From assembly GCF_900095825.1 (NCBI RefSeq), contig NZ_LT608315.1, positions 921,873-985,872 on the forward strand: a stretch of DNA of 64,000 bases, given 5' to 3'. Positions within the stretch are counted from its first letter, which is position 1, and each line of letters opens with the position of its first letter. This DNA comes from Acidaminococcus massiliensis. Lineage in GTDB: Bacteria > Bacillota > Negativicutes > Acidaminococcales > Acidaminococcaceae. Shown here one piece after another: positions 1 through 64,000 of the stretch. The position numbers were made by a program, and so were the translations under genes. The notes below the pieces were generated by a model. It was given only the letters and a program-made list of their open reading frames with translations. It was not told the DNA's origin and did not search any database.

Positions 1-1
1 G

Positions 2-883
2 CTGTGCTGCAACAACATCTGCAACTGCATGACCAAATGGTATGAAGACATCGCCCGTCGGCATAACATTCCCCTGATCATGATCGACGTTCCCTACAAC
101 GAATTCGACCATGTGAACGAAGCCAACGTAAAATATATCCGGTCCCAGCTGGATACGGCCATCCGTCAAATGGAAGAAATTTCCGGCAAGAAGTTCGATG
201 AAGACAAATTCGAACAGTGCTGCCAGAACGCCAACCGTACCGCAAAAGCATGGCTGAAAGTCTGCGACTTCCTGCAGTACAAACCGGCTCCTTTCAATGG
301 GTTCGACCTGTTCAACCATATGGCTGACGTGGTTACCGCCCGTGGCCGTGTAGAAGCTGCTGAGGCTTTCGAACTGCTGGCCAAGGAACTGGAACAGCAT
401 GTGAAGGAAGGCACTTCCACCGCTCCCTTCAAAGAACAGCATCGTATCATGTTCGAAGGGATTCCTTGCTGGCCGAAACTGCCGAACCTGTTCAAACCGC
501 TGAAAGCCAACGGCCTGAACATCACCGGCGTTGTGTATGCTCCTGCTTTCGGGTTCGTCTACAACAACTTGGACGAACTGGTCAAAGCCTATTGCAAGGC
601 ACCGAACTCTGTCAGCATCGAACAGGGCGTTGCCTGGCGTGAAGGCTTGATCCGCGACAACAAAGTGGATGGAGTCCTGGTCCATTACAACCGGTCCTGC
701 AAACCTTGGAGCGGCTACATGCCTGAAATGCAGCGTCGTTTCACCAAAGACATGGGTATCCCCACTGCTGGATTCGACGGTGACCAGGCTGACCCGAGAA
801 ACTTCAACGCGGCTCAATATGAGACCCGTGTTCAAGGCTTGGTCGAAGCCATGGAAGCAAATGATGAAAAGAAGGGGAAATAA
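2..883 (+). CDS. hgdA: 2-hydroxyglutaryl-CoA dehydratase alpha subunit, 3' part
   Basis: This is the C-terminal 293 residues of the alpha subunit of (R)-2-hydroxyglutaryl-CoA dehydratase, which eliminates water from 2-hydroxyglutaryl-CoA to give glutaconyl-CoA in glutamate fermentation. The frame is open to the window edge, so the true start lies outside. The fragment begins with a cysteine-rich stretch (CCNNICNC), the region that ligates the [4Fe-4S] cluster in this family. The sequence closely resembles Acidaminococcus HgdA as I remember it. The stop is two bases before the hgdB start, so the two subunits are co-transcribed. The activator HgdC should lie upstream, outside the window. Confidence 0.96.
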   Translation: MCCNNICNCMTKWYEDIARRHNIPLIMIDVPYNEFDHVNEANVKYIRSQLDTAIRQMEEISGKKFDEDKFEQCCQNANRTAKAWLKVCDFLQYKPAPFNGFDLFNHMADVVTARGRVEAAEAFELLAKELEQHVKEGTSTAPFKEQHRIMFEGIPCWPKLPNLFKPLKANGLNITGVVYAPAFGFVYNNLDELVKAYCKAPNSVSIEQGVAWREGLIRDNKVDGVLVHYNRSCKPWSGYMPEMQRRFTKDMGIPTAGFDGDQADPRNFNAAQYETRVQGLVEAMEANDEKKGK

Positions 884-885
884 CA

Positions 886-2025
886 ATGGCTATCAGTGCA
901 CTTATTGAAGAGTTCAAACAAGTATCTGCCAGCCCAAAGACCATGCTGGCCAAATATAAAGCCCAGGGCAAAAAAGCCATCGGCTGCCTGCCTTACTATG
1001 TTCCGGAAGAACTGGTCTATGCAGCAGGCATGGTTCCCATGGGCGTATGGGGCTGCAACGGCAAACAGGAAGTCCGTTCCAAAGAATACTGTGCTTCCTT
1101 CTACTGCACCGTTGCCCAGCTGTCCCTGGAAATGCTCCTGGACGGCACCCTGGACGGTCTGGACGGGATCATCACTCCGGTACTGTGCGATACCCTGCGT
1201 CCCATGAGCCAGAACTTCAAAGTTGCCATGAAAGACAAGATGCCTGTTATTTTCCTGGCTCATCCCCAAGTCCGTCAGAACGCTGCCGGCAAGCAGTTCA
1301 CCTATGATGCCTACAGTGAAGTAAAAGGCCATCTGGAAGAAATCTGCGGCCATGAAATCACCAATGATGCCATCCTGGATGCCATCAAAGTGTACAACAA
1401 GAGCCGTGCTGCCCGCCGTGAATTCTGCAAACTGGCCAATGCACATCCTGACCTGATTTCCGCTTCCACCCGTGCTGCCATCCTGCGTGCTGCTTACTTC
1501 ATGCTGAAGGATGAATACACGGCCAAACTGGAAGAACTGAACAAAGAACTGGCTGCTGCTCCTGCTGGCAAGTTCGATGGCCACAAAGTGGTGGTTTCCG
1601 GTATCATCTACAACATGCCCGGCATCCTGAAAGCCATGGATGACAACAAACTGGCTGTTGCCGCCGATGACTGCGCTTATGAAAGCCGCAGCTTTGCCGT
1701 AGATGCTCCGGAAGATCTGGATAACGGCCTGCAGGCCCTGGCTGTACAGTTCTCCAAACAGAAGAACGATGTTCTGCTGTATGACCCTGACTTCGCTAAG
1801 AACGCCAGAGCAGAACATGTCTGCGACCTGGTCAAGGAAAGCGGTGCAGAAGGCCTGATCGTCTTCATGATGCAATTCTGCGATCCGGAAGAAATGGAAT
1901 ATCCTGACCTGAAGAAGGCCCTGGATGCCCATCACATCCCTCATGTAAAGATCGGTGTGGACCAAATGACCCGCGACTTCGGGCAAGCCCAGACCGCTCT
2001 GGAAGCTTTCGCAGAAAGCCTGTAA
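886..2025 (+). CDS. hgdB: 2-hydroxyglutaryl-CoA dehydratase beta subunit
   Basis: This 379-residue protein is the beta subunit of the heterodimeric dehydratase and has the length known for Acidaminococcus HgdB. It carries the cysteines that hold the second [4Fe-4S] cluster, including those in the CLPYYVPEEL and VLCDTLRPMSQNF segments. The protein works with HgdA and the ATP-driven activator HgdC in the cytoplasm. Its start follows the hgdA stop by 2 bp and is preceded by a GGGG-type ribosome site inside hgdA. A strong hairpin terminator follows, so hgdB ends its operon. Long antisense frames over this gene are codon-bias shadows. Confidence 0.97.
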   Translation: MAISALIEEFKQVSASPKTMLAKYKAQGKKAIGCLPYYVPEELVYAAGMVPMGVWGCNGKQEVRSKEYCASFYCTVAQLSLEMLLDGTLDGLDGIITPVLCDTLRPMSQNFKVAMKDKMPVIFLAHPQVRQNAAGKQFTYDAYSEVKGHLEEICGHEITNDAILDAIKVYNKSRAARREFCKLANAHPDLISASTRAAILRAAYFMLKDEYTAKLEELNKELAAAPAGKFDGHKVVVSGIIYNMPGILKAMDDNKLAVAADDCAYESRSFAVDAPEDLDNGLQALAVQFSKQKNDVLLYDPDFAKNARAEHVCDLVKESGAEGLIVFMMQFCDPEEMEYPDLKKALDAHHIPHVKIGVDQMTRDFGQAQTALEAFAESL

Positions 2026-2038
2026 GAGAATTGCCAAA

Positions 2039-2070
2039 GAGGCTGTTGCTTAGGCAGCAGCCTCTTTTTT
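2039..2070 (+). terminator. Rho-independent terminator of the hgd operon
   Basis: An 11-bp stem (GAGGCTGTTGC with GCAGCAGCCTC, one G-T pair) around a TTAG loop is followed directly by six Ts, 14 bases after the hgdB stop. Confidence 0.9.
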
Positions 2071-2104
2071 GGTATAATGGAAAAAACGAAGGAGATATAT
2101 CCCT

Positions 2105-3439
2105 ATGAGTCTTTCTGAGGAATACAACCAAAAAAAGAAAAACAGTGCGGGAGAAGTCCTGCAAGCCATCCAGGATGGGGATTATGTCCTGTCGGCCCAG
2201 GCTATGGCGGAGCCGGTGAGCCTGCTGGAGCAGATGCCTTTACTGAGAAAGTGGGGCAGGAAGGGCATCACTTATAACTCCTGTATGCCCATGGCGGATC
2301 TGCCCTGGTACCATGATCCGGCCATGGGGGAGACACTGGAACATGTTTCCTGGTTCTTCAGCGCGCCCACTCGGAAAGCCCATGCCGAAGGGCTGTGCAG
2401 CTTTTTGCCTGCCGGGTCCACCAGCCTGGTCCGGAAGACCCTCCAACGGGCGGCGGCCCTGCATCGGCGTCCAGTATTGCTGGCTTCTGCTTCTCCCATG
2501 GATTCCCACGGTTATTTTTCCCTTTCCCTCAGTGCGCTCTTCGAACGGGATATCATCGATCGGGGAGCTCTGGTGCTGCTGGAAGTGAGCCCCCATTTTC
2601 CCCGGACCTGGGGAGATACCCTGCTGCCCATTTCCCAGGTGGCTGCCTTTGTGGAAACGGACCGGAGAGCACCGGTTTCTCCCCTGCCCGGCATGGATGA
2701 CCTGGATCGGAAAATCGCGGCCCACGTAGCAGAATTGATCCCGGACGGATCCACCCTCCAGCTGGGGGTGGGACATATCCCCAGCGCTGTGGCGGAAGCC
2801 TTGAAGGATCGGAACCATCTGGGCATCCATACCGGCCTGTTCAGCGACAGCCTGATGGATCTGGTCCGGTGCGGAGCCGTGGATAACAGCCGGAAAGGAT
2901 TCCTGGAAGGGGTTTCCCTCTGTGCCTTTGCCAACGGGTCTCAGGAACTCTATGATTTCCTGGATGATAACCCAGGGGTGGTGTTCCGTCGGGGTACCTT
3001 TGCCAACGAACCGAAGATCATCGCCCGGAATCGGAACATGGTATCCTTGAATACGGGGCTGGAAATCGATCTCACCGGCCAGTGTGCCGCTGAAACCATG
3101 GGCTTTACCCAGTTTTCTGCAACCGGGGCCCAGACAGAAACGGTCCAGGGGGCTCAGCTTTCCCCAGGTGGGAAATCCATCCTGGCCCTCCATTCGGTCT
3201 ATTCCATCCGGAATGCCCAGGGGGAAAAGGTCCTGAAATCCAAAGTCGTTCCCTATTTCCGGCCCGGGACCATCGTTTCCACCTCTCGGAATGAAATCGA
3301 CTATGTGGTGACGGAATACGGGGTCGCCTGGCTGCGGGGTACTTCCATTAAAGAACGTGTCAAAGAACTGATTGCTATAGCCCATCCTGCTTTTCGGGAG
3401 AAACTTCGGGCAGAAGCCCGGCGCTGTGGAATCGGATAA
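2105..3439 (+). CDS. Acetyl-CoA hydrolase/4-hydroxybutyrate CoA-transferase family protein
   Basis: The 444-residue protein has the two-domain layout of the acetyl-CoA hydrolase/4-hydroxybutyrate CoA-transferase family. Visible landmarks are QLGVGHIPSAVAEAL (about 218-232), IHTGLFSDSLMDLV (about 241-254), DDNP (about 287-290) and NTGLEIDLTGQ. Typical members read HTEM or HTEL at the second landmark, and that glutamate, as I recall, forms the glutamyl-CoA thioester. Here residue 244 is glycine. A second glutamate usual shortly after DNP is valine 293. The protein may therefore be an altered or inactive transferase, or it may use a different chemistry. The start follows GAAGGAG. A promoter-like TATAAT lies at 2073-2078. 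It stands alone between the hgd operon and a convergent LysR gene. Confidence 0.8.
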   Translation: MSLSEEYNQKKKNSAGEVLQAIQDGDYVLSAQAMAEPVSLLEQMPLLRKWGRKGITYNSCMPMADLPWYHDPAMGETLEHVSWFFSAPTRKAHAEGLCSFLPAGSTSLVRKTLQRAAALHRRPVLLASASPMDSHGYFSLSLSALFERDIIDRGALVLLEVSPHFPRTWGDTLLPISQVAAFVETDRRAPVSPLPGMDDLDRKIAAHVAELIPDGSTLQLGVGHIPSAVAEALKDRNHLGIHTGLFSDSLMDLVRCGAVDNSRKGFLEGVSLCAFANGSQELYDFLDDNPGVVFRRGTFANEPKIIARNRNMVSLNTGLEIDLTGQCAAETMGFTQFSATGAQTETVQGAQLSPGGKSILALHSVYSIRNAQGEKVLKSKVVPYFRPGTIVSTSRNEIDYVVTEYGVAWLRGTSIKERVKELIAIAHPAFREKLRAEARRCGIG

Positions 3440-3440
3440 A

Positions 3441-3490
3441 AATACAGACCCGGCTGAGCAAAATCAGCACAGGGTCTGTATTTCTTTTTT
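3441..3490. terminator. Shared bidirectional terminator
   Basis: Arms AATACAGACCC (3441-3451) and GGGTCTGTATT (3472-3482) form a perfect 11-bp stem followed by a T-rich run. It lies between the convergent CoA-transferase and LysR genes and overlaps the 3' end of the LysR gene. Confidence 0.85.
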
Positions 3491-4390
3491 CAGCAGGCGG
3501 ATACAGTCACGGATCACCGGGAGCCGGGAATGGCCCCGGGGGACGCAGATGGTCAGCCAGGGACAGGTCTTTAGGTCTCCTGTGATGAAATAACGGATGG
3601 GTTTCTGGACATGGAGGGCCTTGAGATAGGATTCCATGGTGAAGGCGACTCCCAGGCCTTCCGAAGCCAGGCGGACGGAAAGATCGATGCTGTCGGTTTC
3701 CTTGATCCGCCCCGGCTGGAAGCCTCGGATCTCCCATAATTTGTTTTCCTGCCAGCGGATCTGCTGGTGGGGATACTGGATATAGAAGTTGTCACCGTTC
3801 AGCTCCCGGATGTCCAGATAGGGGAAGGGAAGATCCGGAAGCAGCCTGGCTTTCTGACAGGCTGGATGATCGGGGGGGAGGGCTGCCAGCAGATGCTCTT
3901 TTTTCAGCTGGATATTGTCCAGGAGGGGATTGGGTTCTTCCTGGACGCAGAGGATCAGATCCAGGTTGTTTTTCAGCAGGGCCTTTTCCAGGGCCGCATA
4001 GTGGCAGTGGAGTGTCGCCAGGTTGATTTCCGGGTGGAGCTGGTGGAACTCGGTGATCAGGGTGGGCATCAGCAGGGCATACAGGATGAGATACGTACCG
4101 ATCCGCAGTTCCTGTTTGGAAGGCTGGCAGAGCTGGCCCAGCTTCTGATACATTTCCTGATCCAATTCCAGGATCCGGCGGGCATAGGCGATGACGATCT
4201 TTCCGGCTTCCGTAGGGACTACTTCCCGGGCCGTACGGACAAAGAGCACGGTGCCCAGAGAAGTTTCCAGATTTTTGATGGCGATGCTGAGGGTGGGCTG
4301 GGTAACGAACAGTTTTTGGGCAGCCGTATGGTAATTGCCCGTATCCGCCAGTGCGCAGAGATAGCGCAGCTGTTTAAAATTCAAGCTCAT
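3464..4390 (-). CDS. LysR-family transcriptional regulator
   Basis: This is a 308-residue LysR regulator. The N-terminal winged helix-turn-helix covers about residues 3-60 (FKQLRYLCALADTGNYHTAA, then QPTLSIAIKNLE). The periplasmic-binding-protein-like effector domain follows from about residue 90. It is divergent from the M20 peptidase/carrier/amidohydrolase genes that start at 4583, so it probably controls them in response to a peptide- or glutamate-derived ligand. An extended -10 promoter lies just upstream. The effector is not predictable from sequence alone. Confidence 0.93.
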   Translation of the reverse strand: MSLNFKQLRYLCALADTGNYHTAAQKLFVTQPTLSIAIKNLETSLGTVLFVRTAREVVPTEAGKIVIAYARRILELDQEMYQKLGQLCQPSKQELRIGTYLILYALLMPTLITEFHQLHPEINLATLHCHYAALEKALLKNNLDLILCVQEEPNPLLDNIQLKKEHLLAALPPDHPACQKARLLPDLPFPYLDIRELNGDNFYIQYPHQQIRWQENKLWEIRGFQPGRIKETDSIDLSVRLASEGLGVAFTMESYLKALHVQKPIRYFITGDLKTCPWLTICVPRGHSRLPVIRDCIRLLKKEIQTLC

Positions 4391-4427
4391 GATTCCACCC
4401 CCTGATCCATTTTCCCAGTTTGTACCT

Positions 4428-4433
4428 ATTATA
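4428..4433 (-). promoter_or_regulatory. Extended -10 promoter of the LysR gene
   Basis: Reading the minus strand, TGTTATAAT gives a perfect -10 with the TGn extension, about 38 bp upstream of the LysR start codon. No good -35 is evident, as is usual for extended -10 promoters. Confidence 0.55.
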
Positions 4434-4582
4434 ACATTTGCTTCCTTGAAATCCTTTGGAAACTTTCCTTGATTGAAAAAATTTATCAGAACATGAAAGA
4501 ATACAATTGGAATGAATGATCGGTATATTTTACAATAATCCCAAGAGAGCGGGTATGACCCGGCTTTGAATGGGGGAGTATC

Positions 4583-5761
4583 ATGAAAAACGAAAAATTA
4601 TATCAGGCTTGTGAAAAAGCGCTTCCCGCGTACATCGCCAATTGGGAGAAACTGGTCAATGTGGACTGTGGATCCCGGAATGGAAAGAGCATCAATCAGG
4701 TGGCGGACCTTTTGTGGAAGGAATTGGAACCGCTGCAGCCTTTTTCCCTGGAAAAGATCCCCATGGAGGATCCCCAGGAAGGCTGCCATCTGCTGGCCGT
4801 TTTCAAGGGAAAAGGCAAGGGGAAAGTGATGGCCAGTGCCCATCTGGATACCGTGTTCCCGGAAGGGACCGTGGCGGAACGGCCTTTCCGGATCGAAGGG
4901 GACTGGGCCAAAGGGCCGGGGGTAGCTGACTGCAAAAGCGGCGTCAACATGATGCTGTTCGCTATGAAGCAGCTGCGGGATCTCCATTTTGAGGATTTTG
5001 AACAGATCACCCTGCTGTTCAACGGGGATGAAGAAATCGCTTCTCCCAGCAGCCGGAAGCTGATCGCCCGGCTGGCTCCCCAGCATGACTGCTACCTCTG
5101 CTGCGAATCCGGACAGGAAGGGGACGGTCTGGTCCGTTCCCGGAAAGGGTCTAATTTGCTGAAATTGGAAGTCAAGGGCATTGCCTCCCATTCCGGCAAT
5201 GCTCCGGAAAAAGGCGCCAGTGCCCTGATGGAAATCCTGTACCAGATCCAGCAGATGAAGAAGCTGGAAGCACCGGATCGGGGGACGACTTTGAATTTTA
5301 CCCTGCTCCAGGCTGGGGAACGGGAAAATATCATACCGGCCCATGCTTCTGCGGCAGCAGACCTTCGGGTGACGGACAGCCGGGAGATCCAACGGGTCCG
5401 GAAGGCTGCAGAAGCTTTGGCTGCGCAGCCCTCTATTCCAGGAACGGAAGTAAAAGTGGTCCTGCAGGAAGGCAATCCGCCCTTTTCCCCCAATCCGGGG
5501 ACGGACCGGCTGATCCAATTGGCCCAGGAAATCTATGGAGAATTGGGCCGGAAACTGGTGGTCCGGTCCGTAGGCGGTGCTTCTGATGCCAACTGGGCTG
5601 CCGCTGCAGGTGCCGTAGCCGTGGACTGCTTCGGAGCCGTCAAGGGGGGCAAGAACCATACGCCCCAGGAATGCGCTTCGGTCAGCAGCGTGATTCCTCG
5701 GATGTATCTGCTGACCCGGATGTTCATGGAAGCTGGCCGTTGGACTGAAAGGAAGGACTGA
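4583..5761 (+). CDS. M20-family zinc peptidase (glutamate carboxypeptidase-like)
   Basis: This 392-residue protein belongs to the M20A/CPG2-like metallopeptidases, which cleave C-terminal glutamate or other residues from small conjugates or peptides. Metal and catalytic landmarks are HLDT (His87, Asp89), the bridging Asp116 in GVADCKSG, the catalytic Glu pair GDEE (about 150-151), Glu175 in CESG, and a dimerisation-domain motif ASHSGNAPE. A second metal histidine is seen near the end (GKNHTPQE). No signal peptide is present, so it is cytoplasmic. It starts an apparent operon with the carrier gene, which begins 4 bp after its stop. A GGGGGAG ribosome site precedes the start. Confidence 0.9.
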   Translation: MKNEKLYQACEKALPAYIANWEKLVNVDCGSRNGKSINQVADLLWKELEPLQPFSLEKIPMEDPQEGCHLLAVFKGKGKGKVMASAHLDTVFPEGTVAERPFRIEGDWAKGPGVADCKSGVNMMLFAMKQLRDLHFEDFEQITLLFNGDEEIASPSSRKLIARLAPQHDCYLCCESGQEGDGLVRSRKGSNLLKLEVKGIASHSGNAPEKGASALMEILYQIQQMKKLEAPDRGTTLNFTLLQAGERENIIPAHASAAADLRVTDSREIQRVRKAAEALAAQPSIPGTEVKVVLQEGNPPFSPNPGTDRLIQLAQEIYGELGRKLVVRSVGGASDANWAAAAGAVAVDCFGAVKGGKNHTPQECASVSSVIPRMYLLTRMFMEAGRWTERKD

Positions 5762-5765
5762 TCGC

Positions 5766-7187
5766 ATGGAACAGAAGAAAACGGCGCTGCAGCCGGTCAA
5801 AAAGATGGAATTCCCCCATACCTTCATCATCATCTTCATCATGATCCTGGTGGGGGTGCTGCTGACCTGGGTGGTCCCTGCCGGGACCTATGATTTCGTC
5901 AAGAATGCGGCAGGCAGGAAGGTGGTCAATCCTTCCACTTTCCGCTATATCCAGAATTCCGGGGTGAATCCGCTGCTGGTGCCCCTTTACATCATCAAAT
6001 CCTTCAGCAAGCGGATCGACCTGATGATGGTGATCTTCATGGCCGGGGCGGCCTTCCACGTGGTGACCAAAACCGGCGCTCTCCAGGCTATCCTGGCCAA
6101 AGGAGCCCGGAAATTCTCCAACCGGCTGGAAATCTTCATCCCGGTGCTGACCCTGATCTTCGGCCTGATCTGTACTACCCAAGGCGTGAATACCTTCATT
6201 CCCTTTGCACCAGTGATGGTGATGCTGGCCATGGCCATGGGGCTGGATTCCTTGACTGGGGAAGCCATCATGGTCCTGGGCGGGGCCATCGGCTTTTCCA
6301 CCGGGACTTTCAACATGTTCACCACGGTGGTGGCCCAGAGCATTGCAGAGCTGCCCACTTATTCCGGACTGTGGTACCGGGCGGTGTGTTTTGTGGTGTT
6401 CTATATCGTGACCAATATCTATCTGATCCGGTACGCCAAAAAAGTGCAGAAAAATCCGGAAAGCAGTCCCATGTATGATCTGGACCAGTTGATGAAAGAC
6501 AATTCCGCTGGTATGGACCTAGAAAAAGCCAGCCACCTGACTGGGCGGATGCTCATCCCCCTGGTGCTCCTGATCATTTCCTTTGCAGCCATCATCTATG
6601 GTGCCATTGCCCTGAAATGGGGCATGAGCCATATGGCAGCCATTTTCCTGACCTATGCGGTGATTGCAGACTTGGTGATCGGGACCAGCCCCAACGGGGT
6701 CTGCAAGGACATCCTGGAAGGCAGCAAGAAGATGCTGGGGGCTACCTTTATCATCGGCATGGCGACGGCCATCAGCAGTGTCATGAATGACGGCCACATC
6801 ACCTATACCATTGTGCACAGCATGGCGGAAATCCTTAGCGGACTGCCGCCGGTGGTGATTGCTCCTGGTATGGTCCTGGCCAACACCATCATCAATGTGT
6901 TCCTGACTTCCGGCAGCGGGCAGGCTGTGGCCGTCATGCCCATCCTGATCCCTCTGGCGGACGTGCTGGGGGTCACCCGGCAGACCACCGTCCTGGCCTT
7001 TAACTTCGGGGATGGTTTCTGTAACTATATCCTGCCTACATCCACGGCTCTCATGGGGACCTTGAGCGTCACCAATATCCCCTATGACCGGTGGATGCGC
7101 TTTATGTGGAAATTGTTCGTCATCTGGCAGATCACCGGCTGTGTGATGGCTTTCATCGCCCAACTGATCCATCTGGGACCCATGTGA
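5766..7187 (+). CDS. YfcC-family inner-membrane carrier
   Basis: A 473-residue polytopic membrane protein of the YfcC/C4-dicarboxylate anaerobic carrier-like family. It opens with a membrane helix after a short cytoplasmic tail (TFIIIFIMILVGVLLTWVVP) and continues with about a dozen hydrophobic segments. The family-typical PAGTYDF after helix 1 and the TSGSGQAVAVMPIL re-entrant-like segment near residue 380 are clear. Family members are annotated as arginine/ornithine, peptide or dicarboxylate carriers, so the substrate is uncertain. Sitting between two M20 hydrolases, it most likely imports an amino-acid conjugate or dipeptide. A paralogue is at 47799. Confidence 0.88.
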   Translation: MEQKKTALQPVKKMEFPHTFIIIFIMILVGVLLTWVVPAGTYDFVKNAAGRKVVNPSTFRYIQNSGVNPLLVPLYIIKSFSKRIDLMMVIFMAGAAFHVVTKTGALQAILAKGARKFSNRLEIFIPVLTLIFGLICTTQGVNTFIPFAPVMVMLAMAMGLDSLTGEAIMVLGGAIGFSTGTFNMFTTVVAQSIAELPTYSGLWYRAVCFVVFYIVTNIYLIRYAKKVQKNPESSPMYDLDQLMKDNSAGMDLEKASHLTGRMLIPLVLLIISFAAIIYGAIALKWGMSHMAAIFLTYAVIADLVIGTSPNGVCKDILEGSKKMLGATFIIGMATAISSVMNDGHITYTIVHSMAEILSGLPPVVIAPGMVLANTIINVFLTSGSGQAVAVMPILIPLADVLGVTRQTTVLAFNFGDGFCNYILPTSTALMGTLSVTNIPYDRWMRFMWKLFVIWQITGCVMAFIAQLIHLGPM

Positions 7188-7190
7188 CGG

Positions 7191-7242
7191 TGAGAGTGCA
7201 GCATGAAGAGTGCAGAGTAAAGAGTAAAGAGTGTAGAGAATC
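7191..7242 (+). repeat. Low-complexity GAGTG/AAGAGT spacer repeat
   Basis: The spacer between the carrier and amidohydrolase genes is built from repeated AGAGTGCAG and AAGAGT units of 7-9 bp. It encodes nothing and lies just upstream of the GAGGAGG ribosome site of the next gene. Confidence 0.6.
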
Positions 7243-7257
7243 AGAGGAGGATGAAAT

Positions 7258-8448
7258 ATGCTGGAACAGCAAATTGCTCAGGCCAATGCCTGTGTGGATG
7301 AACAGGCTCCCGAACTGACGAAGATGGCGGATACCATTTTCGACCATCCGGAAATCGGCCCCCATGAAGTCTTTGCCAGCAAACTGCTGACGGACTATCT
7401 GGAGTCCCACGGCTTTGCCGTGACCCGTGGGGTGGGGGGCCTTGAAACGGCCTTCCGGGCTGTATGGAAAAACGGGGAAGGGGGACCCAATATGGGGCTC
7501 CTGTGTGAATATGATGCCCTGCCGGGCATGGGCCATGGATGCGGCCATCAAATGCAGGGACCGGGGATCCTGGGGGCTGCCGTGGCCATCCAGAAAGCCG
7601 CCGGAACCCGGCCTTTTACCCTGACGGTCTACGGGACTCCCGGCGAAGAGAACATCAGCGGCAAATACATCATGATCCAGAATGGCTGTACTTTCGAAGA
7701 ACTGGATGTAGCCCTGATGATGCACGGGGGACCGGCTACCCAGACGGATATCAAATGCCTGGCCAATGCCGAATATGACCTGATCTATCACGGCAAGGCC
7801 GCCCATGCCGCCCTGAAGCCGGAAGCCGGCCGGAGCAGCCTGGATGCCATGTGCCTGGCTTTCCATGGGATGGAGTGCCTGCGGGAACATGTGACCGATG
7901 ATGTACGGCTCCATTACAACATCACCGATGGAGGAGGAACGGCGGCCAATGTGGTGCCCAGCCTGACCAAAGCCCAGGTGATGGTCCGTGCCAATACGGT
8001 GAAAGCGGTGAAAGAGCTGATGGTCCGTCTGGAGAAAATCTTCCAGGGCGCGGCCATGATGACGGAGACCACGGTGGAAGCCAAGGTAGGGAAGATCCTG
8101 GATAACAAGATCCCCAATCTCCAGCTGAACGATGTGCTGATGAAATATGCCCGGGAGCTCCAGGCCCCTAACTGCCAGCCGCCCCGGCAGCGCACCGGGT
8201 CCACGGACTTTGCCAATGTGATGCACCGGGTACCTGGTTCCTGCATCCGGGTGGCCTTCGTACCGGATGGGACCAGCTCCCATTCCCCCGAATTCATTGC
8301 TGCCGGGAAAAGCCAGGAGGCCCATCGGGCTGTGGTATTCGGCGCCAAGATCCTGGCGGATACGGTCCTGGAACTGATCGATGATCCGGCAGAATTGGCT
8401 TCCATCCAGAAGGAATTCCGGGATCGTCTGGCGGCGGAAGAAAAGTAA
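7258..8448 (+). CDS. M20D amidohydrolase (AbgB/PM20D2-like)
   Basis: A 396-residue M20D-type amidohydrolase. The metal-binding HGCGH motif is at residues 93-97, following CEYDALPGM. A GTPGEE motif gives the catalytic glutamates (about 131-133), and AAHAALKPE marks the dimerisation domain. The closest functional relatives I recognise are the AbgB subunit of p-aminobenzoyl-glutamate hydrolase and the ACY1L2/PM20D2 dipeptidases. With the upstream M20 peptidase and carrier it suggests import of an acyl- or aminobenzoyl-glutamate-like conjugate and release of free glutamate, which fits a glutamate fermenter. The exact substrate is inference. Confidence 0.88.
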   Translation: MLEQQIAQANACVDEQAPELTKMADTIFDHPEIGPHEVFASKLLTDYLESHGFAVTRGVGGLETAFRAVWKNGEGGPNMGLLCEYDALPGMGHGCGHQMQGPGILGAAVAIQKAAGTRPFTLTVYGTPGEENISGKYIMIQNGCTFEELDVALMMHGGPATQTDIKCLANAEYDLIYHGKAAHAALKPEAGRSSLDAMCLAFHGMECLREHVTDDVRLHYNITDGGGTAANVVPSLTKAQVMVRANTVKAVKELMVRLEKIFQGAAMMTETTVEAKVGKILDNKIPNLQLNDVLMKYARELQAPNCQPPRQRTGSTDFANVMHRVPGSCIRVAFVPDGTSSHSPEFIAAGKSQEAHRAVVFGAKILADTVLELIDDPAELASIQKEFRDRLAAEEK

Positions 8449-8492
8449 CTGTGCGAGTGTTACCTGGTTTCACTGTAAACTGAAAATCTGTA

Positions 8493-8532
8493 ACAGATGG
8501 TGGAAAAGCTGATTCCGCCATCTGTTTTTTTG
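8493..8532 (+). terminator. Terminator after the M20D gene
   Basis: ACAGATGG and CCATCTGT pair, with an inner GGAA/TTCC extension, and are followed by seven Ts. It closes the 4.6-8.4 kb operon. Confidence 0.85.
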
Positions 8533-8607
8533 GGAGAAGAAAAAATGAGAGAAAACAGAACGGCATTTTTCAACGGAAAACGTAACGGGCGTATTTCTTG
8601 AAAGAAC

Positions 8608-8623
8608 ATACTATCTATTGTGT
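8608..8623 (+). promoter_or_regulatory. NrdR box 1
   Basis: ATACTATCTATTGTGT matches 14 of 16 positions of the NrdR-box consensus acaCWAtATaTwGtgt. It is the first of two boxes upstream of nrdD. Confidence 0.75.
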
Positions 8624-8649
8624 TTTTCTCGTCAATATAAGGAATATAC

Positions 8650-8665
8650 ACACTATATATAGGTT
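8650..8665 (+). promoter_or_regulatory. NrdR box 2
   Basis: ACACTATATATAGGTT also matches 14 of 16 consensus positions. Box starts are 42 bp apart, four helical turns, as expected for cooperative binding of the ATP/dATP-sensing repressor NrdR on one DNA face. The boxes sit upstream of the -35 identified at 8728, so either repression works at a distance or another promoter lies within them. Confidence 0.75.
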
Positions 8666-8727
8666 GCCGAAATCCATTTTTTGGTGTATCATTACTATCA
8701 GCGAAGAGAGAGAACTGAAAAAATCAT

Positions 8728-8756
8728 TTGTACAGTTGCTTCTTTTGTCGTATAAT
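8728..8756 (+). promoter_or_regulatory. Sigma-70-type promoter of nrdD
   Basis: TTGTAC, a 17-bp spacer and a perfect TATAAT lie about 57 bp before the nrdD start codon. Together with the two NrdR boxes and the upstream terminator it accounts for most of the 365-bp gap. Confidence 0.75.
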
Positions 8757-8813
8757 ATCGATAGTTATTCTTAGAAGATAATATGTATAAGGAACCCAGG
8801 GGGAGGAACAGCC

Positions 8814-10940
8814 ATGAAGGTTATCAAACGGGACGGTTCAACGGTCGCATTTGACCGGAATAAAATTGTTACAGCCATATCCAAAGCCAACAAAGCAGTG
8901 GAAGAAAAGGAACGGCTGGGACAGGAAGATATCGAGGAGATTGCCTCTTTCGTAGAACATAAAAACAAAAAGAGACTCCTGGTGGAAGATATCCAGGACA
9001 TGGTGGAAAAGCAGATCATGGTCCGGGGCCGTTATGAATTGGCCAAGGCTTATATCATTTATCGGTACAACCGGGCCCTGGTCCGGAAGGCCAACACCAC
9101 TGACGATTCCATCCTGAGCCTGATCAGCAATAAGAACAAGGATGTAATGGAAGAGAACTCCAACAAGAACGCCGTCATGGTGTCCACCCAGCGTGACCTG
9201 ATCGCCGGGGAAGTCTCCCGTGACCTGACCCGCCGAGTGGTGCTGCCGGAGAAAATCTCCAAGGCCCATGACCTGGGAGAAATCCACTTCCATGATGCGG
9301 ATTACTTTATCCAGCCCATGTTCAACTGCTGCCTGGTGAACCTGGGCGACATGCTGGACAACGGAACGGTAATGCATGGCAAGCTGATCGAAAGCCCCAA
9401 GAGCTTCCAGGTGGCCTGCACCGTCATGACCCAGATCATCGCTTCCGTGGCTTCCGCCCAGTACGGCGGTCAGTCCGTGGACGTGTCCCACCTGGGCAAA
9501 TACCTCCGCCGGAGCCGGGAAAAATTCCGCAAACGCCTGATCGAAACCACCCATGGCCAGTTGCCGGAAGAGGAAATGGAAGCCATCCTGGACAGCCGGA
9601 TGAAGGACGAACTGGCCAGCGGCGTCCAGACCATCCAGTATCAGATCAACACCCTGATGACCACCAACGGACAGTCTCCCTTTGTGACCTTGTTCCTGCA
9701 CCTGGACCCCAATGACGAATACATCGAAGAAAATGCCCAGATTATTGCAGAAATCCTCCGGCAGCGGCTGGAAGGCATCAAAAACGAAGTGGGCGTCTAT
9801 GTGACCCCGGCCTTCCCCAAACTGGTCTATGTGCTGGATGAATTCAACTGCCTGAAGGGCGGAAAATATGACTACCTGACCAAACTGGCGGTCCAGTGCT
9901 CCATCAAACGGATGTATCCGGACTACATTTCTGCCAAGAAAATGCGGGAAATCTACCAGGGGAACGTGTTCTCCCCCATGGGCTGCCGGTCCTTCCTGTC
10001 TCCCTGGAAGGATGAAAAGGGCAACTACAAATTCGAAGGCCGGTTCAACCAGGGGGTTGTGTCCCTGAACCTGCCCCAGATCGGGATCCTGGCCAAAGGG
10101 GACGAGGAGAAGTTCTGGAAGCTGCTGGATGAACGGCTGGAACTGTGCTACGAAGCCCTCATGGTCCGGCACAATGCCCTGAAGGGAATCCGCAGCGATG
10201 TAAGCCCCATCCACTGGCAGAACGGCGCCATTGCCCGTCTGAAGAAAGGGGAAACCATCGACAAGCTGCTGGAAGGGGGCTATTCTACCCTGAGCCTGGG
10301 GTACATCGGTCTGTACGAATGCACCAAGGCCATGAAAGGCTGCAGCCACACCACTCCGGAAGGGGAAGAATTCGCCATGCGGGTGATGAAGCGGCTGCGC
10401 CAGGCCTGCGATGAATGGAAGGCCAAGACCGGCCTGGGCTTTGCCCTGTACGGGACTCCGGCAGAATCCCTGTGCTACCGGTTCGCCCGGATCGATAAGG
10501 AACGGTTCGGCACCATCAAGGATATCACCGACAAGGGATATTACACCAACTCTTACCATGTGGATGTGCGGGAACCCATCGATGCCTTCAGCAAATTCAA
10601 GTTCGAAGCCCAGTTCCAGCCTATTTCTTCCGGCGGCTGCATTTCCTATGTAGAGATCCCCAACATGAAGAAGAACCCCACCGCCATCGAAGATGTGGTC
10701 CGGTTCATCTACGACAACATCCAGTACGCGGAATTCAACACCAAATCCGACTACTGTCAGGTGTGCGGCTTCGATGGAGAAATCCAGATCAACGACAATC
10801 TGGAATGGGAATGCCCCCAGTGCCACAACAAGGATCAGTCTAAGATGAACGTGACCCGGCGGACCTGCGGTTATCTGGGAGAAAACTTCTGGAATGTGGG
10901 GAAAACCAAAGAAATCAAATCCAGAGTGCTGCATCTGTAA
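8814..10940 (+). CDS. nrdD: Anaerobic ribonucleoside-triphosphate reductase
   Basis: A class III ribonucleotide reductase of 708 residues that makes dNTPs without oxygen. An N-terminal ATP-cone (about 1-95, starting MKVIKRDGSTVAFDRNKI) provides allosteric control. The large catalytic barrel follows. Near the C-terminus are the structural zinc site CxxC...CxxC (CQVCGF and CPQCHN) and the glycyl-radical motif RRTCGYLG, with Gly686 as the radical site. Length and motifs are complete. The next gene, 12 bp downstream, encodes its activase. Two NrdR boxes upstream point to dATP-dependent repression. A huge antisense frame over this gene is spurious. Confidence 0.98.
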   Translation: MKVIKRDGSTVAFDRNKIVTAISKANKAVEEKERLGQEDIEEIASFVEHKNKKRLLVEDIQDMVEKQIMVRGRYELAKAYIIYRYNRALVRKANTTDDSILSLISNKNKDVMEENSNKNAVMVSTQRDLIAGEVSRDLTRRVVLPEKISKAHDLGEIHFHDADYFIQPMFNCCLVNLGDMLDNGTVMHGKLIESPKSFQVACTVMTQIIASVASAQYGGQSVDVSHLGKYLRRSREKFRKRLIETTHGQLPEEEMEAILDSRMKDELASGVQTIQYQINTLMTTNGQSPFVTLFLHLDPNDEYIEENAQIIAEILRQRLEGIKNEVGVYVTPAFPKLVYVLDEFNCLKGGKYDYLTKLAVQCSIKRMYPDYISAKKMREIYQGNVFSPMGCRSFLSPWKDEKGNYKFEGRFNQGVVSLNLPQIGILAKGDEEKFWKLLDERLELCYEALMVRHNALKGIRSDVSPIHWQNGAIARLKKGETIDKLLEGGYSTLSLGYIGLYECTKAMKGCSHTTPEGEEFAMRVMKRLRQACDEWKAKTGLGFALYGTPAESLCYRFARIDKERFGTIKDITDKGYYTNSYHVDVREPIDAFSKFKFEAQFQPISSGGCISYVEIPNMKKNPTAIEDVVRFIYDNIQYAEFNTKSDYCQVCGFDGEIQINDNLEWECPQCHNKDQSKMNVTRRTCGYLGENFWNVGKTKEIKSRVLHL

Positions 10941-10952
10941 GGGGGCTTTTCG

Positions 10953-11486
10953 TTGAATTACGCAACCATCAAAAAATGTGACGTGGCCAACGGCCCCGGG
11001 GTACGGGTTTCCCTGTACGTCAGCGGCTGTACCCACCACTGCAAAGGCTGTTTCAACCAGGAAACCTGGGATTTCGCCTTCGGCAAGCCCTTTACCCAGG
11101 CCCAGCTGCAGGAAATCCTGGAAGACCTGGAACCGGAGTACATCCGGGGATTCTCTCTCCTGGGGGGCGAACCTTTCGAACCGGCTAACCAAGAAGTGCT
11201 GGTGGGGGTGCTGCGGCACATCCGGGAGCGGTATCCGAAAAAGACCATCTGGTGCTACAGCGGCTATCTTTTCGACCACGACATGCTGGCCGGGAAGCTG
11301 GGAGATCCGGCCATTACCCGGGAAATGCTGGGGTATCTGGATGTGCTGGTGGACGGGGAATTTGTGGAAAGCAAAAAGAACTTGAACCTGCGCTTCAAAG
11401 GCAGCGAGAACCAGCGGATCATCAATGTGCCCAAGTCCTTAGAAACCGGGACCATTGTCCTGTGGGACGGAGAAGAATATGCGTGA
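10953..11486 (+). CDS. nrdG: Anaerobic ribonucleotide reductase activating protein
   Basis: A 177-residue radical-SAM activase that generates the glycyl radical on NrdD. The cluster motif CTHHCKGC supplies Cys26, Cys30 and Cys33 (CxxxCxxC), followed by the glycine-rich LLGGEPFEP SAM-binding segment. The start is a TTG codon 12 bp after the nrdD stop, preceded by AAGGGGG, and no better in-frame start exists because homologues begin at this point. It is the last gene of the nrdDG operon, ended by a perfect 15-bp terminator stem. Confidence 0.96.
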   Translation: MNYATIKKCDVANGPGVRVSLYVSGCTHHCKGCFNQETWDFAFGKPFTQAQLQEILEDLEPEYIRGFSLLGGEPFEPANQEVLVGVLRHIRERYPKKTIWCYSGYLFDHDMLAGKLGDPAITREMLGYLDVLVDGEFVESKKNLNLRFKGSENQRIINVPKSLETGTIVLWDGEEYA

Positions 11487-11494
11487 ATGAAAAA

Positions 11495-11530
11495 GGGGGG
11501 TGTTGCACGTTGCGTGCAACACCCCCCTTT
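11495..11530 (+). terminator. Strong terminator after nrdG
   Basis: A perfect 15-bp GC-rich stem (11495-11509 with 11513-11527) around a 3-nt loop, preceded by As and followed by Ts. Confidence 0.93.
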
Positions 11531-11550
11531 GGAACAATGCCGCTGCAATA

Positions 11551-11579
11551 TTGTCAGAAAAATACTTTCAGGGTATACT
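11551..11579 (+). promoter_or_regulatory. Promoter of small unknown gene
   Basis: TTGTCA, a 17-bp spacer and TATACT. The whole box, including a GCAAT lead-in and GG after the -10, is strikingly similar to the promoter at 26046-26074. Confidence 0.7.
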
Positions 11580-11616
11580 GGGCAAAAGAAAGAATAAAGG
11601 CAGAGGGGTGGATTCT

Positions 11617-12057
11617 GTGGGAAAAACGCTAGGCAGAGCAATCTGGAATATGGTCTTTGCTGCCTTCCTGCTCTGGCTGGTTGCAGCCGGGATCGGACGG
11701 CTATTTTTTGCCGAGAGATTCCGTCAGGATGCAAAAATGATGAAACAGGCGGTAATGGAACTGCCTGTCTGCAGCCAGTATGGGTCGGCACCTCCTTATC
11801 TGCTCCACACCAAAGGACTCCTCTCTCAAAAATTCGCAGTGACTTTGGTCATCCCTGCTGCCCAGGAAGCAGCTCAGGACATGATTCAAAACAGTCTTTT
11901 GGAAAACGGCTGGGAAGTAAAGAAGACCAATCAGCGGAATGGGGGAGTAAAAGGAACTAAGGGAGAATATGTGCTGACGGCGGAAGCTGCAACAAAATCC
12001 CACCGCTGGATCGTCATTATAGGAAAAAACGACTTGGTAAGCAGGCTGAACTTATAA
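11617..12057 (+). CDS. Unknown membrane-anchored protein
   Basis: I do not recognise this protein of about 146 residues. It opens with a hydrophobic helix (about residues 8-27, IWNMVFAAFLLWLVAAG), so it is probably anchored in the inner membrane or exported. A soluble basic domain with mixed alpha/beta character follows. I chose the GTG at 11617 because AGAGGGG (11602-11608) lies 8 bp before it; the GTG at 11608 is an alternative, and the longer frame back to 11500 begins inside the nrdG terminator. It has its own promoter. Base composition becomes AT-richer from here to 13 kb. Confidence 0.55.
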   Translation: MGKTLGRAIWNMVFAAFLLWLVAAGIGRLFFAERFRQDAKMMKQAVMELPVCSQYGSAPPYLLHTKGLLSQKFAVTLVIPAAQEAAQDMIQNSLLENGWEVKKTNQRNGGVKGTKGEYVLTAEAATKSHRWIVIIGKNDLVSRLNL

Positions 12058-12073
12058 AAACGCACTATGATGA

Positions 12074-12496
12074 AGGTTTCAACATCCGGATCGGGAATAC
12101 AAAATCCTGCTGGCCCCAGATCAGCCGTATTTGGATGATGATCAGGCCCTTTTCCAGAGGTTGGCCGGGACTGTTGATGAACTGATTGTATTTGTGAGTC
12201 CGTTGCTTCCCGTATTCTATCTGTTGGAACAGCATACCTGTCAAACCGCAGAATGGTATATTTTTACCAATCAGGCAACTAGCGACAAGACGGAAGAAGT
12301 CAAAAACGCAGTACGAAAGACATTTCATGCATTCGGGTATCAGGAGATAACTTATCAGGAAGCCAGCCGGATTATTCCCGCCGTTTGTACAGAATTGAAA
12401 AATACGGGACAAGCCTCTGTATTTGACTGTCTATTTGAGGACGGGGTAACAATCTGTCCGGATTTTTATAAAAAAGTAAAGAGGCGAATCAAATAG
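12074..12496 (+). pseudogene. Unknown protein, probably lacking its 5' end
   Basis: An open frame of 140 codons begins right after a TGA at 12071 and shows no ATG or GTG start with a ribosome site. The first possible start is a TTG at 12131. The protein segment reads like a real soluble protein (for example NAVRKTFHAFGYQEITYQEA), but I recognise no family. It lies between two other orphan small genes on the same strand. The absent start suggests a 5'-truncated remnant. A TTG-initiated 121-residue protein remains possible. Confidence 0.4.
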
Positions 12497-12548
12497 AATA
12501 AATGTGGTCGTGAGATTACGGCGGGCATAAGGAGACAAACTGATCCAT

Positions 12549-12959
12549 ATGAAAAAAGCTGCGGGGATAGTCATAGGAGTCATTTCAATCTGGCTATTGG
12601 TTTCTTCTCTGTATTTTTATGACGGAAGCCGCTACGAAATCAGCAAATATGAAGGCAAATATTGGCTCCATGATGATGTGAGAGCATTTACCATTGAAAA
12701 GGACGGACAATCGCTGCAATGGGACAGAAGATACATTTACAGTTATGGGAAAAGCGGATTTGTCATCATTGATAAAAAAGACAACACGCTGAGAGTCCTG
12801 TTTGATAGGAAAACGGACGAGTTTCAAAAAAATAGCATGACAACTCAGGAAAAAAGATTTCCAGAGTATCTTCAGATTATCAGTTCTTCCGATATGAATG
12901 AAAGGGAAAAGAATATTTATTATACGCTGCAGAACACCTCTGGAACCTATGAATGGTAA
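12549..12959 (+). CDS. Unknown small membrane-anchored protein
   Basis: A 136-residue protein with an N-terminal hydrophobic helix (about residues 4-22, AAGIVIGVISIWLLVSSLYF) and a hydrophilic remainder containing several aromatic-rich strands. It is probably anchored in the membrane with its domain outside the cytoplasm. There is no lipobox. An ATAAGGAG ribosome site is present but 14 bp from the ATG, longer than ideal. I do not recognise the family. It is the third of a row of orphan genes in AT-richer DNA. Confidence 0.55.
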   Translation: MKKAAGIVIGVISIWLLVSSLYFYDGSRYEISKYEGKYWLHDDVRAFTIEKDGQSLQWDRRYIYSYGKSGFVIIDKKDNTLRVLFDRKTDEFQKNSMTTQEKRFPEYLQIISSSDMNEREKNIYYTLQNTSGTYEW

Positions 12960-12968
12960 AATATAAAA

Positions 12969-13020
12969 AGGGCGTCCTGCTTCCCCTACGTCGTCGACCT
13001 CGAAGCAGCGATAAAAAATT
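12969..13020 (+). repeat. Intergenic hairpin element with CCCCTACG
   Basis: CTGCTTC (12977-12983) and GAAGCAG (13002-13008) form a stem around a loop containing CCCCTACG, followed by an A/T tract. Similar CCCCTAC-bearing hairpins occur near 26.25 and 27.1 kb. It may serve as a weak terminator. Confidence 0.4.
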
Positions 13021-13187
13021 TTTGACCCCATTTCTGAATAACTATACGGCGATGAAGGTTTCACCGAGAACTTGTTGACACATACCCCTTGCAGCTCCCC
13101 GTTTTCAAATCCCTATAAAAATGGTAGAATGAAACCATTACTACAAAATCATTCTGATGGATTCCATCGGAGCGGGAGGGGATTTGA

Positions 13188-14396
13188 ATGGACGTATTGA
13201 ACCTGACGGAAGATGCTCTGGAAGCAAAATGTGTGGAATGGCGCCGGTGGTTCCATGAACACCCGGAAGTCAGCACGGAAGAAAAGAAGACTTCGGAGAA
13301 AATCTTCACGATCCTAAAAGATTTAGGACTGGATCCGGTACGAGGCACAGACCATTATGGTGTGGCTGCCACCCTCAAAGGCGGGAAACCGGGGCCTATG
13401 GTGGCCCTCCGGGCCGATATCGATGCCCTTTCCGTGAAAGAAGCCACCGGACTTCCCTACGCTTCGCAGAATCCTGGCGTCATGCATGCCTGCGGCCATG
13501 ATATCCATATCACCACTCTGCTGGAAACCATCCTGCGGTTGCTCCGCCGGAAAGAAGAAATCCAGGGCAGTGTGCGGATCCTGTTCCAGCCTTCGGAAGA
13601 ACTGTCCCCTACCGGTGGGGCCCGGTACATGATGAAAGACGGGTTCCTCCAAGACGTGAAGGCCATTTTCGGGCTCCATGTGTGGCCCAGCTTCGTCTGT
13701 GGGAAAATCGGCGTCAAGGCAGGTGCCATGATGGCCGGTTCCGACCGGATCAAAGTGGTGATCAAAGGGAAGACGGCCCATGCAGGCCATCCCCAGGAAG
13801 GCATCGATGCCATCATGGCAGCAGCGGATTTCCTCCAGCAGATCAGCCATATCGTCAGCCGCCGGGTCAGTCCCCTGGCTACGGCTACCATCAATATCGG
13901 CACCATCCGGGGGGGGTCCCGGTACAATGTAGTGCCCGATGAAGTGACCCTGGAAGGGACCATCCGGACCCTGGACGAAGAAAACCGGAAAAGGATCCCG
14001 GAATTCATCCAGGACATCCTGGATGGCCTGAAAAAATCTGCCGGTGTGGACTGCGAATTCAATTACTATTATGGGTATCCCGTCCTGGACAACTGGCCCG
14101 TCCCGGCACAGCTGGTGAGAGATACGGCCAGAAAAGTCCTGGGGGATGAAGGGCTGGTTTCCCAGGTGGTCCCGGATCTGACCGCCGAAGATTTCGGCTT
14201 CTACCTGCAGGAAATCCCTGGAGCTTTCCTGTGGCTGGGCTGCGGCACAGAAGGGGAACCCATCCATGGACTCCATGATGCCCGGATGTGCCCCAATGAG
14301 AATGCCCTGGTGGTCGGTTCCAAACTCATGAGCCAGGTAGTGATCGATGCCCTGGCTGCCCTGGAGCAGGGGGCGGATTTCAGCAAGAGAGAATGA
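13188..14396 (+). CDS. M20D amidohydrolase (hippurate hydrolase/N-acyl-amino-acid hydrolase-like)
   Basis: A 402-residue M20D amidohydrolase that removes acyl groups from N-acyl amino acids. Metal ligands are visible in HACGHDIH (His100, Cys102, His104, Asp105), with ALRADIDAL before it. The catalytic pair is in FQPSEE (about 139-140), and KTAHAGHPQEG marks the lid domain. No signal peptide is seen. A strong GGAGGGG ribosome site precedes the ATG. It leads a tight same-strand run with an SGNH hydrolase, a thioesterase and a flavodoxin/ferredoxin protein. Specificity is not predictable. Confidence 0.9.
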   Translation: MDVLNLTEDALEAKCVEWRRWFHEHPEVSTEEKKTSEKIFTILKDLGLDPVRGTDHYGVAATLKGGKPGPMVALRADIDALSVKEATGLPYASQNPGVMHACGHDIHITTLLETILRLLRRKEEIQGSVRILFQPSEELSPTGGARYMMKDGFLQDVKAIFGLHVWPSFVCGKIGVKAGAMMAGSDRIKVVIKGKTAHAGHPQEGIDAIMAAADFLQQISHIVSRRVSPLATATINIGTIRGGSRYNVVPDEVTLEGTIRTLDEENRKRIPEFIQDILDGLKKSAGVDCEFNYYYGYPVLDNWPVPAQLVRDTARKVLGDEGLVSQVVPDLTAEDFGFYLQEIPGAFLWLGCGTEGEPIHGLHDARMCPNENALVVGSKLMSQVVIDALAALEQGADFSKRE

Positions 14397-14408
14397 AGGA
14401 GAAAAGTT

Positions 14409-15002
14409 ATGAAAATGGCATTTATCGGTGACAGCCTGGTAAGCTGCACCAATGAGACACTGGCCAATACCTGGTACGATATTGCGTCAAAGAAAATGGG
14501 CTTTGAAGTGGTGAACAACGCTGCCGGGGGCAAACTGACCCTGGTCATGTGGGGCATGTTCAAGATGGATGTGGTGGATGAAAAGGCTGATGGAGTCTTC
14601 CTGTGCTGCGGCATGAACGACATCCTCCTGGATGAACCTATGAGCTCCATCGAAGAAAATATCTCCGGAACCCTGGACAAGGCACGGGATGCAGGGCTGC
14701 CCATCGTGATCCTGGGGATCCCGCCTTTGACGCGGATCGAAAGTACGGAAAAGGGCTGGCAGCTGCCCAGTGAATTTGAAAAGCACAATGCGGCCCTCCG
14801 GGAATACCGTCAATGGCTCCAGGAAGAAGCAGAACGCCGGAACCTGCCGGTGCTGGACTATGAAAAAGTCCTCAGTGAGGCGGAAGAAAAGACCGGCCGG
14901 AGCATGTTCCAGGATGGCCTCCATCCCAACAAGGAAGGGTACCAGGCGGTGGCAGAAGCCTTTGAAGGAGTGCTGAAAGCCGCCCTCCAGGAGAAGGCAT
15001 GA
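14409..15002 (+). CDS. SGNH/GDSL-family hydrolase
   Basis: A 197-residue cytoplasmic esterase-type protein. Block I is FIGDSLV (nucleophile Ser9), block III is CCGMNDILL and block V is DGLHPNKEGY with the catalytic Asp and His. All four family blocks are in order and the length is normal. It starts 12 bp after the amidohydrolase with a GAAGGAG ribosome site and overlaps the next gene by 4 bp (ATGA), so the genes are translationally coupled. Substrates of this family are broad (acyl esters, acetylated sugars or lysophospholipids). Confidence 0.88.
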   Translation: MKMAFIGDSLVSCTNETLANTWYDIASKKMGFEVVNNAAGGKLTLVMWGMFKMDVVDEKADGVFLCCGMNDILLDEPMSSIEENISGTLDKARDAGLPIVILGIPPLTRIESTEKGWQLPSEFEKHNAALREYRQWLQEEAERRNLPVLDYEKVLSEAEEKTGRSMFQDGLHPNKEGYQAVAEAFEGVLKAALQEKA

Positions 15003-15385
15003 AGCTGGAACACAACCAGCCGGTGATCATGACCCGGTCCGTGATGCTTTCCATGGCCAATTCCGCAGGGCACCTTTTCGGCGGCACCCTCATGGGCTGG
15101 ATGGACGAAGTGAGCGGGATCACCGCCCACCGGTTCGCATGGACCCGGGTGACTACGGCTGCTGTAAAAGGCATGAACTTTTACGTGCCCATTCCCTACG
15201 GCACGGTCCTTCAGCTGGAAGGCCGGGTGACGCGGGTGGGGAACACCTCCATGGAGGTGGAAGAGGTGGCCTGGCTGGAACCGGAACAGGAAGAGCAGGA
15301 GCCCGTCCGGGCGGCGGATGCCCTGTTTGTGTACGTATCCCTGGACGAAAACCGGAAACCGAAAAAAATCCAGCGCTCTCTTTGA
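14999..15385 (+). CDS. Acyl-CoA thioesterase (hotdog fold, YciA-like)
   Basis: A 128-residue single-hotdog thioesterase of the YciA/BACH type. The diagnostic helix region is NSAGHLFGGTLMGWMDEVSG, with the catalytic aspartate in WMDE, followed by AVKGMNFYVPIPYG. It hydrolyses acyl-CoA esters in the cytoplasm. Its ATG overlaps the stop of the SGNH hydrolase. The C-terminal half is short, but the fold is complete. Its context with amidohydrolase and esterase suggests turnover of acyl conjugates. Confidence 0.88.
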   Translation: MKLEHNQPVIMTRSVMLSMANSAGHLFGGTLMGWMDEVSGITAHRFAWTRVTTAAVKGMNFYVPIPYGTVLQLEGRVTRVGNTSMEVEEVAWLEPEQEEQEPVRAADALFVYVSLDENRKPKKIQRSL

Positions 15386-15422
15386 GACGCTGGATTTTCT
15401 GTATCAGGAAAGGAAGCAAACC

Positions 15423-16175
15423 ATGATCTATTATTTTTCCACTACTGGCAATTCCCTGGCCCTGGCCCAGAAACTGGCCGCCGCCCTGGGGGACGGGGTC
15501 TGTTCTGTCACCCGGACAAAGGAAAAGAACCTGGAAGGACCGGCTGTTGGCCTGGTGTTCCCGGTGTACTACGGGGATGTGCCTGCCAATGTGCAGGAGT
15601 TTGTCCGCAGCCACGCTTTCCCGGAGGACGCTTATGTGTATGCCCTGGCTACCTGCGGCTCCACTTGGGGCCGGATCTTCCGGACCCTTCAGCAGCTGCT
15701 GGGAGAAAAGGGCTGCCGGCTTGCCTGGAGCCGGGCAGTACCGCTTATCGCCAACAGCACCATCTGCATGAAGTCCCATATCGGGTATGACCTGAAAAAA
15801 CTGGACAAAGAGGATGCCGTAGTCCGAGAAGCGGTGGAAGCGGTGAAAAACCGGAAGGAAGACCATTACCAGGAACAGGATTCCCTGCTGGCCCAGTTTT
15901 CCGCCACCTGGCTGGGGAGAAAAATCGGGAACTGGTATCTGGATGTGCAGGTGGCTCCAGACCGATGTGTCCGCTGTGGGGAATGCGTAAGGCTGTGCCC
16001 CATGGATAATATCCATCTGGGGGAAAAATCAGCGGTGATGGGGGACCATTGCCTCCACTGCCTGGCCTGTCTCCACGGCTGTCCCCATCAGTCCATCACC
16101 GTCCGGGGCCGGGTGGTCCTGAAAGAAGATCAGTACCGGCATCCGGGAGTGACAGTGCAGGAGTTGGAACGGTAA
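15423..16175 (+). CDS. EFR1-family flavodoxin/ferredoxin protein
   Basis: This 250-residue protein joins an N-terminal flavodoxin-like domain (IYYFSTTGNSLALA, FMN phosphate loop at about 4-13) to a C-terminal bacterial ferredoxin domain with two [4Fe-4S] motifs (CVRCGECVRLCP and CLHCLACLHGCP). It matches the EFR1 ferredoxin family of electron carriers in anaerobes. The true start is the ATG at 15423 behind AGGAAAGGAAG, although the frame is open from 15318. Its 3' end is overlapped for 80 bp by the antisense end of a LysR gene, exactly where base composition changes. Confidence 0.88.
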   Translation: MIYYFSTTGNSLALAQKLAAALGDGVCSVTRTKEKNLEGPAVGLVFPVYYGDVPANVQEFVRSHAFPEDAYVYALATCGSTWGRIFRTLQQLLGEKGCRLAWSRAVPLIANSTICMKSHIGYDLKKLDKEDAVVREAVEAVKNRKEDHYQEQDSLLAQFSATWLGRKIGNWYLDVQVAPDRCVRCGECVRLCPMDNIHLGEKSAVMGDHCLHCLACLHGCPHQSITVRGRVVLKEDQYRHPGVTVQELER

Positions 16176-17133
16176 AGAAATCTATCTGCTGCATGTCCTC
16201 GATGAAGACTTGCAAAGATTGGCGCCTTCGGACGCTTTTTTTTGTTGTGATGACAACTTTGCTGCTTTTCTCAGGAAACAGAAGCAGATAAGGCCACAAA
16301 TCCCATTGATCCTGAAAATGTTGCCGAGCCTTTTTTTCAGCATATTGCGCAAAAGAAAAACAGCATCCCAGAGAGGAGAGGCTCAGCTCTAATACAGTTT
16401 CTAAGTCGTGAAAAGAATAAAGGATATAGGGAGTCAATCCCAATTCATGAAAAATGCTATCACTATTATTTTGAATGGTAGAACGGACCATTTGGATCAT
16501 GGGAGCGGAGGCCAAGAAGTGACGGCGTTCTTCCATGGGAAGCTGGTGGAACGGTATTTTCAAATTGGCAGGATGACTGCTATGAGAAGGCATTAAAGAA
16601 GGGAGATATCGAGCTGCTAAAGTATGGGGGACTACAAGACTGAAAGGATCAGTGTAAAGAAACCAATCCTGCAACCCAGGATTTTTGGGACGGGCAGTAG
16701 CAATCATGGCATCCAGATTATCATCCTGGAGTTGTTCTAATAAAGAAGTATATCCGTCTACAGAAAAAGAAAGTTCAATCTGAGGATAATGGCAACGGAA
16801 AATCGGCAGAAAGACAGGCAGTAATAATCTGGCTCGTGTAGGTGTGATACCTATAGTCAGGTGGCCCCTGAGTTCATGAGAAATTTCATCTAACTGATTT
16901 GTCAGCGTTGTTTCCATCTTTAGCACTTGACGAGCAAATTTCTCCATATAAAAACCTGCTTCTGTGAGATGCATGCAGGGTTCTCGTTCAAATAAACGGG
17001 TATGGTATTCTTCCTCCAGTCGGCGGATGACACCGCTAAGAGTCTGTTGAGAAATAAAAAGTTTTCTGGCAGCTTTTGTCATGTTTTTTTCTTCTGCTAC
17101 CATAAGAAAATAGCGTAAGTTCCGTAAATTCAT
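16096..17133 (-). CDS. LysR-family regulator with extended C-terminus
   Basis: A LysR regulator of 345 residues with the usual N-terminal helix-turn-helix (LRYFLMVAEEKNMTKAARKL, then SQQTLSGVIRRLEEEY). About 24 extra residues at the C-terminus (from about FFTVPTP) are read from the antisense of the convergent ferredoxin gene, so the original stop seems to have been lost at a junction. Codon use of the main body is AT-richer than the ferredoxin gene. It is divergent from the RraA-like/HpaI-like/TRAP genes at 17.3-20.3 kb and is the likely activator of that set. Confidence 0.88.
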   Translation of the reverse strand: MNLRNLRYFLMVAEEKNMTKAARKLFISQQTLSGVIRRLEEEYHTRLFEREPCMHLTEAGFYMEKFARQVLKMETTLTNQLDEISHELRGHLTIGITPTRARLLLPVFLPIFRCHYPQIELSFSVDGYTSLLEQLQDDNLDAMIATARPKNPGLQDWFLYTDPFSLVVPHTLAARYLPSLMPSHSSHPANLKIPFHQLPMEERRHFLASAPMIQMVRSTIQNNSDSIFHELGLTPYILYSFHDLETVLELSLSSLGCCFSFAQYAEKKARQHFQDQWDLWPYLLLFPEKSSKVVITTKKSVRRRQSLQVFIEDMQQIDFFTVPTPALSLPDAGTDLLSGPPGPGR

Positions 17134-17261
17134 GATAATCTCCTGCTCAAAGCATTTTTCCTGTTGAAAATGACAATTTATAACTGTTTTACGTTGTTAT
17201 TATAAAATGATATGCTGAAAACAACAAGAAACTGAAAAATGAGAAAAAAGGAGAAGGAAAA

Positions 17262-17948
17262 ATGGGAAAAGAGTGGATAGGAAAAGTAGGATTTCGATTT
17301 TGCCAAGATATCCATAGGCCTGATCAGGCATTGCTAAAAGAAATCCGAAAATACAGCACATGCAATCTGGCAGATGGTTCTCTTGGTGCTTACGTTTTAG
17401 ACTCTGGAATAAAACCTTTTGGTGTACCACAGAAAATTGTAGGTCCAGTAATTACAGTGGAGGTAAATGCTGGTGATAATCTCATGCTTCACAAAGCTAT
17501 GGCTCTGGCTCATCCAGGGGATATTTTGATGGTACAGATACGGGGAAGCCGAGAATTTTCTGTCTGTGGCGGATTGATGTTGCGAAGGATGAAAGCGTTG
17601 GGAATCCAAGGAATCATTGTAGATGGATGTGTGCGTGATCTGGCTGAGTTGAAGAATGTGGGGTTGGCAGTGTATGCACGCGGATTGGTACCTGTTGGAG
17701 CAGGGAAAAGCGGGCCGGGACAAATTAATTTTCCCATTGCTTGCGGCGGTATTGCAGTGCTTCCCGGATATCTTGCAGCAGCTGATATGAACGGAATCAT
17801 TTGTTTTCCGCCAGAAGATGCAGCAGAAATTATTCAAGGAGCAGAGGCAAAACTTAGAAGAGAAGAAGAAGCCCTACAGCAGATTAAAAATGGAATTTTA
17901 CTTAAAGATGAAATCGATAGAGTTCTCCATGCTAAAGAAATTCTATAA
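17262..17948 (+). CDS. RraA-like 4-hydroxy-4-methyl-2-oxoglutarate aldolase/oxaloacetate decarboxylase family
   Basis: A 228-residue member of the RraA/HMG-aldolase family. These are class II (divalent-metal) enzymes that cleave 4-hydroxy-4-methyl-2-oxoglutarate or 4-carboxy-4-hydroxy-2-oxoadipate to pyruvate plus a keto acid, or decarboxylate oxaloacetate. The core GGLMLRRMKALGIQGIIVDG followed by CVRDLAEL has the G-x-G-x-R-D pattern around the metal and pyruvate site. The adjacent HpaI-like aldolase and permease argue for an enzyme role rather than RNase E inhibition. A GGAGAAGG ribosome site precedes the ATG. It is the first gene of the cassette. Confidence 0.85.
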   Translation: MGKEWIGKVGFRFCQDIHRPDQALLKEIRKYSTCNLADGSLGAYVLDSGIKPFGVPQKIVGPVITVEVNAGDNLMLHKAMALAHPGDILMVQIRGSREFSVCGGLMLRRMKALGIQGIIVDGCVRDLAELKNVGLAVYARGLVPVGAGKSGPGQINFPIACGGIAVLPGYLAAADMNGIICFPPEDAAEIIQGAEAKLRREEEALQQIKNGILLKDEIDRVLHAKEIL

Positions 17949-17965
17949 AAGAAAGGATGTAAATC

Positions 17966-18724
17966 ATGGGTGTATTAGAAAGGGCACGGTCTGGGCTGTG
18001 CAGCTTTGGCCTTAATCTATCTATCATGGATCCCGTGCTGTTGGAAATCGCTAAAGCAGCCGGATATGATTTTGTTCGTCTGGATTGTGAACATATATTG
18101 TTTGATAACAGAACAGTTTCCGAAATGCTTCGAATTGGACGACTGTTAGATTTGGATGTGCAAGTAAGAGTACCAGATTTAACTCGGGTTACAGCATTAT
18201 TGGACAATGGGGCACAGGGCATTATGGCACCCCACATTGAGAGTAGAGAGGAAGTGTGGGAAGCAGAAAAAGCAGTGAAATATCCACCGAAAGGGGAGCG
18301 GGGACTTACTGGAGCAGCCCGTGTCCTAGGATATGGTCGTCAGGATGTGGCAGCTTATCAAAAGCAAGCCAATAGGGAAATCGCTCTGATTGTCCAAATT
18401 GAAAGCAGAAAAGGCTTGGAAAATATTGAAGAAATCTTGCAGCAGCCTGGACTGGATATGGTGGCTACCGGGCGTAATGATCTTTCACAATCATTAGGGA
18501 TACCAGGAAAAAAGAATGATCCATCTGTTCTCGAGGCAGAAAATTTTATCATCCGCAAGACTCTGGAATATGGAAAAATCCCTACCATTCTCTGTAAAAG
18601 TAAAAAACGGTTTCAAGAACTTTATGACAAAGGGGTACGATGTTTCACCATTGCAAGAGATGATCTTTTGTTGAAAAAGGCGGCAGAAAATCAGCTGACT
18701 GTGATGAAGGAGATCTTTAAATGA
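17966..18724 (+). CDS. HpcH/HpaI-family class II aldolase
   Basis: This 252-residue protein belongs to the HpcH/HpaI family of metal-dependent pyruvate aldolases (2-keto-3-deoxy-hexarate aldolase, 4-hydroxy-2-oxoheptanedioate aldolase). Landmarks are FVRLDCEH (about 32-39), the metal ligand glutamate in VQIESRKGLENIEEI, the aspartate in GRNDLSQSLG, and QVRVPDLTRV. It starts 17 bp after the RraA-like gene and overlaps the permease start by 4 bp. A second, more divergent family member is at 51455. Substrate is unassigned. Confidence 0.88.
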   Translation: MGVLERARSGLCSFGLNLSIMDPVLLEIAKAAGYDFVRLDCEHILFDNRTVSEMLRIGRLLDLDVQVRVPDLTRVTALLDNGAQGIMAPHIESREEVWEAEKAVKYPPKGERGLTGAARVLGYGRQDVAAYQKQANREIALIVQIESRKGLENIEEILQQPGLDMVATGRNDLSQSLGIPGKKNDPSVLEAENFIIRKTLEYGKIPTILCKSKKRFQELYDKGVRCFTIARDDLLLKKAAENQLTVMKEIFK

Positions 18725-20076
18725 CTATTGGAATCGGGATTTGGGCATTTTTAGCCTATATTGGATTTATTTTATTTTGGAATTTGATAGTTAAACGAAA
18801 ACTTGCGGAAGCTATGATGTTTGCCTGGCTGATTGTTTGCTTATTCCATGGATTTGCTGCACCTGATGCTCTTTGGAAATCATTCCTGGCCGGTACACGC
18901 ACATCTTCCTGTCTATCCCCCATTTTATTTGTAGGGATGGCTGCACTTATGGAAGAAACACAAATTATTGGACGGTTAATCGATATTTTAAATTCTCTTT
19001 TGGGAAGATTGAAAGGTGGTCCTGCCTATATTTCTGTTTTAGCCAGTGCATTGATGGGATTGATTTCCGGTTCTACGGCAGCCAATGCGGCTACCGTAGG
19101 CAGCATCACCATTCCATGGATGATGGAAACCGGGTGGGGGAAGGATCAGGCAGCCATTATGAACTCTGGAAATGCTGGATTGGGAGTTTCTCTGCCTCCC
19201 AGTACTTCTATGTTTCTGATGCTGGGATTTGCTGATGTGGCGGCTTATGTAACTACGGGGGAAGTCTATTTGACCGTGCTTACAACAGGCTGTTATGGAA
19301 TATTGTACCGGCTGCTGGTTACTCATTTCTATATTCGGAAATATCATATTGAAGCTCTGGCAAAGGAGCAGGTTCCTTCGTTTCGAAAAACCATACAAGA
19401 AAAGTGGAGTTCCTTGATTATTTTTATAGGAGTAATGATTCCGTTACTCTTGACCACCGGACCGGTATCCGTTTTTTTAAAAAAGAGCACTTTTGGTACA
19501 AGAGGCACTAAAGCCATTGACATTATCATTTGGGTACCGGTATTGATTATCTTGGGAGTTTTATTTGAAGGCAGAAAGTATTTACCGAAAAGTAAAACCG
19601 GATGGACTAAATTTTGTGGAACACTGTCTAAGAAATTTTTTAATGTAGCCCCAATTATTATGTTTGCAATGTGCGGATCCGAAGCCTTGAGTTCTATTGG
19701 ATTTGGCAGGGATGTATCCATTTTTATGGGGGAACTTGGGTTATCACGGGTGCTGACGATAGTGTTAGTCGCAGTTCTCGTAGAATGTGTGGTAGGTCCG
19801 TTAAATGCGTCAGCAGCTACTATGGCATTGGGTCCAGTGTGTTTCTTATGCTTGAAAAATGTTGGTGTACCGCCTGCGGTGGCAGTTGCTGTATTTTTGA
19901 TGCTGGTATCCAATCAAGGTGCCATTCCGCCTAGTTCTTCCGCCATTTATATTTCATGCGGAATCTCTGGCAGCGATGTGACAGAGACTTTTTCTACGTT
20001 GCTGTGCCATTATGCCATACCCATTGCTTGTATCGCAGTCTTGATTGCCTTGGGAATATTACCAGTATGCATGTAA
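18721..20076 (+). CDS. TRAP-type large permease (DctM-like)
   Basis: A 451-residue polytopic membrane protein resembling the DctM large subunit of TRAP transporters or the wider IT superfamily. The conserved LISGSTAANAATVGSITIPWM segment and a second re-entrant-like GPLNASAATMALGP segment are typical of substrate-site loops. The ATG overlaps the aldolase stop (ATGA), so they are coupled. A small two-helix protein follows. No DctP-type binding protein is encoded nearby, so uptake may use a distant binding protein or none. Confidence 0.75.
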   Translation: MTIGIGIWAFLAYIGFILFWNLIVKRKLAEAMMFAWLIVCLFHGFAAPDALWKSFLAGTRTSSCLSPILFVGMAALMEETQIIGRLIDILNSLLGRLKGGPAYISVLASALMGLISGSTAANAATVGSITIPWMMETGWGKDQAAIMNSGNAGLGVSLPPSTSMFLMLGFADVAAYVTTGEVYLTVLTTGCYGILYRLLVTHFYIRKYHIEALAKEQVPSFRKTIQEKWSSLIIFIGVMIPLLLTTGPVSVFLKKSTFGTRGTKAIDIIIWVPVLIILGVLFEGRKYLPKSKTGWTKFCGTLSKKFFNVAPIIMFAMCGSEALSSIGFGRDVSIFMGELGLSRVLTIVLVAVLVECVVGPLNASAATMALGPVCFLCLKNVGVPPAVAVAVFLMLVSNQGAIPPSSSAIYISCGISGSDVTETFSTLLCHYAIPIACIAVLIALGILPVCM

Positions 20077-20090
20077 GAAAAGAGGCCGCT

Positions 20091-20336
20091 ATGCAAAAAA
20101 TCTATTCATTGCTAGACATTTGTTTTTATATTTTTTTTACTTTGACGTTTGGCTGTGCTGCATTTATAGTACTGGGACAGGCGGTTGCTGTAGTGACTAT
20201 GAATACAGAGTTGGCTGTTTGGTGTAAAAAATTAATTGTTTTAAATGCTCGTTTGGGGGCGGGTGTATCTGTCACTACATTGGTGATGGGTTATATCCGT
20301 GGGTGGATGAGCGGCAAAAAGAAAGGGAAGGGATAA
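20091..20336 (+). CDS. Small two-helix membrane protein, possible TRAP small subunit
   Basis: An 81-residue protein with two hydrophobic helices (about 9-36 and about 52-72) and a lysine-rich C-terminus. The ATG at 20091 is favoured over the longer upstream frame because it lies just after the permease stop with AGAGG before it. Position suggests a partner subunit of the permease, but TRAP small subunits (DctQ) usually have four helices and about 160 residues. It could be a half-size accessory protein or a degenerated DctQ. Confidence 0.6.
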   Translation: MQKIYSLLDICFYIFFTLTFGCAAFIVLGQAVAVVTMNTELAVWCKKLIVLNARLGAGVSVTTLVMGYIRGWMSGKKKGKG

Positions 20337-20348
20337 CCTTTCTTTTTT
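20321..20348 (+). terminator. Terminator of the aldolase/permease cassette
   Basis: GAAAGG pairs with CCTTTC around an AAGGGATAA-type loop, followed by six Ts. It overlaps the last codons of the small membrane protein gene. Confidence 0.55.
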
Positions 20349-20349
20349 A

Positions 20350-20662
20350 GATATTCCCCAGATACAGCAGGAGATTTTGGACAATTATACAGCAGACATG
20401 GTTAAATATGCTTCCCCGTCGGAAACAGCAAAAATCCGGGCCTGCTATCAGTCTCTTCCTGTGCAGCTGGCGGGTGGGGGCTAACATCTATGGCGTGGAA
20501 GCAAAAAAAGAAGAGCATATCCGTTCCCGGAGTCTGGGTGTATTCCGGGAACAGGAAAAACCGACCGGTGCGATCCGGTTTTCCTTGAAGAATTTTGGAT
20601 TTAAAAACGGAATGTGGTCCGTTCCGCTGTATGTTGCGTTTTGTCTGCCAGCAGGATTGTAA
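20350..20662 (+). pseudogene. Remnant of a DUF4143-type AAA ATPase gene
   Basis: Two pieces of one protein family survive in different frames. Bases 20350-20484 read as an internal piece (ILDNYTADMVKYASPSE and RACYQSLPVQLA), ending in a stop. Bases from about 20485 to 20662 read as the C-terminal piece (YGVEAKKEEHIRSRSLGVF and MWSVPLYVAF). Both resemble segments of DUF4143 AAA+ ATPases as I remember them, with the middle missing. No N-terminal Walker motifs are present. The remnant fills the gap between the TRAP cassette and the symporter gene. The intact ATPase at 62779 is a different, divergent member. Confidence 0.65.
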
Positions 20663-20685
20663 CTGAAAGGATGCTGCCATATTAT

Positions 20686-20723
20686 AAAAAGCACCACAGG
20701 ATTTTTTTCCTGGGTGCTTTTTT
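20686..20723. terminator. Terminator hairpin beyond the NSS gene
   Basis: AAAAGCACC with a CAGGA inner arm pairs with TCCTG and GGTGCTTTT, with As on the left and Ts on the right. It can terminate the symporter transcript on the minus strand and read-through from the left. Confidence 0.75.
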
Positions 20724-20735
20724 CGTTCTGCAAGA

Positions 20736-22232
20736 TTATTTTGCCTGGCTTATCCTATCTTTTCTGCCCTTTCCGGCGGCACTCCAGAAAATCCAAGCCA
20801 AAAATAGAAATGCCAAAGCTAGCCATTTGATGAGTACCTCCCCGCCCTGTTTGGCGAACAGGTCGTCGTAGCCTTTCAGGTAGATGGCTAGGATGACCAG
20901 GGGCAGGCCGTAGGTGTAATACAGTTTCCATCGGTCAGCCAGGTTCCGGCCGGCTCCCTGGTTCACTTCATCCAGGAAGTTTTCCCAGCCCCAGCCGTTT
21001 TTCCGGGTGCAGAACAGCACAAAGGTCAGACCTCCCAGGGGCAATAGGTTGTTGGAGACGATGAAGTCTTCCAGATCCATGATGCCGCTTCCTGGCCCTA
21101 AGGGCTGGAAGCTGCTCCACAGGTTGAAGCCCAGGACGCAGGGGATGCTGCCTAGGGCGATGAGCCCGAATACGAACCAGGCGGCTTTGGGCCGATTCCA
21201 GCCCAGCAGTTCCCGGAAGCAGGCGATGATGCTTTCCATGACCGCAATCACCGTGGACAGAGCGGCGAAGGACAGGAACACAAAGAACAGGCTGCCCCAG
21301 ATCCGGCCTCCAGGCATCAGGGTGAACAGATTGGGGATGGTAAGGAAAATCAGGGAAGGGCCGGCATCCGGCTGGATCCCATAGGCGAAACAGGCGGGGA
21401 TGATGATGAAGCCGCTCATCAGGGCCACAAAAGTGTCCAGAGCGGTGATGGTCAAGGCTTCTCCCGGCAGGCTCCGTTTTTTGTCCATATAGGAGGCGAA
21501 AATCATCATGGCCCCGTTGCCGGCGCTGAGGGTGAAGAAGGCCTGGCTCATGGCGGCGTAGATCACATTCCCCCAGCCTAGTTTTTCCAGAGAAGCGAAA
21601 TTGGGTACCAGGTAGAATTCAATCCCTTTCTCCGCTCCCGGCAGGAACAGGGAATGGACGGCCAGGATGATCATTAGGAGCAGCAGGGCGCTCATCATCA
21701 CTTTGGTGATCCGTTCGATGCCTTTTTCCAGTCCCATATAGCAGACCAAGAAGCCCAGGAGGCAGGACAGAAAGGTCCAGAAGCCCATAGATAGGGGCTG
21801 AGCCAGCATCTCTTGGAAGGTGGTCTGGATGAAGGCCGGGGACTGGCCCACGAAGGTCCCTTTCAGATGGAGCCAGCAGTAATCCAGCATCCACCCGGTA
21901 ACAGTGGTGTAGTACAGCATCAGCAGGATGACCCCGGCTATGCCGATATATTTCAATGAGGGCCAGCGGCTGCCGGCGGGAGCCAATCTATCAAAGCATC
22001 GGGCCACACTCTGGCGGCTGCTCCGGCCTAGGGCGAACTCACACAGGAGCACGGGGATCCCTAGGATCAGCAGGAAAATCAGGTACAGGAGAATGAAAGC
22101 GGCACCTCCGTACTGGCCGCACAGGTAGGGGAATTTCCATACATTGCCGATGCCGATGGCGCAGCCGGCACTGACCAGGATGAACCCCAAACGGGACTGG
22201 AAGGAATCACGGGTGCTTTGCTGTTCTGACAT
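20736..22232 (-). CDS. Sodium-dependent transporter, NSS family
   Basis: A 498-residue neurotransmitter:sodium symporter family protein, a Na+-coupled amino-acid importer with about 12 membrane helices in a LeuT fold. The helix 1 sodium/substrate motif GFILVSAGCAIGIGNVWKFPYL (residues about 16-37) is nearly canonical. The helix 6 region reads TLSAGNGAMMIFASY. A GAGGTAG ribosome site precedes the ATG. A paralogue of about the same length is at 23874 on the same strand, on the other side of the 2-hydroxycarboxylate symporter. The transported amino acid is unknown. Confidence 0.93.
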   Translation of the reverse strand: MSEQQSTRDSFQSRLGFILVSAGCAIGIGNVWKFPYLCGQYGGAAFILLYLIFLLILGIPVLLCEFALGRSSRQSVARCFDRLAPAGSRWPSLKYIGIAGVILLMLYYTTVTGWMLDYCWLHLKGTFVGQSPAFIQTTFQEMLAQPLSMGFWTFLSCLLGFLVCYMGLEKGIERITKVMMSALLLLMIILAVHSLFLPGAEKGIEFYLVPNFASLEKLGWGNVIYAAMSQAFFTLSAGNGAMMIFASYMDKKRSLPGEALTITALDTFVALMSGFIIIPACFAYGIQPDAGPSLIFLTIPNLFTLMPGGRIWGSLFFVFLSFAALSTVIAVMESIIACFRELLGWNRPKAAWFVFGLIALGSIPCVLGFNLWSSFQPLGPGSGIMDLEDFIVSNNLLPLGGLTFVLFCTRKNGWGWENFLDEVNQGAGRNLADRWKLYYTYGLPLVILAIYLKGYDDLFAKQGGEVLIKWLALAFLFLAWIFWSAAGKGRKDRISQAK

Positions 22233-22413
22233 AAGACTACCTCACTTCTATGCTACAAATGTATAATCTGTTACGATTTTACAATAAATATCTGAATCTT
22301 GCAACGGAACCTGCATAAAAAACAATCGGTAGAAACCTCCGGATAAAGATTGAATGGTTTTTATGAAGTATTGGAGACAATACGGCAGAAAAGTGAATCC
22401 TTTTTGAGTTAGG

Positions 22414-22443
22414 TTGACATAAAGATAAATTGTGTTGTATTAT
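22414..22443 (+). promoter_or_regulatory. Promoter of the 2-hydroxycarboxylate symporter gene
   Basis: TTGACA and TATTAT are separated by 18 bp, about 60 bp upstream of the start codon, in the divergent 272-bp region between the NSS and symporter genes. Confidence 0.7.
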
Positions 22444-22504
22444 GAACAATATTTTTCCCTATGGAAATAATAAATTTATCTTTTGAAGGAGATGGACTGT
22501 TGGT

Positions 22505-23809
22505 ATGTCATCTTTGAAATTGGACGGCTTTCGTCCTTTCGGACTGAGCTGGCCTCTGTGTCTTGGCTTCATCCTGATCGTATTTGCCGGGGTTGTGACC
22601 GGTTCTTTGAGCACCGACTTGGCCGGAGGCTTTGCCTTCATGCTGGCTCTGGGTATCGTGTGCAATGAAATCGGGGAACGGATCCCTGTGTGGAACTCTT
22701 ACATTGGCGGGGGTCTGGTCCTGGCTTTTGTGGTTTCTGCTTACCTGTTCACCAACAAGTACATTCCCGCTGCCTATGAAGACAGTGTCCGGATGATCAT
22801 GGATAAGGCGGATTTCCTCAGCTTCTTCATTGTGTTCCTGATCTGCGGATCTGTGCTGGGACTGGAAAAGAAACTGCTCCTCCGGTCTTTTGCCGGATAC
22901 CTGCCGGCCATTTTCGGGGGCCTCATCGGGGCTTCCATCCTGGGGATTGCCGGGGGCCTGCTCTTTGGGGTCTCTCCTAAACTGGTGCTGCTGAATTATG
23001 TGCTGCCCATTATGGGGGGCGGCAACGGGGCCGGCGCTGTGCCTTTGTCCCAGATCTATGAAAGCGTCACCGGGGACAAGGCGGCCAACTATTATACCTT
23101 TGCCATTGCCGTACTGACCATTGCCAATATCTTTGCCATCCTTACCGCGGCCCTCCTGGATCAGGTGGGGAAACGGAAGCCTTCTTGGACCGGTGACGGC
23201 AGCAGCTTGATCCGTGCTGGGATTGAAATGGATGCGGAAAAAGAAGACCGGATCCCTTCCATCAAGGAAATGGGCGGAGCCTTTTTCCTGGGGGTTGGGC
23301 TTTATGCTGCCGGCAACCTGTTGGGCAAAGCCCTGCTGCCTACGGTGTTCGGGGTAGAGATCCATCCTTTCGCTTGGATGATCATCCTGGTCACCATCCT
23401 GGCCATGCTGGGTGTGGTGCCCCAGGAAACCAAAGCAGCGGCCAAACGGCTGACTTCTTTCATGAGCTCCTGCCTGGTGCTGATCATCATGGTAGGGGTC
23501 GGAGCCGATACGGACCTGAATGAACTGGCCAATGCCATCACCTTGAGCAATGTGGTCATGGCGTTCCTGATCGTGGTGGGGGCCATCCTGGGCTCCGCTG
23601 TGGTGGGTCAGCTGGTGGGCTTCTATCCCATCGACTCCGCCATTACCGCCAGTCTGTGCATGGCCAACCGGGGCGGCAGCGGAGACCTGGCTGTACTGGG
23701 GGCTTCCCACCGGATGGGCCTCATCGCCTACGCTCAGCTCTCCTCCCGTCTGGGCGGCGGCATCGTATTGATTTTGGGGTCCCTGCTGTTCGGAACGTTT
23801 GGGAAATAA
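22505..23809 (+). CDS. 2-hydroxycarboxylate transporter family symporter (citrate/malate type)
   Basis: A 434-residue secondary transporter of the 2HCT family (CitS, MaeN, MleP), which imports citrate, malate or related 2-hydroxycarboxylates with Na+ or H+. Both family signatures with GGxG re-entrant loops are present: MGGGNGAGAVPLSQIYE in the N-terminal half and CMANRGGSGDLAVLGASHR, ending in the conserved arginine region, in the C-terminal half. The length fits the family. It starts behind GAAGGAGATGG and is monocistronic, closed by a terminator shared with the second NSS gene. No citrate lyase genes are nearby. Confidence 0.92.
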   Translation: MSSLKLDGFRPFGLSWPLCLGFILIVFAGVVTGSLSTDLAGGFAFMLALGIVCNEIGERIPVWNSYIGGGLVLAFVVSAYLFTNKYIPAAYEDSVRMIMDKADFLSFFIVFLICGSVLGLEKKLLLRSFAGYLPAIFGGLIGASILGIAGGLLFGVSPKLVLLNYVLPIMGGGNGAGAVPLSQIYESVTGDKAANYYTFAIAVLTIANIFAILTAALLDQVGKRKPSWTGDGSSLIRAGIEMDAEKEDRIPSIKEMGGAFFLGVGLYAAGNLLGKALLPTVFGVEIHPFAWMIILVTILAMLGVVPQETKAAAKRLTSFMSSCLVLIIMVGVGADTDLNELANAITLSNVVMAFLIVVGAILGSAVVGQLVGFYPIDSAITASLCMANRGGSGDLAVLGASHRMGLIAYAQLSSRLGGGIVLILGSLLFGTFGK

Positions 23810-23831
23810 AAGGGGCCTGTTGACAGCTGAC

Positions 23832-23876
23832 AAAAATGGCTGCACCCATTGGTTTTGGGTGCAGCCATTTTTTTTA
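23832..23876. terminator. Shared bidirectional terminator
   Basis: AAAATGGCTGCACCC and GGGTGCAGCCATTTT form a perfect 15-bp stem with As before and Ts after. It separates the convergent symporter genes. Confidence 0.92.
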
Positions 23877-25343
23877 TTTCTTCCTGGACGCTGTGTAGAA
23901 TATGAATCCCAAAAACAGCGCTGCCAGGGCCAGCCACTTAGCCAGGACCTCCGGTCCCTGTTTGCTGAACATGTCATAATATCCTTTTAGGTAGATGGTG
24001 ATGATCAGCAGAGGCAAGATATACAGTAGATAGCTGTGGAGAGAAGCCGGCAGGTTCCGGCCTTCACCGTCGTTGGCTTCCGCCAGGAAGTTTTTCCAGC
24101 CCCAGCCGTTCTTTTTGGTGCAGAACAGCACAAAGGCCAGGCTCCCCAGAGGCAGCAGGTTGTTGGAGACGATGAAGTCTTCCAGATCCAGCACAGAAGA
24201 CCCGGGGCCCAGAGGCTGGAAGCTGCTCCACAGATTGAAGCCCAGGACGCAGGGGATGCTCAGGAGCACAATGGCCAGCCCATTGACGGCCACGCTCTTT
24301 TTCCGGCTCCAGCCGTACAGGTTCATGCCAAAGGCAATGATGTTCTCAAATACGGCAATTACCGTGGAAAGAGCTGCAAAGGAAAGGAATACGAAGAACA
24401 GCATGCCCCAGAAGCGGCCTCCCGGCATCTGGACGAACAGGTTGGGGATGGTGAGGAAGATCAGGGAAGGTCCAGCATCCGGCTGGATCCCGAAGGCAAA
24501 ACAGGCGGGGATGATGATGAAACCGGCCATGAGGGCCACAAAGGTATCCAGAGCCGTAATGGTAGCCGCTTCCCCGGAAAGGCTCCGGCCATGGGGCAAG
24601 TAGGCCCCGAAGATCAGCATGGCACCGATACCGATGGAAAGGGTGAAGAAAGCCTGGCTCATGGCGGCATAGATCACGTTTCCCCAGCCCAGCTGGTTCA
24701 GGGAAGAAAAATTGGGGACCAGGTAGAACCGGATGCCTTTTTCAGCACCCTCCAGGAACAGGGAATGCCCAGCCAGGACGATCATCAGGAGCAGCAGAGC
24801 ACTCATCATCCATTTGGTGATCCGTTCTACGCCGTTTTGGATGCCCAGATAGCATACGGCAAAGCCCAGGAGGCAGGTCAGGACCATCCAGAACAGGAGT
24901 GTCAGGGGATCCTGGAGCATGGCACCGAAAGTAGCGGTGATGAATTGGGTGGAGGCGTTCACAAAAGTGCCCTTGATGTGGAGCCAGCAATAGTAGAGCA
25001 TCCAGCCTGTGACCGTGGTGTAGTACATCATCAGCATGTAGCAGCCGACGATGCTGATGGATTTGAACCAGTGCCAGCGGGTGCCCAGGGGTTCCAGGAC
25101 TTCAAAGCTCTTGGCGGCACTGCAGCGGCTGCCCCGGCCGATGGCAAATTCGCAGACCATTACCGGGATCCCCATGATCAGCAGGAAGATCAGGTAGATC
25201 AGGATAAAGGCGGCGCCGCCGAACTGACCGCAGAGATAGGGGAATTTCCACACATTCCCGATGCCGATGGCGCAGCCGGCGCTGACCAGGATGAAACCCA
25301 GCCGGGAACTGAAAGATTCTGTAGATACAGATTTCTCAGACAC
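23874..25343 (-). CDS. Sodium-dependent transporter, NSS family (second copy)
   Basis: A 489-residue NSS symporter closely related to the one at 20736, with the same LGFILVSAGCAIGIGNVW helix 1 and a helix 6 region TLSIGIGAMLIFGAY. The start is GTG with GAGGTG 7 bp upstream. Small differences near the substrate site (SAGNGAM against SIGIGAM) suggest different amino-acid preferences. The pair flanks the 2HCT symporter and probably arose by duplication. The stop overlaps the T-run of the shared terminator. Confidence 0.93.
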   Translation of the reverse strand: MSEKSVSTESFSSRLGFILVSAGCAIGIGNVWKFPYLCGQFGGAAFILIYLIFLLIMGIPVMVCEFAIGRGSRCSAAKSFEVLEPLGTRWHWFKSISIVGCYMLMMYYTTVTGWMLYYCWLHIKGTFVNASTQFITATFGAMLQDPLTLLFWMVLTCLLGFAVCYLGIQNGVERITKWMMSALLLLMIVLAGHSLFLEGAEKGIRFYLVPNFSSLNQLGWGNVIYAAMSQAFFTLSIGIGAMLIFGAYLPHGRSLSGEAATITALDTFVALMAGFIIIPACFAFGIQPDAGPSLIFLTIPNLFVQMPGGRFWGMLFFVFLSFAALSTVIAVFENIIAFGMNLYGWSRKKSVAVNGLAIVLLSIPCVLGFNLWSSFQPLGPGSSVLDLEDFIVSNNLLPLGSLAFVLFCTKKNGWGWKNFLAEANDGEGRNLPASLHSYLLYILPLLIITIYLKGYYDMFSKQGPEVLAKWLALAALFLGFIFYTASRKK

Positions 25344-25437
25344 AAAAACACCTCATTTCAAAATGTGACAATTCAGTGATTTCTATTGTATTATAGTCTG
25401 GAAAAAGTTGCAAGAAAATTGTAGTGCCCCTGACCGT

Positions 25438-25458
25438 GGCTGTTGCACTGCAACAGCC
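25438..25458 (-). terminator. Palindromic hairpin after the proline-rich protein gene
   Basis: GGCTGTTGCA and TGCAACAGCC form a perfect 10-bp stem with a one-base centre. It abuts the stop codon of the minus-strand gene that ends at 25459. The following T-run is weak. Confidence 0.5.
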
Positions 25459-25866
25459 CTACCTCGCCTTCGGTTGGATCATGGGCGGAGTCTGGGCCTT
25501 GACCTTGGGACCGGTGGGTATGGGGCCCTGGGGCTGGGTCGGCTGGGACAGGGGAGCGGCGGTTTGTTTGTTCATGGGCGGGGCCTGTTTCTGTCCGGCC
25601 TGGGGGAGAGTCCGCTTCGGTGCCGCCGTTTTGGGCCTGGTTTTCTGCTGGTCCATGATCCGGTTCCGTTCCTGGGCCGCTTTTTCCTCCGCCCGTCTGG
25701 CGGATAGGCTGTGCCAGAAAAAGAGCCCGGCAGCCAGTACGGCGATCAGGATGATGGACAGGAGACGCTGGGGAGAGAAACGGGGTCTTCCCTTTGAAGA
25801 AGAGGCTGGAGCAGGGCGCTTTCCCTCCGGGAAGCCCGTCAGCCATTTCATGAGTCTGCGAAGCAT
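25459..25866 (-). CDS. Unknown proline-rich membrane-anchored protein
   Basis: A 135-residue protein of unknown function. A basic, proline-rich N-terminus (about 1-33) is followed by a single transmembrane helix (about 34-49, LLSIILIAVLAAGLFFW). An Arg/Glu-rich stretch and then a C-terminal Pro/Gln/Lys-rich low-complexity tail to residue 135 complete it. Such topology fits an inner-membrane protein with an unstructured periplasmic tail. An AAGGAAGG ribosome site precedes the ATG. It is monocistronic. Low-complexity content means homology cannot be judged by eye. Confidence 0.55.
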   Translation of the reverse strand: MLRRLMKWLTGFPEGKRPAPASSSKGRPRFSPQRLLSIILIAVLAAGLFFWHSLSARRAEEKAAQERNRIMDQQKTRPKTAAPKRTLPQAGQKQAPPMNKQTAAPLSQPTQPQGPIPTGPKVKAQTPPMIQPKAR

Positions 25867-26332
25867 GGCAAAAATCCTTCCTTATAGAAAAAGTACCGCC
25901 CGACTGACCAGCCCGGCCGGCAGAATCTATTGTACATTTCTTGGGGGGAAAAAACAATGGAAGAAGGGCTGGAGTCGGGAATCAGAAATCCTAGGAAAGA
26001 ATCCGTCTGGCGGAAGGATCCTCGTAAACGAATGACACGGCAATCTTGTCAGAGAGATACCCTTACGGTATACTGGTATCCAGCAATGAACATGCAACGC
26101 AGTATCGTTTTCCAGAAAAGGAATCAAAGATATTTTAGCGGAGTTTCGCCGCAGGCAAGCCCTTCCCGGCCTCCCGGAGGGCAGTGATGAAAAAATCCTG
26201 CCCCTGCAGCTTTTTTAAGGAATCAGCGTCAGGGTCAAAGAATGGTACAGATGGCGGGCCTCCGGTTGTGCAGCCCCTACGGGTCCGAACTGCACATCTT
26301 AAAAATGTGTCTGCCAATTTATTCCTTTGATC
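25867..26332. other. Gene-poor 466-bp spacer with promoter and hairpin element
   Basis: No convincing gene is seen. The spacer holds the promoter at 26046-26074 and a CCCCTAC-type hairpin at about 26243-26300, in which GTGCAG pairs with CTGCAC. Short frames here lack ribosome sites and resemble nothing, so the promoter may serve the gene at 26333 or a lost gene. Confidence 0.4.
26046..26074 (+). promoter_or_regulatory. Promoter similar to that at 11551
   Basis: TTGTCA, a 17-bp spacer and TATACT. About 12 of 17 spacer bases also match the 11551 promoter, as do the GCAAT lead-in and the GG after the -10. Confidence 0.6.
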
Positions 26333-27067
26333 ATGAACATCGTCAGGGGAAAAAAGTGGTGGAAGAAGGTGCATCCATTGATCGTTGATGAACTGCAAAA
26401 TAAGGAAACCCACAATGCGAATTCTATAACATATGCATCATTGGCGGTCATCCCGTTGAGGATGCTTCAGTATGACTCATTGATGGAATATTACTTTCGT
26501 GAACCGGAACATATTTACCTAAAAAATCAAAAAGGAGAAACGATTAGCTTCGAACAGATATTTCGGGTCCTTCAATATAAAACCAATCAATCGGTGAAAT
26601 TCTGGACGATATACGGAGATGAGAGAGAAGGAAAGAAACTGAATCGGATCATTCTCAGAAAGGGAAAATGGGATGCAAAAGCGCAGATATCCCAATTGCA
26701 GCAAACAAAAGGATTGGGACTGCCAAAGGTAAAATTAGCCCTCCATGTTTGCAGTCAGCATGAAAAAGAAAAAATAACCCAAAAACTGAAAAAGGCAGAC
26801 AGAAAGACCTTTGATGGGATCCAGTTTGTCAAAACCGATGATTTCAATTTATGCAGTCATGAAGAATTTCATAGGAAATTGGATTGGGGAGCGGTAACGG
26901 TAATCTATAACAAGCAGAAAAAGATAAAAGGAATCAAAGAAATCCATCAAGTCACGGATTGCATCAATCAAATCATGGAGGGATCCCTATATGTAGCAGG
27001 CGAAGATATTGTGCTGGACTATACCTTTCCAATTGAACAATATATGAATAATGTATTGCATTCTTGA
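26333..27067 (+). CDS. Unknown soluble protein
   Basis: A 244-residue lysine-rich protein (for example KKVHPLIVDELQNKETHNA, and a charged KEKITQKLKKADRK segment) with no membrane helix and no motif I recognise. The frame is open only from 26303. The ATG at 26333 and a TTG at 26327 are the available starts, and neither has a good ribosome site, so the gene may be truncated at its 5' end or poorly expressed. AT-rich codon use differs from neighbours on both sides, pointing to transfer. It is flanked by hairpin elements. Confidence 0.5.
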   Translation: MNIVRGKKWWKKVHPLIVDELQNKETHNANSITYASLAVIPLRMLQYDSLMEYYFREPEHIYLKNQKGETISFEQIFRVLQYKTNQSVKFWTIYGDEREGKKLNRIILRKGKWDAKAQISQLQQTKGLGLPKVKLALHVCSQHEKEKITQKLKKADRKTFDGIQFVKTDDFNLCSHEEFHRKLDWGAVTVIYNKQKKIKGIKEIHQVTDCINQIMEGSLYVAGEDIVLDYTFPIEQYMNNVLHS

Positions 27068-27085
27068 ACAGCAGATTTTTTTGCC

Positions 27086-27133
27086 CTCTGGGCGGCCGGG
27101 ACGGGCTTCCCACAGGAAGCCCCTACACCGTTG
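27086..27133 (+). repeat. Intergenic hairpin element with CCCCTAC
   Basis: GGGCTTCC and GGAAGCCC form a perfect stem around CACA, preceded by GGGCGGCCGGGAC and followed by CCTACACC. It resembles the elements near 12.98 and 26.25 kb. Confidence 0.4.
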
Positions 27134-27283
27134 GTGTCAAAGCCTTAACAGGAAATCATAGAAACGAGATTTTCGATTGATTCATTTCTATGACCGTTGT
27201 ATCCATAGTCCGACATCAACGTGATAGCTGCGCGTCGTTTTCATAGTCAAGACCTCTGGCGTGAGACGGTGGGTGTGAGACTG

Positions 27284-27292
27284 TGTTATAAT
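27284..27292 (+). promoter_or_regulatory. Extended -10 promoter of the HAD/phosphatase operon
   Basis: TGTTATAAT combines a perfect -10 with the TGn extension, about 42 bp upstream of the HAD gene start. No clear -35 is present. Confidence 0.5.
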
Positions 27293-27334
27293 AGGAAATC
27301 ATTGTAAAGCTATCACTGACAAAGGAAGGAACCT

Positions 27335-28102
27335 ATGGCTAAAAAATATTTTTTCTTTGACATCGATCGGACCCTGGGGCTGGGAATCACTGGGCAGGTG
27401 CCGGAAGACACCCAGTATTGTGTGGATGAACTCCAGCGGGAGGGGCATTTTGTAGCTCTGGCCACGGGCCGGCTCCAGTGTGATGCGGCGGCTTTTGCGG
27501 CCAAGCACGGCATCCGTTCCATGGTGGCCGACGGGGGCAACAGCCTGACCGTGGATGGAAAGATCCTGGAAATGGAGGGGTTGCCCCTGGCACCGGCTAA
27601 GGCCCTGCTCCGGGAACTGACGGAACGGAACCAGCCTTGGTCCGTGGTGCTGGACAACACCCTGGACCGGTATACCCCTTATGCGGACTATCCCCGGGAA
27701 GATCCGGGGAATTACATGAACACCAAAGTCCAGCCGGTGGACATCGGCAGCCTGGACCAGGTGTACAAAATCATGTACGTCCGGGAACAGCCGGGTACGG
27801 AACCGGCGGACCGGCGGCAGCTGCCCCATCTGCCCTTCATCGACAACACCTGGCTGGTGGAACCGGTGGACAAAGGGGCCGGCATCGAAAAGCTCATGGG
27901 CCTTATGGGAGCGGATCCAAAGGATGCAGTGGTGTTCGGAGACGGGCTCAACGACATCACCATGTTCCGGAAGCCTTTTTTCGGGGTGGCCATGGGGAAC
28001 GCCCGGCCGGTAATCAAAGAACGGGCGGACTACATCACCGACGACAACGACAAGGGAGGCATCCTCAATGCCTGCCGGAAGTTCGGATGGATAAAAGAGT
28101 AA
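27335..28102 (+). CDS. HAD-superfamily Cof-type phosphatase
   Basis: A 255-residue HAD-IIB (Cof-like) hydrolase that dephosphorylates sugar phosphates or similar small metabolites in the cytoplasm. Motif I is FFDIDRTL (Asp9 nucleophile, Asp11), with Arg where Gly is usual. Motif II is ALATGR. Motif IV is VVFGDGLNDITMF, followed by GVAMGNA. The lysine of motif III is in VDKGAGIEKLM. A strong AAAGGAAGG ribosome site is present. The next gene, a secreted phosphatase, starts 22 bp downstream, so the two probably form one operon. Confidence 0.9.
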   Translation: MAKKYFFFDIDRTLGLGITGQVPEDTQYCVDELQREGHFVALATGRLQCDAAAFAAKHGIRSMVADGGNSLTVDGKILEMEGLPLAPAKALLRELTERNQPWSVVLDNTLDRYTPYADYPREDPGNYMNTKVQPVDIGSLDQVYKIMYVREQPGTEPADRRQLPHLPFIDNTWLVEPVDKGAGIEKLMGLMGADPKDAVVFGDGLNDITMFRKPFFGVAMGNARPVIKERADYITDDNDKGGILNACRKFGWIKE

Positions 28103-28124
28103 GTGCAGAGGGAAGAGGGGTAAG

Positions 28125-29033
28125 ATGAAGATTTGGAAAATCGTGACGGGGGTGCTGGTATTCAGCCAGATTTCTCTGGGGATGGTCCTGGCGGCAGCAC
28201 CGTCTCTTGATAACATCGTCAAACCTTCCAAGGGCTATGTGTGGCGTCTGGATGCGGCCAACAAACTCCGGCTGCCCCGGTCCTGGCGGGTGGATGCCGC
28301 CAATCGCATGAGCGGCAGCGGCCAGCCTTCCATCCTGAATCTGGCGGCGCTGACCCAGGAACTGCAGAAACAGGGCATCCAGCCCAAACAGGTGATCCTG
28401 GTGGACCTGCGCCAGGAGGACCATGGATACCTGAACGGCGCGGCGGTAAGCTGGTACGGGGACAACAATTGGGCCAATGTGGGGAAATCCGATGCCGCCA
28501 TCCGGCAGGAGGAAGCCCGGCGGCTGGAAAAGGAGGAAAACCGGGAAACATCCTACTACCATCTGGACAAAAAGAAAAAGCCCCATTATAAGGGAACGGA
28601 AAAAGTCCAGACGGCCCTGACGGAACAGCAGGCGGCGGCTCTGTTCGGCCTGGGCTATGCCCGGTTTGCCAGTACGGACCATACCTGGCCGGAACCGGAA
28701 GAAGTGGATGCCTTCCTCCAGTGGCAGAAATCCCTGCCGGGAGATGCCTGGCTCCATTTCCACTGCCAGGCCGGGAAAGGCCGGACCACCGCCTATATGA
28801 TCATGCGGGATATCTGGCTCAACGGGCAGCAGGACAGCCTGGAAACCATCTGTTCCCGGCAGCATGCCCTGGGGGGACAGGATGTGCTCAACATGACCCA
28901 TAAGGAAGGGTGGCGCCAGACCATCGACGACCACAAAATCTACCGGCTGAAGCAGTTCTATACGTATGTAAAAGAACTCCAACAGGGAAAAATCACCCAA
29001 AGCTGGACGGATTATCTGAAAGAGAATCCCTAA
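28125..29033 (+). CDS. Secreted cysteine phosphatase (PTP-like phytase family)
   Basis: A 302-residue exported phosphatase with an N-terminal signal peptide (about 1-25, ending near MVLAAAP). The P-loop HCQAGKGRTT (His213, Cys214, Arg220) is the HCxxGxxRT signature of protein-tyrosine-phosphatase-like inositol polyphosphatases, and closely parallels the HCEAGVGRT of the Selenomonas ruminantium phytase. A WPD-like general acid region reads STDHTWPEPEEVDAF. It probably removes phosphate from inositol phosphates or phosphoproteins in the periplasm or at the surface. Key residues are intact. The length is slightly shorter than the Selenomonas enzyme. Confidence 0.87.
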   Translation: MKIWKIVTGVLVFSQISLGMVLAAAPSLDNIVKPSKGYVWRLDAANKLRLPRSWRVDAANRMSGSGQPSILNLAALTQELQKQGIQPKQVILVDLRQEDHGYLNGAAVSWYGDNNWANVGKSDAAIRQEEARRLEKEENRETSYYHLDKKKKPHYKGTEKVQTALTEQQAAALFGLGYARFASTDHTWPEPEEVDAFLQWQKSLPGDAWLHFHCQAGKGRTTAYMIMRDIWLNGQQDSLETICSRQHALGGQDVLNMTHKEGWRQTIDDHKIYRLKQFYTYVKELQQGKITQSWTDYLKENP

Positions 29034-29095
29034 AAAAGGGGCTGCTGACTGTCGGCCGCTGACAATCTTTGAGGAAACTTATAACCTGCAGGTTA

Positions 29096-29140
29096 CAGGC
29101 TGTTGCCAGAAGGAAACTTCTGGAGCGGCCTGTTTTCTTT
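29096..29140 (+). terminator. Terminator of the phosphatase operon
   Basis: CCAGAAG and CTTCTGG around GAAA, with outer CAGGC and GCCTG arms, are followed by a T-rich run. A 14-bp palindrome TAACCTGCAGGTTA sits just upstream at 29082-29095. Confidence 0.75.
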
Positions 29141-29184
29141 TATAATGGGGCCAAAAGAAATCCTAAAGGAAAGGAAAGCAAATC

Positions 29185-30036
29185 ATGGAACATGTTGTAC
29201 TGAACAATGGGGTTGTCATGCCCCTGGAAGGGTTCGGGGTCTTCCAGATCCCGGATCCGGCGGAATGTGAAGAAGTGACCTGGGGAGCCCTTAAAGCCGG
29301 CTATCGGCTGCTGGATACGGCGGCCGCCTATGGCAATGAAGAAGCGGTGGGCCGTGCCATCCGGAAAAGCGGCATCCCCCGGGAAGAGATTTTTGTCACT
29401 TCCAAACTGTGGGTGCAGGATTACGGCTATGAAAAGGGCAAAGCCGGCCTGGAACAATCCCTGGAAAAACTGGGGCTGGATTATTTGGACCTGTATCTGC
29501 TCCACCAGCCGGTGGGAGATGTGCTGGGATCCTGGAAAGCCCTGGAAGAAGCCTATCAGGATGGAAAAATCCGGGCCATTGGGGTGGCCAACTTCTATCC
29601 GGCTCCCCTGGCGGATTTCTGTGAAACCGTGGAAATCCTGCCGGCGGTGGACCAGGTGGAACTCCATCCCTTCTTTGCCCAGCCCAAAGCCCTGGAAAAC
29701 ATGAAAGCCTATGGGGTGCAGCCCCAGGCCTGGGGACCGCTGGCTGAAGGAAAGCACAATATCTTCACCCATCCGGTGCTGACAGCCATTGGCCAAAAAT
29801 ACGGCAAGACAGCGGCCCAGGTGGCTCTTCGCTGGAATGTCCAGCGGGGGGTGTCCATCATCCCAAAATCCGTCCATTGTGACCGGATCAAACAGAATCT
29901 GGACATCTGGGATTTCCAGCTGACCGAAGAGGATATGGCCCAGATTGGAACCCTGGATCTGGGACACAGCGAAATCGTGGACCACGGGGATCCGGCCTTT
30001 ATCCAGATGCTCCACCATTGGAAGATCCACTCCTGA
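29185..30036 (+). CDS. Aldo/keto reductase
   Basis: A 283-residue NADPH-dependent aldo/keto reductase of the AKR5-type (2,5-diketo-gluconate reductase-like). The catalytic tetrad is seen in LLDTAAAYGNE (Asp and Tyr), VTSKLW (Lys) and LLHQPVGD (His). The C-terminal cofactor segment is SIIPKSVHCDRIKQN. It is a cytoplasmic TIM barrel that reduces aldehydes or ketones. It is preceded by AAAGGAAAGG. A short strong-ribosome-site frame follows, then a LysR gene that may regulate it. Confidence 0.93.
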   Translation: MEHVVLNNGVVMPLEGFGVFQIPDPAECEEVTWGALKAGYRLLDTAAAYGNEEAVGRAIRKSGIPREEIFVTSKLWVQDYGYEKGKAGLEQSLEKLGLDYLDLYLLHQPVGDVLGSWKALEEAYQDGKIRAIGVANFYPAPLADFCETVEILPAVDQVELHPFFAQPKALENMKAYGVQPQAWGPLAEGKHNIFTHPVLTAIGQKYGKTAAQVALRWNVQRGVSIIPKSVHCDRIKQNLDIWDFQLTEEDMAQIGTLDLGHSEIVDHGDPAFIQMLHHWKIHS

Positions 30037-30063
30037 AAATATGGCAGAAAGGAGGACGGGAAC

Positions 30064-30168
30064 ATGTTCTTTTCCAAAGAAGAAAAAGGGGCTCTTCAGG
30101 CCTATACCTTGAAAGTGTGCAGCCTTATCGTACTGCTGCTGACCCTGTCTTCCAAAAAATTCTGTTGA
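30064..30168 (+). CDS. Possible 34-residue small membrane protein
   Basis: This 34-codon frame has a consensus AAAGGAGGACG ribosome site. It encodes a charged N-terminus (FSKEEKG) and one hydrophobic stretch (SLIVLLLTL). It may be a real small membrane protein or the truncated start of a larger lost gene. No homologue is recognised. Confidence 0.4.
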   Translation: MFFSKEEKGALQAYTLKVCSLIVLLLTLSSKKFC

Positions 30169-30203
30169 AAATAAAGGGAGAAGTTACTACCGGATAGAAT
30201 AAG

Positions 30204-30224
30204 TTCTATAGAAACTCTATAGAA
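30204..30224 (+). promoter_or_regulatory. Tandem TCTATAGAA palindromes
   Basis: TTCTATAGAA (30204-30213) and CTCTATAGAA (30215-30224) stand 11 bp apart, one helical turn, directly before the LysR ribosome site. They look like a regulator-binding pair, possibly autoregulatory. Confidence 0.45.
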
Positions 30225-30237
30225 GGGGATGATTCCC

Positions 30238-31152
30238 GTGCCCAATCCGTTGTACAATCCCCAGATTCTCACCTTTCTGAAGGTGGCGGAAGCTGGCAGC
30301 TTCAATAAAGCGGCGGAAGACCTTCATATTTCTCCTCCTGCGGTGATCAAGCAGATCAATTTGCTGGAGGCGGCCCTGGATCTGCGGCTGTTCAGCCGGT
30401 CCCACCGGGGACTGGAACTGACCACAGCTGGGGAATCCTTGCTCCAGGATGCCCGGTATCTGATCCAGTACTGCCAGGATTCCGTCCAGCGGGCCCAGTC
30501 TGCCCGGCAGAAGGAGCAGAAGGTGATCCGGCTGGGGACCAGTCCCATGACTCCGGTGGATTTCCTGCTGGATCTGTGGCCCAAGCTCCAACAGGTCAGT
30601 GCGGATATCCAGTTCCACCTGATCCCCTATGACAATACCATTGAAAGTGCCCGGGAAATCCTGAAGAACCTGGGCCAGAACATCGATGTGGTGGCCGGGG
30701 TATTTGATGAAGGGATGTTCCATCTCCATGAATATTGTACCGGGCTGGCCATCCAGAAGCAGCCCATGGAAATCTATATGCCAGTGAACCATCCTCTGAC
30801 GAAAAAATCCAACCTCACCTGGAAGGATCTGGAGGGAGAGACACTCTGTGTGATCCAGGCCGGATGGAGCAACCAGATGGACAAGCTCCGGGCGGAGATC
30901 ACTCTCCGGCATCCTGGAGTGAAAATGCGGGACTTTCCCTTTTTCAATCTGGAAATCTTCAATGCCTGCGTCAACCAGGGCTGGCTGCTGGTGGGATTTC
31001 CCATCTGGGAAAACAGCCACCCGCTCCTGACCAGCCGCACCATGGACTGGGACTACGCCATGGATTACGGAATCCTGTACAATCCAATTCCTTCAAAACC
31101 GGTCCAATATTTCCTGAAAGCCCTGAAAAAGGTGCTGGAGCTGCCGGAGTGA
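30238..31152 (+). CDS. LysR-family transcriptional regulator
   Basis: A 304-residue LysR protein: helix-turn-helix in TFLKVAEAGSFNKAAEDLHI with SPPAVIKQINLLE, and an effector domain from about residue 90. I chose the GTG at 30238 because the AAGGGG ribosome site (30223-30228) directly abuts the in-frame ATG at 30229, leaving no spacing, whereas it is 9 bp from the GTG. Tandem palindromes precede the ribosome site. Likely targets are the aldo/keto reductase upstream or itself. It is convergent with the alcohol dehydrogenase gene. Confidence 0.9.
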   Translation: MPNPLYNPQILTFLKVAEAGSFNKAAEDLHISPPAVIKQINLLEAALDLRLFSRSHRGLELTTAGESLLQDARYLIQYCQDSVQRAQSARQKEQKVIRLGTSPMTPVDFLLDLWPKLQQVSADIQFHLIPYDNTIESAREILKNLGQNIDVVAGVFDEGMFHLHEYCTGLAIQKQPMEIYMPVNHPLTKKSNLTWKDLEGETLCVIQAGWSNQMDKLRAEITLRHPGVKMRDFPFFNLEIFNACVNQGWLLVGFPIWENSHPLLTSRTMDWDYAMDYGILYNPIPSKPVQYFLKALKKVLELPE

Positions 31153-31186
31153 AAGGGGCTGCTGCACATGCAACAGCCCCTTTTTT
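31152..31186. terminator. Shared terminator of LysR and alcohol dehydrogenase genes
   Basis: GGGGCTGCTGCA and TGCAACAGCCCC nearly form a perfect stem, with As before and six Ts after, between two convergent genes. Confidence 0.88.
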
Positions 31187-32346
31187 CATTCACACTCCAG
31201 CAGCACCTGGAGCAGTTCTTCTCGGGTGAATTTCTTCGGGCAGCCTCCGGTAAGGATGGTGGTATCTGCTATGGCCTTCAGATCCGTGTCTTCCGGGATG
31301 CCCAGTTCTCGGAAGCTGGTGGGGAGACCGATTTCCTTGATAAAGGCGGTCAGCTGGTCCACAAAGGCACTGGCCAGTTCTTCCTGGGACTTGCCTGCCG
31401 GCTCCACACCCCATACGTTCACGGCCAGCCGGGCAAACTGTCCGGCGGCTTCCGGCAGATAGTGGCGGTACAGCGCCGGATGGAGCACGGCCAGGCCTCT
31501 CCCATGATTGCAGTTGGTGTAAGCCCCCAGCTGGTGTTCCAGCATATGGCACTGGAAGTCTCCAGTCTTGCCAATCTTCAGGATACCGTTTTCTCCCATA
31601 GCAGCCGCCCAGAGCAGTTCGCTGCGGATCTGAGTATCCTGGGGATCCTGGAGGGTCTTCCGGATGTTCCGGATGATGTTCCGCTGACAGGCTTCGTTGA
31701 TCTCATCAGAAAGATTCACCTCCCGGGGAGAACCCAGATAGGTTTCCATACAGTGGCTCAGGGAATCAAAGGCACCGGAAATCACCTGTCCCAGGGGCAT
31801 GGTCAGGGTATAGGACGGATCCAGGATGGCGAAATCATAGAAAGCGCCCCAAAGTGGAGATTTGCTCTTTTTGGCTTCGTGGGTGATCACGGCCCCGTTG
31901 TTCATTTCAGCCCCGGTGCCAAAAGCTGTGACCACAGCCCCCATGGGCAGGAATTTCTCAGGCTGCTGGTGCTGGGCGTATTCATATTCCCAGATGTCTT
32001 CTTCCAGAAGAGCCTGGGCGGAAATGATCTTGCAGCAGTCCAGGACGGATCCGCCGCCTACGGCCAGGATAAAGTCGATTTTCTGTTCCCGGGCCAGACG
32101 GGCGCCTTCCTGGACCTTTTCGTAGGTGGGATTGGACATGATCCCGGAAAAATCGAAGACGGTTTTGCCGGCTTTTTTTAAGAGATCCGTCAGTTCTTCA
32201 TAAACGCCGTTTCGTTTGATGGAACCGCCCCCATAGGCCAGCAGCACATTGGGGCCCACTTTGGCCAGTTCCGCCGGCAGGTTGGCAGGGGCGGCTCCTT
32301 TTCCAAAATAGGTTTTGACAGGGTAGCTGTAAGTAAATGCTTCCAT
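31186..32346 (-). CDS. Iron-containing alcohol dehydrogenase (BdhA/YqhD-like)
   Basis: A 386-residue group III alcohol dehydrogenase that reduces aldehydes with NAD(P)H. The cofactor motif AVGGGSVLDCCKII is at about residues 93-106. Metal ligands are expected in SGAFDSLSHCMETYL and in the EHQLGAYTNCNHGRGLAVLHP block, which has the family histidines. The start is set at the ATG at 32346 (MEAFTYSYPVKTYFG) behind GGAAGGAAG, rather than the longer open frame. It is divergent from a merR gene. Its promoter has a 19-bp spacer containing a CCGG dyad, almost the same as the merR promoter, so it is probably induced by the MerR protein, perhaps by aldehydes. Confidence 0.92.
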   Translation of the reverse strand: MEAFTYSYPVKTYFGKGAAPANLPAELAKVGPNVLLAYGGGSIKRNGVYEELTDLLKKAGKTVFDFSGIMSNPTYEKVQEGARLAREQKIDFILAVGGGSVLDCCKIISAQALLEEDIWEYEYAQHQQPEKFLPMGAVVTAFGTGAEMNNGAVITHEAKKSKSPLWGAFYDFAILDPSYTLTMPLGQVISGAFDSLSHCMETYLGSPREVNLSDEINEACQRNIIRNIRKTLQDPQDTQIRSELLWAAAMGENGILKIGKTGDFQCHMLEHQLGAYTNCNHGRGLAVLHPALYRHYLPEAAGQFARLAVNVWGVEPAGKSQEELASAFVDQLTAFIKEIGLPTSFRELGIPEDTDLKAIADTTILTGGCPKKFTREELLQVLLECE

Positions 32347-32367
32347 GAGAATACTTCCTTCCTTTTG

Positions 32368-32397
32368 ACCGGCAGCAGAACTGCCGGTGTTTTTTTG
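32368..32397. promoter_or_regulatory. CCGGCAG dyad in the alcohol dehydrogenase leader
   Basis: ACCGGCAG and CTGCCGGT around CAGAA, followed on the plus strand by GTTTTTTT. The arms share the CCGG(T/C)A core of the two MerR-type promoters. It may be a third operator in the leader, or a terminator hairpin for plus-strand transcription. Confidence 0.5.
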
Positions 32398-32407
32398 ATT
32401 ATCCTTT

Positions 32408-32438
32408 ACTGTACGCTCCGGCAGCAACTACCGGTCAA
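32408..32438 (-). promoter_or_regulatory. MerR-type promoter of the alcohol dehydrogenase gene
   Basis: On the minus strand TTGACC is followed by a 19-bp spacer and TACAGT. The spacer contains CCGGTA...GCCGG, a dyad matching the merR promoter. A 19-bp spacer is the hallmark of promoters that MerR proteins activate by DNA distortion. Confidence 0.75.
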
Positions 32439-32622
32439 GGACTTTTTTGAGAAATACCAGGACTTTTTTCTGGTGAGAACCCAAAGGCTTCTGCCCGTTA
32501 AACAGAGGAAAACTTCTGGAAATCCAGGATTTCCGTATAATGGAAACTGCGTTGGGGTGATGCTCCCCGGCTTTCCGGATCGATTACTGAAATCGGGGAC
32601 AGGGAAAAAATAAAAAAAGCTC

Positions 32623-32653
32623 TTGACCGGTAGTACATACCGGATGGTACATT
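32623..32653 (+). promoter_or_regulatory. MerR-type promoter of the merR operon
   Basis: TTGACC, a 19-bp spacer and TACATT. The spacer holds the perfect arms CCGGTA and TACCGG around GTACA. The first eleven bases are identical to the alcohol dehydrogenase promoter. Confidence 0.78.
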
Positions 32654-32714
32654 GGATATAACCTTTAAAGGAAACAGCCAAAGAACATTCTGCAGAACAA
32701 GGGAGTGACTGTCG

Positions 32715-33128
32715 ATGTATACCATGAAACAGGCCTGTGAAGCTACGGGTCTTCCTTATGAAACCCTGAAATTCTACTGCAATGAGGGACTGATCCCCCA
32801 TGTGAAACGGGACCGGCTGAACCGGCGGATCTTCAGCGAACACGATGTGGCCTGGATCAAAAGCCTGAAATGTCTGAAGGGCTGCGGACTCAGCATCCAG
32901 GAAATGCGGGAGTATCTGCAAATGTGCCTCCAGGGACCGGCATCCATTCCCAAACGGAAAAAAATGCTGAAGGAAAAAAGAAAAAATCTGGAGGAAAAGA
33001 TCCAGGAAATCCAGGAATCCATTGCCTACATTGACTGGAAAGAAACGTTCTATGATGATGTGCTGTCGGGGAAAAAGCCCTATGTAAGCAACCTGCTGCC
33101 GGAATATGCAGAGGACAGTGAAAAATAA
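32715..33128 (+). CDS. MerR-family regulator (AdhR/NmlR-like)
   Basis: A 137-residue MerR regulator. The N-terminal winged helix (MYTMKQACEATGLPYETLKFYCNEGLI) is followed by the second HTH region and a C-terminal dimerisation coiled coil (about 85-110, KRKKMLKEKRKNLEEKIQEI). Cysteines at 53, 57 and 71 include one near the position of the redox- or aldehyde-sensing cysteine of AdhR-type proteins. Two promoters with 19-bp spacers and a shared dyad, one for this operon and one for the divergent alcohol dehydrogenase, point to a local regulon. The effector may be an aldehyde or electrophile, by analogy. Confidence 0.9.
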   Translation: MYTMKQACEATGLPYETLKFYCNEGLIPHVKRDRLNRRIFSEHDVAWIKSLKCLKGCGLSIQEMREYLQMCLQGPASIPKRKKMLKEKRKNLEEKIQEIQESIAYIDWKETFYDDVLSGKKPYVSNLLPEYAEDSEK

Positions 33129-33155
33129 AGAAAAGACAAAAAGGAGGAAACTATA

Positions 33156-34232
33156 ATGTTCTTCAGAAAGAAAATGGTGTTGACGGCTTTGCTGGCCATG
33201 GCTCTGGGGGTAACATCCCTGGCTTCTGCGGCTGCGGTGGACTGACCGGCGCCCAATCCCTACGGACTGGTGTACCGGGGAGCCGTTACGAAAAATGAAG
33301 CGGGTAAGGTGAACATCCATCCTGTCCATTACAACCTGAATGGGAACCAGATTGCGGCCAATGTGTATACCCAGGCCGGTTATACCAAAGACGGGAAGTA
33401 CGCAGCCATCGTGGTGGCCCATCCCAACGGGGGCGTGAAGGAACAGGTAGCCGGACTGTACGCCCAGCGGCTGGCGGAAAACGGGTATGTGACCATTGCT
33501 GCGGACGCTACCTTCCAGGGGGCTTCCGGCGGGGAACCCCGGCACAAGGATGTGCCTTACTTTCGGACGGAAGACATCCATGGTATGGTGGACTTCATTT
33601 CCCAGTATCCCGGAGTGGATAAGACCCAGATTGGGGCCCTGGGCATCTGCGGCGGAGGCGGTTACACCCTGAATGCGGCCAAATCGGACAAACGGATGAA
33701 GGCTGTGGCCACCATCAGCATGTTCAACAGCGGCCGGGTCCGCCGGGAAGGGTTCTTGGACGGCCAGAAGGATACGGTGCAGCAGCGTCTGAAGGCGGCT
33801 TCCGATGCCCGGCAGACCGCTTTGGAAACCGGGAAGGAACCCATTTCCGGCCATCTGGACTTTGATTCCATTACGGAAGAAAGCCTGAAGAAGATTCCCA
33901 CGGACCTGTATCGGGAAGGGATGGTCTATTATGGACAGACCCACCGCCACCCCAATTCCACTTTTGACTATACCACCAGCAGCCTGACGGAACTGATGGC
34001 CTGGGATGCCACCGATCAGATCGACCTGATCAACGTGCCCCTGCTGATGATTGCCGGCAGCAAAGCGGACACCTTGTACATGACCCAGGATGCCTTCCAG
34101 AAAGCCACCGGGACCCAGGACAAGGAACTGTTTGAAATCCCTGGAGCCACCCACATCCAGACCTATTATGTGCCCAGCTATGTGAACCAGGCTGTCAACA
34201 AACTGGTGGGCTTCTATGGACGGACTCTCTGA
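33156..34232 (+). pseudogene. Secreted alpha/beta hydrolase with in-frame TGA after the signal peptide
   Basis: The frame starts at ATG 33156 behind AAAGGAGG and encodes a perfect signal peptide of about 27 residues (MFFRKKMVLTALLAMALG... ending SAAAVD). It then meets TGA at codon 30 (33243-33245). The same frame continues for 329 codons as an alpha/beta hydrolase of the dienelactone-hydrolase type, with the nucleophile elbow ALGICGGGGY (cysteine at the nucleophile position), an aspartate in AGSKADTLY and a histidine in PGATHIQTYY. A nonsense mutation is the simplest reading. Internal restart at GTG 33270 would make a cytoplasmic protein. The gene lies in the merR operon. Confidence 0.65.
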
Positions 34233-34262
34233 GGAGACAGGGGAAGAGAAAGGAAAAACAGC

Positions 34263-35258
34263 ATGAGAAAGTTTTTTTTCGGGATGTTCCTGGCCATAGG
34301 GCTGCTGACCTTTGCTGGAGGGTGTCTGGGCAGTGCAGCTGCCCGGGAACTGCCGGTCCCTCCTGAATCGGCTCAGGTGGAGCAGGCCCTGAGAGGGGTA
34401 CCGGGAGCTATCTTCCCAGTCGGGAATTACAATGCCGCCAACAAGGACCATTTTACCGGTCCCAGTTATGCAGCGGCTCTGACTGCCAGCACCCTGGACG
34501 GATACAGCCGGGCAGAGGAGGCCCGGAAGACTTACGCCCAGATGATGGGCAAACAGGCAATGGGACTGGAAAAGACGGACCCGGAATTGGATGGCCTGAT
34601 GAAGAAATACATTTACGGGGACATTGCCCGGCAGGCCAAACTATCCTCCCGGGATCAGCATCTGATCACCCTGGCGGTGCTGGTGACCCAGCAGAACCAG
34701 AGCCTTTTGGGAAAAAATGTCCAGGGGGCCCTCCAGGATGGGGTGAAGCCCATTGAAATCCGGGAAACATTGTATCAGCTGGCTCCCTACATCGGCTTCG
34801 GCCGAGTAGCGGATGCCATGGAAACGGTGAACGGGGTGTTTCGGAAGAATGGAGTGGCCCTGCCTCTCCCAGCCGATGGGACCACCACCGATGCTGACCG
34901 GTTCGAAAAAGGGCTGGCTTTCCAGGTGGGGACCTATGGGGAACGGATCAACCAGATGCGGGCGAATACCCCGGAAGAGCAGAAGCACCTTCAAGATGAC
35001 TTGTCTGCTTTCTGCTTCGGAGATATCTATACTCGGAAGAACTTGGATCTGAAGACCCGGGAAATGATCACCGTGGCGGCCATAGGCACCATGGGTACTG
35101 GGGAACCCCAGTTCACTTCTCACGTGAGAGGTCTCTTGGCTGCCGGAGCTACCCGCGAAGAAGCCATCGGCGTCATTACAGTGATGAATCCCTATATCGG
35201 ATTTCCCCGGACCCTGAACTGTCTGAAGAATGCCAATGGGGTGTTTAGTGGTAAATAA
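34263..35258 (+). CDS. Exported protein with two carboxymuconolactone decarboxylase-like domains
   Basis: This 331-residue protein has an N-terminal signal sequence (about 1-27; a cysteine at 21 might serve as a lipobox, but AGGC is imperfect). Two AhpD/CMD-like domains follow, the first at about 95-185 (SSRDQHLITLAVLVTQ) and the second at about 225-325 (DLKTREMITVAAIGTMG, then THVRGLL-type helix). The CxxC of peroxidase-type AhpD proteins is absent. The activity is unknown, perhaps a decarboxylase or isomerase. It is the last gene of the merR operon. Its terminator is split by an IS element. Confidence 0.83.
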   Translation: MRKFFFGMFLAIGLLTFAGGCLGSAAARELPVPPESAQVEQALRGVPGAIFPVGNYNAANKDHFTGPSYAAALTASTLDGYSRAEEARKTYAQMMGKQAMGLEKTDPELDGLMKKYIYGDIARQAKLSSRDQHLITLAVLVTQQNQSLLGKNVQGALQDGVKPIEIRETLYQLAPYIGFGRVADAMETVNGVFRKNGVALPLPADGTTTDADRFEKGLAFQVGTYGERINQMRANTPEEQKHLQDDLSAFCFGDIYTRKNLDLKTREMITVAAIGTMGTGEPQFTSHVRGLLAAGATREEAIGVITVMNPYIGFPRTLNCLKNANGVFSGK

Positions 35259-35339
35259 AAGAGGCTGTGAAGAAAATTGATGTGACTCCAAAAAGTTAGA
35301 CCTTAGTAACGAGATGGTTTTTACTGTCTCGTTACTTTT

Positions 35340-36185
35340 TTATGCTGCCAGCAAAGAAAGCCTGTATTGAACAGGACTTTTCCAGCCCAGTTTTTCCTTG
35401 ATCCTTTGTTCGTTATAGTATTTGATGTATCGTTCGATAGCGGCTCTTAGTTCTTCGTAGCTGTAGTAGATCACTCCATAATACATTTCCTGTTTCATTA
35501 AGCCGAAAAAGTTTTCCATTACAGCGTTATCATGACAGTTACCCTTTCGAGACATGCTCTGAAAAATTCGTTCTTTTTTTAGTTTCCTGGTATAGGCCTT
35601 CATTTGGTATGCCCAGCCCTGATCGGAGTGAAACGTTCTTCGATATGGACAATCAGCAGTAATTTCGATTGCTTCAGCTTGAGCTTCCAGTATGCTTTCA
35701 GCCGAAGGACGTTTGGCTATTCCATAGCTGATGATTTCATCATCGAACATGTCCAGGAAAGGATCCAGATAAAGCTTGTGCAGGGTCAGATGTCCCTGTG
35801 TATCTACTTCATAATATTTGAATTCTGAAGTATCGGTCGTAATCTTCTGATGTGGGATATTCGTCTCAAAACGACGATGTATTCTATTCGGAGCAATGGT
35901 CCCTACCTTACCCTTATAGGAACTGTATTTACGGCTTTTCCGGGTAAAGGATGTTACCTGAAGGCTCAGTTTCTGCATGATACGTTGAACTTTCTTCTTG
36001 TTCACGCAAATCCCTTGATTCTTCAGCTCACCGGTCATGCGCCGATATCCATAATCTTTATGCTGGCTGCGGATTTCCTGTATTTTGTCCTCTACTTCCT
36101 GGTCTGGATTCACGCGGTCAAACCGTTTCTGCCAGTACATATAGGTCGCTTTGGGCATTTGAGTATAGGAGAGAAGGTCTTTCAA
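35340..36185 (-). CDS. IS3-family transposase OrfB (DDE integrase)
   Basis: A 281-residue catalytic transposase protein with the rve integrase fold. The DDE residues are seen in TTDTSEFKYY (first Asp), FHSDQGWAYQ (second Asp) and NAVMENFFGLMKQE (Glu), together with the family motif SRKGNCHDNA. The frame begins with TTG at 36185 and overlaps orfA by 4 bp, so it is made by translational coupling or as an OrfAB fusion by frameshifting; no obvious A-rich slippery heptamer is seen at the overlap. It appears full length, so the element may be active. Confidence 0.92.
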   Translation of the reverse strand: MKDLLSYTQMPKATYMYWQKRFDRVNPDQEVEDKIQEIRSQHKDYGYRRMTGELKNQGICVNKKKVQRIMQKLSLQVTSFTRKSRKYSSYKGKVGTIAPNRIHRRFETNIPHQKITTDTSEFKYYEVDTQGHLTLHKLYLDPFLDMFDDEIISYGIAKRPSAESILEAQAEAIEITADCPYRRTFHSDQGWAYQMKAYTRKLKKERIFQSMSRKGNCHDNAVMENFFGLMKQEMYYGVIYYSYEELRAAIERYIKYYNEQRIKEKLGWKSPVQYRLSLLAA

Positions 36186-36760
36186 TTTGAATGATCTTCG
36201 GAGACTGGAGATGATTTTCGCAACTCTCTCATTTTTGCTTCGTCCTCTAAACGCAGTCTCCTCAGTTCTTTTAAAAAAGCATTCTCTATACGGAGTTTAA
36301 GATTTTCATCCTCTAACTCCTTGACATGTTCCACACTGATGTCGACCATCGGCTGCTGAACCTGGGTATCTGTTTTTTTGGTTTGAGATTTGTTCAAAGT
36401 TCTCTTCCTGCCTTTTTTATGTGACCGTAAAGCATCTGGTCCCGCAATTCTAAATTCATTGACCCATCTGGCAATCATTGATGGGTTGTTGATCCCTACT
36501 TGAATTGCTAGTTCCTGATATGAGATTTCATTTGTTAAGTAAGACTCTACCACAGAAAGTTTTTCTTTGAAAGAGTATATTTTTTGAGAGCGGGATCTTT
36601 TCAGTCCATCATCACCAAATGCCTTGTAAGCAGCAACCCACTTTAGCAGCTGGCTGCTACTTGCCATCCCATATTTACGTGAAATAGAAATACACCCTTC
36701 GTCACTGTTCAAATATTCCAGTACTATTTTTTTCTTAAATTCATAGCTGTGTTTTGCCAT
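36182..36760 (-). CDS. IS3-family transposase OrfA (helix-turn-helix)
   Basis: A 192-residue DNA-binding protein of the IS150-type OrfA class. Two helix-turn-helix units are visible, at about residues 8-50 (KKIVLEYLNSDEGCISISRKYG) and about 65-115 (SYQELAIQVGINNPSMIARWVNEF). A coiled-coil/leucine-zipper region near the C-terminus (about 145-180, VKELEDENLKLRIENAFLKEL) would mediate OrfA/OrfAB contacts. It binds the terminal inverted repeats. The frame is intact, and its start lies 55 bp inside the right end of the element. Confidence 0.9.
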   Translation of the reverse strand: MAKHSYEFKKKIVLEYLNSDEGCISISRKYGMASSSQLLKWVAAYKAFGDDGLKRSRSQKIYSFKEKLSVVESYLTNEISYQELAIQVGINNPSMIARWVNEFRIAGPDALRSHKKGRKRTLNKSQTKKTDTQVQQPMVDISVEHVKELEDENLKLRIENAFLKELRRLRLEDEAKMRELRKSSPVSEDHSN

Positions 36761-36840
36761 AAAAAACTGACCCCCAATTGTTAGATTTTTGGTCTAACAA
36801 TTGGGGGTCAGCTCAAATCGATTTCTTCACAGCCTCTTTT

Positions 36841-36878
36841 GGTCGCGGGTCGCGAGCCGTGAGCCGCGGCCCGTGACC
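36841..36878. repeat. GC-rich short repeat (GGTCGCG/GAGCCG units)
   Basis: A 38-bp run built from overlapping GGTCGCGG, GCGAGCC and GTGAGCC units with partial dyad symmetry, lying between the split terminator and the next hairpin. It has no coding content. Confidence 0.45.
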
Positions 36879-36908
36879 GGGGTGTGAATCTTTTCACACC
36901 CCTTTTTT
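36879..36908 (+). terminator. Terminator hairpin 3' of cysK
   Basis: GGGGTGTGAA and TTCACACCCC around TCTT, followed on the plus strand by six Ts that overlap the cysK stop. The polarity suits plus-strand transcripts coming from the merR operon. Confidence 0.75.
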
Positions 36909-37848
36909 AGTCTTCCTTCTTCAAAAATCCAGGAGTGGTCAGATACCGGTCTCCGTTGTCCGGCAGCAGCACCACCAGGGTCTTGCCTTTGTTTTCCGGC
37001 CGTTTGGCCACTTCTACGGCAGCATACAGGGCAGCCCCGCCGGAAATCCCGATCAGGAACCCTTCATGATGGATGAAGTCCCGTGCAGTTTCGTAGGCTT
37101 GGTCCGTAGTGGAAGTGAGGATCTCATCGTAAATCTTGGTGTTCAGGGTCTTGGGCAGGAAGTTGGTGCCGATGCCCTGGATCTTGTGGGGACCGGGTTT
37201 GCCCTGGCTCAGCAGAGGAGAATCCGCCGGTTCCACAGCCACCACTTTTACGGAAGGTTTCTTTTCCTTCAAATATTCCCCAACACCGGTCAGGGTACCG
37301 CCGGTACCCACACCGGCTACGAAAATATCCACTGCACCGTCGGTGTCTTCATAGATTTCCGGGCCCGTAGTGGCTTTGTGGGCTGCCGGGTTGGCCGGGT
37401 TGTCGAACTGTTCCGGGATGAAGCTGCCGGGGATGGAGGCGGCCAGTTCCTTGGCTTTTTCCACAGAACCAGCAATGCCTTTCTTGGCTTCCGTCAGCAC
37501 CACTTCAGCACCGTAGGCGGCAATCATGTTCCGCCGTTCAATGGACATGGTTTCCGGCATCACCATGATGGCCCGGTAGCCTTTCATGGCTGCTACAGCT
37601 GCCAGGCCAATGCCCGTGTTGCCGCTGGTGGGCTCGATGATGACGCCGCCTTTTTTCAGCACGCCCCGTTTTTCCGCATCTTCGATCATGGCCTTGGCAA
37701 TCCGGTCCTTGGCGGAGCCAGCCGGGTTGAAGCTTTCCAGCTTCACCAGCAGACGGGCCTGGAGGTTCTTGTCCGCTCCGAACTTCACCGGTTCCAGCAG
37801 AGGGGTATGGCCAATCAGATCCAATACACTTGTATAAATTTTAGACAT
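36907..37848 (-). CDS. cysK: Cysteine synthase A (O-acetylserine thiol-lyase)
   Basis: A 313-residue PLP enzyme that converts O-acetylserine and sulfide to cysteine. The PLP lysine is Lys47 in NPAGSAKDRI. The substrate loop is PTSGNTGIGLA (about 74-84), and the phosphate-binding GVGTGGTLTGVG lies at about 177-188. The C-terminal active-site region SGGAALYAA is intact. It starts behind AGGAGAG and lies downstream of cysE, with a 213-bp gap containing a cysE terminator and further hairpins. So it may have its own promoter while sharing control with cysE. Confidence 0.96.
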   Translation of the reverse strand: MSKIYTSVLDLIGHTPLLEPVKFGADKNLQARLLVKLESFNPAGSAKDRIAKAMIEDAEKRGVLKKGGVIIEPTSGNTGIGLAAVAAMKGYRAIMVMPETMSIERRNMIAAYGAEVVLTEAKKGIAGSVEKAKELAASIPGSFIPEQFDNPANPAAHKATTGPEIYEDTDGAVDIFVAGVGTGGTLTGVGEYLKEKKPSVKVVAVEPADSPLLSQGKPGPHKIQGIGTNFLPKTLNTKIYDEILTSTTDQAYETARDFIHHEGFLIGISGGAALYAAVEVAKRPENKGKTLVVLLPDNGDRYLTTPGFLKKED

Positions 37849-38015
37849 AATGATCTCTCCTTTGATTCCATAAATTTAAAGTCTGTCAATCAACAGCTAC
37901 TTTCTCAACTTGCTCTCCAGGGAACTTCAACATCGGGGTCCCTGGGGCTTTTTCCACCAATTTTGCGGCAAAGTGAAAACCTCCTTTTCCAAGGAAAATA
38001 CTAGGATATCCGTCT

Positions 38016-38045
38016 CGAAAAAAAGTACCGGAGCACTTTTTTTCG
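38016..38045 (-). terminator. Terminator after cysE
   Basis: An 11-bp perfect stem (CGAAAAAAAGT with ACTTTTTTTCG) around an 8-nt loop, 17 bp beyond the cysE stop. The stem is AT-rich, so termination may be partial and allow some read-through to cysK. Confidence 0.6.
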
Positions 38046-38061
38046 GAAGTTGGCTGAATGA

Positions 38062-38760
38062 TCAGCGGAAATTGACAACCTGTTTCAGGGCTGGGCCTTC
38101 CTGCTGGGCCCGCAGGTCGCTGACCTGCCGTTTTAGCAGGGCTACTTGCTTTTCCAGGGCGGCGATCTGGTCTTCGATAGGGTCCGGCAGCCGGTTGTGG
38201 TTCAGGTCCACATCCCGTTCGGAATGGGCCGGGGCCACCCGCACGCCTTTCCGGGCTACCACATGGCCTGGGATGCCTACCACAGTGGCATAGGGAGGGA
38301 CTTCTTTCAGCACTACGCTGCCAGCACCGATCTTGGCTCCTTCTCCCACCGTAAAAGAACCCAGGACTTTGGCACCGCAGGCCACCACCACATAGTCTCC
38401 GATGGTGGGGTGCCGCTTCCCTTTTTCTTTTCCGGTGCCGCCCAGGGTCACTCCCTGGTAAAGGGAAACATTATTGCCGATGATGGTGGTTTCCCCGATG
38501 ACAATGCCGGAACCATGATCGATGAAGAGTCCTTCCCCGATCTGAGCACCGGGATGGATCTCGATACCAGTCAGGAGCCGGGCCAGAGTGGAAATGAGCC
38601 GAGCCGTGACGAACCAGGATCTTTGATAAAAGAAATGGGAAATCCGATAGGCCCAGATGGCGTGGAGTCCGGAATAGCAAAGCAGGACTTCCAGGGTATT
38701 CTTTACGGCCGGATCCCGTTGTTTGATGACTCGGATATCATTGCGCATGGATGCAAACAT
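38062..38760 (-). CDS. cysE: Serine O-acetyltransferase
   Basis: A 232-residue acetyltransferase making O-acetylserine, the substrate of the neighbouring CysK. The left-handed beta-helix of hexapeptide repeats runs from about residue 65 to 150 ([25 protein letters not shown]), with the catalytic His in DHGSG and the CoA-binding region [18 protein letters not shown]-terminal coiled-coil tail (about 195-232, [18 protein letters not shown]) replaces the usual short CysK-binding end. The start is the ATG at 38760 with GGGGAGGAAAG before it; the longer frame upstream is the T-box leader. Expression is controlled by that leader. Confidence 0.95.
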
Positions 38761-38784
38761 AAGTCTTTCCTCCCCTTTGGACAC

Positions 38785-39032
38785 AAAAAAGACCGCCTCC
38801 TCACAGAGGCGATCTTCTCGCGGTTCCACTCTGATTGCAGCTGGATCCCAGCTGCCACTCATACCGATAACGGCGGCTCCCCGGAAGACCCTACTTTTTT
38901 TTCAGGCCTTCGGCTCCCAAAGGCATTCCATCTCCTCAAGCTTCGGCGCAAACTTTCAGCCGGTGATTCGCGCTCTCTGTGCCACTTTTTGAAGTGTACT
39001 TGTTTTGGTCATTGCCTTACGATTTTCAACGT
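38785..39032 (-). ncRNA. T-box leader, cysteine-specific
   Basis: Reading the minus strand, the leader carries AGAGTGGAACCGCG, the conserved T-box that pairs with the NCCA end of uncharged tRNA, followed by a terminator hairpin (GATCGCCTC with GAGGAGGCGGTC-type pairing) and six Ts at 38785-38814. Stem I lies around 38930-39010, and a TGC (Cys) triplet at 38950-38948 sits in a GAAAGTTTGC specifier-loop context. Uncharged tRNA-Cys would stabilise the antiterminator and switch on cysE. Confidence 0.88.
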
Positions 39033-39039
39033 TGCTTGT

Positions 39040-39068
39040 ATAGTAATCTTTTTCGATACACTTGTCAA
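39040..39068 (-). promoter_or_regulatory. Promoter of the cysE T-box transcript
   Basis: On the minus strand: TTGACA, a 17-bp spacer and TACTAT, placing the transcript start just before the T-box stem I. Confidence 0.75.
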
Positions 39069-39100
39069 GAGGAATTTCTAAAAAATTTAAAGTCCGGGGA

Positions 39101-39129
39101 TTGCAGGGAGATACGGCGGATGGTATCAT
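39101..39129 (+). promoter_or_regulatory. Promoter of the L,D-transpeptidase gene
   Basis: TTGCAG, a 17-bp spacer and TATCAT, about 31 bp upstream of the start codon and divergent from the cysE promoter. Confidence 0.55.
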
Positions 39130-39160
39130 AAGGCTTACATGAAGAAAGAGGGATTGTTTT

Positions 39161-39901
39161 ATGGACGGAAAGCAAAAGGGGACGGAAAGGTCCCAGAACC
39201 GCAGAAGAAAGGGAATCATGCTGGGAGTCTGCACCTTGGTCTTTTTAGGGGTGCTGCTTACGGGCTGTTTTGCCCTGGGTTATAAAGGGGTGGGGGCGCC
39301 GGGTCCCACCGTGCCGGTAAAGAAGCCGGCAGCCAACCAGACGGATACGATGAAAAAAGATGCCTCCGGACTGCCGGAACAGAAGGAAACCCCAGTGGAA
39401 AGCCTCCAAAAAAAGCATGAAAATCCTCAGCAGACCGCACCCCAGCCTGCAGCAGTGCAGCCTCTGGAACAGGGAAAGAAATATTCCATCCTGATCGATA
39501 AAAGTGATCATAAACTGTATGTGAAGGACGGAGATACAGTAGTCCGGACCTGGGGCTGTGCCATTGGGAAAGGCGGCCTGGGCCAGAAGGAACGGCGGGG
39601 AGACAATATGACGCCTGTAGGGACTTTTGCCATCGACGAAATCGATGATGCTTCCGGCTGGACCCATGATTTCGGAGACGGCAACGGAGAGATCCAGGGA
39701 GCATATGGGCCTTGGTTCCTGAGCCTGGATACGGAAGACCTGAGCCAGGGCAATTGGGACGGTATCGGAATCCACGGGACCCATGACCCAGCTTCTATTG
39801 GCACGGATGCTTCGGAAGGCTGCGTCCGTTTGGACAACAGCCATCTCCGGGAACTGGAAAAGGTGGCCTATGTGGGGATGCCGGTGACTATCCAAGATTA
39901 A
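39161..39901 (+). CDS. L,D-transpeptidase (YkuD domain)
   Basis: A 246-residue cell-wall enzyme. A basic N-terminus and one hydrophobic helix (about 18-41, IMLGVCTLVFLGVLLTGCFALGY) anchor or export it; the LLTGC could also be a lipobox. A Pro/Gln-rich linker (about 45-105) follows. The YkuD domain (about 108-245) has the catalytic signature HGTHDPASIG...SEGCVRLDN with the nucleophilic cysteine. It forms L,D-cross-links or attaches proteins to peptidoglycan in the periplasm. It has its own promoter and terminator. Confidence 0.9.
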   Translation: MDGKQKGTERSQNRRRKGIMLGVCTLVFLGVLLTGCFALGYKGVGAPGPTVPVKKPAANQTDTMKKDASGLPEQKETPVESLQKKHENPQQTAPQPAAVQPLEQGKKYSILIDKSDHKLYVKDGDTVVRTWGCAIGKGGLGQKERRGDNMTPVGTFAIDEIDDASGWTHDFGDGNGEIQGAYGPWFLSLDTEDLSQGNWDGIGIHGTHDPASIGTDASEGCVRLDNSHLRELEKVAYVGMPVTIQD

Positions 39902-39946
39902 AAAAAGATATTCATTGGCTGTCCATCTGCAAAGACGCAATGATCC

Positions 39947-40000
39947 TTCCAAGTCCGTAAAGTTTTACTGACTTGGAATGGATTTTATTTTTTTTATTTG
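39947..40000 (+). terminator. Terminator after the L,D-transpeptidase gene
   Basis: TTCCAAGTC and GACTTGGAA pair across a 14-nt loop and are followed by a long T-rich tract. Confidence 0.7.
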
Positions 40001-40098
40001 AAGCAGGGACGCGTAAGGGAAATGTAAAATATTTAATAACTATTATTGAAAAGGCAAAAATCAACGCTGTATCCGGCTTTCTGAAAAATAAAAAATAG

Positions 40099-40127
40099 TT
40101 GACAAAAACCATTTAAAAAGCTATATT
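40099..40127 (+). promoter_or_regulatory. Promoter of fur-like gene
   Basis: TTGACA, a 17-bp spacer and TATATT in an AT-rich stretch about 50 bp before the fur-like gene. Confidence 0.78.
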
Positions 40128-40146
40128 AATTATAGTAATCATTATC
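40128..40146 (+). promoter_or_regulatory. Fur box overlapping the transcription start
   Basis: AATTATAGTAATCATTATC matches 15 of 19 positions of the Fur-box consensus GATAATGATAATCATTATC and directly follows the -10. It suggests autorepression by the metal-bound Fur protein encoded next. Confidence 0.75.
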
Positions 40147-40176
40147 AAAAAGTGTAATTAAAATAAGGGAACGGAG

Positions 40177-40614
40177 GTGTTGATTACGTTAACTGCTGCA
40201 GAACTGGCGAAATTGCTCCGGGACAACGGCTGCAAAGTAACGCCTCAGAGACTGGCTGTCTATGATATGCTGGCCCATACAACGGAACATCCTACGGCAG
40301 AGATGATCTATAACAAAGTGAAGGAGAAATATCCTACCATGAGCTTTGCGACGGTCTATAAATCCGTGGAAATCTTCAGCAAGCTGCATGTGATCCAGGT
40401 GCTGAACACCGGGGAGGACAGCTTCCGGTATGATGCAAACGTGATGGAACATCCGCATATCCGCTGCATGAAATGCGGGAAGGTCTGTGATGTGCCCCAT
40501 CTGGATGCCAAAGCCATTGAGGATATGGTGGCAAAGGAAACGGGCTTCACTGTCCAGGGCCATCAGTTTTACTTCTATGGCTTATGTGCGGACTGCCAGC
40601 CTGAGAAGAACTGA
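40177..40614 (+). CDS. Fur-family metal-responsive repressor
   Basis: A 145-residue Fur-family regulator. The winged helix covers about 8-80 (LLRDNGCKVTPQRLAVYDML, then PTMSFATVYKSVEIF). The dimerisation domain holds the zinc motifs CMKCGKVCD (about 96-104) and CADC near the end, with the metal-site histidines in EHPHIRC. The start is uncertain: GTG at 40177 is preceded by AAGGGA at good spacing, while GGAGG (40173-40177) could instead serve a non-ATG codon just downstream. It could be Fur, PerR or Zur. The adjacent Fur-like box favours iron or peroxide sensing with autoregulation. Confidence 0.9.
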   Translation: MLITLTAAELAKLLRDNGCKVTPQRLAVYDMLAHTTEHPTAEMIYNKVKEKYPTMSFATVYKSVEIFSKLHVIQVLNTGEDSFRYDANVMEHPHIRCMKCGKVCDVPHLDAKAIEDMVAKETGFTVQGHQFYFYGLCADCQPEKN

Positions 40615-40631
40615 ATTTCAGAGGAAAAAAT

Positions 40632-40663
40632 GCCGGACTCCTGGAGAGTTCGGTGTTTTTTTA
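40632..40663 (+). terminator. Terminator after fur-like gene
   Basis: GCCGGACTC and GAGTTCGGT form the stem around CTGGA, followed by seven Ts. Confidence 0.82.
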
Positions 40664-40753
40664 CATTTCTTTCAGGGTTTTTGCTATAATAGTAAGTATA
40701 ATAGCGGGGTATGAGAAGGGCGCCCCGACATTTTTGTATAGAACGGTGTTGCC

Positions 40754-41539
40754 ATGACGATGACTGATTTTGAAGTGGATGTACTGGCCAGCGGGAGCAG
40801 GGGGAATTCCACCCTGATCCGGGCCGGCCAGACGGCGATCCTGATCGATGCAGGGATTTCTTGCCGGCGGATTGTCCAGGGACTGAAGGATTGTGGCTTG
40901 GAACCGGAGGACCTCAGCGGGGTATTCCTGACCCATGAACACCGGGACCATATTGCCGGATTGGATGTATTTGCCCGGCATTACAGTACGGTCCCGATCT
41001 TTGCCAATGAAAGGACTTGGGCCCAGCTCCCTGTAAGACGGCTGCTGCCCCGGCCTCAGGTGCGGGTGATTCCCCGGAGCTGCAGCATGGGGAACCTGCG
41101 GATCGAACCGTTCCGGATCCCTCATGACGCAGCCGATCCGGTGGGGTATGAAATCTTCCATGGAGACGAAAAATGCACCTATCTGACGGACTGCGGGATC
41201 ATCACAAAAACCGTGGAACTGGCGGCAGAAGGTGCAGCGGTCATGGTCCTGGAAGCCAATCATGATGAGGACATGCTGCGCCACGGTCCTTATCCACCGG
41301 CCCTGCAGAAGCGGATCTTGGGGAAAGAAGGCCATTTGTCCAACCGGACGGCGGGACAGTTCCTCACTTCCCTGGCGGAACCGCCGGCAGAAGTGTTCCT
41401 GGCCCATCTCAGTGAAAAGAACAATACGCCGGATATTGCGTACCAGACTGTGCGGGATGTACTCCGGGAGTGTCCCCGTACCAGGGAAATCCAGCTGTAT
41501 GTAGCCCAGCAGCAGGAAATGGTCAGCAATGTCCGCTGA
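40754..41539 (+). CDS. walJ: MBL-fold metallohydrolase (WalJ/YycJ-like)
   Basis: A 261-residue metallo-beta-lactamase-fold protein matching the WalJ/YycJ family, a conserved Firmicute protein linked to the WalKR cell-wall system and probably a 5'-3' exonuclease. The metal motif THEHRDHIAG (about 59-68) is complete, and VLASGSRGNSTLI at the N-terminus is the family signature. Further ligands are in TDCG and EANHDEDML. The next gene is htrA, as in the walRKHIJ-htrA arrangement of Gram-positive bacteria, which supports the assignment. The two-component genes themselves are not in the window. Confidence 0.9.
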   Translation: MTMTDFEVDVLASGSRGNSTLIRAGQTAILIDAGISCRRIVQGLKDCGLEPEDLSGVFLTHEHRDHIAGLDVFARHYSTVPIFANERTWAQLPVRRLLPRPQVRVIPRSCSMGNLRIEPFRIPHDAADPVGYEIFHGDEKCTYLTDCGIITKTVELAAEGAAVMVLEANHDEDMLRHGPYPPALQKRILGKEGHLSNRTAGQFLTSLAEPPAEVFLAHLSEKNNTPDIAYQTVRDVLRECPRTREIQLYVAQQQEMVSNVR

Positions 41540-41553
41540 AGAGGAGTGGAATC

Positions 41554-42687
41554 ATGAAACATACCATTACGAAGAAAACCTTGAGCATGCTGGTGGCTCT
41601 TTCTCTCAGCGCCAGCTTCCTGACGGCTGGGTGCGGCCTGGCCAGCAACAAGCCAGCCAGTAAGACCGAAACGAAGCCGGCTGTATCCACCCAGGAACAG
41701 CAGACCAAGAAAGCTGAAGCCAGCATGAGTGCGGCCCGGAATACCCCCATCGTCCAGGCTGCCAAGAAAGTGGGACCGGCTGTGGTAGGGATCACCAACA
41801 AGGCACTGGTCCGGGATTATTTCAATCGGACCCAGCTGGTGGAACAGGGCAGCGGATCCGGGGTCATCTACAGCAAGGATGGCCTCATTGCCACCAACAA
41901 CCATGTGGTGGCTGGGGCCCAGGAAATCGTGGTGAGCCTGCCTGACGGAAAGACCTACAACGGGAAGGTGCTGGGGACGGACCCCAATACGGATCTGGCG
42001 GTGGTGAAAATCGATGCGGATGAGGAACTGCCGGTGGCGGAATTCGGGGATTCTGACTCCCTGATGGTGGGCGAACCGGCCATTGCCATCGGGAACCCGC
42101 TGGGCATGGAATTTCGGGGCAGTGTGACCGCAGGGGTCATCAGCGCCCTGAACCGTTCCCTGGATATGGGGGAACGGCGCTTCCGGCTGATCCAGACCGA
42201 CGCCGCCATCAATCCGGGGAATTCCGGGGGGGCCTTGGTGAATGCGGACGGCCAGGTCATCGGCATCAACAGCGCTAAAATCGCCGCTTCCGGCGTGGAG
42301 GGCATCGGATTTGCCATTCCTATCAATGAAGCCAAGCCCATCTTGAAGGAATTGGCGGAAAAAGGACGGGTGGTCCGTCCCTATCTGGGGGTCAGCCTGT
42401 TGGATCAAACCCTGGCGCAGCGTCTGGGCTTTGATCTGGACCTGAGAGGAGGGCTGTTCGTCGTAAAGATGTTTCAAGACGGCCCTGCATATCGTGGAGG
42501 CATTCGGCCAAATGATATTATCGTTAAGTTCAATGGTGCTAAGGTGGATTCTGTAGCCGCCCTGCGGGACGCTTTGGGTAAATGCCAGGTGGGGCAGCAG
42601 GTGCCTGTGACCATCCTCCGGGGGGACGAAGAGGTCAATAAGATCGTGACCCTGACGGAAATACCCCAGCAGAACAGCCAGCAATGA
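41554..42687 (+). CDS. htrA: HtrA/DegP-like serine protease, lipoprotein
   Basis: A 377-residue S1C protease for envelope protein quality control. The signal sequence ends in a lipobox LTAGC (Cys27), so the mature protein is lipid-anchored. A Ser/Lys/Thr-rich linker is followed by the trypsin-like domain with His117 (ATNNHVV), Asp147 (NTDLAVV) and Ser224 (GNSGGAL). One PDZ domain occupies about 275-365. I start it at ATG 41554 with GAGGAG 8 bp upstream; the longer frame runs into walJ. It lies 14 bp after walJ and overlaps rlmH by 4 bp. Confidence 0.95.
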   Translation: MKHTITKKTLSMLVALSLSASFLTAGCGLASNKPASKTETKPAVSTQEQQTKKAEASMSAARNTPIVQAAKKVGPAVVGITNKALVRDYFNRTQLVEQGSGSGVIYSKDGLIATNNHVVAGAQEIVVSLPDGKTYNGKVLGTDPNTDLAVVKIDADEELPVAEFGDSDSLMVGEPAIAIGNPLGMEFRGSVTAGVISALNRSLDMGERRFRLIQTDAAINPGNSGGALVNADGQVIGINSAKIAASGVEGIGFAIPINEAKPILKELAEKGRVVRPYLGVSLLDQTLAQRLGFDLDLRGGLFVVKMFQDGPAYRGGIRPNDIIVKFNGAKVDSVAALRDALGKCQVGQQVPVTILRGDEEVNKIVTLTEIPQQNSQQ

Positions 42688-43166
42688 TTCGGATCACGCT
42701 GGCCTGCGCAGGCAAACTGAAAGAAAATTATCTCCGGGAGGCGGAACAGGAGTTCACCAAACGGCTGGGTGCCTACTGCCAGCTGGAAACCCGCTGCATC
42801 CCGGAGGAGAAGATGCCGGAGAATCCGTCTCCGGCGGTGAAGGAACAGGTGCTGGAGAAGGAAACGGAACGGATCTTGAAACTGATCCCAGAACACAGTT
42901 TTGTGGTCCTCCTGGACCTTCGGGGGAAGGAAATCTCGTCTCCCCAGCTGGCGGAAAAAATGGAACAGTGGATGGTGGAAGGGGTCAGCCATCTGACCTT
43001 TGTGATCGGGGGACCTTTTGGCTACACGGATGCCCTGCGGAAGCGGGCAGATTTCCGGTGGAGCTTCTCACCCCTCACCTTCACCCACCAGATGATCCGG
43101 ATCTTGCTTTTGGAGCAGATCTACCGGGCCTTCAAGATCATGCGGAAAGAAAAATACCATCACTGA
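42684..43166 (+). CDS. rlmH: 23S rRNA (pseudouridine1915-N3)-methyltransferase RlmH
   Basis: A 160-residue SPOUT-class methyltransferase that modifies pseudouridine 1915 in helix 69 of 23S rRNA. The knotted SAM-binding C-terminal half is clear: FVIGGPFGYTDAL, SFSPLTFTHQMIRILLLEQIYRA and the terminal KYHH. The ATG overlaps the htrA stop (ATGA). The walJ-htrA-rlmH order is a common Firmicute arrangement. A terminator follows. Confidence 0.97.
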   Translation: MIRITLACAGKLKENYLREAEQEFTKRLGAYCQLETRCIPEEKMPENPSPAVKEQVLEKETERILKLIPEHSFVVLLDLRGKEISSPQLAEKMEQWMVEGVSHLTFVIGGPFGYTDALRKRADFRWSFSPLTFTHQMIRILLLEQIYRAFKIMRKEKYHH

Positions 43167-43227
43167 AAAAGACCGGACTGGAACCTGCAGGTTGTGCGGA
43201 ACCCGAGAGGGACCAGCCCGGCTTTTT
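43166..43227 (+). terminator. Terminator of the walJ-htrA-rlmH operon
   Basis: Arms AAAAAG, CCGG and CTGG pair with CCAG, CCGG and CTTTTT, with single mismatches between blocks. The loop contains the palindrome AACCTGCAGGTT (43182-43193), also present at 29083-29094. Confidence 0.7.
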
Positions 43228-43282
43228 GGAAAAAAGCGGATAGCGGGAGTGCTCCCGGTTATCCAGTAAGGGGAGAGAAAAA

Positions 43283-44407
43283 ATGGAAAAGGCAAAAGTG
43301 TATTTTACGGATTTTCGCTGTCCGGTGGGCACCAGCGCCCTGGACAAGCTCCAGCGGCTGTGTAAGGCGGCCCATATGGGAGATATCGACTTCCAGGGGA
43401 AATTCACGGCCATCAAGATGCATTTCGGGGAACTGGGGAATTTGGCTACCATCCGGCCTCAGTATGTAAAAGCTGTAGCAGACCTGGTAAAAGAATGGGG
43501 CGGCAAACCCTTCCTTACCGACTGCAACACCCTGTATCCCGGCAGCCGGAAGAACGCTCTGGATCATCTGGATTGTGCAGCCCTCAATGGGTACAACACC
43601 ATTACCACTGGGTGCCAGGTGATCATCGGGGATGGACTGCGGGGCACTGATGAAGTGGAAGTACCGGTTCCCGGAGGGGAGTACATCCAGAAGGCCAAAA
43701 TCGGCCGCGCCGTCATGGATGCGGATGTATTCATCAGCCTGGCCCATTTCAAAGGCCATGAAGCCACTGGGTTCGGTGGAGCGGTGAAGAACGTGGGCAT
43801 GGGCTGCGGCAGCCGGGCCGGGAAGATGGAACAGCATTCTTCCGGGAAACCCAAGGTGGATGAAAAGCTTTGCCGGGGCTGTGGCCGCTGTGCCAAAGAA
43901 TGCGGCAGTGACGCCATTTCTTACATTGATCACAAAGCCCACATCGATGAAGAAAAATGCGCCGGCTGCGGCCGCTGCATCGGTGCCTGTGGGTTCGATG
44001 CCATCCAGAGCGTCCAGTGGGATGCCAACGAGCTGTTGGACCGGAAAATGGCGGAATACGCCTTGGCAGTGGTCCATGGCCGTCCCTGCTTCTACATCAA
44101 TATGGTGATGGACATTTCTCCCAACTGTGACTGCCACGGGGAAAACGACGCTCCCATCCTGCCCAATATCGGTATGTTCGCTTCCTTTGATCCCATCGCC
44201 CTGGACCAGGCCTGCGCCGATGCCTGCCAGAAGGCACAGCCTTTGCCTAACAGCCAGCTGGCGGACCATCTGGCCCGGAAGGGCTGGGAATGCCATCACG
44301 ATCATTTCCTAGACAGTAATCCCCGGGTAGACTGGGCCACTACCTTGGAACACGGAGAAAAGATCGGGCTGGGGACAAGAGCGTATGAATTGGTGAAATT
44401 GAAGTAA
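43283..44407 (+). CDS. DUF362 domain protein with two [4Fe-4S] motifs
   Basis: A 374-residue iron-sulfur protein. A DUF362 domain (about 1-185, with the FKGHEATGFGGAVKNVGMG segment) is followed by a 2[4Fe-4S] ferredoxin insert (CRGCGRCAKECG at about 195-206 and CAGCGRCIGACG at about 224-235). The rest of the DUF362 domain lies behind it (CDCHGENDAP). Such proteins are widespread in anaerobes and their role is unproven, probably electron transfer. A GGGGAGAG ribosome site precedes the ATG. The phosphoesterase gene follows 18 bp downstream. Confidence 0.9.
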   Translation: MEKAKVYFTDFRCPVGTSALDKLQRLCKAAHMGDIDFQGKFTAIKMHFGELGNLATIRPQYVKAVADLVKEWGGKPFLTDCNTLYPGSRKNALDHLDCAALNGYNTITTGCQVIIGDGLRGTDEVEVPVPGGEYIQKAKIGRAVMDADVFISLAHFKGHEATGFGGAVKNVGMGCGSRAGKMEQHSSGKPKVDEKLCRGCGRCAKECGSDAISYIDHKAHIDEEKCAGCGRCIGACGFDAIQSVQWDANELLDRKMAEYALAVVHGRPCFYINMVMDISPNCDCHGENDAPILPNIGMFASFDPIALDQACADACQKAQPLPNSQLADHLARKGWECHHDHFLDSNPRVDWATTLEHGEKIGLGTRAYELVKLK

Positions 44408-44425
44408 GAAAAGGGGATGGAACAG

Positions 44426-45172
44426 ATGGCACTTTTTGCGTTGGGGGATCTTCATCTGGCTTTTCAGCGGCCGGAGAAATCCATGGACGCCATGGGGCCC
44501 ATCTGGGTCCGCCACGAAGAAAAAATCTGGAAAAACTGCCAGGATCTGATCAAACCGGAGGACACCCTGGTGCTGGTAGGGGATCATTCCTGGGGCCGGA
44601 AATTGTTCCAGTGCCGGGAGGATCTGGCTTTCATCGCCCGTCTTCCAGGCCGGAAGATCCTCGTCCGGGGAAATCATGATATGTTCTGGGAAGCCCAGAA
44701 AACAGATGTGCTGAATACGGAATATGCCGGAAAACTGTTCTTCCTCCAGAATAATTTTGCGGCTTATGGAGAGTATGCCCTGGTAGGGACCAAAGGCTTC
44801 ACCTTCGAAGGGCCTTTCCTGATCAACCGTTTTACCGGAGAAGTGTTGAGCTGGGACCAAGATGCGGAAAAACATGCTCAGAAACTGGTACGGCGGGAAG
44901 CCATCCGGTTGGAAGATTCTTTCCGGCAGGCTTGGGAAGCGGGTTACCGGAAGTTCCTGGTGTTCCTTCACTATCCGCCCACCAATATCCTGGAAGAGGA
45001 CAGCGTCTTTACCCGGATGGCGGAGAAATACGGAGCGGAACAGGTGATCTATGCCCACTGCCATGGGAAGAATCAGTTCCAGGACAGTATCCTGGGTTTC
45101 CACAATGGAATCCGGTATCGGCTGGTCTCTGGAGACTACCTGGACTTCCGGCCAGAAAAAATCTTGGATTGA
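44426..45172 (+). CDS. Metallophosphoesterase
   Basis: A 248-residue calcineurin-like phosphoesterase with the five metal blocks: GDLHL near the N-terminus, LVGDHSWG, the RGNHDMFW block at about 78-85, LHYPP, and the AHCHGK block near residue 213. GDHSW departs slightly from the usual GDxxD/E. I set the start at ATG 44426 because the AAGGGG ribosome site directly abuts the in-frame ATG at 44417 and is 9 bp from 44426. It follows the DUF362 gene closely. Substrate unknown. Confidence 0.9.
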   Translation: MALFALGDLHLAFQRPEKSMDAMGPIWVRHEEKIWKNCQDLIKPEDTLVLVGDHSWGRKLFQCREDLAFIARLPGRKILVRGNHDMFWEAQKTDVLNTEYAGKLFFLQNNFAAYGEYALVGTKGFTFEGPFLINRFTGEVLSWDQDAEKHAQKLVRREAIRLEDSFRQAWEAGYRKFLVFLHYPPTNILEEDSVFTRMAEKYGAEQVIYAHCHGKNQFQDSILGFHNGIRYRLVSGDYLDFRPEKILD

Positions 45173-45201
45173 AAACTGTTTTTAAGAGGAAAACAAAAAA
45201 T

Positions 45202-45248
45202 GGGGATGTGAAAATATGAAGGATTATTTTTTCACATCCCCGTTTTTT
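45202..45248 (+). terminator. Terminator after the phosphoesterase gene
   Basis: GGGGATGTGAAAA and TTTTCACATCCCC form a perfect 13-bp stem followed by GTTTTTT. Confidence 0.9.
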
Positions 45249-45344
45249 ATACTCCTAATGGCAAAAATAATTTGCAATATTAAATTTACTATTGCTTTTC
45301 AGTTGCTGCGAATTTGGATATAGTAGGATTGTAAACAAAAAGAT

Positions 45345-45372
45345 AAAATTTGCGGAGCGCGCAGCAAATTTT
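45345..45372. promoter_or_regulatory. 28-bp dyad upstream of the CoA-transferase operon
   Basis: AAAATTTGC (45345-45353) and GCAAATTTT (45364-45372) are perfect inverted arms around a 10-bp centre. A TATAGT -10-like box lies at 45318-45323, so the dyad would cover the early transcript. It could be a repressor operator; no regulator gene is adjacent. Confidence 0.5.
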
Positions 45373-45418
45373 ACTGAATACAATAAGGAATCTGGTAATG
45401 GAACAAGGAGGAGGACAT

Positions 45419-46612
45419 ATGCAGAAACAGGCACTGGAAGGTGTGCGGGTACTGGATATCGCCACGGTCATTGCTGCTCCCTGGGCAGCAGGGCTTTTGG
45501 CAGATTTTGGGGCAGAAGTCATTAAAGTGGAAATGACGGGACGGGGAGATGCGTTCCGGGCCATGGGGCCTTTGAAGGATGGGAAGAGCATCCGCTGGCC
45601 CAGTATGGGAAGAAACAAAAAAAGCGTGACCTTGGATTTCCACTACGAAGAAGGGAAACAGCTTTTCCTAGATCTGGTCAAAAAAAGCGACGTGGTCATT
45701 GAAAATTTCAAGACAGGGACCCTTGAAAAATGGGGGATCGGTGTGGAGAAAATGCGGGAAGTCAACCCGGATATCATCGTGACCCATGTAACAGGCTACG
45801 GCCAGACCGGACCCTACAGAAAATTGGCCGGGTTGGGAACCCCGCTGCAGGCATTTTCCGGCTACACCTATATGCAGGGATATCCGGACCGCCCCCCTGT
45901 AAGCCCTCCTTTTGCCCTGGCAGATTATGTGGCCGGCCTTTATGCGGCGTTCGGGACCATGATGGCTCTGTATCATCGGGATGTCCTGAAAGGAAAAGCC
46001 CAGGAAATCGATGTGAGCCTGTATGAAGGGATTTTCCGCATGGAAGAAGCTATGGTTGCCGAATATGATCTGATGGGCAAGATCAGACAGCGCAGTCCCA
46101 TGCCCAGCGGAGCGTCTTGCCCCATTGGGACCTTTGAAACGGGAGACAACAAATATGTCATCATCGTCTGCAGCACCAACCCGGTGTTCGAACATCTCTG
46201 CGATGCCATGGAAAAACGGGAAGAATGGCTGCCCAAATATGCCCTGGCCAAAGACCGTCTGGCGGATCCTAAACCCATTATGGACGCGGTGACCGCCTGG
46301 GTCAAGAACCATACCTTTGACGAACTGAAAGAGAAATGCAGCAAAGCCGGAGTCCCGATTTCCACCATATACAATATCAAAGACTGTTTCGAGGATCCTC
46401 AGTATCAGGCCCGTCATGATATCGTAGACGTTCCCTGCGAGGAATTCGGCCATGTGAAGATGCCGGGCATCGTACCCGTGCTGAGCGAAACGCCGGGCAG
46501 CATCCGGTGGCCAGGACAGAAACTGGGTTCGGCCAATGAGGAAGTATACGGGAAACTGCTGGGGCTCAGTGAAGAAAAACTGCAGGAACTGAAGGACAAG
46601 AAGATTATTTAA
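45419..46612 (+). CDS. CaiB/BaiF-family (type III) CoA-transferase
   Basis: A 397-residue type III CoA-transferase that moves CoA between carboxylic acids in the cytoplasm. The N-terminal VLDIATVIAAPWAAGLLADFGAEV is the family's signature first strand-loop-helix, and PDIIVTHVTGYGQTGPY and KAQEIDVSLYEG follow in order. I chose the ATG at 45419 with AGGAGGAGG just upstream, rather than the longer frame from 45350. The stop overlaps the next ATG (TAATG). With an HMG-CoA lyase-like protein in the same run, it may activate a branched hydroxydicarboxylate such as 3-hydroxy-3-methylglutarate, which is inference. Confidence 0.9.
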   Translation: MQKQALEGVRVLDIATVIAAPWAAGLLADFGAEVIKVEMTGRGDAFRAMGPLKDGKSIRWPSMGRNKKSVTLDFHYEEGKQLFLDLVKKSDVVIENFKTGTLEKWGIGVEKMREVNPDIIVTHVTGYGQTGPYRKLAGLGTPLQAFSGYTYMQGYPDRPPVSPPFALADYVAGLYAAFGTMMALYHRDVLKGKAQEIDVSLYEGIFRMEEAMVAEYDLMGKIRQRSPMPSGASCPIGTFETGDNKYVIIVCSTNPVFEHLCDAMEKREEWLPKYALAKDRLADPKPIMDAVTAWVKNHTFDELKEKCSKAGVPISTIYNIKDCFEDPQYQARHDIVDVPCEEFGHVKMPGIVPVLSETPGSIRWPGQKLGSANEEVYGKLLGLSEEKLQELKDKKII

Positions 46613-47763
46613 TGAGCATAAAAGAGGGGAAAATGAGCCAACTAGATTATTTAATCCAAGGCGGCCGTGTTATTGACACGACCCGGAATATTGATGAAAT
46701 CCAGGACATTGGTATTCAAGACGGGAAAATTACAGCTGTACAGGGAAAGGATGCCAAAGAAATAATCGACGCCAGTGGGTGCATAGTCACCCCTGGGTTG
46801 ATTGATTTCCATTGTCATATTGGATCTAAAATCTCAGATTTGGGACTTGTAGGAGAAGCAACTTATTTTCCTACTGGTGTTACGACTGTAGTTGATGCTG
46901 GAACATCGGGTACGGCAAATTACGAAGCTTTTCGGGCTTTTACGTTATCAAGCAGACTGCGAGTGAAAGCTTTTTTGAATGTATCTCCCACTGGCTTGAG
47001 CACGACTGCGTATCATGAAAATCTTGACCCGGGTAAATTTCAGACCTCTAAAATTATGTCTTTTTTAAGTAAATATGGAGATCAATTACTCGGCTTAAAA
47101 GTAAGACAGAGCACGGAATTGGTTGAGGGCAGAGGATTAGAGCCTATGAAGGCAATGCTCCAAATCGCAGAAAAAATGCATTGTCCAGTCGTGGTCCATA
47201 CTACGAATCCACCGGTTCCAGTGGAACAGATTGCCCAGCTATTACGGCCAGGAGATGTGTATGCGCACGTATATCAAGGCAAAGGAGAATGTGTAGTACG
47301 TGATGGAAAAGTTGTTCCTGAAATAATCGAGCATCAAAAACGAGGAATTATTTTTGATGCAGCCAATGGTGTAAACCATTTTAGCCTCAAAGTAGCAAAA
47401 ACTTGCCTGTTACAAGGCCTTTTACCAGATATTATTAGCACCGACCTAACGACTAAAAGCGTATATGCACCCGGAAAAGTGTTTTCCCTTCCTTACATTA
47501 TGTCGAAATATCTTGCATTAGGTCTATCCTTCCCCCAAATCATCCGTAGAGTAACAACAAATCCGGCACGGTTCTTAAAAGAAGGACTAAACCTTGGAAG
47601 CTTGGAGGAAGGGACATGTGCTGACATTGCAATTCATCGTATCATCCCGCATTCGGTCTATTTTAGTGATTTTGAAGGGGAAAAAATAAACGGAGAAGAA
47701 TTAATTCGTACAGAACTTACTATGCGGGATGGGAAAGTGGTCTATCGACAAATAGACTTTTAA
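46612..47763 (+). CDS. Amidohydrolase/deacetylase-family metallohydrolase
   Basis: A 383-residue TIM-barrel amidohydrolase. The metal motif is FHCHIGSK (H-x-H after GLIDFH), the carboxylated lysine is expected in LGLKVRQS, further histidines in VVVHTTNPP and YAHVYQGKG, and the aspartate in IISTDLTT. The family includes D-aminoacylase-, dihydroorotase- and selenocysteine-seryl-related enzymes, and the substrate is not assigned. The first ATG overlaps the CoA-transferase stop. The ATG at 46633 behind AGAGGGG is an equally good start. Codon use turns AT-rich exactly here, unlike the gene before. Confidence 0.85.
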   Translation: MSIKEGKMSQLDYLIQGGRVIDTTRNIDEIQDIGIQDGKITAVQGKDAKEIIDASGCIVTPGLIDFHCHIGSKISDLGLVGEATYFPTGVTTVVDAGTSGTANYEAFRAFTLSSRLRVKAFLNVSPTGLSTTAYHENLDPGKFQTSKIMSFLSKYGDQLLGLKVRQSTELVEGRGLEPMKAMLQIAEKMHCPVVVHTTNPPVPVEQIAQLLRPGDVYAHVYQGKGECVVRDGKVVPEIIEHQKRGIIFDAANGVNHFSLKVAKTCLLQGLLPDIISTDLTTKSVYAPGKVFSLPYIMSKYLALGLSFPQIIRRVTTNPARFLKEGLNLGSLEEGTCADIAIHRIIPHSVYFSDFEGEKINGEELIRTELTMRDGKVVYRQIDF

Positions 47764-47798
47764 ATTAAGCAAAATTTTAGCGGAAAGGAAGCGAAAAT

Positions 47799-49205
47799 AT
47801 GTCCAGCCCGGATAAAAATGAAAAGTCATTGTTGAAAAAATTCCCACATATCCATGAATATCTTATAGTCATTGCTATCTTGTTATTGGCTTGTATTTTT
47901 ACTTATGTGATTCCGGCCGGGGAATACAGCAGAATCATCAATGCTGCGGGCAAGAAGGTTGTTGATCCCAATGGGTTCCATTTTATAAAAAATACTCCAG
48001 TAAATCCTATCTATATGCTGAATTTGATTTACAGAGGATTTGTAAAACAGGCAAAATTAATTTTTACCATGTTCTTCATTGCCGGCGGCGTACAGATGAT
48101 TATCGATACAGAGTCCATCCATGCTTTGATGAGAGTCTTGGCAACGAAATTCAGCAAGACACCAAGGATGACCATCATTGTCATGATGATAGCTTTTGGG
48201 ATTATGAGTGTTCCTATCCAGATGAATTATTTTATTCCCTTTAGCACAGTTGTATTAATGTTATGCTTAATGATGGGATATGATGCAATAACAGCAGCTG
48301 CCGTTATTATAACATCTTCTTCTTTTGGCTCAAGCTGTGGAATGCTCAACATCAGTACTACAGCGATTGCCAATGAGATGGCCGGTCTGCCATTATATCA
48401 TGGCATGGGATTTCGCTGGGTTGGTTTTGTTATTATTTTGGTTTTAACAATATGGTTTGTATGTAGATATGCTGAAAAAGTAAGGATTTCTCCTGAAAAG
48501 AGTTATTGTTACGGAATCCCTAATATTGTAGAACCAGGTGATCCGGAAAAACTTCCTTTGATGAATAAAAACCATGTATTGGTTTTAATGGCTTTGACCA
48601 TTGGAGTCATAGCATTGATCATTGGCTGTTCTAATTGGAAATGGAGTTATGAAGAAACGGGTGTATGTTTTTTAGCCACAGGTATTATTGCGTCTATCAT
48701 CGGCAAGAAAAACCCAAATCAAATGTGTGTAAGTTTTGTAGCTGGCTGCAAAACTATTATTGGCGCCTGCATAATGATTGGGATTGCAAGATCAGTCGCA
48801 ATAGCCATGAGTGCTGGACATGTGCTAGATACCGTAGTGTATTATATAGCCGGTCTTTTAGGCTATTTTCCACCCTTGCTTCAAGCTCCAATGATGTTTT
48901 GGGCTCATACTGTCATTAACTTTTTCGTTACGTCTGGATCCGGACAGGCTAATGTTACAATGCCTGTATTTTTACCCGTAGCAGATTTGATTGGAATGAG
49001 TGCAGAAACTGCTATTCTTGCACTGAATTATGGAGATGGACTTAGCAATTATATTTATCCTCATTCTTCAAGCCTGATGGCCTTTTTAGCTGCTTGTGGA
49101 GTAGGATATGGAACATGGATGAAATTTATGGGGAAGCTATTTGGACTTTGGTTTCTTTTTGCAACCTTGTTCATGATGCTGGCTGTTGTAGTAGGGTATC
49201 AATAA
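47799..49205 (+). CDS. YfcC-family inner-membrane carrier (second copy)
   Basis: A 468-residue polytopic carrier of the same family as the protein at 5766, with the matching opening (IPAGEYSRIINAAGKKVVDP) and the TSGSGQANVTMPVFLP segment near residue 385. It has about twelve hydrophobic segments. Lying between the amidohydrolase and the lyase genes, it probably imports their substrate. Its AT-rich codon use matches the amidohydrolase and differs from the flanking native-looking genes, so the pair may have been acquired together. Confidence 0.88.
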   Translation: MSSPDKNEKSLLKKFPHIHEYLIVIAILLLACIFTYVIPAGEYSRIINAAGKKVVDPNGFHFIKNTPVNPIYMLNLIYRGFVKQAKLIFTMFFIAGGVQMIIDTESIHALMRVLATKFSKTPRMTIIVMMIAFGIMSVPIQMNYFIPFSTVVLMLCLMMGYDAITAAAVIITSSSFGSSCGMLNISTTAIANEMAGLPLYHGMGFRWVGFVIILVLTIWFVCRYAEKVRISPEKSYCYGIPNIVEPGDPEKLPLMNKNHVLVLMALTIGVIALIIGCSNWKWSYEETGVCFLATGIIASIIGKKNPNQMCVSFVAGCKTIIGACIMIGIARSVAIAMSAGHVLDTVVYYIAGLLGYFPPLLQAPMMFWAHTVINFFVTSGSGQANVTMPVFLPVADLIGMSAETAILALNYGDGLSNYIYPHSSSLMAFLAACGVGYGTWMKFMGKLFGLWFLFATLFMMLAVVVGYQ

Positions 49206-49227
49206 GTTCCAGAAAGAAGGAGAAAAG

Positions 49228-50187
49228 ATGACTTTAACATATCCAAAACAAATCCGCCTGTGTGAAGTGGGGCTTCGGGATGGGCTCCAAAATGAGAAAA
49301 AAATGATGACCACGGAACAAAAGATCAGCTATGTGAATGGGCTGACGGCTGCTGGCTTCCCGGTCATCGAGGTGGGGAGCTTCGTCAGCCCTAAAGCTGT
49401 GCCCCAGGTGGCAGATACGGATGCAGTGTTCCAGGGAATCAATCAAAAACCAGGGGTGGAATACCGGGCCCTGATTGCCAACTTGAAAGGGGTGGAACGG
49501 GCCATCGCCTGTGGCTGCAAAAAGGTGAAGCTCAATGTTTCTGCCTCCGTTGCCCATAATCTGGCCAACTTGAATTGCACCCCCGCTGAAAGCGTCGCCC
49601 GCTTCGCTGCCTGTGTGGAACGGGCAAAAGATGCTGGGATCGCAATTTCTGGATCCATTTCCATGGCCTTTGGATCTCCCTGGGACAAGGAAATCCCAGT
49701 CAGTGTGGTGTGCAAGATCATCGAAGCCTATCGGGAAGTGGGCATCCGGGAAATCAGTCTGTCCGATGCTTCCGGCATGGCCTATCCCTCCCAGGTGGCC
49801 GATATTTGCCGGACCGTGAAGGAAAAATATCCGGATTGTACCTGGTGGCTCCATTTCCACAATACACGGGGATTGGGAATCGCCAATATCCTGGCCGGAC
49901 TCAGCGAAGGGTTCACCCAGTTCGATACCAGTTTTGCCGGGACGGGGGGATGCCCCTTTGTGCCGGGAGCAGCCGGAAATGTATCCAGTGAAGATGTGGT
50001 CCATATGTGCGAAGAAATGGGGATCGCCACGGGCATTGACCTGGATCAGCTGATGGATATCAGCCGCCATGTGGCTGAGTTTTTGGGTCATCCCACGGAC
50101 AGTTATCTGCTCCGAGCCGGGAAAGCCAGCGATTTGATCCTGGATGTGCCCACTCGGCAGGGGAAGAATCATACCCAAAATAACTAA
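49228..50187 (+). CDS. Hydroxymethylglutaryl-CoA lyase-like protein
   Basis: A 319-residue HMGL-type TIM-barrel lyase. The N-terminal motif CEVGLRDGLQNE contains the metal ligand aspartate and catalytic arginine. LHFHNTRG gives the metal histidines. The signature loop GTGGCPFVPGAAGNVSSED contains the active-site cysteine. HMG-CoA lyase splits HMG-CoA to acetoacetate and acetyl-CoA; close relatives cleave citramalyl-CoA-type substrates. The neighbouring type III CoA-transferase could supply the thioester. GC-rich codon use returns with this gene. A GAAGGAG ribosome site is present. Confidence 0.9.
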   Translation: MTLTYPKQIRLCEVGLRDGLQNEKKMMTTEQKISYVNGLTAAGFPVIEVGSFVSPKAVPQVADTDAVFQGINQKPGVEYRALIANLKGVERAIACGCKKVKLNVSASVAHNLANLNCTPAESVARFAACVERAKDAGIAISGSISMAFGSPWDKEIPVSVVCKIIEAYREVGIREISLSDASGMAYPSQVADICRTVKEKYPDCTWWLHFHNTRGLGIANILAGLSEGFTQFDTSFAGTGGCPFVPGAAGNVSSEDVVHMCEEMGIATGIDLDQLMDISRHVAEFLGHPTDSYLLRAGKASDLILDVPTRQGKNHTQNN

Positions 50188-50256
50188 GTATGACCTGGCT
50201 GTTTTTCACCAGAAAGCTATATGTTTGATTTAGAAGTATTGTAGGAGGAATGGCCA

Positions 50257-51252
50257 ATGAAAGTTTTGTGTTATGGTGTACGAGACGTGGAACTGCCCAT
50301 TTTTGAGTCTTGTAACAAGAACTTCGGCTATGATCTGGAACTCGTTCCTGATTATTTGAATACGAAAGAATCTGCTGAAATGGCCAAAGGGTTCGATGCT
50401 GTGCTACTGCGGGGCAACTGCTTTGCCAACAAACAGAATCTGGATATCTTTAAAGAACTAGGCGTGAAATACCTGCTGACCAGAACAGCAGGCTACGAAC
50501 ACATCGATGTTCCCTATGCCCAGCAACTGGACTTCAAGATGGCTTTCGTCCCGGGCTATTCTCCCAACGCCATCGCAGAACTGGCTGTGACTCATGCCAT
50601 GATGCTGCTGAGACATATGGCTTATGCAACGGCCCGTTCCGGAAAAAAGGACTTCATCATCGACAGCTTTGAATTCTCCAAGGAAATCCGCAATTGCACG
50701 GTGGGCTGCATCGGCCTAGGCCGGATCGGCCGGGTGGCTGCTTCCCTGTATGCCGGTCTGGGTGCCCATGTCATCGGGTATGATATGTTCCAGATCAAAG
50801 GTATCGAAAGCTACTGCACCCAGGTTCCTCTGGAAGAACTGCTTCCCCAGTGCGATATCGTTTCCATCCATGCCCGTTACACCGCCGGCGACCCGAAAAT
50901 CGTTACCCGGGAATTCATCTCCAAGATGAAGGACGGGGCCATCCTGGTCAACGCTGCCCGGGGCCAGCTGGTGGATACGGAAGCTGTCATTGAAGGCATT
51001 GAAAGCGGCAAACTGAATGGCTTTGGGGTGGATACCCTGATCGATGAAGCGGATATCTTCGGCAAGGATTTTGGAGATGGGGAAATCCCGAACCAGACCC
51101 TGGCCAAACTCCAGTCCCTTTATCCGAAAGTCCTTATTACCCCGCATCTGGGCTCCTACACTGATGAAGCGGTGACCAACATGGTAGAAATCTCTTTCCA
51201 AAACTTGAAAGATTTGGCAGAGACCGGTGACTGCAAGTTTAAGATTAAGTAG
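50257..51252 (+). CDS. hgdH: (R)-2-hydroxyglutarate dehydrogenase-like D-2-hydroxyacid dehydrogenase
   Basis: A 331-residue NAD-dependent D-2-hydroxyacid dehydrogenase, with the length and much of the sequence of Acidaminococcus HgdH as I recall it ([27 protein letters not shown]). The NAD fold is in [13 protein letters not shown]. Catalytic residues are Arg in NAARGQLVD, Glu in IDEADIFG and His in [12 protein letters not shown]. It would reduce 2-oxoglutarate to (R)-2-hydroxyglutarate, feeding the dehydratase encoded at the window's left edge. Because I cannot align it, a paralogue with another 2-oxoacid substrate remains possible. It marks the end of the GC-rich region. Confidence 0.82.
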
Positions 51253-51454
51253 ACATAGAAAGATAATGGGTAGTAAACTTGATATGTTTTTTAGTTGCTG
51301 CCCATTAATAAAAAGCTTATCCTACAACCTTTTTGATGTGATAAAGGAACTTAATATATGTTTTACAAAGAGAAATAAACTGAATATACTAAAAATAAAG
51401 AACGCTGGAGTAAATACTGATTTTATAATGGAAAATTGTAAAGGAGGGATGAAA

Positions 51455-52243
51455 ATGATAAAAAAAACGTTTAAAGATTTGTTGAGAGAGGGACGGAAAG
51501 GAACTAAATTTATAGGTACTTATCTCATGCAGCCTAGTGATATGATTATTGAAATAATGAAAATGGCAGGCTTTGATTTTTTAATTTATGATTTGGAACA
51601 TGAAAGAATGACTTTGAGTGATGTCATGCGTCTCGTTTATGTTAGTGAAGCTTGTGGAATGGTAAGTGTTGTTCGCGTTCCATGTGTAAATGAAGAGTAT
51701 ATAAAAAAAGTCTTAGATATAGGAGCCTCCTGTATAAAAGTCCCCGATATCAAAACAGCTGAAGAAGCACATCGAATTGTAGAATATGCCAAATTTCCTC
51801 CTTATGGGCATAGAGGTGCATGTAGTTTTGTAAGAGCGTTGGGATATGGATCAAATCCAAAAGCTAGTTATGCAAAGGCTAATGATGAAACAGCAATATC
51901 AATAATTATCGAAGGTCCGGAAGGGATTGCTAATAGAGAAGAAATTATTTCAGTTGATGGAATTGATTCTATTTCAATTGGACAGGTCGATATGTCAGTG
52001 ACGTTAGGCGTACCAGGAGAAATATTTCATCCCAAGGTAATTGATTCTATTTTAAAATGTGCAGACTTATGTTTGAAATATAAAAAACAATTATCAGTAC
52101 AAATTCATACAGCTGAAGATATAAAATTGTATCAAAAGCATCCTGCTATTACTCATTTTCATACAGATTTACCGCCGACAATCTTTTATAAAGCTTGTAA
52201 AAGACTTTGTGATGAAATTTATAAAACAGTAGAGCCATTGTAG
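51455..52243 (+). CDS. HpcH/HpaI-family aldolase (second copy)
   Basis: A 262-residue class II pyruvate aldolase. Landmarks are FDFLIYDLEHERMT (about 38-51), VVRVPCVNEEYI, the metal glutamate in IIIEGPEGIANREEI, and ISIGQVDMSVTLGV. I chose ATG 51455 because the AAAGGAGGG ribosome site abuts the ATG at 51449 and suits 51455. Codon use is strongly AT-rich, beginning about 200 bp after hgdH. It lies just upstream of a GltS-type symporter gene, so the symporter may have imported the aldolase substrate or its precursor. It is distinct from the HpaI-like protein at 17966. Confidence 0.88.
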   Translation: MIKKTFKDLLREGRKGTKFIGTYLMQPSDMIIEIMKMAGFDFLIYDLEHERMTLSDVMRLVYVSEACGMVSVVRVPCVNEEYIKKVLDIGASCIKVPDIKTAEEAHRIVEYAKFPPYGHRGACSFVRALGYGSNPKASYAKANDETAISIIIEGPEGIANREEIISVDGIDSISIGQVDMSVTLGVPGEIFHPKVIDSILKCADLCLKYKKQLSVQIHTAEDIKLYQKHPAITHFHTDLPPTIFYKACKRLCDEIYKTVEPL

Positions 52244-52279
52244 ACTAAATAATATTGGAAAGTTGAGGTGACTTTAAAC

Positions 52280-52831
52280 ATGAATGCGTTATTAACAGAT
52301 TTGACTTTATTTGGAGTGTTTTTACTCGTAGGTTTGATTATTCGTGAAATTTGTAAGCCACTACAGAAAATATTTCTTTCTGCATCAATTATAGGTGGAT
52401 TAACATTATTAGCAATGGGACCACAGATGTTGAATTTAGTTTCTATACCTAAAAGTTTTAATGGCTTTTCTGGAGCAATGATTCGTTTTATTATGGCGGC
52501 ATTGGTATTTGGTGGTATTAGTAAAGATAAGTTAATTTCTTACAGCGATTATATGATGGTGGTGCATAGTGTATATGGTTTTCAAATGGCTTTAGGTCTT
52601 GGATTAGGAGCACTTTTATGTTCAATTTGGCCTTCTCTTCCTACAGGATGGGGATTTTTAGCTGTCCAGGCATTTTATGGGGGCCATGGGACCGCATCTG
52701 CTGCAGGTTCAGTTTTTAAAGAAGTAACTGGTAGCGGAACGTATATTGATTTAGGTATAGTGATGGCGACTTTTGGAATCATCTGTGCAATGACAGCTGG
52801 CATGGTAGTAGTAAATATTGGCGTTCGTAGA
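52280..52831 (+). pseudogene. gltS: GltS-type sodium symporter, 5' part, disrupted by IS110 element
   Basis: The first 184 codons of an ESS-family (glutamate:Na+ symporter GltS-type) transporter. The family signature AFYGGHGTASAAG is at about residues 136-148, in the first re-entrant loop. ATG 52280 is preceded by GAGGTG at good spacing. The coding sequence stops making sense after CGT AGA at 52831, where the mobile element begins; a chance stop follows 10 bp later. The rest of the gene resumes at 54354 in the same frame. The truncated protein cannot be functional. Confidence 0.92.
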
Positions 52832-52934
52832 CCAACTATATAAAGTCAAGCCAATTTTAAAATAAATTTCAGTTGCTATGGATCTTGGCAAAAGGGCGCA
52901 CTTACCCAAGCCCCCTCTTGTGGGCTTAAAAAAA

Positions 52935-54104
52935 TCAGGCTAAATAAGGGCAGCCACTAATACCAAGCCGGTAAATCAATCGGATCAGTTTCTTGGCTAC
53001 ATGGGACAAAGCGATTTTGTAAGGCTTGTGTTCTGACAGTTTCTTTTCAAGGTATTCTTTGAATCTCGGTACGTTCTGTGCAACCAGGCGGGCGGCAAGG
53101 TACAGTGTCTTTCGCAGATAGGGGGATCCTCTTTTTTCCATCTTGTTATGCTTCGAATGGTAGTCTCCAGAGTCATGTTTGGAAGGTGACATCCCTGCGT
53201 AAGCAAGGAGCTTGTCGACATCCGGAAAACGCTTGAAATCACCAACTTCGCCCAGAATGCTGGCACAAAGGGTATAACCGATCCCTGGTATGTCAATAAT
53301 CGAAGATTCTTCCTGGTCCACCATTTCCTTAAGCTTCTCATCGATTTCAACGATATGCTGCTTCAACACTTCAATATCCGTAATGGTATGGACGAGTTCC
53401 ATAGAAGCCGAAAGCGAGACTTTACCGATAGAACGGCATGCTGCCTGGTGGATTTCCAAAGCCTTGCTTTTGTCAAATCTCCCCTGGGAGGCATCACTTA
53501 ACAGGTGCGTCAGCCGCTTCATGCTGCAATGAGCAATCTGTTCATGGCCAGGATAGGCTTTTAGAAGCGCATAGATTGAAGCAAGATGGATGGAAGATGT
53601 CAGCCCTTCCAGCTCTGGGAATAAAATCGTAACCAGACGGGAAACTGATATCTTTAGCTTGGAACACTTCTGCATGGTTTGAGATCTGTAACGAGAGAGT
53701 GATTTCATTTCCTCGTTATGGTACAATGAAGAAGAGTAGGTTTGGGAACCTTTCCCTGACACAATCATCTGTGCAATAGCGCAGGCATCGACTTTATCAG
53801 TCTTGGTCTTACGCAGGCTGAATCCTTGCTTGTATCTATTCGTGAGAAGCGGATTGAAAGTGAGCAGTGGAAGGTCATGTTCTGAGATGAAATGGGCGAG
53901 ATTCGAGGAATAGTGACCGGTTGCTTCCAATCCTACTCTTATTTTATCTTTTGGAATGCCCAGTTCAGAAATCTTGGAAAGGAGCATGTCAAAGCCTTCC
54001 CGTGAATTGGGAAATGTAAAAGATTCAACTGTTTTCAATGCATCCGAGTCAATGATACAGCAGTCATGTTTCCGCTTTGCAACGTCAATTCCGACACAAA
54101 GCAT
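52935..54104 (-). CDS. IS110-family DEDD transposase/recombinase
   Basis: A 389-residue IS110-family recombinase. The N-terminal RuvC-like DEDD domain shows Asp in CVGIDVAKRKHD, Glu in RVGLEATGHYSSNL, and the Asp pair in KTDKVDACAIA. After a coiled-coil middle, the C-terminal transposase_20 domain contains IPGIGYTLCASILGEVGDF, and the catalytic serine is expected around EKRGSPYLRK. I set the start at ATG 54104 with a perfect AAGGAGG site; the longer frame reads through the noncoding RNA region. It appears intact, so the element could still be mobile. The noncoding end supplies its guide RNA. Confidence 0.95.
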   Translation of the reverse strand: MLCVGIDVAKRKHDCCIIDSDALKTVESFTFPNSREGFDMLLSKISELGIPKDKIRVGLEATGHYSSNLAHFISEHDLPLLTFNPLLTNRYKQGFSLRKTKTDKVDACAIAQMIVSGKGSQTYSSSLYHNEEMKSLSRYRSQTMQKCSKLKISVSRLVTILFPELEGLTSSIHLASIYALLKAYPGHEQIAHCSMKRLTHLLSDASQGRFDKSKALEIHQAACRSIGKVSLSASMELVHTITDIEVLKQHIVEIDEKLKEMVDQEESSIIDIPGIGYTLCASILGEVGDFKRFPDVDKLLAYAGMSPSKHDSGDYHSKHNKMEKRGSPYLRKTLYLAARLVAQNVPRFKEYLEKKLSEHKPYKIALSHVAKKLIRLIYRLGISGCPYLA

Positions 54105-54119
54105 AAAAATCAACCTCCT

Positions 54120-54336
54120 TTTTTTGAATTGGCAGCTGTGCATCAAAGCCACAGAGACTTCATCATAATGTATCCTCGCTAGATATGAACCGTCGAGCGG
54201 TATCCAACTCATTAACAAATTGAATGAATTCTGTGGTCGGACTCTACAAAAACCGTCAAGCGGTAGGGGCGCGCAACCGATCCACAGCTCCATTCTAATC
54301 GTACCGTAATTCACTATAAAAGGGAATATCTGGTAC
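54120..54336 (-). ncRNA. Predicted IS110 bridge RNA
   Basis: Minus-strand RNA of about 215 nt. It opens with a hairpin (GTACC with GGTAC, about 54334-54299). The target loop has basal stem CTGTGGATCGG/TCCGACCACAG, left guide at 54277-54264, apical hairpin CCGCTTGACGG (54263-54253) and right guide at 54252-54242. The donor loop has left guide at 54210-54201, apical hairpin CCGCTCGACGG (54200-54190) and right guide at 54184-54174. A CTGTG/CACAG hairpin lies near the 3' end. The target-loop guides match the gltS insertion site and the donor-loop guides match the element's ends. Boundaries are estimates. Confidence 0.82.
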
Positions 54337-54353
54337 AACTCTATTATACGAGA

Positions 54354-55136
54354 GGGTGGGCAACATTTGTACATGAAGTACAACAACAGCCTGATTGGTT
54401 TTACGGAGGATTATTACCTCAAAAAGAACAAAAAAGCATTGGGATTCAGAAAACAACTCCTTCTAATGTAAATGCTCTTGCATTACAAGTCGGTTTTATC
54501 CTTACCTCTATGTATATCGGAGAATTTGTAGGTCATATTATTATAAAATTTATTCCGGTCTTAAAAGGAGTTTCCTTAATTGCATGGGATACTTTGGGCG
54601 GTGTTTTGGGTTGGTATTTCTTTAAATTGATTCGGTTAGATAAATTTATTGATAAAAAAACTATAGGACAGTTATCAGGATTAGCATTAGAAGTATTGTT
54701 GGTTGGAGCGATGGCAACATTAAATTTGAAAGTCTTAGCAGTAAATATTGTTCCACTGCTAATCATGTCATCTATTATTTGTGCATTAACTATTGTTTGG
54801 GCATTGTGGATGGCTAAAATGACATGTAAAGACCAATGGTTTGAAAAAGCATTAATGATAGTCGGACAGTCTACCGGGGCAACTCCAACAGGCATGGCAT
54901 TGGTTAGAGCTGCAGATCCGAATAATCAGGCTTGTTCACCAGAGGCACATGGAATATATTCAGGAGTAACGTTCTGGACTGCATTTTTTACTTCTTTATG
55001 TCCACCTATGGTTGCAGTAGGCGATTTTTCTTTTACATATATTGCAGGGATTGTACAATTCATAATTCCGGTTGCCATAGGGTTCTTGATTTTCCGCCCG
55101 ATTATGTTAAAAGCTAAGACAAAAATTAATAGGTGA
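54354..55136 (+). pseudogene. gltS: GltS-type sodium symporter, 3' part
   Basis: The remaining 260 codons of the disrupted symporter, beginning GWATFVHEVQQQPDW in frame with the 5' part. The second signature region reads GQSTGATPTGMALVRAADP, the pseudo-repeat partner of the first re-entrant loop. Deleting 52832-54353 restores a 444-codon gene, a normal GltS length. Internal ATGs in this piece have no ribosome site, so it is unlikely to be translated on its own. Confidence 0.92.
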
Positions 55137-55159
55137 CTATTGTATTTATAGTCAAGATC

Positions 55160-55204
55160 CTTATAAAGCCATTCTATTTCTAATCAATAGTGTGGCTTTA
55201 TAAG
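55160..55204. terminator. Hairpin between gltS and a convergent LysR gene
   Basis: CTTATAAAGCCA and TGGCTTTATAAG form a perfect 12-bp stem with a 21-nt loop. The following U-run is weak on both strands. Confidence 0.5.
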
Positions 55205-55209
55205 AAATA

Positions 55210-56193
55210 TTAATCTATTTTTGCCAAACTATATAAAATTGAAGAATTAGCTTCAAGTTGATTTATAGTATATTGTTTAATTAAAGAGATGAAGTATTTT
55301 GTGGATGTCGGTAAGGTAGTATTTTTACGGTGAACTAATGCAATTTGATATTTAATATCAAAATTTTTAATTGGAAAAATACGAAGCTTGTTTTTTGGGG
55401 AGATGGAATTAAGATTTTTTACAAATGGTAAAAGAAAAGATTGACAAAAACATGCACAACAGTCTTGCATAGCTAATTCAAGTTGGATTTCATTTCCATT
55501 AATTATGATAGGATAGTTTAAGTTAATCCTTTCTTTATTCATGAAATTTTGTATGATTTGACTGGTGATACTTTCCGAAGGATGAATACAGAAAGGTATA
55601 TTTTCTAATTCATGTAAATCAATACCATTAGAAAATTGTATAATGCAATCTGGATAATTATTGCTAAAATAACGATGTAAAAGATTATCCGAAAGTGCAA
55701 TATAGATTGTTTCCATATTCAGAAAAATCTGTTCTAAATAGGGAGATTCATTAGGATTGACTCCTAGAAAAAGGTCAATTTCATCATTGATTGTCATTTT
55801 TTCCATGAGAGATGTCATCTCATTTTTTACAGTAATTCGTATATTAGGGTATCTTTGTTGATATAGCTTTAAAATTTTAGGTAATATTATTAAACTTCGA
55901 CCATAAGACAATCCGAAAACCAATTGTCCATGTTCTTTATTATTTATCTCATGGAGTTCTGTTATCAAATTTTCTTCTTGTAGTTTTTGAGCAAGAGCAT
56001 ATTGCTTAACAATTTCACCTGCTAAAGTTAAAGCTAATTTTGGACGTCTTTTAAATAAGGACACGTTTAAAGAGGTTTCAAGATGTTGAATGCATTTGCT
56101 CATATATTGTTGAGAAATAAATGCTTTTTCTGCGGCTTTAGTAAAATTTAACTCTTCAGCTGCCAAAAGAAAATATTTAAGTTCATTTTTCAT
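55210..56193 (-). CDS. LysR-family transcriptional regulator
   Basis: A 327-residue LysR regulator with helix-turn-helix in LKYFLLAAEELNFTKAAEKA and SQQYMSKCIQHLE, and an effector domain from about 95. The start is ATG 56193, preceded by AAAGGATG; the longer frame is not supported. Codon use is strongly AT-rich like the rest of the island. It is divergent from the lyase/hydrolase pair at 56.4-58.3 kb and is the likely regulator of that unit and perhaps of the kinase/aldolase genes. Paralogues in the window share the SQQ(T/Y)LS-type recognition helix (16096 gene). Confidence 0.92.
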   Translation of the reverse strand: MKNELKYFLLAAEELNFTKAAEKAFISQQYMSKCIQHLETSLNVSLFKRRPKLALTLAGEIVKQYALAQKLQEENLITELHEINNKEHGQLVFGLSYGRSLIILPKILKLYQQRYPNIRITVKNEMTSLMEKMTINDEIDLFLGVNPNESPYLEQIFLNMETIYIALSDNLLHRYFSNNYPDCIIQFSNGIDLHELENIPFCIHPSESITSQIIQNFMNKERINLNYPIIINGNEIQLELAMQDCCACFCQSFLLPFVKNLNSISPKNKLRIFPIKNFDIKYQIALVHRKNTTLPTSTKYFISLIKQYTINQLEANSSILYSLAKID

Positions 56194-56377
56194 TGAGTTT
56201 TCATCCTTTCTGAATTTAAATACTAGCATTAAAAAAATATATAAGTCAATAATATGTTATTGAACATCCCCCTTTAAAAGATAATTTTATATAGTTTGGT
56301 TGTAAAAAAGTGTCATAGAGAGTACAGCCCGAAATTATCGATTAGTTATTTTACACAATTTATTTGAGGAGGAAAAC

Positions 56378-57235
56378 ATGAGTAATCAAACTAAACAATT
56401 AAGAAAAATGCTGAAATCAGATCAATATTTTGTTGCACCATGTGCTTATGATGCATTAACTGCTAAACTAATTGAATATGCAGGATTCAAATTATGCGGG
56501 ACTACAGGATATGGTATGCATGGTGCTATGCTTGGAACCCCGGATGCAGGGTTATTAGCATTTAATGAAGTGGCTGATACTTATTCGAAAATGTGTGATG
56601 CAGTCAATATTCCAATTATAGCTGATGGTGAAGGCGGTTATGGAAATGCAATTAATATTATTCGGACCGTTAAAACATTCGAAAAGATTGGTTTAAGTGG
56701 AGTTTTTATTGAAGATCAAAAAATACCGGTGAATTGTCCTTTTTTAAAGAAAACAGAAACTATAAGCATTGATGAAATGTGTGGTAAAATTCGTGCTGCA
56801 ATTGATGCACGGAAAGATAAGAATTTTATTATTGTAGCCAGGACAGATGCTCCTTTTGATGAAGCTATAGAACGTGCTAATGCATATTTAGAAGCAGGAG
56901 CTGATATGATAAAACCTATTCCATTATCTCGCAAAGAACTGGAAGCTTTTCCAACAAAAATTAATGGACCACTTCATCTGGGGTTTACACCTGGTAAAGA
57001 TATTAATCTTGGCTTAACGGCTAGTGATGTTGGAAAAATGGGATATAAAATTATTACTTTCCCAATGACAGTGTTATTTTTAAGTGTAAAAGCAATTATG
57101 GAAGGACTAAAAGAATTGAAAGAAAGTGAAAGTGATGATGTGCTTTTAGAAAAAATGATTGGATTTGATAATTATTTTAAATTTATAGGAAAAGAAAAGT
57201 TATTGACATTAAATAACAAATATTTATTTAAATAA
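56378..57235 (+). CDS. Isocitrate lyase/PEP mutase-superfamily protein
   Basis: A 285-residue member of the PEP mutase/isocitrate lyase superfamily, metal-dependent TIM barrels that form or break C-C or C-P bonds alpha to a carboxylate (methylisocitrate lyase, 2,3-dimethylmalate lyase, oxaloacetate decarboxylase). Landmarks are CGTTGYGMHGAMLGTPD, the metal aspartates in PIIADGEGGYGN, and GVFIEDQ. The usual lyase gating motif K(K/R)CGH after EDQ is replaced by PVNCPFLKK, so ordinary methylisocitrate lyase activity is unlikely. It is divergent from the LysR gene and co-directional with the hydrolase. Confidence 0.87.
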   Translation: MSNQTKQLRKMLKSDQYFVAPCAYDALTAKLIEYAGFKLCGTTGYGMHGAMLGTPDAGLLAFNEVADTYSKMCDAVNIPIIADGEGGYGNAINIIRTVKTFEKIGLSGVFIEDQKIPVNCPFLKKTETISIDEMCGKIRAAIDARKDKNFIIVARTDAPFDEAIERANAYLEAGADMIKPIPLSRKELEAFPTKINGPLHLGFTPGKDINLGLTASDVGKMGYKIITFPMTVLFLSVKAIMEGLKELKESESDDVLLEKMIGFDNYFKFIGKEKLLTLNNKYLFK

Positions 57236-57290
57236 GTATAGATTTATTATCAACAATAAAATAAATATTCGAAATTTGGAGAATGGAATT

Positions 57291-58313
57291 ATGGTAACCG
57301 AATTTTTTTATATAGGTGGAGTATATTTAGAACAAGACAATAAACATATGCGATGTCATCAAGTATATGTAGAACATTATCTACCCCAAAAACAAACTCA
57401 TCCATATCCGGTTGTCTTTTTTTCGGGAACAGGAATGACTGGAACAAATTGGATGACAAAACCAGATGGAGAGCCAGGGTGGGCAGATTATTTTTTATCT
57501 AAAGGTTATGAGATATATTTGGTTGACCAACCTGCAAGAGGAAGGTCAAGCTATAATCCTATTTTAGATGGTAAATATACAAATCTCTCTGTTGAAACAG
57601 TAGAATCGTTGTTTACACATTTTAAAGAAACAGGAACTTGGCCACAAGCACATTTGCATTCTCAGTGGCCGGGAAAAGGTGTTTCTGGAGATAAAATCTT
57701 TGATAAGTTCATGGATTCCACTGTGGCTTATCTATTGGATAATGATAAAACTCAAAAATTGGCCCAGAGAGCTGGAGCAGCACTATTAGATAAAATAGGG
57801 CCTGCCATTTTATTAACTCATTCTCAGGCTGGTGCGTTTGGATGGTTGATTGCCGATGTTAGGCCACCTTTAGTAAAAGGTATTATTGCAATAGAACCAT
57901 TAGGCCCCCCAAGGCAATTATCAATTTTGACAGGAAAACGAAAATGTAGGTGGGGAATTACTGATATTCCTATTACTTTCTCTCCGGAAGTAGATGACAG
58001 TGAAAAATTATTATGGGTTAAAGTTAAATCTTTAAATCCGAATTATATTGATTCTTATCTACAGGAAGAACCTGCAAGACAACTCTTGAATTTAAAAGGG
58101 ATTCCAATCTTAATAGTTTCTGGAGAAGCTTCTTATCATGCCCCGTGCGATATTTGGATTTCACGTTTTTTGACTCAGGCAGGCATAAAAAATGAGTATA
58201 TTGAGCTTGCTAATTATGGCATTCATGGAAATGGACATCTTATGATGTTAGAAAAAAATAGTGACGAAATAGCTTCTTTAATTATTGATTGGTTAAAAAA
58301 CATAAAATTGTAA
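57291..58313 (+). CDS. Alpha/beta-fold hydrolase
   Basis: A 340-residue alpha/beta hydrolase without signal peptide. The nucleophile elbow is LLTHSQAGAFGW (Ser in H-S-Q-A-G), the oxyanion region FFSGTGMTGTNWM follows strand 3, the acid is expected in VSGEASYHAPCD and the histidine in YGIHGNGHLMML. The ATG at 57291 is chosen because TTGGAG lies 9 bp upstream; the TTG-initiated longer frame is part of that ribosome site. It follows the lyase gene by 55 bp. It resembles large fungal/bacterial esterase-like proteins of unknown substrate; ester or lactone hydrolysis feeding the lyase is a guess. Confidence 0.82.
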   Translation: MVTEFFYIGGVYLEQDNKHMRCHQVYVEHYLPQKQTHPYPVVFFSGTGMTGTNWMTKPDGEPGWADYFLSKGYEIYLVDQPARGRSSYNPILDGKYTNLSVETVESLFTHFKETGTWPQAHLHSQWPGKGVSGDKIFDKFMDSTVAYLLDNDKTQKLAQRAGAALLDKIGPAILLTHSQAGAFGWLIADVRPPLVKGIIAIEPLGPPRQLSILTGKRKCRWGITDIPITFSPEVDDSEKLLWVKVKSLNPNYIDSYLQEEPARQLLNLKGIPILIVSGEASYHAPCDIWISRFLTQAGIKNEYIELANYGIHGNGHLMMLEKNSDEIASLIIDWLKNIKL

Positions 58314-58330
58314 AAAAGAAAGAGAAAGAG

Positions 58331-58365
58331 AAAAGAGCCAGAATATTTAATTTTGGCTCTTTTTA
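58331..58365. terminator. Shared terminator of convergent genes
   Basis: AAAAGAGCCA and TGGCTCTTTTT form a stem with A and T tracts on both sides, between the hydrolase and the kinase genes. Confidence 0.8.
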
Positions 58366-58396
58366 AATGATATTAGGAAATTAACGAGAAATGAAA

Positions 58397-59650
58397 TCAG
58401 ATTGATCCTGCTTTTATACCAAGTAAATCTAGTAGTACAGACGCTGATCCGATAGATCCACCTTTTATAGCGAAATACTTTCCTCTTAAAGGACCGTCCG
58501 TAAATCTTCCTCTTCCACAACCAATTATTATAGGATCAAAGAGTTCAAGCGTTTGTACACCAAGTGTAGAAAAAATCGCTTGAGAAGTTTCACCACCTAT
58601 AACCAATATTTGTTCAAAATCAGCTTTTTGAGTTAGCATTTCAGCTATTTTACAGAGAGATGCTTCAATTTTGTGCTCAATTCCGGGAGTTTCATACTGC
58701 TTAGGAACTTTTTGCCTTATTAAGATATTTTTGCCTAAAGAATTTTCCCTTAATGATTTATTTAAAATTTCCTCAAAAACATTTTTATCTCCCTTTAATA
58801 CTCGACCTATATCAAGATTATAAACTTTTAAATTTGAATATTTTTGAGCATAATTAATTTGCTCTTTTGTAGCTTGGTAAGCCGTACCGCTGAAACAAAT
58901 AGTTTTTTTTTGCGGAATTATTAGTTCTTTGTTTACTTGTGGACCATAAAGATAATTGATTACCGCTTCTATAACACCAGTTGTTCCCGCCCATAATACA
59001 TCAGGATAAATTGGCTGTAATTGGTTTACAATATTATGACCGTCTTCTGTTGTGATAACATCAAATACAATAATCTTTTTTCCTTTTCTGATTTGTTCTT
59101 TCGTTGCTTCAATTATATGGTTACTTTTTACAGCATCTATGTTTACGGTACCAATAGGAATATTGGTATCTTTAGAAAGAATAGAAGGAATATAAGATTC
59201 TTTAGGTGCCTTCAATAAATCATCTCTTGAAAAAACAGATTTTTCTAGTAATTGACCAGCTGAGAATTGATAACCGTATAATGTAAATGTCTTTCGGATG
59301 GGAATATGTTCTAATATGAAACATAATTTTTTATTTAAAGCGTCTAACATGCCCTCGATTTCATAAGCCGCATTTCCACGAAATCCTGTATCCATCTTTT
59401 TCAATATAATTTGCTCTGGTCCTTTAGCAACTTGAATCGTTACTTTTTTAACAATTTGATAAGCATCTATTCCTGACAAGGTACGGGATGAGGTATTGAT
59501 TCCTAAAACTTCTTTTTTTAATGGATCAGGTGGTATAATAAGACAATTTGGTCCAATGATTTCACGCGCAGAAGCACCACTGCGAACTCCTAGAGAAACC
59601 GCATCAACTGTGCCGGTCAAATCATCGCCAATTACGGTTAAATTTAACAT
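58397..59650 (-). CDS. Four-carbon acid sugar kinase family protein
   Basis: A 417-residue kinase of the DUF1537 (four-carbon acid sugar kinase) family, which phosphorylates tetronates such as threonate or erythronate. The N-terminal substrate motif VIGDDLTGTVDAV (about 5-17), KKMDTGFRGN, and the C-terminal ATP-site GGETSQAIF and GGSIGSASVL are in order. Tetronate pathways pair this kinase with a dehydrogenase (PdxA2) and an aldolase. Here no PdxA2 is adjacent, but two aldolases are. It lies 20 bp downstream of the class I aldolase gene in one minus-strand operon. Confidence 0.87.
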   Translation of the reverse strand: MLNLTVIGDDLTGTVDAVSLGVRSGASAREIIGPNCLIIPPDPLKKEVLGINTSSRTLSGIDAYQIVKKVTIQVAKGPEQIILKKMDTGFRGNAAYEIEGMLDALNKKLCFILEHIPIRKTFTLYGYQFSAGQLLEKSVFSRDDLLKAPKESYIPSILSKDTNIPIGTVNIDAVKSNHIIEATKEQIRKGKKIIVFDVITTEDGHNIVNQLQPIYPDVLWAGTTGVIEAVINYLYGPQVNKELIIPQKKTICFSGTAYQATKEQINYAQKYSNLKVYNLDIGRVLKGDKNVFEEILNKSLRENSLGKNILIRQKVPKQYETPGIEHKIEASLCKIAEMLTQKADFEQILVIGGETSQAIFSTLGVQTLELFDPIIIGCGRGRFTDGPLRGKYFAIKGGSIGSASVLLDLLGIKAGSI

Positions 59651-59670
59651 AATATATTATCCTCCGTATG

Positions 59671-60498
59671 TTATTCAATCTTTCTTTTTAAAGAGTCCTC
59701 CATAAATTCAACTGCTTCATCAACCGTAGAACTATTATGTACAATTAAATTAATAGCTTTGATAAAAATCGATGGATCTTCGAAACTCCAAACTGCACGA
59801 CCAAAAGCAACACCAGCACCACCAACTTCACATATATTGTGTGCCATTTGGAGATAATGACGAATATTAGTGCCACTATTCCCGCCTGCTAAAACAATCT
59901 TGGCAGGTACTGCTTCTATTATTTTTTGTAGTTCTTCAATTTTTCCACTATGATGGATTTTTAGAATATCCACTCCAATTTCAGCACCTGCTCGAGCTGC
60001 ATAAATAACATTTTTATAGTTTTCTCGTTCGTTAACAGGAACATTTTCTCCATTTGGGTAAAAATGCCCAATTACCGGCATTCCAAATTCAGCTGCTACT
60101 TTTGTTATTTTTGAACATTGTTCTAAACTTCGACATTGTTCTTTACCTCCTAAAATACAGCCAATTGCTATTGCATCGGCACCATGAGTTACAGATTCTT
60201 GTACATCGCCAAGAATCGCTGCATAGGATTTATCAAACGGTGTAGGTGAGGAAGATTTTAAAATGAGAGAAATAGATTTTCCTCCATACGGCTCAAAACA
60301 AGTGTCTGCAATGCCTTTTAACATAGATATAGCGTCAGGTTTTCCAGCTGCAATTTTGGCAATAGTTTCTTTTATGTTAACTAATCCAGGTAAGACACCC
60401 CTTGCTATTGAATGGTCAATCATAATGGATACCATACGGCCGCTTGGACTATTAAATAATCGATTCATACGAATGACTTTACCTAAGGTTCCAATCAT
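59671..60498 (-). CDS. Class I aldolase (DeoC/FbaB/LsrF-like)
   Basis: A 275-residue Schiff-base aldolase of the DhnA/FbaB family, which includes archaeal-type fructose-bisphosphate aldolase, LsrF and ADH synthase. Landmarks are MIDHSIARGVLPG near the N-terminus, the Schiff-base lysine expected in VDILKIHHSG (about 184), and the phosphate-binding loops AGGNSG and GGAGVAFGRAVW, implying a phosphorylated substrate. It is the first gene of the two-gene operon with the tetronate-type kinase, so it likely cleaves or transfers onto the kinase product. A GGAGG ribosome site is present. Confidence 0.87.
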   Translation of the reverse strand: MIGTLGKVIRMNRLFNSPSGRMVSIMIDHSIARGVLPGLVNIKETIAKIAAGKPDAISMLKGIADTCFEPYGGKSISLILKSSSPTPFDKSYAAILGDVQESVTHGADAIAIGCILGGKEQCRSLEQCSKITKVAAEFGMPVIGHFYPNGENVPVNERENYKNVIYAARAGAEIGVDILKIHHSGKIEELQKIIEAVPAKIVLAGGNSGTNIRHYLQMAHNICEVGGAGVAFGRAVWSFEDPSIFIKAINLIVHNSSTVDEAVEFMEDSLKRKIE

Positions 60499-60767
60499 TT
60501 TTTACCTCCAGAAATAAAACAAAATTTTCAAAATATGTAAGGTTGACCATTAGGGTAATGCAATTAAGAAAGAGATTATTCTTTATTATATTGTAAAACA
60601 AAATTCTATAATTTGTGAAACACTAATAAATATGAAAGATAACAATTAATATATTGTGGATATAAAATATAATATCTGTTTGCAACAACTGAAACAAGAT
60701 GATATGATACAAAATATGAATATAGTTTAAAATTCCGTTAACATATAGGAGGATTAATTATAAATAT

Positions 60768-61370
60768 ATGTGGAATACTTCACTTTTACAGACTGTGAAA
60801 GAAATACAAAAATATTCCAAATTCTGTTATGAAAGAGGTTTAACAGTTGCTACGGGGGAAAATATTAGTATTAAATGTCCCCAAGGTGTACTTATCACAG
60901 CGAGTGGATGTTCTTTGCAAGATATTACAGAAGAGGATACTTTGTTAATCGACTTTAATGGACAAGTTATTCAAGGAAATCCAGAGGCAGTCCCCTCAAA
61001 AGAAATGTTCTTGCATTTAACATTATATCAAGCATATTGTTGGACCCAATCAATAGTTCATGTTCATCCCAGGTATGTAACTGCATATTCTTGTGCTAGG
61101 CAACAATTTCCTAGAGTTACATCTTCAGCTATTAACAAATTACCAGCTTCTATTTGGGTTGATAATGCGCCAGCAGGATCTAAATTACTTATAGAGAATC
61201 TAAAGCATGCAATAGAAATGGCCAAGCAGGAACCTAGAATATTTATCCTAGCAGCTCATGGAATTTTAACATTAGGAAAAAATATTAGAGAGGCTTACTA
61301 TAATGCTGAATTAACAGAAGAGTGCGCTCACATAGCATACTTAAAGGGGGTAATAGAAAATAGCAAATAA
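60768..61370 (+). CDS. Class II aldolase/adducin-family protein (fuculose-phosphate aldolase-like)
   Basis: A 200-residue zinc aldolase of the AraD/FucA family. The phosphate-binding GENISIK-type loop (ATGENISIK), the catalytic Glu in VPSKEMFLHL, two zinc histidines in VHVHPRYV and the third in LAAHGILTLG are all present. It is divergent from the kinase/class I aldolase operon across a 269-bp AT-rich region. The AGGAGG site is 15 bp from the ATG, longer than usual. Members with four-carbon acid sugar kinases cleave 3-oxo-tetronate 4-phosphate to dihydroxyacetone phosphate, which suggests a tetronate-like role here. Confidence 0.87.
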   Translation: MWNTSLLQTVKEIQKYSKFCYERGLTVATGENISIKCPQGVLITASGCSLQDITEEDTLLIDFNGQVIQGNPEAVPSKEMFLHLTLYQAYCWTQSIVHVHPRYVTAYSCARQQFPRVTSSAINKLPASIWVDNAPAGSKLLIENLKHAIEMAKQEPRIFILAAHGILTLGKNIREAYYNAELTEECAHIAYLKGVIENSK

Positions 61371-61461
61371 TAAAATTGAAAATTATATTATTTTAATTAT
61401 AACAAGCGTTCTACGCACTGCCTGGCCTTACTTCTATAGCATGGTTATGGGATAAAACAAA

Positions 61462-61517
61462 GAGCTGTGGAAGGTACCGTCGATACGGGGAATGGTACTC
61501 ATCCACAGCTCTTTTTT
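61462..61517. terminator. Terminator at the right edge of the AT-rich island
   Basis: GAGCTGTGGA and TCCACAGCTC form a 10-bp outer stem, with an inner GGTACC/GGTACT pairing, followed by six Ts. It lies between the class II aldolase and a convergent LysR gene. Confidence 0.8.
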
Positions 61518-61521
61518 ATTC

Positions 61522-62493
61522 TCAATGGGGAAGGATGTTCTCCGGATTGAAATCCACATAAAAGGTGCACTGTTTTCGGATCAGGCGGAGCAGTGCTTCT
61601 CCGTAAAGGGGAAAGTGCCGTTCTTTCCGGAATTCCAGCATGACCGGATTCGTCTCGTCCAAATCTTTGATGGGGAAGGCATGGAGCTTGTTATCCGTCT
61701 GGCTGTTGATCCTTGCCAGATTGGGAAGGTACATGGAAAGACAGAAGCTGGCTGCGTAGTTTTCTGTGGTGAGCATATGATGGAGATCCGGATGGCTGGA
61801 GGTGTGGACGCAGTTCAGGGAAATCTGGAGTTTCTGCAGGAGCCGGTTCAGCATCTGGGAAGAATTGTATTGGGGGAGGTTGAAGGCAAAGGGAATATGG
61901 GTGAATTTCCGCAGATCCGCTCCTTTGCGGAATTCATCGATACAGGCTGGATACGTATCCGGGAAGTATTTTTTCAGCATGCCGTCACTGAGGACCAGAT
62001 AAAGGACTTCCCGCATGAGCAGTTTGCTTTGGATGAAATGGGACTGCTTTTTGGGCGCACCCAAAATAATGATGTCCAGCTGGTTGTTCAGCAGCATTTC
62101 CTTCAGCTGCGAGGAATTGGCACTGGCTACCCGCAGCTGTACTTTGGGAAAAAGCTGACTGTATTCTTCAATCAGATTGGGCATCAGGATCCGGAAGCGG
62201 CCCTCCGTGGTTCCCAGACGGATGATTCCTGCATTTTCCTTTTTGCTTTCTGCAAAAGCTTGGGTAAGACTGTTTTCCAGGGCTTCCACCTGGCGTACGG
62301 TATCAAGGAATTCCCGGCCTTCCGGAGTCAGGGAAAACTGCGGCTTCCGGTGGAAGAGGGCTACCCCGCATTCCTGTTCCAGTTTGGATAAATAACGGCT
62401 CAGCGCCTGATGGGTGATATGGAGCTTTTCGGCTGCCCGGGTCACGTTGTTTTCTTCGGCCAGCAAGAGAAAGTAAGGATAATTTTCAAACAT
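61522..62493 (-). CDS. LysR-family transcriptional regulator
   Basis: A 323-residue LysR regulator. The helix-turn-helix is in YFLLLAEENNVTRAAEKLHI and HQALSRYLSKLEQE, and the effector domain starts near 92 (IIRLGTTEGRFRILMP). The ATG at 62493 is preceded by AAGGAG, and the longer frame is not supported. GC-rich codon use returns with this gene, marking the end of the island. It is convergent with the class II aldolase and divergent from the AAA ATPase gene, and no obvious metabolic target is adjacent. Confidence 0.92.
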   Translation of the reverse strand: MFENYPYFLLLAEENNVTRAAEKLHITHQALSRYLSKLEQECGVALFHRKPQFSLTPEGREFLDTVRQVEALENSLTQAFAESKKENAGIIRLGTTEGRFRILMPNLIEEYSQLFPKVQLRVASANSSQLKEMLLNNQLDIIILGAPKKQSHFIQSKLLMREVLYLVLSDGMLKKYFPDTYPACIDEFRKGADLRKFTHIPFAFNLPQYNSSQMLNRLLQKLQISLNCVHTSSHPDLHHMLTTENYAASFCLSMYLPNLARINSQTDNKLHAFPIKDLDETNPVMLEFRKERHFPLYGEALLRLIRKQCTFYVDFNPENILPH

Positions 62494-62703
62494 AGAGATT
62501 CTCCTTATAGGGAAAAATAAGGGGTTACTGCCATATTGCTGATTCCATTTTACCATCCACCAAGAAAATCTCAACCATCCCGGATGGAAGATTCCTTCCG
62601 GCAGGCCTGGTAAGCCGGCTGCTCTACAGAGATTACCGGGACTTCTGAACGGAGAAGATTTCAGATTAAAAGTTTTTAATATAGAAAATAATAAATAAGG
62701 AGA

Positions 62704-62747
62704 ATCGAAAGTTTTTATTTTTCATATTAAAAACTTTCGATTTTTTT
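62704..62747 (+). terminator. Hairpin with T-run upstream of the ATPase gene
   Basis: ATCGAAAGTTTTTA and TAAAAACTTTCGAT form a perfect 14-bp stem followed by seven Ts, ending 31 bp before the ATPase start. It may block read-through from upstream or act as an attenuator for the ATPase gene. Confidence 0.65.
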
Positions 62748-62778
62748 ATGATAGAATTTAAGAAAGGAAGTGAGTCTT

Positions 62779-63963
62779 ATGATTTTGAGACAGCAATATC
62801 TACAAAAATTGGCAAAACTCCAGGATAAACAACTTATCAAGGTTGTTACGGGAGTACGTCGGTGCGGAAAGTCCACTCTTTTACAGCAGTTCCAGGAACA
62901 GCTCCAGCAGCAGGGAGTGGAAAGCAGTCAAATTATTTCCATCAACTTTGAAAAACTCGAATATGAACCGCTTCTGGAATATCATAAGCTCCATGACTTT
63001 ATTGTTGAACGGCTGCAGCCGGGAAAAACGAATTATGTTTTCCTGGATGAAATTCAGTTGGTAGATGACTTCCAGAAAGCTGTAGATTCTCTGTATGTCC
63101 GGCCTCAGGTTGACTTATACATTACGGGATCCAATGCTCGGCTGTTGTCCGGCGAACTGGCCACTTTGCTCAGCGGCCGTTTTGTAGAGATCCAGATGCT
63201 GCCCTTATCTTTTCGAGAATATCAGCAGTTGACCGGGAAAGAAACAGCTACAGCCTGGAGGGAATATTACAGCTGGGGCGGCTTTCCTTATCTGCCGTCC
63301 ATCGAAGCGGAAGAAATCCGATATGATTATCTCCAGGGAATCTATTCTACTATTCTCCTGAAAGACCTGGTCCAGCGGAAAAAAATCCAGGATGTCGAGT
63401 TGTTGGAAAATATCATCCGATTTCTGGTGGACAATGTGGGGAATCTTGTCTCCTTTTCCAAAATTGCGGGATATCTGGTTTCCCATGGACGAAAGACGTC
63501 CTCCCAGACCATTGAACGGTATGTGAGAGCCCTGGAAGACGCCTTTTTTCTGTACAAGGCGTCTCGGTATGATATCAGGGGAAAAGAACAGCTAAAATCT
63601 TTGGAAAAATACTATGTGGTGGATATGGGGTTCCGCCATCTGCTGATGGGAAACAGACGGTCAGATATTGGCCATATCCTGGAAAACATCGTATACTTGG
63701 AATTGCTTCGGCGGGGATTTCGGGTGTATGTAGGTAAAGTCAATGAACTGAAAGTGGATTTCATTGCCGAAAGAGACGGAGAACGGCAGTATTATCAGGT
63801 TTCAGCCAGTGTGATGGACCCGCGGACTTTTGCAAGAGAAATCGCGCCGCTCAAGCAGATCCGAGACAATTATCCAAAGACCTTGCTGACCTTGGATACG
63901 CTGCCTCAGGAAGAGGACGGGATTCCACAGAAAAATATCCTGGAGTTTTTGCTGGAATCATAA
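62779..63963 (+). CDS. DUF4143-family AAA+ ATPase
   Basis: A 394-residue ATPase of the AAA_14/DUF4143 family. Walker A is GVRRCGKST (about 25-33), Walker B is YVFLDEIQLV (about 90-99), and the sensor segment is LYITGSNARLLSGELATLLSGRF. The C-terminal DUF4143 part (about 195-394) holds YYVVDMGFRHLL and a restriction-endonuclease-like ELKVDFIAERDG segment. The role is unknown; family members are common, variable accessory genes in gut anaerobes. I start it at ATG 62779 behind AAAGGAAG. A degraded relative is at 20350-20662. Confidence 0.9.
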   Translation: MILRQQYLQKLAKLQDKQLIKVVTGVRRCGKSTLLQQFQEQLQQQGVESSQIISINFEKLEYEPLLEYHKLHDFIVERLQPGKTNYVFLDEIQLVDDFQKAVDSLYVRPQVDLYITGSNARLLSGELATLLSGRFVEIQMLPLSFREYQQLTGKETATAWREYYSWGGFPYLPSIEAEEIRYDYLQGIYSTILLKDLVQRKKIQDVELLENIIRFLVDNVGNLVSFSKIAGYLVSHGRKTSSQTIERYVRALEDAFFLYKASRYDIRGKEQLKSLEKYYVVDMGFRHLLMGNRRSDIGHILENIVYLELLRRGFRVYVGKVNELKVDFIAERDGERQYYQVSASVMDPRTFAREIAPLKQIRDNYPKTLLTLDTLPQEEDGIPQKNILEFLLES

Positions 63964-64000
63964 TGTAAAAAGAAAGGATTCCAACGTTGCGGCAGGGATG

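Follow-up and report, generated by a model that had tools for sequence, protein, structure and literature searches.

A MerR-type regulon with two 19-bp-spacer operator-promoters predicted by sequence comparison in Acidaminococcus massiliensis

Two closely similar promoter-like sequences lie between a gene for an iron-containing alcohol dehydrogenase (Fe-ADH) and an oppositely oriented merR gene in Acidaminococcus massiliensis. They raise the question of whether a single regulator acts on both and, if so, to what signal it responds. The window analyzed is a 64,000-nt stretch (positions 921,873–985,872 of contig NZ_LT608315.1). The Fe-ADH gene (positions 31186–32346, minus strand) encodes 386 aa (Pfam Fe-ADH, 138 bits); it is YqhD-like by best NCBIfam model, with 238 bits against PRK15138, which is under the model cut-off of 645. 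The merR gene (positions 32715–33128, plus strand) encodes a 137 aa MerR-family regulator (Pfam MerR_1, 58.5 bits) with cysteines at positions 8, 22, 53, 57 and 71. It is followed on the same strand by a gene for a dienelactone-hydrolase-like alpha/beta hydrolase with a signal-peptide-like start (positions 33156–34232; DLH and Hydrolase_4) and by the gene for a CMD-family protein of 331 aa (positions 34263–35258; Pfam CMD, 106 bits). The latter protein has two CMD stretches and, judged by eye from the sequence, an N-terminal signal-like segment. The gaps are 27 bases (merR to hydrolase) and 30 bases (hydrolase to CMD), a window scan gave no terminator-like matches within either gap, and the three genes likely constitute one operon. 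Directly downstream of the CMD gene is a two-gene insertion element (positions 35340–36760, minus strand) which codes for integrase-core and HTH transposase proteins and is probably IS3-like. The product of positions 28125–29033 is a PTP-like phytase (Pfam PTPlike_phytase) that appears to have a signal peptide.

Both promoters are of one design: TTGACC, a CCGGTAG-N3-CTACCGG-like dyad, and TACANT at exactly 19 bp. The one that faces the Fe-ADH gene (positions 32408–32438, minus strand) has the -35 element TTGACC at 32438–32433, the 19-bp spacer GGTAGTTGCTGCCGGAGCG with the dyad CCGGTAGttgCTGCCGG, and the -10 element TACAGT at 32413–32408. The one that faces merR, hydrolase and CMD (positions 32623–32653, plus strand) reads TTGACC, the 19-bp spacer GGTAGTACATACCGGATGG with the dyad CCGGTAgtacaTACCGG, and TACATT. 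The distance from the last base of the -10 to the start codon is 62 bases at both. The full pattern of dyad and -10 is found at these two sites in the window with 0 mismatches each, compared with a shuffle mean of 0.03 with up to 3 mismatches, and this confirms the initial annotation, which had described two near-identical 19-bp-spacer promoters facing the alcohol dehydrogenase and merR. The shorter TTGACCGGYAG occurs three times without mismatch (32365 plus, 32438 minus and 32623 plus); with up to 1 mismatch there are seven matches in the window versus a shuffle mean of 1.55, and none of 100 shuffles reaches seven. A matrix built from relatives alone (35 unique sites) gives 35.6 bits for the minus-strand site and 32.9 bits for the plus-strand site. 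The next-best position in the 64-kb window scores 4.1 bits, and the maximum in 20 simulated windows is 8.1 bits. A genome-wide search, which the same annotation had proposed, returns no sites but the two in the window when a relaxed consensus is allowed up to 2 mismatches; the full pattern, allowed up to 3, has seven matches, the two window sites with 0 mismatches and five others with 3 each. A palindrome within an over-long spacer of 19–20 bp is characteristic of promoters of the MerR family, and both window sites display it; a MerR protein probably binds them.

The spacer is conserved in relatives. Orthologues of the MerR protein with 52–70% identity (higher for two 46-residue fragments) are present in Blautia, Robinsoniella, Clostridium, Bifidobacterium, a Coriobacteriaceae bacterium and others, and in five of the eight other genomes of the genus. 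Thirty orthologue loci were compared, 18 of 19 from one homologue set (L026, with 31% identity, was dropped) and the 12 of 17 in another set that hold merR. These loci contain 42 dyads whose -35 matches TTGAC in 4 or all 5 letters, and TAnnnT is present at exactly 19 bp in 37 of them, four of which are not independent as the boundaries of L105 and L106 were set after pattern matches had been seen. All other spacer lengths from 14 to 25 together give 10 matches among the 42. The five dyads without a -10 at 19 bp (L016, L020, two in L096, and L110) look like background. Six loci have no strict match. Of these, L012 (22.7 bits) and L110 (32.9 bits) each have a 19-bp site that has diverged, and L103 and L109 have no site near merR, with sites elsewhere in their genomes (G043 and G354). 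In the other two, L020 and L112, the dyad has moved by one base and the spacer is still 19 bp, which shows that spacer length is maintained and not sequence alone. None of 22 loci of distant homologues has a site of at least 20 bits. The best places in three of them (L046, L047 and L054) combine TTGAC with a dyad of the GAG...ACTC type and with TAnnnT at 19 bp; a shared architecture with different half-sites is at most hinted at here, because the matrix itself fixes the spacer length. In four genomes of relatives (G001, G002, G003 and G005), TTGACA replaces TTGACC in 14 of 18 sites, where a better -35 is set against the outer operator base.

The regulator has the N-terminal winged-helix domain of the family (MerR_1, 7.3e-16; MerR-DNA-bind, 1.6e-8), and no effector domain was found in its 137 aa. 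Cysteines 8, 22, 53 and 57 are present in all 29 aligned proteins, the window protein and 28 orthologues, and Cys71 in 28 of the 29. The candidate sensor cysteines pointed out at the outset are thus real as conserved residues in the case of these four positions. Among 22 distant homologues, positions 8, 22, 53, 57 and 71 are cysteine in 0, 0, 19, 1 and 6, respectively. Cys22 is presumably located in the DNA-recognition helix. In a phylogenetic tree the 29 four-cysteine proteins are on one side of a branch with support of 100/99, and the Haemophilus NmlR, on a long branch, is on the opposite side together with 21 distant homologues (the short match L044, counted among the 22, was left out of the tree). 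The NCBIfam NmlR equivalog model gives 78 bits for the window protein, under its cut-off of 175; this cut-off is a narrow one, since none of 14 control genomes, B. subtilis among them, passes it.

The closest known systems are NmlR and AdhR. MerR promoters are described as typically having a spacer of 19–20 bp and as being used poorly before the DNA is kinked and untwisted by the regulator (PMC9909328), and NmlR/AdhR proteins as responding to formaldehyde or methylglyoxal, with mutants in the matching cysteine losing the formaldehyde response (PMC4776306). NmlR of Haemophilus influenzae (HI_0186, PDB 5e01) is likewise a short MerR protein, and the cysteine of its chain aligns with Cys53 of the window protein (5d8c and 5d90 give an identical alignment); this is the cysteine conserved in the NmlR/AdhR group (Cys54 in Haemophilus, Cys52 in Bacillus). 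MerR-type DNA distortion, an alcohol dehydrogenase target and a formaldehyde response are given as features of NmlR in PMC9909328 and PMC4776306. NmlR differs in its place in the tree, across the 100/99 branch from the four-cysteine clade, in carrying Ala, Asp and Thr at the positions of Cys8, Cys22 and Cys57, and in its targets, which are adhC and estD compared with Fe-ADH, hydrolase and CMD in the window. AdhR (YraB) of Bacillus subtilis, as described in PMC4776306 and PMC11577753, is a MerR activator that needs Cys52, answers formaldehyde or methylglyoxal, and controls an alcohol dehydrogenase and the CMD-family gene yraC, which it upregulates (PMC4776306). Its targets include AdhA (thiol-dependent) and YraA, in contrast to the Fe-ADH here; this comparison with AdhR is by description. 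The enzyme linked to the window merR is Fe-ADH (PF00465) and not an AdhC-type alcohol dehydrogenase. The formaldehyde sensor HxlR of B. subtilis has Cys11 and Lys13 linked within a helix (PMC7835342), and the spacing of Cys53-Leu-Lys55 in the window protein is the same. However, HxlR belongs to the MarR/DUF24 family, and a shared mechanism is speculation in that the families differ and Lys55 is Arg in 3 of the 29 proteins.

Taken with these systems, the window regulator is very probably a MerR activator that resembles NmlR/AdhR, senses through thiols and controls a regulon against carbonyl/electrophile stress. Its dimer would bind the dyad between the -35 and -10 at both promoters, where in the absence of a signal the 19-bp spacer would hold both promoters weak. 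Reactive aldehydes or other electrophiles would modify its cysteines, above all Cys53, which corresponds to the sensor cysteine of NmlR/AdhR. The modified dimer would then kink and untwist the spacer such that RNA polymerase could use both elements. On one side the expression of Fe-ADH would be raised, and it would reduce aldehydes to alcohols. On the other side merR itself would be raised in a positive autoregulation, together with CMD and what remains of the hydrolase gene. Read most simply, this would be a self-amplifying switch that electrophiles turn on and that serves carbonyl reduction; its weakest step is the inducer, deduced from enzyme types alone.

The genes directly after the sites in relatives bear on this step. 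They encode Fe-ADH, three kinds of aldo/keto reductase, a short-chain dehydrogenase, an FMN reductase, a Mem_trans transporter, a DUF362 protein and a ferredoxin/flavodoxin-like protein (presumably EFR1; Pfam shows the 4Fe-4S part), as well as an exported DLH-like hydrolase, an exported CMD and another alpha/beta hydrolase whose start is signal-like. Ten of these downstream genes were checked with Pfam, and the rest are named by similarity to window proteins or by eye. In the window itself a DkgA-like aldo/keto reductase (positions 29185–30036) is without an operator, and its family carries one in relatives. It is possible, if somewhat doubtful, that MerR binds the sites and responds to disulfide or oxygen stress, quinones or a thiophilic metal instead, with the reductases following from that. 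The four invariant cysteines, with positions 8 and 22 lacking cysteine in all the distant homologues compared, would suit such a signal, as would the ferredoxin/flavodoxin-like and FMN-reductase genes in the case of redox or quinone stress, and gonococcal NmlR has been linked to thiol/disulfide stress (PMC4776306). Against this is the recurrence of carbonyl reductases (Fe-ADH, aldo/keto reductase and short-chain dehydrogenase) downstream of the sites and, for a thiophilic metal, the fact that no metal-efflux gene was seen among the listed genes directly after sites, mostly named by eye.

The assignment of the sites to this MerR protein is supported by co-occurrence in three samples. In the genus, sites are found in all six genomes with a MerR orthologue and in none of the three without (p 0.012); G008, with a distant homologue only (29%), was taken as negative. 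In a phylum sample of 398 genomes, sites with up to 2 mismatches are present in 6 of 8 MerR-positive and 6 of 390 negative genomes (Fisher p 5e-9), and with up to 1 mismatch in 4 of 8 and 0 of 390 (Fisher p 7e-8). The negatives here include G368, a ninth match with 42% identity and E 4e-33; counted as positive it gives 6 of 9 versus 6 of 389 (p 1.4e-8). The six matches in negative genomes fit background, since they have 2 mismatches each and a reversed control pattern matched five genomes. The two positive genomes that were missed have a diverged 19-bp site (G126, locus L110) and a shifted site (G404, locus L112). In a second family of 121 genomes, sites are present in 13 of 20 MerR-positive and 4 of 101 negative genomes (p 1.5e-9), or 12 of 20 without the background-like match in G475 (p 1.5e-8). 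Against the assignment, a site with at most 2 mismatches is lacking in seven of the 20; three of these seven (L139–L141) were inspected near merR and showed none there either. The samples overlap in part: genus and phylum both include G000, and phylum and second family both include G051 and G202.

Sites conserved without merR, which the initial annotation had named as an observation that would refute its proposal, are uncommon in the 121-genome family. Two genomes of one genus (G527 and G534) have clear sites and a third (G495) has a possible site with 2 mismatches, all with no MerR homologue at E ≤ 0.001. In G477 the site is beside about the first 34 residues of merR, followed by unrelated sequence near the contig end. 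In G527, G534 and G477 the sites precede a DUF362-type protein whose start is twin-arginine-like (loci L135, L136 and L142, named by Pfam for L135 and by eye for the other two). That the dyads are operators of another regulator, with MerR a mere neighbor, is very unlikely: the clear sites in G527 and G534 and the distance of some sites from merR speak for it, but it is opposed by the co-occurrence in all three samples, including the genus genomes that lack the orthologue, and by a spacer length typical of MerR promoters. Ordinary sigma-70 promoters with a chance likeness, or the duplication of one promoter, would account for two mutually similar sites in one intergenic region, but hardly for a dyad and 19-bp spacer maintained in other families as well as in two Actinomycetota (L021 and L022), nor for the fact that a generic promoter scan with 16–18 bp spacers lists neither site, and these explanations can be set aside as highly improbable. 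The comparison thus strongly supports the proposal that the two promoters define a MerR regulon, on the co-occurrence and on the 19-bp spacing in most of the TTGAC-dyads of relatives, as far as sequence can predict it.

A third dyad had been noted in the Fe-ADH leader. It is present (positions 32365–32388, plus strand, TTGACCGGCAG-cagaa-CTGCCGGT), and it is not operator-like. The dyad at 32368–32388 is of the form 7-5-7, with a center of 5 bases and not 3; there is no TAnnnT at +19, and the matrix score is -9.5. When exact TTGAC with a dyad of up to 3 mismatches is counted in the 30 relative loci, a center of 3 is found in 35 cases and a center of 5 in none; centers of 0, 6 and 7 give 6, 2 and 8, and no other length from 0 to 9 occurs. 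A third operator is ruled out on these grounds. The sequence forms a stable hairpin in the predicted Fe-ADH leader, with a fold z of -3.5 for the RNA, and is terminator-like on the other strand, with seven consecutive T on the 3' side of the plus strand. It may represent a degenerate copy of the operator with two bases added centrally. No comparable hairpin is seen in the Fe-ADH leader of L096, from a genome with a MerR sister to that of the window in the tree and an Fe-ADH with 83% identity.

The hydrolase gene is interrupted in this genome. The reading frame from 33156 has 29 codons with the signal-like start and is ended by TGA at 33243–33245; the next listed start is GTG at 33270. A plain exported hydrolase is ruled out by the gene as read, where the TGA directly follows the signal peptide. 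This region is open in all seven relatives compared, and six of the seven have a signal-like N-terminus (the start of L112 differs). The TGA may reflect a pseudogene, a sequencing error, read-through or reinitiation at GTG 33270. Selenocysteine is unlikely, since no cysteine was seen at the TGA position in the relatives compared. The hydrolase and CMD genes are each under their own site in three genomes of the genus (G001, G002 and G003), which suggests that they are likely regulon members themselves and not passengers of merR. The view that exported hydrolase and CMD proteins make this regulon unusual needs to be modified, in that the hydrolase is cut by the TGA here and both genes are common to relatives.

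The principle of the MerR switch is already known. The sites, their spacer, the co-occurrence with merR, the conserved cysteines and the target families are computational observations, and neither the four-cysteine subfamily nor its operator nor its regulon of Fe-ADH, aldo/keto reductase, hydrolase and CMD is described among the matches listed in the open-licence literature or in the portions available of PMC5045206, PMC9909328, PMC4776306, PMC3146418, PMC3616900, PMC11577753 and PMC7835342; an earlier account may exist elsewhere. A bolder and less probable proposal is that these proteins represent a separate MerR subfamily, found in Bacillota and two Actinomycetota, with thiols of its own (Cys8, Cys22 and Cys53-X3-Cys57), which may sense electrophiles directly at the DNA-binding domain and may couple cytosolic carbonyl reductases with an exported hydrolase and CMD. 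If so, reactive carbonyl or aromatic compounds would be treated both outside and inside the membrane. A cysteine-rich MerR regulator gains a list of targets and a precise predicted operator, by which the targets in further genomes may be annotated, and a direct test with one protein, two promoters and named cysteines becomes possible.
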